A stretch of DNA of 35,886 nt from the NCBI GenBank assembly GCA_024742875.1, contig JANSXP010000072.1:1-35886 (forward strand). The letters are read 5' to 3'. The notes beneath the pieces are model-generated. The model saw only the letters and a program-made list of their open reading frames with translations. It had not been told where the DNA came from and searched no databases. Each line of letters begins with the position of its first letter. Position 1 is the stretch's first letter. The position numbers and the translations under genes are program-made. This document shows positions 1 to 35,886 of the stretch, in pieces. This DNA comes from Planctomycetaceae bacterium (lineage in GTDB: Bacteria > Planctomycetota > Planctomycetia > Planctomycetales > Planctomycetaceae).

Positions 1-1
1 C

Positions 2-370
2 GAAGTCTGCCAGTTATGGGCCGATGCCGGCTACCAGTTGTTTTTTGTCTCCAACCAGAGCGGTATCGCCGCAGGACGCGTGTCGCACGAGGCCGTGCAG
101 TCGGCCATGATGAGAACCGCCCAACTCCTGCAGGTGCCGGTGGCGGAAATCGTCTACTGCAGCCACCCCTCACGTCCCGTGGGCTGCTTTTGCCGCAAGC
201 CCTTTCCCGGCCTGGGCGTGTATCTGGCCGAACGCCATCAGCTCTCGTGGGACCACATGATTATGGTGGGTGATCGCGATTCCGATCAACACTTTGCGAC
301 TGCCCTGGGGATTACGTATTACCACGAGGCGCAGTTTTTTGATCCGAATGGACCGCAGCCATCCGCCTGA
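2..370 (+). CDS. HAD-IIIA phosphatase, HisB-N/GmhB type (5' partial)
   Basis: The frame is open from the first full codon of the window, so the N-terminus, including the expected DxDGT nucleophile motif, lies outside. Visible HAD motifs are VSNQSG (motif II), a CxH...CxCRKP block (zinc-binding Cys/His loop plus the motif III lysine) and VGDRDSD (motif IV). This combination is typical of D-glycero-manno-heptose-1,7-bisphosphate 7-phosphatase (GmhB) and of the HisB histidinol-phosphatase domain. The GDRDSDQ...ALGI tail looks slightly more HisB-like. No dehydratase domain follows, because a stop comes about 22 residues after motif IV. It would hydrolyse a small phosphate ester in the cytoplasm, in either histidine or heptose synthesis; the visible part does not decide which. 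Confidence 0.85.
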   Translation, partial: EVCQLWADAGYQLFFVSNQSGIAAGRVSHEAVQSAMMRTAQLLQVPVAEIVYCSHPSRPVGCFCRKPFPGLGVYLAERHQLSWDHMIMVGDRDSDQHFATALGITYYHEAQFFDPNGPQPSA

Positions 371-393
371 CGGGCTCACCACTGATAGCGCGC

Positions 394-426
394 AAAAAAA
401 AGCACGCGGCACCGGGGCCGCGTGCT
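394..426 (-). terminator. Rho-independent terminator of cysK
   Basis: A perfect 10-bp inverted repeat (AGCACGCGGC at 401-410, GCCGCGTGCT at 417-426, 6-nt loop) is preceded on the plus strand by A394-A401. On the minus strand this gives a GC-rich hairpin followed by a run of Us, 33 bases past the cysK stop. There is no T-run on the plus-strand side, so it serves the minus strand. Confidence 0.9.
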
Positions 427-458
427 GATTGATCAGAGTTGGGAGCAGGCTCCGTCGC

Positions 459-1394
459 CTAGGCTTCGCGGGCGTACTCAAACATCGGTGTCGACAGGTA
501 TCGCTCTCCGGAGTCTGGCAGCACAACGACAATGGTCTTGCCGTCTGCTTCGGGTCGTGCGGCAATTTTCAGTGCCGCTGCCATGGCGGCACCACAGCTG
601 ATGCCGCAGATGATGCCTTCTTCCCGCGCTACACGCGGCGCCATTTCCATGGCTTCTTCGCCCGTGACCTGCACGACTTCGTCAATCAAAGAGGTGTCGC
701 AGTTGTCCGGAATGAAGCCGGCACCGATTCCCTGAATCGGGTGTTTGCCCGGGTCACCGCCCGACAGCACGGGGCTGGTGGTGGGTTCCACGGCGATCGT
801 CTTGATGCCCAGTCCCTTTTCGTTTTTCAGATAGCGGGAGACACCCGTGATGGTACCGCCGGTGCCCACGCCAGCCACGAAGTAGTCAATGTTGCCTTCG
901 GTGTCTTCAAAAATCTCAGGGCCGGTTGTCTTCTCGTGAATCGCCGGGTTAGCCGGATTGGAAAACTGCTGGGGCATGAAAAAGTTGTCCTGCTCTGCCA
1001 GCTCGGCCGCCTTGTTGATGGCCCCCTTCATGCCTTCGGCGCCTGGCGTGAGCACCAGATTGGCACCAAAGGCCCGCAGCATCATGCGACGTTCCATCGA
1101 CATCGTGTCAGGCATCGTGAGCGTAAGCTTGTAGCCACGCGCGGCACAGACAAATGCCAGAGCGATCCCCGTATTGCCACTGGTCGGCTCGACGACTTCC
1201 ATGCCGGGTTTCAGAGCACCACGCTCCTCGGCGTCCCAAATCATGGAGGCACCAATACGGCACTTCACACTATAGGCCGGGTTACGGCCCTCAATCTTGG
1301 CAAGGATGGTGGCATTCGTGCCTTCCGTCAGCCTGTTGATTCTGACCAGAGGCGTGCGACCGATTGACAGACTGTTATCCTCGAGGATGGGCAT
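459..1394 (-). CDS. cysK: Cysteine synthase A (O-acetylserine sulfhydrylase)
   Basis: PLP enzyme that makes L-cysteine from O-acetylserine and sulfide in the cytoplasm. The 311 residues match the usual CysK length. Visible motifs are the PLP lysine in [11 protein letters not shown] (K44), the substrate loop [10 protein letters not shown] near residue 69, the phosphate-binding [10 protein letters not shown] near residue 177, and [11 protein letters not shown]. The tail [11 protein letters not shown] is that of CysK and lacks the CBS domain of cystathionine beta-synthase. SVKCRIGA and [10 protein letters not shown] follow the enterobacterial CysK pattern rather than the SVKDR form common elsewhere. 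The start at 1394 is preceded by AAAGG about 8 nt upstream. The gene is monocistronic, with its own terminator downstream and a 441-base upstream gap. Confidence 0.95.
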
Positions 1395-1548
1395 CCGAAT
1401 GCCTTTCTTCTTCCACTGCTACACGAAACAAAGAATCAAACCGGTGATGGTGTAGCAGATTGTCGGCTGAACGCTAAGCGTCTCTGCACTTTCGCCCTCG
1501 TGCGGCAATTCTCGCCGATCCCCACCGCAATCTCTGCTGACTGGGGCT

Positions 1549-1825
1549 CCCCAATTCTACCAGCATCGAGAATGGGGGATTTCACTACTTCTGTTGCGAT
1601 TGTGGATTTTTGAGCACAGTAGTATCGTCCCGCATCTCGAAAACAGGTGCGTAGGGTTAACACCACTGGTGAAATAGCCCATGCGAGCGAGCCGCTCTGC
1701 TGAAACACAGGAAATGACACCGTCTGAGTGGAAATGCCCGAGACTGAAAATGTCCCAGGGGAAACGTCCGGGCGGTTTCATTTCACCACAAGCCTTCGCC
1801 TGATCACTCAGGCGGAGGTTTTTTT
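1549..1825 (+). ncRNA. Candidate structured small RNA ending in an intrinsic terminator
   Basis: This lies in the 441-base gap between cysK and the next minus-strand gene, where I see no convincing coding frame. Plus-strand hairpins follow one another: CCCCAATTCT/AGAATGGGG (1549-1577, one bulge); GGGTTA/TAGCCC (1654-1659/1675-1680) enclosing CACC-ACT-GGTG; GAGCG-AGC-CGCTC (1685-1697). Three imperfect 14-16-nt repeats of the form GGAAATGCCC follow (1730-1775), and then a strong terminator (1793-1825). No protein gene lies upstream on the plus strand. I recognise no known RNA family (not SRP, RNase P, tmRNA or a common riboswitch). The 5' end is a guess and no clear promoter was found. Confidence 0.35.
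1793..1825 (+). terminator. Plus-strand intrinsic terminator without an upstream protein gene
   Basis: An 11-bp stem (1793-1803 with 1808-1818, one G-U pair, TCAC loop) is followed by seven Ts at 1819-1825. The minus-strand side of the hairpin has no T-run, so this is not the terminator of the minus-strand gene that ends at 1836. Its orientation implies a plus-strand transcript inside the gap. Confidence 0.8.
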
Positions 1826-1835
1826 GTGCACTGCA

Positions 1836-3203
1836 CTATCGCTGTGGGCCATCTGCGGGAAACAGCGGACTGACGATGCCCTCGTCCTGCGGATCAGGCT
1901 GTTGCGCCACAGGAGCAAAGTTCCGCTGCAGCAGATCAGCAGACAGACGCTCAAACGCGGCTGCTGTCCCTACATCCAGACCGTGTCCTTTCGCTTCCTG
2001 AAACAGCTCGTTGGCCATTCCATTGTAGCCCCTCAGCAGTTGAAACGCGGCCACCAGCAACTGCCGATCGGTGGAGTTTGGACGGGCCTGGAGCCAGTCC
2101 CACAACTGATCAGAGTGAGCGGCCGTTTCCCGACCATAGGCTGGGCCGTAAAGATCACGCCCCAGGATCCACGCGTTGGGGTCAACTTTCAGTGAGAACG
2201 CCGTTTTCAGGCTGATCGTCGCCTCGTCGAACTGGCTGTTCGCCAGCTGTGCCCACGTGAGTCGAATCCACGCCGACTGTCGCAGGGGCGATTGTTTCTG
2301 TGACTGCTCATAAAGGGCGATCGCCCCCGCATAGTCCTGCTGGCGGAACTTTTGATCTCCCGAACTCTGGTAACGCAGACTCTGCACGCGGTCGGCCGGA
2401 TCCGTGACGACGCCACGATCGAGAGCGCGGGCTGCAAACTCGTCGGCAATGGGCGTGCGATCAGCCGGAATCTTCTGCGACGCCACACTATCGACCGGTT
2501 CGCTGGCCGCAGGAGCCGCCGCGACATCAGCTGGAGCGGGAGCGGAGAACAGCGGAGGAGGCGCGGTCACGACGGGCGCCACACCGCCAACAGAGAGCGT
2601 GGAAACAGAAGGCAGAAACGATCCGGTCAGGCCGCCGTACGGAATCACCAGCGGTGGCGTGATCACACCGTTGAACCCAACGTTGCCGTAACCGTAGCCG
2701 GGAAAAACGGGTGTCGTGTAGATGATGCCCGGATACCCCAGAAACGGGTAGCCATAGCCAATGCCATGATTGATGCCATAATCAACGCTGCGATAATAGC
2801 CGGAGTAACTGCGTCGCCCCAGCGGCAGGCCATAACCAATGGACGGCGATGTGATGCGATAGGTGCTGCCAAACGTGCTGCCAAACGTGCTGCGTCTGGG
2901 CGCGGCATCATAGCGTGGAGTCACGCTGCGACTGTTGCTGTAGGTTGGTCCCAGCGTCCAGTCAGGAGACCTCGAAGGCACCGCCACACCGTTGTACCGG
3001 GGTGTGCCCCAGCGACTGCCGGTGCTGTAACGAAAACTGCCTGTTCCACCCCGCACGCCGCCAACCGGTCGCGAATTGCTGAACACCTTCTGACCGTAAA
3101 CCGGGGTTACGGTCAGCACCGACAACGCACAGGCGGCGCATGCCAACCATGGGATGAGCGATCTTCGTGCCTGTGTTTTTGATGCTGATGTGTGCCTGGG
3201 CAT
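1836..3203 (-). CDS. Secreted Tyr/Gly-rich protein with C-terminal TPR-like region
   Basis: I do not recognise a named family. From the chosen start the protein has 455 residues. A basic stretch (QARR), a hydrophobic core and a TPVYG-Q cleavage site form a good signal peptide ending near residue 38. The frame extends 24 codons upstream to 3275, but that extension would put an unlikely leader ahead of the signal. Residues 40-220 are low complexity, rich in Gly, Tyr, Ser, Arg and Pro (GYGYP, YSGYY, repeated FGSTF). An Ala/Pro linker follows, and then helical TPR-like repeats from about residue 270 (QDYAGAIALYEQSQKQSP and following). RDLYGPAYG at 349-357 is nearly repeated in the PEP-CTERM protein at 6943-9612. 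It is probably an exported envelope or scaffold protein. Confidence 0.75.
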   Translation of the reverse strand: MPRHTSASKTQARRSLIPWLACAACALSVLTVTPVYGQKVFSNSRPVGGVRGGTGSFRYSTGSRWGTPRYNGVAVPSRSPDWTLGPTYSNSRSVTPRYDAAPRRSTFGSTFGSTYRITSPSIGYGLPLGRRSYSGYYRSVDYGINHGIGYGYPFLGYPGIIYTTPVFPGYGYGNVGFNGVITPPLVIPYGGLTGSFLPSVSTLSVGGVAPVVTAPPPLFSAPAPADVAAAPAASEPVDSVASQKIPADRTPIADEFAARALDRGVVTDPADRVQSLRYQSSGDQKFRQQDYAGAIALYEQSQKQSPLRQSAWIRLTWAQLANSQFDEATISLKTAFSLKVDPNAWILGRDLYGPAYGRETAAHSDQLWDWLQARPNSTDRQLLVAAFQLLRGYNGMANELFQEAKGHGLDVGTAAAFERLSADLLQRNFAPVAQQPDPQDEGIVSPLFPADGPQR

Positions 3204-3402
3204 GGCGGGCCTCACGCTGTGGAGTGTGCCCGAATTATCCGCGCAGAAATGAAATCCGCAATCAGAAAGTTTCACAACCCGCCCGAACGGTCGACAGAGA
3301 AACGGACGGGGGATTGAAGCAAGCTGGCGATTCCGCCGGGAAGACGAATTCTCGACGGCCGGCTCCCAGTCAGATCAGTGCGTTTTTCGCACTCACCTGG
3401 GC

Positions 3403-3615
3403 TCAACGGCAGCATTTATTGCGACAGCAGCACGGACCGTCCCAGCGTCCCCAGCGAGTGACATCCAGTTTGGGACAGTAAACGCCGTCAAAGCAGGCCG
3501 TGGTATCGGAGACGTGGTCCACGGCGTCATTATAGGCTTCGTAGCCTGGCGTGCAGTGGCAGCCAACTGTCGCCAGCAGGGCGACGGACGCAAGAATTTT
3601 GCGAAATTGTTTCAT
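3403..3615 (-). CDS. Small Cys-rich putative lipoprotein
   Basis: A 70-residue protein: a Lys/Arg start, a hydrophobic stretch ending ATVGC (a slightly atypical lipobox), then CHCTPGYEAYNDAVDHVSD, an aromatic middle, and a cysteine-dense end (CCCRNKCCR). The frame stays open upstream to 3861, but the MKQFRK start at 3615 places the signal correctly, with a weak GGAACGA purine stretch upstream. It resembles small planctomycete lipoproteins that share a YxxxVDHVSD-type segment, from memory of the group and without a search. Function unknown. The clustered cysteines suggest metal binding or disulfides at the cell surface. Confidence 0.65.
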   Translation of the reverse strand: MKQFRKILASVALLATVGCHCTPGYEAYNDAVDHVSDTTACFDGVYCPKLDVTRWGRWDGPCCCRNKCCR

Positions 3616-3981
3616 GGGGTCGTTCCGTGACCAGGGTTCAGACGGGACACCGTGTCCTGTCTGGGTCATCGCGATTCCGCTGCCAGCCGCTGCAACCCCT
3701 TGTTCTGCCACCTGAGGGATTACAGCCATCGCACCGGCCGCCCCGGGAAATCCTGTCGCGATGCCTACCACCGCCGCCACTCTCATCGACTCCGTGACGT
3801 TCAGGCTCGCCGCAACTGGCAGCCTGAGAACAACCGTCAGAGTCTTCAGAAAACCGCGCAATCCGGCAATGTGTTAAACTTCCGCAGCCGCCGGTCGGGG
3901 AAGCGATAGCTGATTGCATCGCGCTGTGTTTTCCCTATTCTTCGGACACGCAAGGCTTCCGTCCCTCCCTTTGAATCAGTC
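3616..3981. other. 366-base gap between divergent genes
   Basis: This separates the minus-strand lipoprotein gene from the plus-strand arsC-like gene and should hold both promoters. The open frames here have implausible proteins or simply extend the lipoprotein frame. I see no convincing -35/-10 pair, hairpin or repeat. Confidence 0.5.
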
Positions 3982-4413
3982 ATGTCTGAATCCAAAACGC
4001 GAATGCTCTTCCTCTGCACTGGAAACTCCTGTCGCAGCCAGATGGCAGAAGGGTTCCTGCGGGAAATGTTCCCCGAGCAATACGAGTCGCTTTCCGCCGG
4101 CGCGAACCCAACCGGTTATGTGAACCAGAAGGCAGTCGCCGCGATGGCGGAACTCGGCATCGATATTTCCGCACAGTCCAGCAAGCACATCCACGAATTC
4201 CTGCCGCCCAAAGGTGAGGTGCCGGACGTAATCGTGAGCGTGTGCGGAACGGCCGACGACAACTGCCCCGTGTTTCCCGCTCCCGTCAAGCGCCTGCAGT
4301 GGCTGTTTGATGACCCCCACTACGCAGAGGGAACGGAAGAGGAAATCATGGACGAGTTCCGTCGCGTGCGTGATGAAATCAAAGCAAAACTGCAAAGCGA
4401 ACTGGGCGGCTGA
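3982..4413 (+). CDS. arsC: Arsenate reductase (ArsC, thioredoxin-type) / LMW phosphotyrosine phosphatase family
   Basis: The 143 residues fit the LMW-PTPase fold. The P-loop CTGNSCRS has catalytic Cys12, Cys17 and Arg18, and the general acid is Asp111 in FDDP. VCGTADDNCPVFP carries Cys88 and Cys95. Those match the two resolving cysteines of the Staphylococcus aureus pI258 ArsC triple-cysteine relay (Cys10/82/89), which favours arsenate reduction with thioredoxin over a plain tyrosine phosphatase. The end RVRDEIKAKL also matches ArsC. No arsR, arsB or acr3 gene is adjacent, so an arsenic operon is not supported by context. The start has no clear Shine-Dalgarno, but the next Met lies inside the P-loop region. 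Confidence 0.85.
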   Translation: MSESKTRMLFLCTGNSCRSQMAEGFLREMFPEQYESLSAGANPTGYVNQKAVAAMAELGIDISAQSSKHIHEFLPPKGEVPDVIVSVCGTADDNCPVFPAPVKRLQWLFDDPHYAEGTEEEIMDEFRRVRDEIKAKLQSELGG

Positions 4414-4474
4414 CAGCGACCGCCCCCTCTCCTGTCGAATTGCCAACATAACACTCTGAGCCGGAACAGCCTGC

Positions 4475-5650
4475 ATGTCGTTTTCCACGCTGCCATTGAG
4501 CTATTGCACCAACGTTCACCCCGGACGCACCGTCGCAGAAGTGATCGACGGCGTGGCCACATACACATCGGAAGTGCGTCGACAGCTGGATGCCCCCATG
4601 TCAGCCGGTCTGTGGCTGTCTCGCAGTGTCAGCACGCAACTGCGAGATGACGAATCCGCGCTGGAACAGCTGGCTCAGGTGCTCTGGCAAAACGACTTAA
4701 GCTGCTACACGCTCAACGCCTTCCCCTTTGGCGACTTCCATTCGGACCGAGTCAAAGAGCAGGTGTACCTGCCGGACTGGACATCCGACGAACGCCTGCA
4801 TTACACCCAGGACTGCGCCAGAATTCTCGCCCAACTGCTGCCCGAAGGTGGCGAGGGCAGCATTTCCACAGTGCCATTGGGCGGCCGCATGAATCCATCG
4901 GGTGGTGATTTTCACGCGATCTGTTTTCGCAACCTCATCAAAATGTCCGGCTTCCTCAAATCACTGCAGGAATCCACCGGCCGCACCATTCGCCTGGCTG
5001 TGGAACCGGAACCGCTGTGTCATATCAGTTCGGTGCCGGAAGACGCCGTCCCCATGTTTCGCACTCTGTTTGAAATGGCGGATGCCATCGGTCGCGAAGA
5101 TGAAGTTCAGGAGTTCATTGGCGCGTGCTTTGATGTCTGTCATCAGGCGGTTGTCTTTGAGGACGTCACCAAATCGATCGATCAACTGGAAGACATTGGT
5201 GTGCGGCTGAATAAGATCCACATCACCAACGCCGTGGAACTGCCGGATCCCGCGGGCAACATCGCCGGACGATCGGCCCTGATCGATTACGTGGAACCGC
5301 GCTACCTGCATCAGACGTTCGCCAAACTCCGGGACGGTCGCATCCTGAATCGCCTGGACCTCTTGGAAGAAGACATCAACGCGGACGCCTCAGACGAGTT
5401 CCTCAACGCCGAAGCCTGGCGGATTCACTTTCACGTCCCCGTCTACGCCGAAGAACTCGGCCCATTGCGTACCACCCGCGGCGAACTGCAGGCCGCCCTG
5501 CGTCGAGTCAAACTGCTGGACTACGCTCCGCATCTGGAAGTTGAAACCTATACCTGGCCCGTCATGCCCAACGGCGAGCAAAAGCCTCTGGCCGACCAGA
5601 TCACAACCGAACTCCAGTCCGCCTACGACCTGCTCAGCGAACTCAGCTAG
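4475..5650 (+). CDS. EboE-like TIM-barrel protein (xylose-isomerase-like superfamily)
   Basis: 391 residues, beginning LSYCTNVHPGRT, the N-terminal signature I associate with EboE, a TIM-barrel 'metabolite traffic' protein of ebo clusters. Barrel features include NAFPFGDFH near residue 80, LAVEPEPLCH near 170, GACFDVCHQAV near 210, LNKIHITNAVE near 245, FHVPVYAEEL near 310 and a late LEVETYTWPV. These Glu, Asp and His residues are placed like metal ligands of sugar isomerase/endonuclease IV-type barrels. It starts 61 bases after the arsC-like gene in the same direction, so co-transcription is possible. No other ebo genes (the UbiA-like EboC, for example) are visible, so the family assignment is moderate and the substrate unknown. 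Confidence 0.65.
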   Translation: MSFSTLPLSYCTNVHPGRTVAEVIDGVATYTSEVRRQLDAPMSAGLWLSRSVSTQLRDDESALEQLAQVLWQNDLSCYTLNAFPFGDFHSDRVKEQVYLPDWTSDERLHYTQDCARILAQLLPEGGEGSISTVPLGGRMNPSGGDFHAICFRNLIKMSGFLKSLQESTGRTIRLAVEPEPLCHISSVPEDAVPMFRTLFEMADAIGREDEVQEFIGACFDVCHQAVVFEDVTKSIDQLEDIGVRLNKIHITNAVELPDPAGNIAGRSALIDYVEPRYLHQTFAKLRDGRILNRLDLLEEDINADASDEFLNAEAWRIHFHVPVYAEELGPLRTTRGELQAALRRVKLLDYAPHLEVETYTWPVMPNGEQKPLADQITTELQSAYDLLSELS

Positions 5651-6190
5651 CCCCCGGCCGCAGCCGCGCGTCGCGGCGGACGGGGCGTGGGCTGCAGGAG
5701 CAAAAGATCACGTCGCTGCGCCGAGTCGCTCTCTGCCGCGAGTCGCGGCGGATGGTGGCGTTGGCGGCACGAGCAAAAGATCACGTCGCTGCGCCGGGTC
5801 GCTCTCTACGCTCGCTACGACGAGAAAGGTGGCTCCGCGCTTGCCCGACAGCCGGTTCTCAGCGTTTTTCACGCCGCGCTGAGCGGCAGCGAACTCTGGC
5901 AGCGAATTCCGGCAGCTCGCGCGTCCCAGGACTTCACAACCCCGCTCATCAATCCTGCCCCGAGCAGCAGACGGCATGGTCGTTTCACGTCCCGCCCCCG
6001 AATCCCCACAGACGCCGGGAGGCAAAACAGCACTATTTGCCGGAACATAAAGCGACAAAGACGGCCTGCTGCCCGCAAGACGGCGGGAAATCCGCAGGTT
6101 TGAGGGCTGCGTCACAGTTCCTCTGGTCACAAAACGCAATTCGTCGATAATAGATGTTGAACAAGTCTTTTTCTGCCGCGACGGATTGCA
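5651..6190. other. 540-base gap with a tandem repeat
   Basis: The gap between the EboE-like and hemolysin III genes has several overlapping frames, but none gives a plausible protein. It contains the 73-bp repeat described separately. The rest, from about 5808 to 6190, shows no clear promoter or hairpin; an upstream promoter for the hemolysin III gene is expected here. Confidence 0.5.
5671..5807. repeat. Imperfect 73-bp tandem direct repeat
   Basis: A 37-base segment beginning GAGCAAAAGATCACGTCGCT occurs at 5698-5734 and again at 5771-5807 with one mismatch. The upstream shoulders (TCGCGGCGGA at 5671 and 5743) are also repeated, so the unit is about 72-73 bp. It lies directly downstream of the EboE-like stop, in non-coding DNA. 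Confidence 0.85.
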
Positions 6191-6847
6191 ATGCAGATAC
6201 CAGAATCGGGGCGTCGGAGCCAGGAAGTGCCTTCCGACGAGTACGTTAATCAACTTACGCACGGAGCCGGGCTCGCCCTGAGCATCGTTGGCGCGTGGCA
6301 TCTGCTTGCCAAAGTTCCAGTTCCCACCGCTTTGGTGCCCGGTGTCTGGATTTACGTGATTGCGCTGATTGCGCTCTACGCGGCCTCCACACTCTCGCAC
6401 TCATTCGTCTCAGAAGACAAGCGACGACGCTGGCGGACGGTCGACCAGGTCTGCATTTTTACCGTGATGGCTGGTACGTACACGCCCATGAGTATGGCGG
6501 TTTGCGGTGATGGCTGGTGGAACCTGCCGCTTGTGGTCATGTGGTGTCTGGCCGGGCTGGGGATCTTTTTGAAACTGCGAGTCACCGGGGACGAAATGGT
6601 GCCCGTGTGGTTTTACGTGATTGTCGCTTCCATCCCCATGATCGCGCTGCCCCGTATTCTGCAGTACGCCGGACCTGGCGGATTCGCATGGATCACAGCC
6701 GGTGGAGCCTGCTACCTGCTGGGAGTCGTGTTTCTGACGAACGATCGCCGCGCTCCGTACCTGCACGCTGTCTGGCACGTACTGGTCATCATGGGCAGTA
6801 TCTGCCACTACATCGTCATCCACGAATACGCGATGCGCGTCTCGTGA
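6191..6847 (+). CDS. Hemolysin III / PAQR family seven-helix membrane protein
   Basis: 218 residues with about seven hydrophobic segments. Family signatures are EYVNQLTHGAG at the N-terminus (residues 18-27), STLSH (66-70), DQVCIFTVMAGTYTP (85-99) and the C-terminal HAVWHxxxxxGSxCHY with His192, His196 and His206. The conserved Ser, Asp and three His form the metal site of the CREST superfamily that includes adiponectin receptors and bacterial YqfA/HlyIII. It should sit in the cytoplasmic membrane. The bacterial role is uncertain (lipid homeostasis or stress), and 'hemolysin' is historical. It shares a bidirectional terminator with the convergent PEP-CTERM gene. Confidence 0.92.
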   Translation: MQIPESGRRSQEVPSDEYVNQLTHGAGLALSIVGAWHLLAKVPVPTALVPGVWIYVIALIALYAASTLSHSFVSEDKRRRWRTVDQVCIFTVMAGTYTPMSMAVCGDGWWNLPLVVMWCLAGLGIFLKLRVTGDEMVPVWFYVIVASIPMIALPRILQYAGPGGFAWITAGGACYLLGVVFLTNDRRAPYLHAVWHVLVIMGSICHYIVIHEYAMRVS

Positions 6848-6866
6848 TGAGCCGTCGCTTCAACAG

Positions 6867-6901
6867 AAAAAGGGTCGACTGATACTGTCAGCCGACCCTT
6901 T
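6867..6901. terminator. Bidirectional intrinsic terminator
   Basis: AAAGGGTCG (6869-6877) pairs with CGACCCTTT (6893-6901). An inner CTGA/TCAG extends the stem across one A-C mismatch. A-rich and T-rich flanks give U-tracts in both directions. It lies between the stops of the convergent hemolysin III gene (plus) and PEP-CTERM gene (minus). Confidence 0.85.
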
Positions 6902-6942
6902 ATTATTTGTCGTGTGGTCAGTTCACACCGACCGTTCAGGAC

Positions 6943-9612
6943 CTATTCTTCCGTTTTTGTTTTGCGGAAGCGACGTCGCAGGAATGCGATGCCACCACCG
7001 AGAGCCAGCATCAGCATGCTGCCCGGTTCCGGAACAACGGGAGCACTCGTGGTGCTGCCGTCCATCATGTCCGTGTTGACTCCTGTCTGAAATGGCTGAG
7101 TGTTGGGCTCAGACGGATCCATGACTGGCAGACCGGAACCTGGAACGTTCGTGGTGGAGAAGAATCCATCGCTGGTTGCTCCCGCACCGGCTCCCGCTGA
7201 AGACGACGCTCCGGAAGAGGCACTGCTGCCGGCTCCCGAATTGCTGATCGTGTCGGCAACGCTGTCGCCCAGTGACTGTCCGGCTGATCCCGGAATGGCA
7301 TCCTGGATGGCCTGGTTGACAAAGTCGCCCAGACTGTCGCTGCCGGCATTCGATCCTGCGACAGCTGTTCCGCTGGCAGACGCTCCGGCACTGGCTCCAG
7401 CCCCAGCGTTGGCACCGGCTCCAGCGGATCCACCGCCATTGCCACCACCGCCACCGTTGTCTCCGCCGCCGTTGCCGTAGTGATCGTCTCCGCCGTCGCC
7501 GCCGAAGCCATCACCGCCGCCGTTTCCACCACCGCCGCCGCCGTTTCCACCGCCGCCGCCGATTCCACCGCCGAAGCCATCGCCGCCGCCGTTTCCACCG
7601 CCGCCGCCATTGCCGCCACCGTTTCCACCACCGCCGCCGTTGCCGCCACCGTTTCCACCGCCGCCGCCGTTTCCACCATCGCCGCCATTGCCGTTGCCGC
7701 CGTCGCCGCCAGTGCCATTTCCGGCACCCGCTCCTGAGCCCGCCCCGGCACCCGCACCAGAACCAGAGCCGCTGGCACTGGAGTTGCCGCCGGTACCGAC
7801 GCCGACACCGGAACCAAAGCCATCGCCACCGTCGGCGTTGGCATTCGAATCGGAGTTGGCATTACCACCGGTCGCGTTACCTCCATCCGCATTGGAGTTG
7901 GAGTTGCCACCAGTGCCGTTACCGCCATCCGCATTGGAATTCGAGTTGGAATTGCCACCTGTTCCGTTACCGCTTCCGCCAGTGGCGTTGCCACCATCTC
8001 CACCCGTGGCGGAGTTGTTGCCGCCAAAGCCATCGCCACCATCGGCGTTGGCATTGCCGCCTCCTGCGTTAGCGTTTCCGCCGTTGCCGTTCGCATTGGA
8101 GTCACCTCCATTGCCCGTTCCGGTCCCGTTACCGCCGGCTCCGCCATTGCCGTTGGCATTAGCATTTCCGCCGGTCGTATTGCCGACACTGCCACCAAAG
8201 CCGTCGCCGCCGTCCGCGTTGCCGCCGTCACCACCATCAGCGTTAGCGTTACCGCCGCCCGCATTGGCGTTGGAATCACCGCCGTTACCGTTGGCGGTGC
8301 CACCATTGGCGTCGGCGTTACCGCCGCCTGCATTGCCGCCGTTGCCGTTGGCACCTGCTGTGGTGTCACCAACGCTGCCGCCAAAGCCGTCGCCGCCGTC
8401 CGCGTTGGCGTTGCCGCCATTGCCATTTGCTGTGCCACCGGTACCGCCATTGCCGGTCGCGTTGCCACCGCTGCCGCTGGAATCCGCGTTGCCGCCGTTG
8501 GCAAAGCCGCCGGCTCCGCCCTGGCCATTGGCTGTCGTGTCACCGACACTGCCACCGAAGCCGTTGCCGCCACTGCCGCTGGAATCCGCGTTGCCGCCGT
8601 TGCCGTTGGCGGTCGTGTCTCCCACACTACCACCGAAGCCGCCTGCACCACCGTTGGCCGTTGTGTCGCCGACGCTGCCACCAAAGCCGCCGGCGCCACC
8701 GTTACCTGTCGCCGTGGTGTCACCGACCGTTGAGTTGCCGCCCTGAGCATTGGCCGTGGTATCGCCCACGGTACCGCCCTGTGCGTTGGCCGTTGTGTCG
8801 CCCACAGTTGCCGTGCCGCCCTGCGCGGTGCCGCCTGCGCCACCCTGGCCGCCACCACCACCCTGACCGCCTTCACCGCCGGTCGCCGTGTTGGTCACGT
8901 CACCGGTGGTGACATTGACAGTCACGCCACCGCCACCGTCGCCTTCACCACCACCACCGCCTTCGCCGCCGTCTCCACCGCCGTTGCCGCCGCCACCGTT
9001 GTTGTTGTTGTTGTCGTTGTCATTAGCCAGCAGTGCCGCACCCAGCAGGCCCAGGCCTCCCAGTCCGCCGCCGTTGAAACCGCCAGAAAAGCCGCCGCCT
9101 CCAAAGCCGCCGCCAAAACCACCGCCGCTGAAGCCACCTCCGCCGCCAACAAATCCACCGACCTGACCCGTCTGACCGGTGGCTGGGATAATGGCCTGAC
9201 CATAGGCGGGACCATAGACGTCACGTTCTTCCTCGATGACCAGATACTCTTCGTCATCGGCCAGCAGATCTGTGTCCAGATTCAGCAGCTCCAGTTCTTC
9301 GACTTTGTCACTCTGAACGACCTGACCCGGGCTGTCCACGATGACTTCACCACAGCCACATTCTGAGGCCGCGGCGTGTACGACTGAAGGAATGACCTGC
9401 ATGGCCACCGGATAGCCGGGAACTCCGCTGCTCGCCTGAGACATGGCAGAACAGCAGGCCGCCGTTGGCTGAGCGTATGCAAACCTCGATTCGTAGCGAA
9501 CACCCTGTGCCCAGACAGGAGATGCCGTCACAGCCAGCGCCAGGCCCGTCAAAGAGGCCTGCTTCAGTCGTCGGGAATTCGCCAACAGTTTTCTGAGGTT
9601 AAGTTTCAACAT
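6943..9612 (-). CDS. Giant Gly/Asn-rich PEP-CTERM sorting-domain protein
   Basis: 889 residues. A signal peptide ends at SPVWA-Q (about residue 35). A Cys-containing head follows (40-145, with CGCG and an acidic EELELLNLDTDLLADDEE stretch), then FxGGG-type glycine runs and an N/D tract (NDNDNNNNN). A long Gly/Asn/Ala/Asp/Ser low-complexity body spans about residues 200-780; it carries seven VGDTT motifs plus one VGNTT, and later GGNGGGG runs. The C-terminus is a classic exosortase sorting tail: VPEPGS (about 860-865), a hydrophobic helix, then RRRFRK. The protein would be exported, cut at the PEP signal and displayed or released. It is divergent from the exosortase gene. AAGG lies about 12 nt before the start, in a sequence that can pair with the upstream leader. 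Long antisense Pro-rich frames are mirror images of the glycine codons. Confidence 0.92.
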   Translation of the reverse strand: MLKLNLRKLLANSRRLKQASLTGLALAVTASPVWAQGVRYESRFAYAQPTAACCSAMSQASSGVPGYPVAMQVIPSVVHAAASECGCGEVIVDSPGQVVQSDKVEELELLNLDTDLLADDEEYLVIEEERDVYGPAYGQAIIPATGQTGQVGGFVGGGGGFSGGGFGGGFGGGGFSGGFNGGGLGGLGLLGAALLANDNDNNNNNGGGGNGGGDGGEGGGGGEGDGGGGVTVNVTTGDVTNTATGGEGGQGGGGGQGGAGGTAQGGTATVGDTTANAQGGTVGDTTANAQGGNSTVGDTTATGNGGAGGFGGSVGDTTANGGAGGFGGSVGDTTANGNGGNADSSGSGGNGFGGSVGDTTANGQGGAGGFANGGNADSSGSGGNATGNGGTGGTANGNGGNANADGGDGFGGSVGDTTAGANGNGGNAGGGNADANGGTANGNGGDSNANAGGGNANADGGDGGNADGGDGFGGSVGNTTGGNANANGNGGAGGNGTGTGNGGDSNANGNGGNANAGGGNANADGGDGFGGNNSATGGDGGNATGGSGNGTGGNSNSNSNADGGNGTGGNSNSNADGGNATGGNANSDSNANADGGDGFGSGVGVGTGGNSSASGSGSGAGAGAGSGAGAGNGTGGDGGNGNGGDGGNGGGGGNGGGNGGGGGNGGGNGGGGGNGGGDGFGGGIGGGGGNGGGGGGNGGGDGFGGDGGDDHYGNGGGDNGGGGGNGGGSAGAGANAGAGASAGASASGTAVAGSNAGSDSLGDFVNQAIQDAIPGSAGQSLGDSVADTISNSGAGSSASSGASSSAGAGAGATSDGFFSTTNVPGSGLPVMDPSEPNTQPFQTGVNTDMMDGSTTSAPVVPEPGSMLMLALGGGIAFLRRRFRKTKTEE
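7440..7735 (-). repeat. Coding GGN/GGG-rich repeat tract
   Basis: On the plus strand this is a run of CCGCCGCCGTTTCCACC-like units. It encodes GGGGNGGGNGG and GGDGFGG on the minus strand, within the C-terminal third of the PEP-CTERM protein. It is prone to slippage and assembly error. Confidence 0.8.
8170..8815 (-). repeat. Coding repeats with VGDTTA motif
   Basis: Eight copies of (S/T)VG(D/N)TT, mostly followed by AN and separated by Gly/Asn spacers of varied length, are encoded here in the PEP-CTERM gene. Five are preceded by GFGGS. The regular motif in otherwise low-complexity sequence suggests a structural repeat. Confidence 0.85.
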
Positions 9613-10079
9613 GAATATGTGCCTTATTACGTGGAAATCCGGGTCAAGGACGTTGGGGAGCGATGAACCTGAGACTGTCCACAGAACATCACATCACCAC
9701 GTTGGAGGTCGAAAATAGGCACATGTCGACTTCTCTCCAGACTTCTCTTACGCAATCGTTTGGTTTTACCCACGCCATGCAACCCGATGTCCGTCTGTAC
9801 CGGCTGTGACGGTTTTCGGTTTCGTAAAAGCAACATCGCGGTCTGGACGGCATCACAGACCGGACGATCGCTGCCGTTTCACACGGGAAATGAAAGGAAG
9901 GTCCGTCTGTACGCAAACTGCAAGGTAGCGTTTCATCACCACGCAATGTCCAGCAGTGGGGCCACACGCGGGAAAATTCGTCGTGAGGTTTCGCGTTTTG
10001 CGCACGTCCCTGCTGCACCAGAGCAAACACCAGTTCCTGGGCCGTTCCTTTTAGACCAATACGGAAAGACCTGCCTGCG
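9613..10079. other. 467-base divergent promoter region, PEP-CTERM / exosortase
   Basis: Holds the control region for the PEP-CTERM gene (minus) and the exosortase series (plus). Open frames across it give unconvincing proteins and overlap the exosortase start. I found no good sigma-54 (-24/-12) or sigma-70 pair. The one notable structure is the inverted repeat at 9617-9730. Confidence 0.5.
9617..9730 (-). promoter_or_regulatory. Possible RBS-hiding leader structure of the PEP-CTERM mRNA
   Basis: In the minus-strand leader, ATGTGCCTATT (plus 9714-9724) can pair with AATAAGGCACAT (plus 9617-9628): 11 base pairs with one bulged A. The second arm contains the AAGG that is the only plausible Shine-Dalgarno. 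A small GTCGA/TCGAC hairpin (9708-9712/9726-9730) overlaps the first arm and could compete with it. The role is inferred and depends on a transcription start upstream of 9730. Confidence 0.35.
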
Positions 10080-11039
10080 ATGAAGCCGGTATCCATCCTC
10101 AGGGAGCATGAAGTCAAGTCATGGACGTGTGACGACTGGCAGCACCGCGCTGTCGCGTCGGGCGTGTTCTGCCTGGCGCTGTGGTGGTTATTTCATGACC
10201 TGCTGGCTGCCTTTGTGAACCGCTGGGCTAACGAGCCACAGTACTCCCATGGTTTTGCCATCCCCTTAATGGCGGCCGGGCTGGGCTGGTATCTGAGCGA
10301 TCGCATTCCCAGAGGCGTAGCCCGCTCATGCAAATGGGGACTCGCCTTCATCGCCGCCGGCATCGCGCTGCACATCGGGTCTGTGTACGTCTTTGTGGAA
10401 ATCGGAGACTGCATGGCGTTCCTGCTGTGTGTCACCGGCGGCATCCTGCTGATCTGGGGGCGACGCCTGACCATCGGCGTGTGGCCGGCCATCCTCTTTC
10501 TCATCTTCATGTTTCCGCTGCCCTTCCGAATTGAACGCATGCTGTCAGCGCCACTGCAGCTGTATGGCGCCAGCCAGGCCGCGTGGTACATCCAGACCTT
10601 TGGCATCCCGGCTGTCGCCAAAGGCAGCATGATTCTGATGGGCGATCACAAACTGGGTGTGGCGGAAGCCTGCAGTGGCATGCGAATGCTGACCGTGTTC
10701 ATTGCCATCTCGGCGGCCACAGTCATTGTGTGCAAACGATCCCTCTGGGAGAAGGTGATCATTCTGCTCAGCGCTGTGCCGATTGCCCTGATCTGCAACA
10801 TCGGCCGCATTGTGGCCACAGCGCTGGCCCATACTTGGTTTGGGCAGGAGACGGCGGACCTCGTCTTTCATGACCTGAGCGGCTGGCTGATGATGCCCTC
10901 CGCCATGCTGCTGCTGTATCTGGAACTAAAACTTCTGGACTGGATTTTTGTTCCCGCTCCGAAATCCGACAACCGGCTGCACACCGTCAAGAACTCAAAG
11001 ACCATGCCCGGAATGATGTCTGTCTCGGCACGCAGCTAA
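10080..11039 (+). CDS. Exosortase (PEP-CTERM sorting transpeptidase)
   Basis: 319 residues with about eight membrane helices. The catalytic triad of the exosortase/archaeosortase family is visible: Cys198 in EACSGMRML, Arg243 in CNIGRIVATA and His264 in VFHDLSGW. An early YSHGFAIPL block (55-63) is also conserved. The enzyme sits in the cytoplasmic membrane and cuts or transfers proteins with a C-terminal PEP signal. The nearest such protein is the Gly/Asn-rich one encoded divergently. The C-terminal tail after the last helix (about 290-319) is short and soluble. The start has no evident Shine-Dalgarno. The EpsI-like gene follows after 62 bases, so the two probably form an operon. I cannot assign the exosortase subtype without profile scores. 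Confidence 0.93.
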   Translation: MKPVSILREHEVKSWTCDDWQHRAVASGVFCLALWWLFHDLLAAFVNRWANEPQYSHGFAIPLMAAGLGWYLSDRIPRGVARSCKWGLAFIAAGIALHIGSVYVFVEIGDCMAFLLCVTGGILLIWGRRLTIGVWPAILFLIFMFPLPFRIERMLSAPLQLYGASQAAWYIQTFGIPAVAKGSMILMGDHKLGVAEACSGMRMLTVFIAISAATVIVCKRSLWEKVIILLSAVPIALICNIGRIVATALAHTWFGQETADLVFHDLSGWLMMPSAMLLLYLELKLLDWIFVPAPKSDNRLHTVKNSKTMPGMMSVSARS

Positions 11040-11101
11040 CCGGCCGCAACACCGACGTCGTACTCAACTGCTGACAGCACTGACTCTTTTTTGACATCAT
11101 C

Positions 11102-11758
11102 ATGATGAAGCTCAACCAACGCGAACTGACCCTGATCATTGCCGGCGTGCTGATGCTGTTCATTGGCAAATTTGCTGACAGTTCTGTCAATGGATTCGCT
11201 GCCAGCGATGCCACCGCCCTGACCGAAGCCATTGGCCGACTGGAGAGAATTCCCGCCACGATTGGCAACTGGGAGTCCACGTCCAGCACACTGTCGGAAC
11301 GCGAAATCGAAGTCGCCGGCATTGAAGGCTACGTGCGACGCGAGTATCGCAATCCCAAAACCGGGTACACAGTGAGCCTGACGGTTCTCGTGGGCCATTC
11401 CGGTCCGATGTCCGTGCATCCTCCGACCGCCTGTTTCGAAGGCGTCGGCTACACGCTGATTGCCGGGCCGACACCCACCAACGTGCGTCACAACAAACTG
11501 ACCTCGCAGTTCAACAAATCGTCTTTTCGCCAGGGCAACGAAGCGATTCCGGAAATCGTCCGCGTCTTCTGGGGCTGGGGGTATGACGGCAGCTGGGCGT
11601 CACCCGCCAACCCACGCTTCACATTTCGGGGCCAGTCATTTCTGTACAAGATCTACGTCACTGATCGCTGGCTCGAAGACACGGGCCGCACGGCCCTGCC
11701 GCAGATTGAAAACTTCCTGGAAGAAGCCCTCCCGACGATTTATACGGCGCTGAAGTAG
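11102..11758 (+). CDS. Exosortase-associated EpsI-like protein
   Basis: 218 residues: one N-terminal membrane anchor or signal (about 9-24) and an extracytoplasmic domain. The EpsI signature GHSGPMSVHPPTACFEGVGY (98-117) contains His106 and Cys111; GNWEST near residue 56 also fits the family. EpsI domains accompany exosortases as separate proteins or C-terminal fusions in several phyla. Here the protein is separate and directly downstream of the exosortase gene, which supports a joint role in PEP-CTERM sorting. The biochemical function of EpsI is not established. Confidence 0.85.
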   Translation: MMKLNQRELTLIIAGVLMLFIGKFADSSVNGFAASDATALTEAIGRLERIPATIGNWESTSSTLSEREIEVAGIEGYVRREYRNPKTGYTVSLTVLVGHSGPMSVHPPTACFEGVGYTLIAGPTPTNVRHNKLTSQFNKSSFRQGNEAIPEIVRVFWGWGYDGSWASPANPRFTFRGQSFLYKIYVTDRWLEDTGRTALPQIENFLEEALPTIYTALK

Positions 11759-11818
11759 CCTCCTCCCGCACGACTTCACCTGTCTGCCACTTCTCAACAT
11801 CACACCGGTTTTCCCAAC

Positions 11819-13615
11819 ATGGCACATACCCCTGAACAGCATGAAGCCCAGGAACGACGCGTTGTCAATCTGCGGGCCCTGGCCATCGTCGCCGGGTCGG
11901 TCGTTCTGGCGTCCATTGTCCTGGGTCGCATTCACGCCACGCAGGTCACGCGCACCAGCGAATACCTGAAGACCACCGCAGATTCTGCGCTGGCGGCCGA
12001 AGAACACCGCCGCGCGTTTGATCTGTACGAACAGTATATGACGCTCAATCCCAGCGATGAGCAGGCGGAAGAAACCATCAGTGTACTGCTGGAAGAACAG
12101 GGCAACAGTGTCAAAGCACTGCAGCGGGCCTTTCAGATCAACGAACGACTGCTGCTCAGCGACAAAGAACGGGACGATATCAGACTGCGCCAAATCAGCA
12201 TCGCGGATCGTCTGGGTCGCTATTCAGACGCGGCCGTGCATTTGAAGATCATGCGAGAGAAACGACCAGACCTGGCTGACGTATGGCACTTCAGCGGAAT
12301 CGTCGCCAAAGACACGGGCAACTTCACCGACGCCATTCAGTTTTTCGAAAACGCGATCCGTCTGCAGAATCCCCCTGCGGAGGCATTCGGATTTCTGGCC
12401 ACTCTGCTCACTCGTGAGAAGTCAGATCCTTCCCGTGCCAAACAACTGCTGGATCAGCTGGTGCAGCAGGACCCCACTCCTCAGGCGTCCGCCCTGCGTG
12501 CGGGCTGGCTCATGGAGCAGCGTCGCTTTGCCGAAGCCATCCCCGATTTGTGGACAGCGCTTGAAGGTCAGAAGAACGAAGTCAAACTCAACGCCATGCT
12601 GCTGAAGTCCATTCGCCAGGCGCGGGCAGCAGACAACACGTTCAATGCCAACTGGGAAAACAATCGACTCATTGCCCACCTGCGCGAGGTGCTGGATGCT
12701 GATCCGGACCAGCCTCGGCTGCGGATGTATCTGTCCTCCGCTCTGTGGGCTGTCAATCAGAAAGATACGGCCATTGAGAATCTGAAGCTGGGGATCTCTC
12801 GCGACCCCAGACAGTTTGAGATGCACGAAGTGCTGGTGGACTACCTGGTGAGCACGCAGAGGTATGCCGAAGCGCGGGAAGTCTTCAACGCCATTCCCGA
12901 CCGGGTCCTTGATCGGGGCCGACGGGAATTCATGCGTGGACGCATTCTTATGTCAGAAAAAAAATGGGCGGCCGCCATCGAAGCCTTCGACATGGCCGTG
13001 GGTTTTGCACACGACGATGAGTCCATTTCTTCCCGCGCTCGCATCTGTCTGGCGTTGTGTCGCCGCGAATCCGGGGATAACCAGGCGGCTCTCGATACGC
13101 TGTCCGCCCTCGTGCAGTCCAACCCGGAGCTGGAATCCGGTCGCATGAGCATTGCCTCGGCTTATGCCCAGGCCAACCAGATGCCGCTGGCCATTGCCGA
13201 ATACAAACAGCTGCTGCACGTACCGGATGTACCGCCCTATCTGGCCGACCTGATCATCAAGTACAATCTGACTCTGCCGCTGCAGCAACGCGAGTGGGAT
13301 GATGTGACGGACATCCTGCGAGACGAAGACCCATGGGTCAAAGACGCCGTGCAACGCGGCCTGCTGCAGGCGGACCTGCTGTTTGCTCAGGGGTTCCCGG
13401 CAAGAGCCATGGATCAGCTGGATCGCATTGAGCGACGCATGCCTGACCGGCCGGAGGTGCAGCGGGCGCGGGCACGCCTGTCGACTGTGCATGGCGAAAC
13501 ACTTATCGCCCGCGTCAAAAATGTCCTTGCCGAAGATCCTCGCAGCATGGAAGGTCACACCAGCATCCTGCGACTTTATCTGGCCCGTGGCGATCTGCAG
13601 GCCCTTGATCGCTGA
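11819..13615 (+). CDS. Membrane-anchored TPR protein, N-terminal part (ends at in-frame TGA)
   Basis: 598 residues before a TGA at 13613-13615. A cytoplasmic tail (1-18) and one membrane helix (about 19-36, LRALAIVAGSVVLASIVLG) are followed by a long series of helical TPR-like repeats (AFDLYEQYMTLNPSDEQA, AIQFFENAIRLQNPPAEA, AIEAFDMAVGF and others). The same frame continues open beyond the TGA for 297 codons, also TPR-like, so this looks like the first two-thirds of an 895-residue protein. TPR proteins often accompany exosortase/EPS loci as assembly scaffolds. It starts 61 bases after the EpsI-like stop with no clear Shine-Dalgarno. Whether the shorter product is functional is unknown. Confidence 0.8.
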   Translation: MAHTPEQHEAQERRVVNLRALAIVAGSVVLASIVLGRIHATQVTRTSEYLKTTADSALAAEEHRRAFDLYEQYMTLNPSDEQAEETISVLLEEQGNSVKALQRAFQINERLLLSDKERDDIRLRQISIADRLGRYSDAAVHLKIMREKRPDLADVWHFSGIVAKDTGNFTDAIQFFENAIRLQNPPAEAFGFLATLLTREKSDPSRAKQLLDQLVQQDPTPQASALRAGWLMEQRRFAEAIPDLWTALEGQKNEVKLNAMLLKSIRQARAADNTFNANWENNRLIAHLREVLDADPDQPRLRMYLSSALWAVNQKDTAIENLKLGISRDPRQFEMHEVLVDYLVSTQRYAEAREVFNAIPDRVLDRGRREFMRGRILMSEKKWAAAIEAFDMAVGFAHDDESISSRARICLALCRRESGDNQAALDTLSALVQSNPELESGRMSIASAYAQANQMPLAIAEYKQLLHVPDVPPYLADLIIKYNLTLPLQQREWDDVTDILRDEDPWVKDAVQRGLLQADLLFAQGFPARAMDQLDRIERRMPDRPEVQRARARLSTVHGETLIARVKNVLAEDPRSMEGHTSILRLYLARGDLQALDR

Positions 13616-14506
13616 CTCACCGACCTGAAATCCGGAGAAAACTACGCCAGCGTATCCCCTCGAGAACGTCTGATACTCCTTGCCGAAGCGTCAACCTCAG
13701 TGGCAGACAGGGAACTGGTGACCCGCGGTTCAGGTGAAGGGCTGAAAGTCCTGCAGACGCATGCCGTCAGCGCATGGCGGGAACTGGCTGGCAGCGGCGG
13801 TGACTGGCTGCGACGGTACGTTCGCTTCTACGCCATGCATCGAAATACAAAATCTGCCATCGAGGTGGCACAATGGGTCAGCCAAAACACGAGTGACAAA
13901 GCCACAGCGGCGGCCTGCTGGCTGGAGTGTCTGAAGTCGGCACCGGATGACGCGGCCGTTCAGCAGAAAGTGGACGGTGAACTGCGGGCGCTGATCACAG
14001 CGTCTCCTGGCGAGACAAAACTGCGAATCGCCTTTGCAGAAAGCCGAATCCTCATGCAGCGTTATGACGCTGCCAGAAGCGTACTCAATCAGGTCGTGCA
14101 GTATGATGATCGCAAGGCGACAGCTTTTGCCCGGCTGGCATGGATCGCGCTGCTCATCGACAACGACCAGACAACTGGCGAGCAGAATTCCGCCAGAGCC
14201 ACCCGACTCAATTCGGGGTCAGCGGAGATCCGTGCGATTCGGGGGCTGGCAATCGCCGAATCGGGCCGACCGGAAGACGCCATCAAAGTGCTGTCGTCAA
14301 TTCCCAATCGGCAGCGAACGGCCGCCTCCTATCTGTTTGAAGCGCGTGCCTACATGATCCTGGGACGGGAATCGAAGGCCCGCGATCTGATCCTCGAAAT
14401 CAGCCAGCCAGGCAGTGTGGCCCGGCTGGACCCTGCAGAACGCCGGATGCTGGTCAAACTACAGGACCAGCTGAATGTGCCATCCCGTCACATGACAGGC
14501 GTTTGA
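13616..14506 (+). pseudogene. TPR protein, C-terminal part after in-frame TGA
   Basis: This continues the frame of the upstream TPR gene, with no shift, from the TGA at 13613-13615 to a stop at 14504-14506. Translation directly after the TGA (LTDLKSGENYASVSPRERL) is already protein-like, and TPR-like helices follow (RYDAARSVLNQVVQYDDRKA, GRPEDAIKVLSSIP, GRESKARDLILEIS). A separate start is possible only at GTG 13700 or later, without a convincing ribosome-binding site. Possible explanations are a nonsense mutation (TGG to TGA is one transition), a sequencing error, or readthrough of TGA-C. It is called a pseudogene part because the simplest reading is a broken gene. Confidence 0.6.
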
Positions 14507-14752
14507 GGATCAGCGATACCGATTCTGTGGGTTCGGAAAGACTGACAGGCAAAAGACTTAGCGGTCACACGGGTCGTACGATGGACCTGGGTGATGACAC
14601 AGACAGTTACACGAGATTCCTTTGGGCGTCCGCTTTTTGTCTGCTAGCCTTTTCATCGGGTGGTCCTACAACTACCTTAAGAGTCCCTCCGCACGAGCGC
14701 CAAACGTCGCCCGTGCCCCCAACCCTCCACAACACTCACCAGCGGCGCGCCC

Positions 14753-17254
14753 ATGCATTCTTCGCGCACCATGCCTGCCATCCTCCTGTTTGCCGTGACC
14801 GCTCTGTCAGCGGGGCCCTGTTGCTGCGCGCAGGATGGGCCCGTCGAAACACCGTCCGCGTCTGAGGAACTCGAGTTCGCTTTCGAAGGGGCCCCATGGC
14901 GTGATGTGGTGAAATGGCTGGCAGATTCGGATGACCTTGCCTTGCACATCACGGACCTGCCGACCGGATCCTTTACGTATTCCGACGGTGCCCGATACAC
15001 GACACAGGCTGCCATAGATCGTGTGAATTTGTTTCTGCTGCCGCAGGGCTTCACCATTGTGCAATCGGGTCGTCTGCTGTCGTTAATCAATCTGCAGGAT
15101 CGCCAGAGTCAGCAGCAGCTCGACTCACTGGCCCGTTTGGTCAGCAAAGACGAGATCGCGAAATTGCCACCCAACGAAGTCATCAAGTGTCTGTTTGAAC
15201 TGGGAGAGCTGGATGCGGCCGATGCCGTTGAGGAGCTGTCGGCCCTGAATCTGATGACACAGCCGGCCGTCTTCCCCCGCACCAACCGCATCATGGTCAC
15301 GGACACCGCCGCGAAACTGCGCAGTGCCGCGCTGGTGCTCAGTTCTTTTGAACCACGAAAACTCGACAACGGCACTGTGGTCAAGAGCTTCGCGCTGGAA
15401 CACGTGGAGGCCGAAGACATTCTCGTCGTCGCCCGACCTCACCTCGGACTGGCCACTGGCGAGATGATCGGCATCGATGTCAGTCTGTCTTCTGATGTGA
15501 AGGGTGAGAACCTGTTTGTCACCGGCGTCGACGACAAAGTCAAACTCATCGAAAACCTCGTTCTGGCCATCGACCGCCCCAAATCGGATTCTCTGTTGAG
15601 CTCTGGAAAACAGGAACTGCGCAGCTACGTCATTGAGGGCGGCAATCTGCAGACCGTTTACAACGTGCTGCTGACCGTGCTGGCAGGAAAAGAAGAGATG
15701 CGACTGTCAACCGATGAGGCGGCAGGATCCATTGTTGCCCTGGCCACCCCGGAGACACACGAAGAAATCGCCGCAACCGTTGCCAAACTCAAGGCCGACG
15801 AAACCGAGTTTGAGATCATTCCGCTCAAAAAAGTGGATCCTTACTTTGCTATCAGTCTGCTGGAGCAGATGCTCGAACTCGACGCATCTGACGACGAAGA
15901 TGATTACACACCGTGGTGGGAGCGAGATCGCTGGGACAGCGGCGATGACGATAAAGGATCTGTGGATCCTCCCAAAGTCGACGCCGACCCGGCAAATCGC
16001 AGGCTGTTTGTCAGGGGACGCCGCTATCAGATTGAAGAGATCAAAAAGATCGTGGCCGGCCTGGATGAAGGGACCGTCGGCCCCGGCGAATCCGCCGAGA
16101 AACTGCGTATCTTCCCCCTCAAAGGACCGCGTGCCGAGCAGGTCCTGAGAACGGCCGCCAGGTTCTGGAAGCAGCCGAACCCCGTGTTCTTTTATCCAGA
16201 CGGTGAGGAGCAGACACAGCCGACGGAACGCGTGATCAATGATCAGCCGCCGACATCTGACAATGGCAGCGGTCGTCCCACGACGTCCACATCCGGTTCC
16301 TCCGGCAACTCGGGAGTGATGCTGACCCGCACGCGACTGTCACAGGCGGCCGAGATTCGCTGCCAGATCATGGCGCGGGGCCTGCTCCTGCAAAGTGAAG
16401 ACACCGAGGCGCTGGATGAGTTTGAGTCACTGCTCAGAACGCTCAGTGGCACGGCAGACTCCTCGCCATCGCCCCCGGTTACGTTCTACATGAAATACAC
16501 AAGAGCCAGTGACGCCATTCACATGCTGGCGGAACTGCTTGACGGAGGCGAGGCGGCCCGCGAGGCCGAAGAGTCCAGTCTCGTCAATGGCATTGTCACC
16601 AACTCCAACTCCCTGCTGAGCAGTCTGATCACCGCGCGAGAGGGCGTCATGACGCTGATCTCTGGTTCGATCACGGTCGTGGCCGACACGCGGCTGAACC
16701 GTATGATCGTGCAGGGCACGGCCGAAGAGGTTGAACTAATCGAAGGCTATCTGGAGATCATCGATCGCGACTCCAGCCTGACAGAGATTGAAACCTACGG
16801 GACGTCACACATCGTCGAACTGTCATACGCACAGGCGACGGAAGTGGCCGAGGCCATTCGCGAAGCCTACGGAGCCCGAATATCGGATGGCAAAGGGGCC
16901 GGCGCATCCGGAGGCTCACAGGGCGGTCGCACGGATGACCGTGACGATGACCGCAAAAACGACAAGCGCGCTCCGCGGCCCACACCCGGTCAGGCGGCCC
17001 GCGACCTGGAACCCAAAATGACGGTGACCGTGCACGTCCCCAGCAATTCGCTGGTGGTGACGGCGCCCGACGCTCTGTTTGCCGAAGTGCAGAAACTGGC
17101 AATTCTGCTGGATGAACGCAGCCGACAAACAGTCCGCATTCTGAACGTACCGGACGCGATTCCGCTGGAGTATCTGCAGCAGGTGCTCAGCAATGAGCCC
17201 GGCAGGATCAACATCAGCAGCGGTTCGACCCAGAAGAGCAAACCCAGAAAGTAG
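14753..17254 (+). CDS. Secretin-N-domain-like repeat protein without visible secretin barrel
   Basis: 833 residues with a signal peptide (ending near CCCAQ, about 27). An N0/STN-like start follows (FEGAPWRDVVKWLADSDDLALHI), then several copies of the small secretin_N-type alpha/beta fold: KSFALEHVEAEDILVVARPHL near 205, RSYVIEGGNLQTVYNVLLTVL near 290, FEIIPLKKVDPYFAISLLEQML near 348, LRIFPLKGPRAEQVLRTAARF near 450, and SHIVELSYAQATEVAEAI near 685. Acidic and Ser/Gly/Thr linkers lie between them. I do not see the C-terminal secretin beta-barrel with its VPLLGDIP-type motif. The protein ends in a basic GSTQKSKPRK tail. It probably forms a periplasmic ring or adaptor. Position after the exosortase genes suggests, but does not prove, a shared job. 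Confidence 0.75.
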   Translation: MHSSRTMPAILLFAVTALSAGPCCCAQDGPVETPSASEELEFAFEGAPWRDVVKWLADSDDLALHITDLPTGSFTYSDGARYTTQAAIDRVNLFLLPQGFTIVQSGRLLSLINLQDRQSQQQLDSLARLVSKDEIAKLPPNEVIKCLFELGELDAADAVEELSALNLMTQPAVFPRTNRIMVTDTAAKLRSAALVLSSFEPRKLDNGTVVKSFALEHVEAEDILVVARPHLGLATGEMIGIDVSLSSDVKGENLFVTGVDDKVKLIENLVLAIDRPKSDSLLSSGKQELRSYVIEGGNLQTVYNVLLTVLAGKEEMRLSTDEAAGSIVALATPETHEEIAATVAKLKADETEFEIIPLKKVDPYFAISLLEQMLELDASDDEDDYTPWWERDRWDSGDDDKGSVDPPKVDADPANRRLFVRGRRYQIEEIKKIVAGLDEGTVGPGESAEKLRIFPLKGPRAEQVLRTAARFWKQPNPVFFYPDGEEQTQPTERVINDQPPTSDNGSGRPTTSTSGSSGNSGVMLTRTRLSQAAEIRCQIMARGLLLQSEDTEALDEFESLLRTLSGTADSSPSPPVTFYMKYTRASDAIHMLAELLDGGEAAREAEESSLVNGIVTNSNSLLSSLITAREGVMTLISGSITVVADTRLNRMIVQGTAEEVELIEGYLEIIDRDSSLTEIETYGTSHIVELSYAQATEVAEAIREAYGARISDGKGAGASGGSQGGRTDDRDDDRKNDKRAPRPTPGQAARDLEPKMTVTVHVPSNSLVVTAPDALFAEVQKLAILLDERSRQTVRILNVPDAIPLEYLQQVLSNEPGRINISSGSTQKSKPRK

Positions 17255-17295
17255 CCCACTGCGCAACGCAGACACAATGGCATCGGGAGCAGACC

Positions 17296-19008
17296 ATGTG
17301 CGTCTTTCGACACCTTGCGGTTTTGGCCGTCATGATTTGCGTGATGGAACCATCGTCGGCATTCGGCCAGGCGGGTCTCCGCGAATCGCTGGAAAAGCTG
17401 GACACCAATGCCAATGGCCTGATCGAAGCGGATGAGGTCACACCGCTGGCGCGTCCTTACCTGGAGCGCATCATCCTGGGGCGGTCGCGGCGTGTCGACG
17501 ATCCGTTTCGCAAGCCCATGCGCATCGACAAGATTCAGGAATCGGCCCGGATCTACTACGCACTGAAGAATGGAGTCGGCGGAGAACGCGTGGTGTCCGA
17601 GCCGGAGAATATGATTCGCAGCTTCGGGCCCGAGCGCGATGAAAACCTCGTACCGGGGTTTGGCATCGGAGAAATCAAGTTTCCCTATACACAGGGCGAC
17701 GTGGATGAAGCGCGGGAAACCATGGGCCGCTGGGATCGCAACGAAGATGGCTTCATCGATCGCGAGGAAGCCCGTCGCGGCCGCTGGACGCACCGCAACC
17801 CGTTCGATGATGACCTGAACAATGATGATCGCCTGAGTCTGATGGAGTTCACGCAGCGTTATGCTCGCAGGCGGCTGCTGCAGGGAGACGCCGAAGAACT
17901 GGTCCGCCGCGCCTGGCGGACAGGCGGAGAAATTGAGTCTTCCGTTCGAGGGGAAAAAACAGACGAGTCTCAGTGGTGGAAGAAGGGCGGCAGCGATTAC
18001 TGGCTGACCGCCGCTTTGCTGGGCCGTTTTGATAAAAATCGCAACGGCACGCTCGATGTGGAAGAGGCCAGTCGGATGGGACTGCCCATTGCCGGCCTGG
18101 ACAAGGACGCGGACGGGTTGCTGACGCGCGATGAGCTGTTTCCGCTGGTCGCAGAAATGCAGGCCGAGGCGGGAGACGTCACCGATGGACTGCCGGGCTG
18201 GTTTTTTGAACTGGACGCCAATCGTGACGGCCAGGTGGCCATGTACGAGTTTGCCGAAGAATGGTCGCTCGCCAAACGTGAGGAGTTTCAGCAGCTGGAT
18301 ATCAATGGTGATGGCCTGCTGACAGATAAAGAAGTCCTTCAGGCGGCTTCCGTGACGGGAGGCGATTATCGCAACGAGGTCGCCGAGGTCCTGCCTCCCA
18401 AACGATCCATCATCTCTGAGATCGAAGTGGAAGACGATTTTCCGATTAAGGACCTCAACCTGGAACTGTCCATCACCCACACCAACGTGGGTTCGCTTGA
18501 TGCCTTTCTCACCGGCCCGGAAGGGGAACGCGTGGAACTGTTCACCGAAGTGGGCGGCTCAGGAGACCACTTCAACAAGACAACGTTTGATGATCAGGCG
18601 GGGACTCCAGTGGTCAAAGCACGCCCGCCGTACGAAGGCTCGTTTCGGCCGGAAGCCATCGACAAACGCCAGCCTGGCCTGGGAATCTTCAACGGTAAGA
18701 GCGTTCGTGGCGTCTGGCAACTGGTGATTCGAGGAACCCGCAGCGATCGCTTTGGCATGCTGCACAGCTGGAGTCTGAAGGTTGTGCCGGAAGACGATGA
18801 CAAGGCAGCGACAACACGTCTGTCTCCGCGGGAAGAGCAGAACGGCGATGAAGAGCAGCTGGACGAGGAGAATCGCTCCGCCGCCGGTGACTCTGCCGGG
18901 AAAGTCCCTGGCAAATCGGGCGAAAAATCGTCGGCCGACAGGAAGCGTTCCAAAGAAGACGGCAAATCGGGTGGACTGCTCGACCTGCTGAACCGCTCGC
19001 CGTTTTAA
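17296..19008 (+). CDS. Secreted seven-EF-hand protein with proprotein-convertase P-domain
   Basis: 570 residues with a signal peptide (cleaved near SAFG-Q, 24). Seven EF-hand-like loops are readable: DTNANGLIEADE (36-47), DRNEDGFIDREE (147-158), a weaker one at 173-184, DKNRNGTLDVEE (246-257), DKDADGLLTRDE (269-280), DANRDGQVAMYE (307-318) and DINGDGLLTDKE (335-346). A P-domain follows (about 370-490), with LNLELSITHTNVGSLDAFLTGP and the closing VRGVWQLVIRG...LHSWSLKV. The tail is charged, low complexity and Lys/Ser/Glu-rich. P-domains usually accompany a subtilisin protease; no catalytic domain is present here. GGGAG sits about 7 nt before the ATG. It lies 41 bases after the secretin-like gene and is probably co-transcribed. 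Expected to bind calcium outside the cytoplasm. Confidence 0.88.
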   Translation: MCVFRHLAVLAVMICVMEPSSAFGQAGLRESLEKLDTNANGLIEADEVTPLARPYLERIILGRSRRVDDPFRKPMRIDKIQESARIYYALKNGVGGERVVSEPENMIRSFGPERDENLVPGFGIGEIKFPYTQGDVDEARETMGRWDRNEDGFIDREEARRGRWTHRNPFDDDLNNDDRLSLMEFTQRYARRRLLQGDAEELVRRAWRTGGEIESSVRGEKTDESQWWKKGGSDYWLTAALLGRFDKNRNGTLDVEEASRMGLPIAGLDKDADGLLTRDELFPLVAEMQAEAGDVTDGLPGWFFELDANRDGQVAMYEFAEEWSLAKREEFQQLDINGDGLLTDKEVLQAASVTGGDYRNEVAEVLPPKRSIISEIEVEDDFPIKDLNLELSITHTNVGSLDAFLTGPEGERVELFTEVGGSGDHFNKTTFDDQAGTPVVKARPPYEGSFRPEAIDKRQPGLGIFNGKSVRGVWQLVIRGTRSDRFGMLHSWSLKVVPEDDDKAATTRLSPREEQNGDEEQLDEENRSAAGDSAGKVPGKSGEKSSADRKRSKEDGKSGGLLDLLNRSPF

Positions 19009-19049
19009 CTAACGACGACAAAGAACGCGTCTTGCACCCCCGGCAAGCG

Positions 19050-19763
19050 TCAGGTTCCGGAGGCGGAGGCGGCCTCCTGCTGGCGATTGAAATCATCAAT
19101 CATCTGGTGCACCTTCCGCAGAAACGGCTTTTTGAGTCCACCAATGACAAACAGCCCATCGCGGCGAACGACAATGTCCGGACCAACCGGTCTTTTGATC
19201 ACGCGAAATATCATGAGCCCCACGATCACCACCGGAATGAGTGTGACCCACGCCGCCACCGGTGCCAGCCCGGTGCCCATCAGAATCAACAGCGTCACGA
19301 GTACGCCACCAATCGACAGCATGGTAATCCGCTGATTGCTGCGTCGTCGCAGCACGTCAGTCGCCACGTACCATTCCATGCTGACTGGCAGTCGCAGCAA
19401 AAAGCCAAGTCCAAATGACATCACGAACGCCAGCGAAACACAGCCCACGTAGACGCCCTCTTCCCACATCGGACCGGCTCGATCAATCATCTGCACGACA
19501 ACCGGAATACACATCAGCAGAAAAAACGTACTGAGAAATCGCAGCAACTGAACCCAGCGCGGATACCAGAACGTGTTTCGGTTGAGTTTCTTCAGCTCCG
19601 TCTGAGCGCCGGTAAAGATGCACACCTGCGGCAGATTCACTGTGGCATCGCTGAGAATGAAATCTTCAGACACCAGAAACTGCGTGTCATGCGCCAGTTG
19701 CGGCTGCTCAACCGCAGATTCGGGTGCCTGAAACGGATTGGACTGTTCGGCCGGATCGTTCAT
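19050..19763 (-). CDS. Four-helix membrane protein with NPF-type N-terminus
   Basis: 237 residues from ATG 19763, chosen because GAGGTG lies just upstream and MNDPAEQSNPFQAPES is the usual start of such planctomycete membrane proteins; the frame continues to 19841 without support. About four hydrophobic helices in two hairpins (LLRFLSTFFLLMCIPVVV and VYVGCVSLAFVMSFGLGF, then ITMLSIGGVLVTLLILMG and WVTLIPVVIVGLMIF) follow an N-terminal soluble part with LPQVCIFTGAQTE, which resembles a short Cys-containing recognition segment. The C-terminus is cytoplasmic and basic (GGLKKPFLRKVHQ). Function unknown. Convergent with the EF-hand gene, 41 bases apart, with no strong terminator seen between them. 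Confidence 0.75.
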   Translation of the reverse strand: MNDPAEQSNPFQAPESAVEQPQLAHDTQFLVSEDFILSDATVNLPQVCIFTGAQTELKKLNRNTFWYPRWVQLLRFLSTFFLLMCIPVVVQMIDRAGPMWEEGVYVGCVSLAFVMSFGLGFLLRLPVSMEWYVATDVLRRRSNQRITMLSIGGVLVTLLILMGTGLAPVAAWVTLIPVVIVGLMIFRVIKRPVGPDIVVRRDGLFVIGGLKKPFLRKVHQMIDDFNRQQEAASASGT

Positions 19764-19999
19764 ATCACCTCGTATTGTGTTGGCTGGCAACATCAGTGGA
19801 TTCGCGTGCGGCAGCGGCCGGTGACCAATCGCGGGCAGCATAGCTGAGTCACCTCACACGACGTCTGGTTTTCTGCCCGTGGAAAATCAATCTCAGGCTT
19901 CTAAAACATCAGTAAGATCCCACACGTCCATCCTGTCAGAACGGCACGCAGACTGCGACCGAAACAGGCGGGAAGTGTGCCATATCCGGCATAACGCAC

Positions 20000-20066
20000 G
20001 ATCCGCTGCGGCGGATCACAGCATGACCGATATTCGCGGAGGCGCCGGCGAACGCCGGTTGTCCTC
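20000..20066 (+). promoter_or_regulatory. Two GC-rich hairpins in the leader of msrAB
   Basis: GATCCGC-TGCG-GCGGATC (20000-20017, perfect 7 bp) is followed by CCGGCG-AA-CGCCGG (20045-20058), which is enclosed by GAGG/CCTC (20039-20042/20063-20066). Neither is followed by a T-run, so they are not typical terminators. They end 21 bases before the ATG and could be operators or leader structure. Confidence 0.4.
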
Positions 20067-20086
20067 GCCACGCAAAGGCCCTGATC

Positions 20087-21235
20087 ATGTTCAAACGACA
20101 TCGGACCAAATTCCTCATCGCCGCCGTGCTGGGTTCGGTGCTTGCCTATCAGTCGTTCGCGACACCGGAACCGCGGCCCCGGCCATACGTTCCTGCCGAA
20201 CATCTCCGCACGGCCGTGTTTGCCGGGGGCTGTTTCTGGTGCATGGAGCCTCCCTTCGAAAAGCTCACCGGCGTCGTCGATGCAGAATCCGGCTACACGG
20301 GCGGCACCGTCCCCAACCCCACGTACAAGCAGGTCTGCGCCGGCAACACGGGGCATCTGGAAGCGATCCGCGTCTCTTACGACAAGCGACTGATCTCCTA
20401 TGAAGATCTGCTGGAAGTGTTCTGGCGGAGCATGGATCCGACCGACAGCGGCGGGCAGTTTGCCGATCGCGGCGAGTCTTACACGTCCGCCATCTTCTAC
20501 GCAGACAATGAGCAGCGCGACCTGGCCCGCGCCTCCAAAGAAAAGCTGGATGAGTCGGGGCGTTTTGACAAGCCCGTTGTCACTCCGGTTCTGCCGGCCA
20601 CAACCTTCTACGTCGCCGAGGATTACCATCAGGACTACTACCGGAAGAATCCCATTCGCTACAGGATGTATCGCTCGGGGTCCGGCCGTGACGCGTTTCT
20701 GACAGCCAGTTGGGGAGACGAGCTGAACTTCAAACCGAGCACACCGCAGAACGGTGTCGTCGCGGCCGATGACGGAACGGTGGAGAAGGTTTTCTTTCGC
20801 CCGACTGAAGAAGAACTGAAAAAGCGACTGACCACACTGCAGTACCGCGTCACCCAGCAGGATGCCACAGAACCCGCATTCTCCAACGACTACTGGAACA
20901 ACTCTCAGGTAGGGCTGTATGTAGACATCGCTTCCGGCGAACCTCTTTTCAGCTCAGAAGACAAGTACAAATCGGGAACCGGATGGCCGTCGTTCACACG
21001 TCCTGTCGACACAGAATCCATCGTGGAACGCACGGACTACAAACTGCTGCTGCCGAGAACAGAAGTGAGGTCGCGCATCGGTGATTCTCATTTGGGTCAC
21101 GTGTTCAGTGATGGTCCACAGCCCACTGGACGTCGCTATTGCATCAATTCCGCCGCCCTGAAGTTCATTCCTGTCAGTCAGCTGCAGGACATGGGATACG
21201 GCAAGTACCTGAAGCTCTTCCAGAGCGTGGATTGA
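20087..21235 (+). CDS. msrAB: Exported methionine sulfoxide reductase, MsrA-MsrB fusion
   Basis: 382 residues. An N-terminal hydrophobic signal or anchor (9-25, [17 protein letters not shown]) points to a periplasmic enzyme. The MsrA domain (about 40-195) has the GCFWC motif (catalytic Cys49), GYTGG and YHQDYY. The MsrB domain (about 250-370) has [17 protein letters not shown] and the catalytic RYCINS (Cys352). Together they reduce S- and R-methionine sulfoxide in oxidised proteins. The MsrB part lacks the CxxC pairs that bind structural zinc in many MsrBs: the position before SSEDK has no Cys, and GTGWPSF replaces GCGWPSF. AAAGG lies about 9 nt before the ATG. The gene stands alone, with structured sequence upstream. 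Confidence 0.93.
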
Positions 21236-21557
21236 GCCGCCAGCCCGGATGGCAAAAAACCTGCTGCCATCGACACCTGGTGAGCCGGCCCACCGTGGGC
21301 AACAGACGAAGCCCCGGGCCGCACAATCCGCAGGATCCCTCATGGCAGCTTTCCTCGATCGCTGGTCCGCCAGGAGCATCACGGTGAGCATGGCGGCAGA
21401 CAATGACGGGCTGGCTGCCGTCGGCCGTTCGCGGCAGTTTTCGCCGCTTATTTCAGGTGTTTTTGTCCAGAAAACGGGCGCCCCTGAATTGAGACAAAGT
21501 CTCGATTCATCGGCTCTTCACGTCCTCCAGAATGCGTAATCTGCGGCATTGGTGCCC
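21236..21557. other. Non-coding gap downstream of msrAB
   Basis: This is the first part of a 465-base gap. Short open frames are present but not protein-like. I see no terminator with a T-run after msrAB. The second part of the gap holds a promoter-like box and an inverted repeat, described separately. Confidence 0.5.
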
Positions 21558-21636
21558 TTGACACGCCTGCCGGTGATCGGTCTGATAGTAAGTCTGTAAT
21601 CGCGGACAAATAGAGCGTTGATCACGAGACCGATCA
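21558..21636 (+). promoter_or_regulatory. Promoter-like box and switch-like inverted repeat before the CxxCH protein
   Basis: TTGACA at 21558-21563 with CTGATA at 21582-21587 (18-base spacer) could be a sigma-70 promoter. TGATCGGTCT (21574-21583) is a perfect 10-bp match to AGACCGATCA (21627-21636). Inside the 43-nt loop a second stem forms (GTCTG 21592-21596 with CGGAC 21603-21607, one G-U). The left arm can alternatively pair GTGATC (21573-21578) with GATCAC (21620-21625). Promoter and RNA-structure readings compete, because the left arm overlaps the putative -10. Confidence 0.4.
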
Positions 21637-21700
21637 GCCGAAAAATGGCAGAGTCGCCGGCTCCGTGGTGACGTTGAATTTTGAATCTGGAGGCAATTGA

Positions 21701-22081
21701 ATGCTGAACGTGAAATCTCTTGGTCGAGTCGTTGTGGCTGGCGCCGCACTGTTCTCTCTGCTGCTGATTAGCGGTGGAGATGCCAGCGCACGCCCACAGT
21801 ACAAGAAGCCATTCGAAGCGGCTTATCCTGATCTGGTGAAAAAGCACGGCACAAACGGTAAGCTGAGCTGTGCTGTCTGTCACCCAGTCAAGGACAAGAA
21901 AAAACGCAATGACTACGGAGTGGCTCTGACCAAGGCTCTGGGCAAGAAGAGCGAAAAAGACGCTGCCAAAATCAAGGCGGCTCTGAAGAAGGTCGAGTCT
22001 GAAAAGAACGCCGATGGCAAAACCTACGGTGAGCTGATCAAAGCCGGCGAACTGCCAGGCAAAAAAGACGCTGCCAACTAA
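21701..22081 (+). CDS. Small secreted Lys-rich protein with one CxxCH motif
   Basis: 126 residues with a signal peptide (to about DASA, 30). The mature part has a single CAVCH haem-type motif (Cys57, Cys60, His61) followed by many lysines (VKDKKKR, LGKKSEKDAAKIKAALKKVESEK). A mini cytochrome c is the obvious reading, but no clear distal methionine ligand is seen, so binding of another metal is possible. GGAGG sits 8 nt before the ATG, one of the best ribosome-binding sites in the window. A strong terminator follows the stop. Its structured upstream region and isolated position suggest its own regulation. Function unknown. Confidence 0.8.
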   Translation: MLNVKSLGRVVVAGAALFSLLLISGGDASARPQYKKPFEAAYPDLVKKHGTNGKLSCAVCHPVKDKKKRNDYGVALTKALGKKSEKDAAKIKAALKKVESEKNADGKTYGELIKAGELPGKKDAAN

Positions 22082-22107
22082 GCAGTCGTTCAGCCTCAAC
22101 TGAACAG

Positions 22108-22138
22108 AAAACGCGAGCATCCCCTGCTCGCGTTTTTT
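22108..22138 (+). terminator. Rho-independent terminator of the CxxCH gene
   Basis: AAAACGCGAGCA (22108-22119) pairs perfectly with TGCTCGCGTTTT (22125-22136) around a 5-nt loop, with a T-run 22133-22138. It lies 27 bases after the stop. Confidence 0.93.
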
Positions 22139-22329
22139 CGTGCGCGCGTTTTTACGTGAGCTCTCCGCGGCATCCCGATGAGCACACATCAGACCGCATC
22201 GGCCGCTGGTGGCTGTGGCGAGGGGTATTCGCATTCTGTTAACACAACCAGTATGCTGGAAGCACATCGCCAGTGCCTCGTTCATCCGGCACAGCAAGAG
22301 ACGACTCACCTGCCTTCGGAGAAATTCAG

Positions 22330-23625
22330 ATGACCAGCAAGACGTCAAGACGTTCCTTCGTTTCTGTGACGACGGCCGCCACCGCCGCACTGAGCGTGTC
22401 GCCCTCACTTGCCTCCGGAGCATGGGCGGGAGGCAGCGACCGTCTGCGGCTGGGCCTGATTGGCTGCGGAGGTCGTGGAACGGGCGCTGCTTCGCAGGCT
22501 CTGAACGCGGACTCGGGCGTGGAACTGGTCGCCATGGCAGACGCCTTTGAAGACCGGCTAATGAGTTCCCGCGCTCGACTGGAACGTCAGTTCAACAAAG
22601 CCGACACGGAGTCGCGTGTCAACGTTCCGGAGGCCAACTGCTTTACAGGCTTTGACGCTTACAAACGCGTCATCGAAAACACGGACGTCGTGTGCCTGAC
22701 ATCAACACCCCACTTTCGCCCGCGACACCTGAAGGCGGCCGTCGATGCCGGCAAACACGTCTTCTGCGAGAAGCCCGTGGCCGTGGATGCGCCCGGTCTG
22801 CGGTCGGTGATGGAGTCGGTCGAAAAAGCTCGACAACAGAAGACATCGATCGTCAGCGGTCTTTGCTGGCGATACCACAACGGCAAACGGGCCGTGTTCC
22901 AGCAGATTCAGGAGGGACTCATTGGTGACATCGTATCCATGCAGTGCAGCTACATGACGGGCGGTGTGTGGGATCCTCGCAAGACCCGCGAGCAGTGCAA
23001 AAGCGAAATGGAGTATCAGATTCGCAACTGGTACTACTACACGTGGCTGTCCGGAGACTTCAACGTGGAACAGCATATCCACAGCCTGGACAAGATGCTG
23101 TGGGCGATGAACGACGAAGCGCCTGTCAGCATTAGCGGCAGCGGCGGTCGCCAGGTACGGACCGACCCCAAATACGGCAACATCTACGACCACTTCAACG
23201 TCATCTACGAGTGGAAGAACGGTGTCAAAGCGTTCGCCCGCTGCCGCCACTGGCCCGGCTGCGAAAACGATGTCAACGACTACATCGTGGGAACCAAAGG
23301 CCGCGCCGACGTCATGAAGCACCGCATCTTCGATCTCGATGGCAGGGAGATCTGGAAGTTCGAAGGAGAGGGCGGCGATATGTATCAGATCGAACACGAC
23401 GAACTGTTCGCCGGGATTCGCGGGGCCCATCCGATCAACAACGGTGATTACATGTGCAAAAGCACCATGCTGGCCATTTCCGGTCGGATGGCGGCGTACA
23501 CGGGGAAGAAGCTGACATGGGACGAAGTGATGAATTCCCAGCAGGACCTCACCCCGGAAGCGTACGAGTGGGGCGATATTCCTGTGCCCGAAGTGGCTGT
23601 GCCAGGCAAAACGAAGTTCTTCTAA
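22330..23625 (+). CDS. Tat-exported Gfo/Idh/MocA family oxidoreductase
   Basis: 431 residues from ATG 22330, chosen because SRRSFV plus a hydrophobic stretch forms a twin-arginine signal at the very start and CGGAGA precedes it. The frame opens further upstream, at 22273, without support. A Rossmann NAD(P) motif, LGLIGCGGRGTG (41-52), and the family's EKPVAVD (147-153) with active-site Lys148 are clear. SGDFNVEQHIHSLDKMLW around residue 240 holds the usual His pair of the substrate domain. Such proteins usually oxidise or epimerise sugars or cyclitols. Planctomycetes have many exported copies. The GntP-type permease starts 75 bases downstream on the same strand, so a sugar-acid use module is plausible but unproven. 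Confidence 0.92.
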   Translation: MTSKTSRRSFVSVTTAATAALSVSPSLASGAWAGGSDRLRLGLIGCGGRGTGAASQALNADSGVELVAMADAFEDRLMSSRARLERQFNKADTESRVNVPEANCFTGFDAYKRVIENTDVVCLTSTPHFRPRHLKAAVDAGKHVFCEKPVAVDAPGLRSVMESVEKARQQKTSIVSGLCWRYHNGKRAVFQQIQEGLIGDIVSMQCSYMTGGVWDPRKTREQCKSEMEYQIRNWYYYTWLSGDFNVEQHIHSLDKMLWAMNDEAPVSISGSGGRQVRTDPKYGNIYDHFNVIYEWKNGVKAFARCRHWPGCENDVNDYIVGTKGRADVMKHRIFDLDGREIWKFEGEGGDMYQIEHDELFAGIRGAHPINNGDYMCKSTMLAISGRMAAYTGKKLTWDEVMNSQQDLTPEAYEWGDIPVPEVAVPGKTKFF

Positions 23626-23700
23626 GGGCCGTCGGTCGGTTTCCGGCCTCAACAACCTCAGAATGCTGTCCATCTCCGTTTTTGCGCATCGAATGACCTT

Positions 23701-25431
23701 ATGACAATTGTTGCTCTCGCTGCCGGCCTGGTGATTGTCGTGGGCGGCATTCTGTTTTTTCGACTGCACGCATTTGTCGCTCTGATTCTGGCCGGAGCTC
23801 TGGTCGCCATACTGACGCCTTCTCGACTGGTGGTCCGCAGCGCCCAGCTTGAAAAAGTCAATCGCAGGGACACGTTTACGGTCGACGGATCGACTCTGGT
23901 GTCCAGTGCGAAACTGTCTGTGAAGACAGCCTACATTCTGGTTCGGGATCCGGGTGAAGGGGCGCTGGTGCAAATTGGTTCTGTGGTTGTGCCGGAAAAG
24001 CAGACGGACCGCACAGCCGAAGAGCCAGGCGGACAATTCCGTTACCCTTTCGCTCTGCTGCCGGACGAGAGTCTGGCGGACGGCAGTGTGGCTGCTGTCA
24101 TCGAAGAAAACGCGTTTCTGGCTGCCGCCGCTCTGGGCAAACAGAATTTCATGTCCCGTCTCACCGGAGCACTCGGCGGCTACTGCGGCTCTCTGGCCAT
24201 CCTGATCGTCTCGGCTTCCATTATTGGCCGCTGCCTAATGGACAGTGGCGCCGCAGACACCATCGTCCGTCGCGCGGTGGGTACGGTGGGAGAGAAAAAT
24301 GCGCCTGTCGCTTTTGCCTTCAGCGGATTTACGCTCAGCATCCCCGTATTCTTTGACACGGTCTTCTACCTGATGATTCCGCTGGGGCAGGCGCTGCGCA
24401 AACGCACGGGCAGGAATTACCTGCTGTACGTGCTGTCCATTGTTGCCGGCGGCACGATGGCCCACTCGCTGGTGCCACCGACGCCCGGCCCACTGGCCAT
24501 TGCTGTGGCGTTTAACGTTTCCGTGTTTTCCATGATCGTGGCCGGAACAATCGTGGGACTGTTCAGCAGTGCGGCTGGAATGCTTTACGCTGTGTGGATC
24601 AACGGACGCTGCGAACTTCAGCTGCCAGAGTACGACGAAGGCGAACCGCGCCCCGTGCTGCCGGAAGGTGGCCTGACCTCCGACAAACGAACGGGCCCCA
24701 GCCTGCTGGTCTCGCTGGTTCCGATTCTGCTGCCCGTGCTGCTGATTGCCATGGGGGCGCTGGTCCAGTCCACCACTGATGCGGCCGGCAAATCGTGGCA
24801 TCTTTTCTCCATCAGCATCAGTCCCGCAACGGCCGAGGTGCTAAAGACACTGGGAGAAAAAAACCTCGCCCTGCTGTTGTCTGCCATCGTCGCGGTGCTG
24901 ATTTACGTCAAAGCACGCCGACCCGACCGTGAGACATTTTCGGCCGCCATGCAGCATGCCGTCAGCAGTGCGGGAACAATCATTCTGGTCACCGCTGCCG
25001 GTGGCGCCTTTGGCCGCATGATGCGTCAGGCCAACGCGGCTGAACTGCTGGACGGCCTTCAGGGGTCGTCGCCCGTGATGATCGTGGTGGCCGCGTTCTT
25101 TGTCACCACCGCCGTTCGAACGGCTCAGGGCTCATCAACAGTAGCCATGATGACGGCCGCTGGAATCTTCGCCGGCCTGGTGACCAGCGGCGCCGCAGGT
25201 GTGGATCCCCTGTATGTGGCCCTCGCGGTCGGCTGTGGCTCCAAACCGGTGGCCTGGATGAACGACAGCGGCTTTTGGGTCATCACCAGAATGAGCGGGA
25301 TGACGGAGCGCGAAGGACTCACCTACGTAACTCCAATGACCGCCCTGGCGGCACTGGCCGGCCTTGCGGTCATTATCCTGGGCGTGCTGTTTTTGCCGAA
25401 CATCAGCGAACTGCTGCCCGCCGGCGGATAA
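23701..25431 (+). CDS. GntP-family permease with an inserted soluble domain
   Basis: 576 residues, against about 440 for typical gluconate/H+ symporters of the GntP family. Family features include two N-terminal helices, a late LDG...VVAAFF region, GGAFGRMMRQANA, VPPTPGP (about residue 260) and AVRTAQGSSTVAMMTAAG (about 470). About 105 residues are inserted between helix 2 and the next membrane block, roughly residues 43-150. They are polar and include VNRRDTFTVDGSTLVSSA and EEPGGQFRYPFALLPDESL. The permease likely imports a sugar acid such as gluconate. The Gfo/Idh/MocA oxidoreductase just upstream may act on a related sugar. No Shine-Dalgarno is obvious; translation starts 75 bases after the previous stop. 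Confidence 0.88.
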   Translation: MTIVALAAGLVIVVGGILFFRLHAFVALILAGALVAILTPSRLVVRSAQLEKVNRRDTFTVDGSTLVSSAKLSVKTAYILVRDPGEGALVQIGSVVVPEKQTDRTAEEPGGQFRYPFALLPDESLADGSVAAVIEENAFLAAAALGKQNFMSRLTGALGGYCGSLAILIVSASIIGRCLMDSGAADTIVRRAVGTVGEKNAPVAFAFSGFTLSIPVFFDTVFYLMIPLGQALRKRTGRNYLLYVLSIVAGGTMAHSLVPPTPGPLAIAVAFNVSVFSMIVAGTIVGLFSSAAGMLYAVWINGRCELQLPEYDEGEPRPVLPEGGLTSDKRTGPSLLVSLVPILLPVLLIAMGALVQSTTDAAGKSWHLFSISISPATAEVLKTLGEKNLALLLSAIVAVLIYVKARRPDRETFSAAMQHAVSSAGTIILVTAAGGAFGRMMRQANAAELLDGLQGSSPVMIVVAAFFVTTAVRTAQGSSTVAMMTAAGIFAGLVTSGAAGVDPLYVALAVGCGSKPVAWMNDSGFWVITRMSGMTEREGLTYVTPMTALAALAGLAVIILGVLFLPNISELLPAGG

Positions 25432-25514
25432 CAAAAACCGCAGCGACCGAACGGGCCGTCCCGCCGCGTCCGAGTCGGCCGTCCGGCGATCGGAGGAACG
25501 TACCCGCAGAGGCA

Positions 25515-27623
25515 TCATCCCGGCGGTGTCAGCAGTCGGCCGTCATTGCGTGACAATCGGCGACGCCAGCGGCGGACGGACGAACCACGCCGTGTGGCCT
25601 CATCGTCCGTCTGAAATCCTTCACGCGTGCCCGTCAGACGTTCGAGATTGACAATTGCCAGCTCCCGCATTGAGGCGCGGCTGTTTTCCAGCATACTGAC
25701 CAGCCACTCACTGACGAATCGATCTTCCGCCTCCACCGGCGAGATCCCCATCAGCAGTCGCACGGCCTCTGAGGTCTCGTCGGCGGTCAGCCGTGTTCGC
25801 AGCACTTTACTCACCTCATCCATCGCCCCCGGACTGGTCGTCATCGCGTATTGCAAACCATCAATCGCCGCCAGACGGACGCCGGACTGGTCGCTGTTGA
25901 GCAGAATTTCGCAGAGAGAATCGAGCTCCCGAATCAATGCGGGGATCGAAACCGCATATTCCGCCATCATGGGATTGCGGCTGTCGAGCAGCTCATCATA
26001 GGAATCCGTGATGCTGGGCGATTTCTGGAAGGTTGTCGCGACGTCCATCAGCAGCTCACGAGTCGAATCGGTATCGGGCTCTGACACAGAGAAGATCCAG
26101 TCAGGCGTGGCGGCCGCCACTGGCGCTGGAGCCTGAGCGTCAGACCGCCAGGTCACCATGGTTCCTGTTGGTAGAGTGACCTGCTGACCGTTGACCCGCA
26201 TCGTGGCCTGAGTGTCGGCCGCGAAGACGGTGATGAACGTCACCCGGCCACCAGGGAGAAATGTTGTCTGCTCTTCCGCCACCCCCTCCGCCCCAACGGG
26301 CAAAGGAGCAGCGGCCACCTGAACGGCCACTCGTCTCCCGTCCTCAGGCAGATCCAGTTCAAAAGTCAGCCCGCCTGTCTGCACGACAAACGGTCGACTG
26401 GCTTCCGCCTGGGCCGACTGCAGGACGAGACCGCCATCGAGCAGTTCCACTCCGGAACCGTTATCTGCGAACCGCACAAGTGACTGGCCGCGCACGGTGG
26501 CCATCCAGCCGGCATCCAGCACGGCCACACTGGCGTGGAAGGGATGCGGCAGACCAAGTAAGTTCCCGCGCACCTGACCATTCCAGCCGGAGGTCTTGAC
26601 TTCTGGCGCCACCCAGGACCAGACCGCTGGCTCTGCGTTATATTTCATGAACATGCGATAGGGATCATCGACATTGTAGACCACCGGCGGGGCGTCTTCG
26701 GCCGTGCCAGGATCCACGATCGGAGGATCGGCCGCGACCATGTCGGGCCCTGGTTCGGTGATGGGCATCTGCGGATCCGTGTTGGTCTCCACAACAGCGG
26801 GCGGCTCTGTTGTCGTCCCCGGCTGTTCTGGCTGCCCGTTACGCTCTGGCACGTTGTCCTCAGTCGCGATGCGTTCACCGGGATCCGCCGGACCGATATC
26901 CGGCTCAGGACTCATAGCAGTATCCGGCTCCTGGGGTGTTTGAGGATCCGGCTCAGGATTGCCCGCTGCGCCATCAGCACGGGCTGCGTCCTGCGCGCCT
27001 GCGCCATCAACCAGGTCAATGGGGTCGGCCGGTCCGCCGGCCAGCAGTTGCTTCTCGCCATCGCCAGTGGCTGGCGTTACAGTCCCGCGGAACAAATTGG
27101 AATCGGTGGCCACCAGAATCAGCCACCCCAGCACCATGGCGCCCAGCAGCAGCATGGGCGAGCGTTTCTGTCGGACGTTCTGAGCTTCCAGCGGCGTCCA
27201 GTCGGTCTTCGCCCGGGGCGACTGATCGGTGTCTTCGTCCCCCTCCGCCTGCGGGCCCAGTCGCAGCAGACGCTCTTTCAGCGGCTCCGCAATGTCCACC
27301 GGGTCGTTGAGACTGCCAATGATCTGATGCGTGGCCGCCACCTCCGCCAGCGAATGGTCCGAAGTGAGAATCTCCTTTTCGATGAGCGCCACCAGTTCCG
27401 GCGTCAGCTGGTCATCCAGATATTCTGCTATCAGATTGGCATCGATGTTTTTCTGACCGGCCGATTCTTTGGCCAGACGGCGACGGCGGACGACAGACCG
27501 AATCCGATCAGCCAGTTCCGTGGCAAACGGACTGGTCGTCAGCTTCTGCCCAATTTCTTTGGCCTGCTGTGGAGCCAGACGATCGTCGAGGTAAGCCAGC
27601 AGAGTTCTCAGTGTCAGTCGCAT
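25515..27623 (-). CDS. Single-pass membrane protein: duplicated anti-sigma-like N-terminus, HEAT-like C-terminus
   Basis: 702 residues. The N-terminal cytoplasmic part has a duplicated zf-HC2/anti-sigma-like helix pair, LLAYLDDRLAP (8-18) and LIAEYLDDQLTPE (64-76), without Cys/His zinc ligands. One membrane helix lies near 156-173 (MLLLGAMVLGWLILV). A long acidic Pro/Asp/Glu/Ala linker (about 180-330, EPD and PD repeats) leads to a beta-rich domain (about 340-500) and helical HEAT-like repeats (about 530-680). I know no characterised protein with this order; similar architectures are common in planctomycetes as membrane regulators or scaffolds. GGGAA lies about 8 nt before the start. It is divergent from the nucleoside-transporter gene. 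Exact function unknown. Confidence 0.7.
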   Translation of the reverse strand: MRLTLRTLLAYLDDRLAPQQAKEIGQKLTTSPFATELADRIRSVVRRRRLAKESAGQKNIDANLIAEYLDDQLTPELVALIEKEILTSDHSLAEVAATHQIIGSLNDPVDIAEPLKERLLRLGPQAEGDEDTDQSPRAKTDWTPLEAQNVRQKRSPMLLLGAMVLGWLILVATDSNLFRGTVTPATGDGEKQLLAGGPADPIDLVDGAGAQDAARADGAAGNPEPDPQTPQEPDTAMSPEPDIGPADPGERIATEDNVPERNGQPEQPGTTTEPPAVVETNTDPQMPITEPGPDMVAADPPIVDPGTAEDAPPVVYNVDDPYRMFMKYNAEPAVWSWVAPEVKTSGWNGQVRGNLLGLPHPFHASVAVLDAGWMATVRGQSLVRFADNGSGVELLDGGLVLQSAQAEASRPFVVQTGGLTFELDLPEDGRRVAVQVAAAPLPVGAEGVAEEQTTFLPGGRVTFITVFAADTQATMRVNGQQVTLPTGTMVTWRSDAQAPAPVAAATPDWIFSVSEPDTDSTRELLMDVATTFQKSPSITDSYDELLDSRNPMMAEYAVSIPALIRELDSLCEILLNSDQSGVRLAAIDGLQYAMTTSPGAMDEVSKVLRTRLTADETSEAVRLLMGISPVEAEDRFVSEWLVSMLENSRASMRELAIVNLERLTGTREGFQTDDEATRRGSSVRRWRRRLSRNDGRLLTPPG

Positions 27624-27868
27624 GTCAGATTCCCGGGCGTTGCGGCGAAAGATACCTTCCTATGGTTAGTGACGTGGCGGAATCGGTTTCGTACAAAAAT
27701 TCGAACAGCTGTTACAAATTTGTGAAAATGCGGAGCGCACTCTCTGGATGAGCGGCCGCAATCTTTGGAATTTCGCTGGTCGAACGCGGGGCGCCGGTAC
27801 CACATTGTTAACGTTCGCGGTAAATTTTTGGCCATCCACCACGTGTCCAGCCCACCGGAAAGAACGCA

Positions 27869-29326
27869 ATGAGCGAAACGCAGCCCGATGAAACCGGCAA
27901 CTCGCCGTACGAGTCTCCCACGGATCAAACACCGGCCCTGGCAGCCCAATCCGGAATCGTCGCTCGCCTTTCCATCATGATGTTCCTGCAGTTCTTCGCC
28001 TGGGGCGCATGGTTTGCCACGCTTTCAGCCGCGCTGGAGACTGGTGGCCTGGGGGCCATTATCGGGGATGCCTATGCTCAGGCTCCGATTGCCGCCATCG
28101 TGGCCCCCCTGTTTCTGGGACTGATCGCCGATCGCCTGTTCTCCTCTGAGAAAGTCATGGGCGTGCTGATGCTCATCGGCGGCGGACTGCTGCTGGCGAT
28201 CCCCTCACTGGCGGCGGGTGGTACGGGCAACGGCAATCTGATCGTCTGGCTGATTCTCGGTCACCTGCTGTGCTACATGCCCACACTGGGACTGGGCAAC
28301 ACCATTGCCTTCACCCATATCCCCAGCCAGTCCGACTTCCCCAAAATTCGCGTCTGGGGCACGATCGGCTGGATTGCCGCCGGGCTGTTCGTCGGCATCA
28401 TGCAGTGGTCCAACAGTTTTAACATTTTCTGGCTGGGCGCGGGCAGTTCGCTGCTGCTGGGTGCCTTTTGCTTTGCTTTGCCGAACACCCCACCGCCGAT
28501 GAAGGGCAAGCCCATGGACCTGCGGTCGCTGTTCATGGTGGACGCCCTGAAGCTGCTGGGCAACTTTAACTTCCTGGTGTTCGCTGTGTGCTCCACGCTG
28601 ATCTGCGTGCCCCTGGCGTACTACTACGGCATGACGTCCACCTTCCTGAATCAGACCGGCTTTTCTGAATCGGCGGCGACGATGACCATTGGGCAGATGT
28701 CTGAAATCATCTTCATGCTCCTGATTCCATTCTTCTTCCGCACGCTGGGACTGAAGGTCATGATTCTGGTGGGCATGGCCGCCTGGGTCATTCGCTACGC
28801 TCTGTTTGCTTTCGGTGCACCCGATCAGGTGACCTGGATGCTGCTGGCGGCCGTCGCACTGCACGGCATCTGCTATGACTTCTTTTTTGTCACCGGGTTT
28901 ATGTACACAGACCAAAAGGCCCCCAAAGCCATCCGTGGCCAGGCTCAGGGGCTGCTTGTGTTCCTGACCCAGGGTGTGGGGATGTTCTTTGGCTATAAGA
29001 TCATGGCCGCTGGCGATTTTCTGGGCCTCAACCTCGGTTTCACAGTTGGAGACTACGGCAAACAGGTGACCTCCTCGCAGGACTACACGGATGCACTGGC
29101 CGCCGCCCGTGGCGATCAGGAAGCTTTGGGATTCCTCGAGTCACTCACACAGATGTTCTCCCGCAATCTGCCCGAGGGACTGGACAGTCAGTTGCTGTCA
29201 GACACCATGGGGCAATGGAAGGATTTCTGGTTGTTCCCCTCCATCATGGCGGCGGGCGTGCTGGTCCTGTTTGCGGTCGCCTTCTGGGACAAGGCAAAAT
29301 CAGACGACGAACCTTCGTCGGAATAG
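27869..29326 (+). CDS. Nucleoside:H+ symporter-like MFS transporter (NHS family)
   Basis: 485 residues with about 12 membrane helices. The NHS-family (NupG/XapB) signature is read from RLSIMMFLQFFAWGAWF (33-49), KIRVWGTIGWIAAGL (about 158-172) and ALHGICYDFFFVTGFMYTD (about 330-348). A short N-terminal tail (SETQPDETGNSPYESP) precedes the first helix, and a soluble loop of about 60 residues comes before the last helix. It should import nucleosides with protons across the cytoplasmic membrane. GGAAAGA lies about 5 nt before the ATG. A hairpin terminator follows the stop. Its assignment to nucleosides rests on family resemblance only, since the substrate-specific residues were not checked. Confidence 0.88.
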   Translation: MSETQPDETGNSPYESPTDQTPALAAQSGIVARLSIMMFLQFFAWGAWFATLSAALETGGLGAIIGDAYAQAPIAAIVAPLFLGLIADRLFSSEKVMGVLMLIGGGLLLAIPSLAAGGTGNGNLIVWLILGHLLCYMPTLGLGNTIAFTHIPSQSDFPKIRVWGTIGWIAAGLFVGIMQWSNSFNIFWLGAGSSLLLGAFCFALPNTPPPMKGKPMDLRSLFMVDALKLLGNFNFLVFAVCSTLICVPLAYYYGMTSTFLNQTGFSESAATMTIGQMSEIIFMLLIPFFFRTLGLKVMILVGMAAWVIRYALFAFGAPDQVTWMLLAAVALHGICYDFFFVTGFMYTDQKAPKAIRGQAQGLLVFLTQGVGMFFGYKIMAAGDFLGLNLGFTVGDYGKQVTSSQDYTDALAAARGDQEALGFLESLTQMFSRNLPEGLDSQLLSDTMGQWKDFWLFPSIMAAGVLVLFAVAFWDKAKSDDEPSSE

Positions 29327-29384
29327 CCGCCGGTATCGCGGGCGAAGCACGGCGACTGCCTCCACACCAAAGGATTCCATCAGG

Positions 29385-29419
29385 AATGCCCCGCTGTCTG
29401 CAGGCAGCGGGGCATTTGT
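29385..29419 (+). terminator. Hairpin terminator of the NHS transporter gene
   Basis: AATGCCCCGCTG (29385-29396) pairs perfectly with CAGCGGGGCATT (29405-29416) around an 8-nt loop. The T-run is short (TTTG), so termination may be partial. The minus-strand side is also weak. Confidence 0.7.
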
Positions 29420-29493
29420 GGATTCGCGGCATGCCATCACAGACAGTCACGCACGACACAGCATTCAGTGGCAGCGGTCAGTCTTTGTTGTGA

Positions 29494-30588
29494 TCAGCGT
29501 TCGTAAATGGGCAACAGGCGGTAATTGACCGCCAATGTCAGTAGTGACATGGCGGTTGCGTAGTTGTCACCGTAACGACTGTGACCAATGCTGCCGTTGA
29601 CGTTTCGTTTCGCCAGCAGCCGATGCATCATCATTTGGTTCCACTTCTTCCAGGCGTTCCGATCACTCTGAAATAGCGCTTGCGCCATGTAATAGTCGGC
29701 GTAGTGTGGATCCGAGTGATGGACCTGCTCCAGATGGGTGAGAAGGTAGGAACTGCCGGCAGAATACGCCGGCGAAGCCCGGCGCTTGGCGACAGCCATG
29801 CAGAGAGTCGTCAGGGCAGTGCGGCCGATGGTATGGCCGTTTCCGCGTTTGCCTCTGAAATACGCCACCTCGCCGTCTGCGGACGTGTTTGCTTCCAGAT
29901 ATTCGACGGCGAGATCGACAGTGTGATCGGGCACGCGGATCCCCGCATTTCGCGCTGCCAGCAGGGCAATCAACAGGGACCCGGCAACCGAACAATCCGG
30001 CTCTCCCGACTCAGGGGTGTCCGCCGTGGAGTACCAGCCGGCGTGACGCAGCCGACGTTCCGATGGCGGCACCACAGCACCGCGAACCGCCAGTTCCAGT
30101 GCTTCGGTGATCGTGCGTGGTCGCTTTGCCTCAGCGACACCTGCCCACAGCATGTCGTCATCCACGACACCACAGGCTTCGGCAAGCAACAGCATTGAGA
30201 ATGCGAAATCATAGGAATTGCCTGTGAAACGACCGCTTGCCCCCTGTTGACGGATGACATAGCGCAAGCCGCGGCGCACAAACGGGGCATATTGCCCCCA
30301 ATTGGGGTCATCGCCTCGTGCCAGCAGTGCGAGTGTGCAAATGGCCGTTCCACCGGCAGTCCGGCTGCCATACGTTGGGCGCGTCCGCCAGGAGCCGTCT
30401 TCCCGCTGCTGCGACACCAGAAAATCGAGTCCGCCCTCAAACAGCTCTTCCAGCGACGCGGAGACATCGCTGCCAAAAACCGGGGCTGAACGATCCTCGC
30501 GCGGAGGCTGGGCATTGACGGAATGCTGGAATAGAAGACACAGACAGACCAGGGCTGCACGATGGCCGACGCAGCGTGCCCTCAGCAT
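29494..30588 (-). CDS. Secreted prenyltransferase/squalene-oxidase-repeat protein
   Basis: 364 residues from ATG 30588, which gives a signal peptide (LRARC...LVCLCLLFQHSVNA-Q). The frame is open to 30918 and other starts (30660, 30828) are possible but give odd leaders. The mature part is an alpha-alpha toroid: GLDFLVSQQREDGSWRT, TAGGTAICTLALLARG, LRYVIRQQGASGRF, VEYLEANTSADGEVAYF, RTALTTLCMAV and the late GSIGHSRYGDNYATAMSLLTLAV. These repeats match the squalene-cyclase/prenyltransferase fold used for many planctomycete periplasmic proteins. No DxDD terpene-cyclase acid or other active site is seen, so it may be a binding protein. It begins downstream of an 18-bp repeat array. Confidence 0.75.
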   Translation of the reverse strand: MLRARCVGHRAALVCLCLLFQHSVNAQPPREDRSAPVFGSDVSASLEELFEGGLDFLVSQQREDGSWRTRPTYGSRTAGGTAICTLALLARGDDPNWGQYAPFVRRGLRYVIRQQGASGRFTGNSYDFAFSMLLLAEACGVVDDDMLWAGVAEAKRPRTITEALELAVRGAVVPPSERRLRHAGWYSTADTPESGEPDCSVAGSLLIALLAARNAGIRVPDHTVDLAVEYLEANTSADGEVAYFRGKRGNGHTIGRTALTTLCMAVAKRRASPAYSAGSSYLLTHLEQVHHSDPHYADYYMAQALFQSDRNAWKKWNQMMMHRLLAKRNVNGSIGHSRYGDNYATAMSLLTLAVNYRLLPIYER

Positions 30589-31257
30589 AAAATCAGGCAG
30601 CGCAACATCAGGCAGCGCTGGGACACGATCAAACGTCCGACCCACGGAAGTGAGCCACATCGACAGGCGTTCCTGGCAGAATTTCCGGGCCTTCTGGAAT
30701 CGGCAGGTCGCACCATGAAAGCTCAACTGTCGCCACTGTCGGGGCAGCTGTAACAACAAGGGCACTCGCGACAACAAGGCCCCTCGTGACAAAAAGGCCC
30801 CTCGTGTCAGAGCCGTGAGCAGCAGCATCGGAATTTCCGTTGAACTAAATCCCTGTTGAACTTCGGACGCGACAGTTGCACATTCCGACCAGGTCAGCGG
30901 CGACTGTATCGCGGCCACTCGTCATACCGCCGCCCCAGCCGTGTTGACGCATCGGAAACAGGGGCATTCCGCCGGGTACTCCCCCTCACACGTCGATCCT
31001 TCAAGCGGGCACATTGCTCACGGTGTCCAGAAGTGCCTGACCGGCAGTGTGGTGAAAGGGCAACGCTCGATGTTCACAGTCAGCAACACGCTGGTCTGTT
31101 TGCGACAACGTCGATGCGTCTTTTCCGCAGCCGCCGTGTTTCACAAAACAGCCAGTCCCACAGCAATCCCAATAGCGCATAGTTCTCGCAAACACCCCGG
31201 CGTTCCTACCCAAGCGCCTTTCTGATTCCGCTGGGATCATTTGACTGGAGATCTACT
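30589..31257. other. 669-base gap with unassigned upstream frame and repeats
   Basis: This lies between the toroid-protein gene (minus) and the Cys/Pro-rich gene (plus). On the minus strand the toroid frame stays open to 30918, and the 18-bp repeats at 30753-30806 fall inside it. The plus-strand frames give Arg/Ser-rich, unconvincing proteins. The promoter of the Cys/Pro-rich gene should lie near 31150-31250, but I see no clear -35/-10 pair. Confidence 0.45.
30753..30806. repeat. Three 18-bp tandem repeats
   Basis: Units at 30753-30770, 30771-30788 and 30789-30806 are variants of ACAACAAGGCCCCTCGTG; units two and three differ by one base. The 18-bp period is six codons, and on the minus strand it reads as repeated SRGALL/TRGAFL, in the open extension upstream of the toroid-protein start. 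Confidence 0.85.
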
Positions 31258-31647
31258 ATGAAGAACATTGTCTCACTGCTGTCTGTCGCGGCCCTGTGCC
31301 TGGTTGCCATTCCTGAATCCGAAGCCGGCCTGCTGTGCGGCTCGCGAGCTTACTGTGCTCCGGCGCCCACCTGCTGTGCTCCTGCCCCGGTGGTCACCTG
31401 CATGCCAGTCACCCCAGTTTGTGGTCCGGTCTGTCCACAGCCAGTTTGCGATCCCTGCTGTAAGCCACGCCGATGTCTGCTGCGTCGGATGTTCCGCTGC
31501 TGCAAGCCAGCCTGTGCTCCAGCCCCTGTTTGTGCCCCCGCCTGTGCTCCGGCTCCTATGATGGCACCAGCCGCGCCCTGCTGCGGGTCTGCCTACAGCC
31601 AGCCTTATGGCTACGGCGTGAGCGTTCAGACGGCACACTGGTTCTAA
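31258..31647 (+). CDS. Small secreted Cys/Pro/Ala-rich protein
   Basis: 129 residues with a signal peptide (ending near ESEA, about 23). The mature part has 18 cysteines, often as CC pairs, in Ala/Pro repeats (CAPAPTCCAPAPVVTC, PVCGPVCPQPVCDPCC, CKPACAPAPVCAPACAPAP). A short basic block (RRCLLRRMFRCC) interrupts it, and the end is Tyr/Gly-rich (YSQPYGYGVSV). GGAG lies about 9 nt before the ATG. Similar small Cys/Pro proteins occur in planctomycete genomes and may be cell-surface or disulfide-linked structural proteins; their function is not known to me. The plus strand ends in a strong terminator. Confidence 0.75.
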   Translation: MKNIVSLLSVAALCLVAIPESEAGLLCGSRAYCAPAPTCCAPAPVVTCMPVTPVCGPVCPQPVCDPCCKPRRCLLRRMFRCCKPACAPAPVCAPACAPAPMMAPAAPCCGSAYSQPYGYGVSVQTAHWF

Positions 31648-31676
31648 GCCAGACGCTCCGATGGTCCCCTCAAAAC

Positions 31677-31715
31677 AAAAGCGGCTGACTGCAGATGCAG
31701 TTCAGCCGCTTTTTT
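31677..31715. terminator. Bidirectional intrinsic terminator
   Basis: AAAAGCGGCTGA (31677-31688) pairs with TCAGCCGCTTTT (31702-31713), extended by CTGC/GCAG with an AGAT loop and one bulged T. T-run 31710-31715 serves the plus-strand Cys/Pro-rich gene; the A-rich other side gives a partial U-tract for the convergent DapA-family gene. Confidence 0.9.
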
Positions 31716-31763
31716 ATTCCCCCCTGTAGAACCGGCGGTTCACAGTGTTTCCAGCAACCACTC

Positions 31764-32711
31764 TCAAGAAGCGTAGTCCCTGCCTGGCCACTGCCCCCAC
31801 CAGTCGAGGAACAGTTTGAGCTGTGATTCAACAAAACCACGCTGGCTGTCAGAAAGCGCGTCAGTCTCATTGAAATGCAGGCGATAGTCCTCGTCTCCCT
31901 GAAGGACCATCAGATATTTGTAATACAGAACCAGATCAGGCCCTTCATCAAAAGTGGACAGCACAATGAGCGCCTCGTCCAGTTCCCTGGCCAGGCGACG
32001 TGCTTCCACATCGCCACTGGCGGCCAAAGAGCAAAGCTGCACCAGCTTCAGCACCTGCTGCGGAATGCAGTTACCGATGCCGGTGATCGCCCCGACCGCA
32101 CCACAGTGCACAAAGCCGTGATACACCTGTGTGTCCACACCTGCCATCAGCACAACATCGTCATCGGCTGAGGTGATGTGTTCGGCCGCATAGCTGAGTG
32201 ACGCGGCTCCACCAAACTCCTTGAATCCAACCAGAGTGGGAAACTCGGACCGCAGATCAAAAAACAAATCCGCTTTGGTTTCAAAACCGTAGTACGGACT
32301 GTTGTAGATGACGGCCGGCAGACTGGGAGCAGCGGAAAGAATACTGGCGAAGTGATGCCGCTGAGCGGCCGGTGAAGTACCGCGAGAAAGCACACGAGGG
32401 ATGACCATCAGGCCGTGAGCGCCTACGCTTTGAGCATGGGCTGCGTGAGCGGTGGCGACAGCCGTGTTCTGGGCGCCTGTTCCGACGATGACGCGAACGC
32501 ACGCTTCCACGAGACGTTGCACGCCCTCCTGTCGCTGCTCGTCCGTCAGCAGCGGCCAGTCTCCCATCGAGCCGCAGTAAACGACCGCGTTCATCCCGAG
32601 CTCCATCATTTCCTGACCCTTTTTGACCAGGGCTTCGAAATTCGGAGAACGGTCCTCGTGACAGGGTGTCATGAGAGCAGGGATACATCCCGTGAAGACA
32701 TTTTCTGACAT
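31764..32711 (-). CDS. DapA/N-acetylneuraminate-lyase family (dihydrodipicolinate synthase-like) protein
   Basis: 315 residues from ATG 32711; the frame extends to 32792 without support. A (beta/alpha)8 class-I aldolase: IPALMTP at the N-terminus, YCGSMGDWPLL in place of the DapA GTTGE loop, the catalytic tyrosine in VIYNSPYYG (Tyr136), and the Schiff-base lysine in GFKEFGG (Lys164). It forms or cleaves a carbon-carbon bond with pyruvate or a keto-acid. The changed GSMGDW loop argues against true DapA. No lysine or sialic-acid genes are nearby, so the substrate is open. Its start lies about 320 bases from the divergent nadB. Confidence 0.85.
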   Translation of the reverse strand: MSENVFTGCIPALMTPCHEDRSPNFEALVKKGQEMMELGMNAVVYCGSMGDWPLLTDEQRQEGVQRLVEACVRVIVGTGAQNTAVATAHAAHAQSVGAHGLMVIPRVLSRGTSPAAQRHHFASILSAAPSLPAVIYNSPYYGFETKADLFFDLRSEFPTLVGFKEFGGAASLSYAAEHITSADDDVVLMAGVDTQVYHGFVHCGAVGAITGIGNCIPQQVLKLVQLCSLAASGDVEARRLARELDEALIVLSTFDEGPDLVLYYKYLMVLQGDEDYRLHFNETDALSDSQRGFVESQLKLFLDWWGQWPGRDYAS

Positions 32712-33033
32712 AATAGAATCCGACAGGAAAGTTGGCAGGCGACAGCAGAGGGCCGTCGGGCGGCATGTTAACTTCGTCCCGACCCAATACAATCATCAGA
32801 CCGGTTCCCTGGCGGATTAACCAGTTCGCCGCGGAAAACAGGGCCAGGCGCAAATGTGCTTGATCCTGCGGCACGATCGCGACCACTGTCCGGCGGACGA
32901 TTCAAAGCCCCCTGGGCCATTCCATCTGACAACTCACACTGACATCCGTCAATCCGCGGCAGACCAGTCTGCGCCGTATCCTCGCCCTGTTACGCGATCA
33001 GTCCTCGACACGCCACCTGCCCGATAGTTTTCT
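32712..33033. other. 322-base divergent gap, DapA-family gene / nadB
   Basis: Should carry both promoters. GTCGGG (32755-32760) and CCCGAC (32778-32783) form a 6-bp inverted repeat around GTTAAC in the leader of the DapA-family gene. Nothing else stands out; no clear -35/-10 pair for nadB was seen. Confidence 0.45.
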
Positions 33034-34668
33034 ATGCAGTCCACAACAATCGAAGTTCCAACCCTCCGTCGTTACCTGGTGCCTTTTGAGCCAAAACGCA
33101 TTCCCCATCTGTTTGCGGATGTGTTGATCCTGGGCGCCGGCATTGCGGGCACCCGGGCGGCACTGGCCGTTGACCCGTCGCTGCGGACCGTGCTGGTCAC
33201 CAAAGACCACGCCTCGCAGTCCAACAGCAGCTGGGCGCAGGGAGGCATTGCCGGTGTTCTGGACCCCGTCGATGAATTTGCCAACCATGTTCAGGACACG
33301 ATGCAGGCGGGCAAAGGAATGTGCCAGCAGGATGTCGTTGAACTGGTAGTGCGGGAAGCTCCCGAACGCATCCGCGAACTGATCAACTTTGGCACAGAGT
33401 TTGATCAGATCGGCGGCGAAATCGCACTAACACTCGAAGGCGGTCACAGCCACCCCAGAGTCGCCCACGCGCTGGGAGATGCGACCGGTAAGGAAGTGAT
33501 GCGGGCGATGCATGAGCGTGTGCATGCGGCCGAGAACATCGATGTCTGGCAGGAAACTTTCACTATCGATCTGCTGACGCGCAATGGCGAATGCATGGGA
33601 GCGCTGGTCTGGAACAAATACCATGGCCGCACGTTTGTGTGGGCCAAACAGACGATCCTGTGTACTGGCGGAGCGGGAGCGCTGTATCGCGAAACCACCA
33701 ATCCACAGATCGCCACAGCAGACGGCCACGCATTGGCGTTCCGCGCAGGCTGTGAAGTCCGCGATATGGAATTCATGCAGTTCCATCCGACTGTGCTCTA
33801 CATTGCCGGCAGTTCGCGTCACCTGATCACCGAAGCGGTTCGTGGCGAAGGCGCTCACCTGGTGGATGGCAATGGCTATCGATTCATGGGCGACTACAGT
33901 GAGCAGGGGGAACTGGCCCCGCGAGATGTCGTCAGCCAGGCCATTACACAGCAGATGGCCAGGACATCTCACCCCTGTGTCTATCTGGATCTGAGCCCGA
34001 TTGAACCGGAGAAGATCCGCCGTCGGTTTCCGCACATCGGCAAAGTGTGTGCAGAATTTGGTCTGGACATCACGCGCGATCGTGTGCCCGTTCGCCCCGG
34101 AGCCCACTACATGATTGGCGGTGTGACGACAGATACAGACGGCCGCACGTCGGTGCCGGGGCTCTGGGCGGCCGGCGAAGTCACGTCCACAGGGCTGCAC
34201 GGTGCCAATCGACTGGCCAGCAACAGTCTGCTCGAAGGCGTCGTCTTTGGGCTGCGGTGTGGACAGAACGCGTCCGCGGCAGCGCTGGAACAGCCAGACA
34301 ACTTCTGTGCCCCACCCATCACTTCAGCGCCGGGCCTGCCGCACAACAGCGACGAAGCCCTCGACCTGACGGACATCCGTAACTCATTGCGCAGCTTAAT
34401 GTGGCGTAATGTTGGCATCAGTCGTGTGGAACACGAATTGGTGGCTGCCCGTCAGCAGATGGACTTCTGGGCCAACTATGTCTGCCGCCGCGACCTGAAC
34501 AACCCCGCCGGCTGGGAACTTCAAAACATGATGCTGATCAGCCGCGTGATGGCCAGTGCGGCTCTGGCCAGAACAGAAAGCCGCGGCGTACATCTACGCA
34601 GCGATTTTCCACAGACGCTGGCCGAATCGGCCACACATATCACGGTGGCCGCCTCCGACGCCGGATAG
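33034..34668 (+). CDS. nadB: L-aspartate oxidase
   Basis: 544 residues. An FAD flavoenzyme that oxidises L-aspartate to iminoaspartate for NAD synthesis. Motifs: Rossmann GAGIAGTRAAL (34-44), SNSSWAQGGIAG (63-74), GGHSHPRVAH (136-145), QFHPTVLY with His251, RGEGAHLVD (270-278), PRDVVSQAI (296-304), GAHYMIGGV (356-364) and GLHGANRLASNSLLEG (387-402). Length and order are those of NadB; the succinate dehydrogenase and fumarate reductase relatives are less likely, given the C-terminal helical domain and this set of motifs. The partner quinolinate synthase (nadA) is not in the window. The enzyme is cytoplasmic. No clear Shine-Dalgarno precedes the start. Confidence 0.95.
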   Translation: MQSTTIEVPTLRRYLVPFEPKRIPHLFADVLILGAGIAGTRAALAVDPSLRTVLVTKDHASQSNSSWAQGGIAGVLDPVDEFANHVQDTMQAGKGMCQQDVVELVVREAPERIRELINFGTEFDQIGGEIALTLEGGHSHPRVAHALGDATGKEVMRAMHERVHAAENIDVWQETFTIDLLTRNGECMGALVWNKYHGRTFVWAKQTILCTGGAGALYRETTNPQIATADGHALAFRAGCEVRDMEFMQFHPTVLYIAGSSRHLITEAVRGEGAHLVDGNGYRFMGDYSEQGELAPRDVVSQAITQQMARTSHPCVYLDLSPIEPEKIRRRFPHIGKVCAEFGLDITRDRVPVRPGAHYMIGGVTTDTDGRTSVPGLWAAGEVTSTGLHGANRLASNSLLEGVVFGLRCGQNASAAALEQPDNFCAPPITSAPGLPHNSDEALDLTDIRNSLRSLMWRNVGISRVEHELVAARQQMDFWANYVCRRDLNNPAGWELQNMMLISRVMASAALARTESRGVHLRSDFPQTLAESATHITVAASDAG

Positions 34669-34838
34669 CCCGCGTGGCCTGTTGCCGCCGCCCTCACGGG
34701 TTGCCGGTTCAGGCTTCTGGTCGCCGCCCCGCTTCAACGAACCAAAGCCTCCGCGCCTGGGCCTCTGTCAGCGGTTGTCAGCGCGTCGTCGAGCAGTCAC
34801 AATCAGTCCCCGCCTGAATCTGAAGTGAGCTGCCGTCC

Positions 34839-35886
34839 ATGCTGAAACCCGCCCCGCTGATTGCCGTCTTTCTTCTGGCCTGTCCGATCAGCGACGCCGC
34901 CCCGGTCGCCGATGACACGACCGTCAGCTTCACTCGCGACATTCGCCCGATTCTGTCGAACAACTGTTTTCACTGTCACGGGCCGGATGAAAATACGCGG
35001 GAAGCCGAGCTGCGGCTGGACACGAAAACGGGACTGCTCGGAAATGGACACGGCGGGCCAGTGATCGCCGGCGACCCTGAAGCGAGCGAACTGCTGCGTC
35101 GCATGATGTCCCACGATTCGGACGAACAGATGCCGCCGCCGGATTCTGGCAAACAGCTGGATGACGCCCAGAAACAGATGATCCGTTTGTGGATCAGGCA
35201 GGGTGCCCCGTGGGAACAGCACTGGTCATTTCGTCAGCCGATCCTGCCCGACGTGCCCGCACAGGACAACGCCTGGTGCCGCAACGAAATCGATCAATTC
35301 ATTTTGCGAAAGCTGCGCGCTGCTCAGCTGACTCCAGCGGCGCCGGCCGCTCCAGCCGTGCAGCTGCGTCGGCTGTTTCTGGATTTGACGGGCGTCCCAC
35401 CGACCATCGAGCAGGCCGATCACTGGCGGGCCCGGATTTGGCCGGACAGTGGCCAGGCTGAGACGGGCCACGACGCAGAGTGGGAAGCTTTGGTCGACGA
35501 ACTGATGTCCTCACCCCGATACGGGGAACGCTGGGCCCGCCGCTGGCTGGATCTGGCTCGCTATGCCGACACCAACGGCTACGAAAAAGACCGGGACCGC
35601 AGCATCTGGCCGTATCGCGACTGGGTGGTCGATGCGATCAATGCCAACATGCCCTTCGACCGGTTCACGATTGAGCAACTGGCTGGAGACATGCTGCCCA
35701 ACGCGACACAGCAGCAGAGAATCGCCACAGGCTTTCATCGCAACACCATGCTTAACGAAGAAGGCGGCATCGACCCGCTGGAATTTCGCTACCACGCCAT
35801 GACGGATCGTGTGGCCACCACCGGAACCACCTGGCTGGGACTGACGCTCGGCTGCTGTCAGTGCCACACGCACAAGTACGACCCGA
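34839..35886 (+). CDS. PSCyt1/DUF1549 planctomycete cytochrome-like protein (3' partial)
   Basis: 349 residues are visible before the window ends, with no stop. A signal peptide (ending near ISDA-A, 20) is followed by a PSCyt1 c-type domain: FTRDIRPILSNNCFHCHGPD with CFHCH (Cys43, Cys46, His47), then MPPPDSGKQLDDAQKQMIRLWIRQGA, the usual end of that domain. The DUF1549 (PSCyt2) domain follows: FLDLTGVPPTIEQ, ELMSSPRYGERWARRWLDLARYADTNGYEKD, and the C-terminal GLTLGCCQCHTHKYDP with a second CxxCH. A DUF1553 domain is expected beyond the window. These exported proteins are numerous in planctomycetes; the redox role is inferred. Start at ATG 34839; upstream purines are weak. Confidence 0.93.
   Translation, partial: MLKPAPLIAVFLLACPISDAAPVADDTTVSFTRDIRPILSNNCFHCHGPDENTREAELRLDTKTGLLGNGHGGPVIAGDPEASELLRRMMSHDSDEQMPPPDSGKQLDDAQKQMIRLWIRQGAPWEQHWSFRQPILPDVPAQDNAWCRNEIDQFILRKLRAAQLTPAAPAAPAVQLRRLFLDLTGVPPTIEQADHWRARIWPDSGQAETGHDAEWEALVDELMSSPRYGERWARRWLDLARYADTNGYEKDRDRSIWPYRDWVVDAINANMPFDRFTIEQLAGDMLPNATQQQRIATGFHRNTMLNEEGGIDPLEFRYHAMTDRVATTGTTWLGLTLGCCQCHTHKYDP

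Follow-up and report, generated by a model that had tools for sequence, protein, structure and literature searches.

A small, probably near-private exosortase unit facing a repeat-rich PEP-CTERM gene in a planctomycete

The segment 6943–14506 of a planctomycete contig probably encodes a small, nearly private exosortase system, in which an exosortase gene is followed by EpsI-like and TPR genes and faces the gene of a long, low-complexity PEP-CTERM protein. We consider it likely, though not proven, that the exosortase is dedicated to a small substrate family. The window, meaning the whole 35,886-bp stretch that was analysed, is the entire contig C153, and gene neighbourhood is assessable only inside it; the draft genome comprises 8.18 Mb in 168 contigs at 98.1% completeness. 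A first-pass annotation of this DNA had proposed a dedicated sorting system for one repeat-rich protein, and all the genes it listed were found at their places in the window. Part of that proposal stands, in that the cis substrate travels with the exosortase, but this protein is not the sole PEP-CTERM substrate in the genome. The concept of a dedicated sorting system is itself present in the accessible text of an earlier paper (PMC3237569). The literature searched on exosortases in Planctomycetes and on glycine-rich or repeat PEP-CTERM substrates, a scope that most subscription papers fall outside, holds no account of the 6943–14506 unit. The features of the window discussed here are:

6943..9612, minus strand: low-complexity Gly/Asn-rich PEP-CTERM protein of 889 aa, presumed cis substrate of the exosortase (TIGR02595, PF07589, tail subtype, N-terminal domain)
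6964..7035, minus strand: PEP-CTERM sorting tail VPEPGSMLMLALGGGIAFLRRRFR (profile match of 30.3 bits)
10080..11039, plus strand: exosortase (xrt) of a monophyletic planctomycete clade with no named NCBIfam type (PF09721, TIGR02602, Cys198/Arg243/His264)
11102..11758, plus strand: EpsI-like (DUF3485) exosortase partner (epsI; PF11984 at 39.0 bits, synteny in relatives)
11819..14506, plus strand: PrsT-like TPR gene (tpr) with an in-frame TGA at 13613–13615 (first ORF 11819–13615, remainder 13616–14506; TIGR02917)
14753..17254, plus strand: secretin-N-repeat protein without a barrel, first gene of a separate conserved pair and not part of the exosortase system (PF03958)
17296..19008, plus strand: EF-hand/P-domain protein, second gene of the separate pair and not part of the exosortase system (PF00036, PF01483)

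The exosortase scores 184.3 bits against PF09721 (cut-off 25.7) and 137.6 bits against TIGR02602 (cut-off 105.55), and a 33-row alignment identifies Cys198, Arg243 and His264, which we take to be the catalytic residues. Among the best 25 of 26 matching NCBIfam families, its score passes the cut-off of two generic models alone, 8TM_EpsH and exo_archaeo, and no cut-off for a named type (XrtA, XrtB, XrtD, XrtV, XrtW and others) was attained; the XrtA score is 133.4 bits against a cut-off of 208 and the XrtD score 154.7 against 400. The EpsI-like protein passes the PF11984 cut-off of 26.1 and, at 27.0 bits, lies under that of TIGR02914 (42.8). The TPR protein scores 88.9 bits against the PrsT model TIGR02917 and does not reach its cut-off of 312.2, and the TPR proteins of intact relatives score 110.4 and 81.1 bits.

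The genes for the PEP-CTERM protein and the exosortase lie on opposite strands, with their starts separated by 467 bp. The 889-aa protein scores 23.8 bits against TIGR02595 in a profile search (cut-off 16) and 21.9 bits against PF07589 in a Pfam scan (cut-off 20.7). Its sorting tail occupies residues 860–883 and carries the PEP motif, the hydrophobic helix and the basic C-terminal cluster. The C-terminal 530 residues are 39% Gly and 14% Asn. Inspection by eye, which also served for the membrane helices, shows a basic start, a hydrophobic stretch and AQG at the N-terminus, a candidate signal peptide. These results bear out the divergent arrangement and the three exosortase residues described in the first-pass annotation. 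In line with that annotation, a pattern scan of the window detected no further V/I/L-PEP tail. Sigma-54 control, which has been described for proteobacterial PEP-CTERM genes, was rejected for this locus: loose matches in the window number 25 against 24.9 expected by chance, and the divergent gap between 9612 and 10080 contains none.

To place the exosortase among its relatives, we compared it with 98 genomes and scanned named genome contigs, the latter yielding 14 loci. The nearest exosortases in the 98 genomes are those of G003 (78% identity), G004 (72%), G012 (67%), G059 (57%) and G053 (49%). L127–L136, among the 14 loci, match at 48% or more; four of these (L127, L128, L132 and L134) apparently duplicate G003, G012, G059 and G053, respectively. 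A tree of 32 exosortases places the window enzyme in a 12-row clade that is monophyletic at 100/100, with the bootstrap not fully settled and row L033 (C113), whose branch is very long, left out. Nine of the 12 rows have the unit and a facing low-complexity gene, counting genes cut by contig ends and the broken gene of G059, and the xrt–epsI–tpr order is conserved in G003, G004, G012, G059, L129, L130, L131, L133 and L136. The other three rows are G053, and L135 and L136, which lack a low-complexity neighbour. L135 has xrt and tpr with only a remnant of EpsI, and its exosortase lacks the Cys and the Arg; in G053 xrt and tpr are followed by XrtA-type genes, and the exosortase lacks the His.

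These comparisons support joint inheritance of the exosortase unit and its repeat-rich cis substrate. The N-terminal 145 residues of the 889-aa protein have matches at E≤0.001 in three of the 98 genomes (G000, G003 and G004), and in all three the match adjoins a window-type exosortase. The facing gene is complete in the window (889 aa), G004 (757), G012 (465) and L130 (542), and each of these four proteins has a PVVPEPG[ST] tail; in L129 the contig stops right behind 'PVVPEPG'. The facing gene of G003 spans two contig ends: C117 carries the N-terminal half at its end, and C146, likewise at its end, a C-terminal piece that is 64% identical to the end of the window protein over 75 aa; we infer that the two pieces are one gene. 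In L131 and L133 the gene leaves the contig within the low-complexity stretch, before any tail. A 131-aa ORF facing the G059 operon was rejected as an intact substrate, as the relatives' protein matches this stretch in three frames. Two observations about neighbours weigh against a private system: L136 has an intact exosortase and no low-complexity facing gene, and G059 has a frame-broken neighbour with Cys, Arg and His retained in its exosortase.

Between species the repeat regions have been rebuilt and both ends kept. Read by eye, the middle repeats are GGNA-like in the window protein, mostly SG over more than 200 residues in G004, GTTG and GGGSND in L130, and DPPTDGPGKDPV in L131. Also by eye, a Cys cluster and PGYP are conserved near the N-terminus of the window, G003, G004 and C113-type proteins. 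A pre-tail signature, EP..D[IVL]PV..P[ST]DP, occurs in five of 73 parsed tail proteins (C113, G003 twice, G004 and G005); the window protein, whose version of it is degenerate, does not match. In this parsing seven of 80 loci were unparsable, a few were chosen by pattern off the profile match (L182 looks spurious), and G004 was represented by the 16 of its 25 tails that had loci.

The genome-wide count of PEP-CTERM tails overturns the notion of a single substrate. TIGR02595 gave 34 matches at E≤10, with 31 over the cut-off (one of them, L029, has no PEP motif), and PF09721 identified seven exosortases. With 31 tails and six other exosortases in the genome, cross-processing is possible, which weighs against a private system. 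For four of the seven exosortases a tail lies no more than 1.5 kb away, where random placing expects 0.015 each; the tail on C76, one of these four, scores 15.7 bits, slightly under the cut-off of 16. When the divergent gene of the window is counted too, five of seven exosortases have a PEP-CTERM neighbour, so that private neighbours are a local habit of this genome's exosortases.

We next built a tail profile from the cis substrates of G003, G004, G012 and L130 and scored it on 29 of the genome's own tails, leaving out five of the 34 (one locus without a PEP motif and four without locus sequence). Only two of the 29 score positively: the window protein at 20.0 and a Ser/Gly/Asn-rich paralog on C113 at 5.7, the other 27 being at or below −13.5. 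Of the two scores, that of C113 is informative, since the window protein would be expected to score well as an ortholog. The common subtype may also reflect plain homology of the substrate genes, which would count against a private system.

The C113 paralog is syntenic, beside an aminotransferase gene, in G000, G003 (C154) and G012 (C207), all of which have the window-type exosortase. Seven genomes that lack a window-type exosortase (G001, G002, G006, G007, G038, G049 and G057) showed no C113-type gene beside the aminotransferase, and G005 gave no aminotransferase match. The genomes in this comparison are few and related, and a second neighbour, DUF1559, is common only to the G004, G006, G053 and G059 sites, the other six being matched by the aminotransferase alone. 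Against a private system, the paralog was likewise not seen at this site in G004, G053 and G059, which carry the exosortase. A further observation in the same direction is that G005 and G006 have tails of the subtype, and a window-type exosortase was not found there. The subtype genes of both run off contig ends, with the N-terminal half not found, and the absence of the exosortase is therefore uninformative.

The most serious alternative is that the window enzyme is a general exosortase that processes many or all of the PEP-CTERM proteins, its cis placement being a regulatory or historical accident. The 31 tails speak for it, as does the statement, in the accessible part of PMC3237569, that a species possessing any PEP-CTERM protein frequently has twenty or more of them. 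On the other side, all five genus mates without a close ortholog of the window exosortase carry 2–6 tails (E≤0.32), which argues that other tails are independent of this enzyme; moreover, the subtype is confined to two of the 29 scored tails, other exosortases adjoin tails of their own, and cis linkage holds over much of the clade. We therefore regard a general role as unlikely and favour a nearly private system, in which the exosortase would serve the two subtype proteins rather than the other tails.

The TPR gene raises the question of whether that system still functions in this strain. The first-pass annotation overlooked the TGA at 13613–13615, and its TPR ORF (11819–13615) is only the front part of the gene. 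In five relatives tpr is uninterrupted, with 891–899 codons and a sense codon where the window has the stop. Recoding of TGA was rejected: other window genes terminate in TGA, so this one is taken as an ordinary stop. Faster divergence behind the stop was not seen, the ratio of downstream to upstream identity being 0.72 for the window and G003 and 0.68 for the intact pair G003 and G004. The downstream part thus shows no unusual divergence, and the TGA is either recent or an artefact of sequencing. The stop may mean that the system is failing in the window strain, a point against the main reading. A stronger version, in which the nonsense codon has left the system dead and its conserved parts are a recent remnant, would agree with the sense codon of the five relatives, with the loss of Cys, Arg and most of EpsI in L135 and of His in G053, and with the broken substrate frame of G059; given that the divergence behind the stop resembles that of intact relatives, we think it improbable.

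The first-pass annotation had also named two further genes, encoding a secretin-N-like protein without a barrel and an EF-hand/P-domain protein, as candidate assembly factors. Pfam and NCBIfam profiles agree with its identification of these genes and of the EpsI-like and TPR genes; in the 14753–17254 protein, Pfam at E≤0.1 recognises five PF03958 stretches and nothing else, with no outer-membrane barrel seen. The role as assembly factors does not hold up, as the two genes are a separate unit and mere neighbours of the exosortase unit. They adjoin in the window and in 12 further genomes (G001, G002, G003, G005, G006 at a contig edge, G007, G038, G057, G072, G077, G080 and G083), of which all except G003 lack a window-type exosortase; G003 carries the pair on C77 and its exosortase on C117. 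Among the genomes compared, the pair adjoins the exosortase unit only in this one. Whole-genome searches covered 98 genomes for the secretin-N-like protein and 58 for the EF-hand protein, with at most ten secretin-N-like candidates per genome scored, so that a weak relative could stay hidden. Synteny across 10080–19008 thus divides into a conserved xrt–epsI–tpr part and an independent pair. A single surface-assembly locus over this whole interval, as the common strand and tight spacing in the window might suggest, is already contradicted by this distribution and by exosortase-bearing G012, with neither gene over threshold, and G004, with only a weak partial secretin-N-like match and no EF-hand match at the thresholds used, and we give it almost no credence.

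Exopolysaccharide genes, said in the first-pass annotation to be absent nearby, are indeed absent from C153, where Pfam scans matched none of the 23 window ORFs that were scanned to polysaccharide-synthesis families. Queries for the XrtA-type kinase, deacetylase, glycosyltransferase and ligase found no match in the window, L068–L071, L129–L131, L133, L135 or L136, the relatives' searched flanks extending 1–10 kb upstream of xrt and 0.7–8.6 kb downstream of tpr. Across the clade the statement is weaker. G053 has an XrtA-type locus, with TIGR03006 (342.5 bits) and TIGR03087 (417.4) over their cut-offs and TIGR01007 and TIGR03097 below, and G049, a relative, has a locus with XrtA-type deacetylase and glycosyltransferase matches. 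A family-2 glycosyltransferase gene (PF00535, 119.6 bits in L131) starts 4 bp behind tpr in G059 (L071), L131 and L133, which are near-identical in this region; no relative of it turned up in the window or in the remaining unit loci that were searched. Because of this subclade, we narrow the claim: within the searched flanks, the unit in most of the clade lies away from XrtA-type polysaccharide genes. Elsewhere in the genome, contig C7 carries three exosortase–tail pairs adjoining a long run of ORFs, and all three of those scanned match glycosyltransferase families; the genome therefore has an exosortase set beside polysaccharide-type genes.

The unit most resembles the XrtA (EpsH)/PEP-CTERM system with EpsI and PrsT, as set out in the accessible text of Haft et al. 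2006 (PMC1569441), sharing a Cys/Arg/His exosortase, an EpsI-like partner, a PrsT-like TPR protein and a PEP-CTERM tail. The placement of G053 and G049 in loci with XrtA-type genes adds to the likeness. It differs in that the XrtA, XrtD and PrsT scores of the window are under cut-off, the other units lack XrtA-type polysaccharide genes in the searched flanks, and there is one long, repeat-rich apparent client. With the dedicated single-target systems in the available portion of the rhombosortase paper (PMC3237569) it shares adjoining enzyme and target genes, whereas here 31 tails and seven exosortases occur in the genome, and another substrate of the subtype is encoded in trans. Experimental support comes from other systems. 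According to the accessible text of two further papers, the PEP-CTERM gene PepA and the TPR gene prsT are needed for floc formation in Aquincola (PMC9850573), and cyanoexosortase B (CrtB) is needed for motility and biofilm in Nostoc (PMC12188702). In both the effect is tied to exopolysaccharide, whereas C153 has no such genes near the window unit, whose client consists almost wholly of low-complexity repeat.

A looser analogy is offered by the Ser-Asp-repeat stalks of MSCRAMM proteins, which also have a long low-complexity region ahead of a C-terminal sorting tail. MSCRAMM proteins belong to Gram-positives, are anchored through sortase and LPXTG, and have a folded adhesin head. The comparison is one of how the proteins might work, with no membership claimed; the G004 and C113 proteins match MSCRAMM-type NCBIfam models far under cut-off.

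A working model drawn from the exosortase family is that the low-complexity protein would be exported by Sec through its putative signal peptide and retained in the inner membrane by the PEP-CTERM helix. The exosortase would then cut at the tail and hand the protein to some acceptor for surface display, and the EpsI-like and TPR proteins may help processing or hand-over. The displayed repeat region could serve as a spacer, a stalk or a matrix polymer. The locus contains no gene able to explain crossing of the outer membrane. We also put forward, more speculatively and as a possibility that we would not bet on, that several orthogonal exosortases share the cell, each with its own tail subtype, and that the window enzyme handles a two-member family of hypervariable low-complexity polymers, marked by the EP..D[IVL]PV..P[ST]DP pre-tail signature and a PVVPEPG-type tail. 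Their repeat regions would be exchanged wholesale from one species to another with the ends retained, and the polymers would be displayed interchangeably, in most of the clade without a nearby polysaccharide locus.

To our knowledge, the choice that an exosortase makes among tens of PEP-CTERM proteins is an open question, as is the outcome when one cell has several exosortases. With seven exosortases, 31 tails, five adjoining pairs and one recognisable subtype in a single genome, the sorting code is directly testable here. PEP-CTERM sorting was correlated with exopolysaccharide expression in the accessible text of the founding paper (PMC1569441), and the window exosortase clade could help to disentangle the two.

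Within the clade of the window's exosortase, some members have lost conserved residues or have a damaged neighbouring gene. The exosortase of locus L135 (9980-11029) has substitutions at both the conserved Cys and the conserved Arg, and only a remnant of EpsI is left at this locus. In genome G053, the conserved His of the exosortase (L072 125-1078) is substituted. The operon of G059 faces a low-complexity gene (L071 6500-8110) that is broken, with three frames matching the protein of its relatives. The TPR gene of the window itself contains an in-frame TGA at 13613-13615, a position occupied by a sense codon in five relatives; no decay was seen in the stretch 3' of this TGA.

Genes of polysaccharide type occur near some of the exosortases. 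The G059 subclade alone has a family-2 glycosyltransferase gene that begins 4 bp 3' of the TPR gene:
L071 12439-13221, family-2 glycosyltransferase gene after the TPR gene
L131 5939-6721, the same gene
L133 5459-6241, the same gene
On contig C7 of the window's genome, G000 (L090, L091), three exosortases lie inside ∼11 kb, each adjoined by its own PEP-CTERM gene, and all three ORFs scanned in the run next to this trio encode glycosyltransferases.

The second G000 protein with the window substrate's tail subtype, encoded on contig C113 (locus L088), is adjoined by a 1063-aa TPR protein (10740-13931) and by a 271-aa protein (9762-10577) whose C-terminus is a hydrophobic stretch of VPPA type with RRRR. 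The latter is absent among the TIGR02595 matches of the G000 genome search.

A genome search of G030 found 28 PEP-CTERM tails at E ≤ 0.32, and a PF09721 search of this genome gave no match at E ≤ 1e-5. A divergent exosortase, an assembly gap or orphan tails could each account for this combination.

Elsewhere in the window, 20087-21235 is an ordinary PMSR-SelR fusion gene (methionine sulfoxide reductase A/B). A secretin-N-repeat protein gene, lacking the barrel, adjoins an EF-hand/P-domain gene in a conserved arrangement in 13 genomes, including that of the window:
window 14753-19008, secretin-N-repeat and EF-hand/P-domain pair
L110-L121, other copies of the pair
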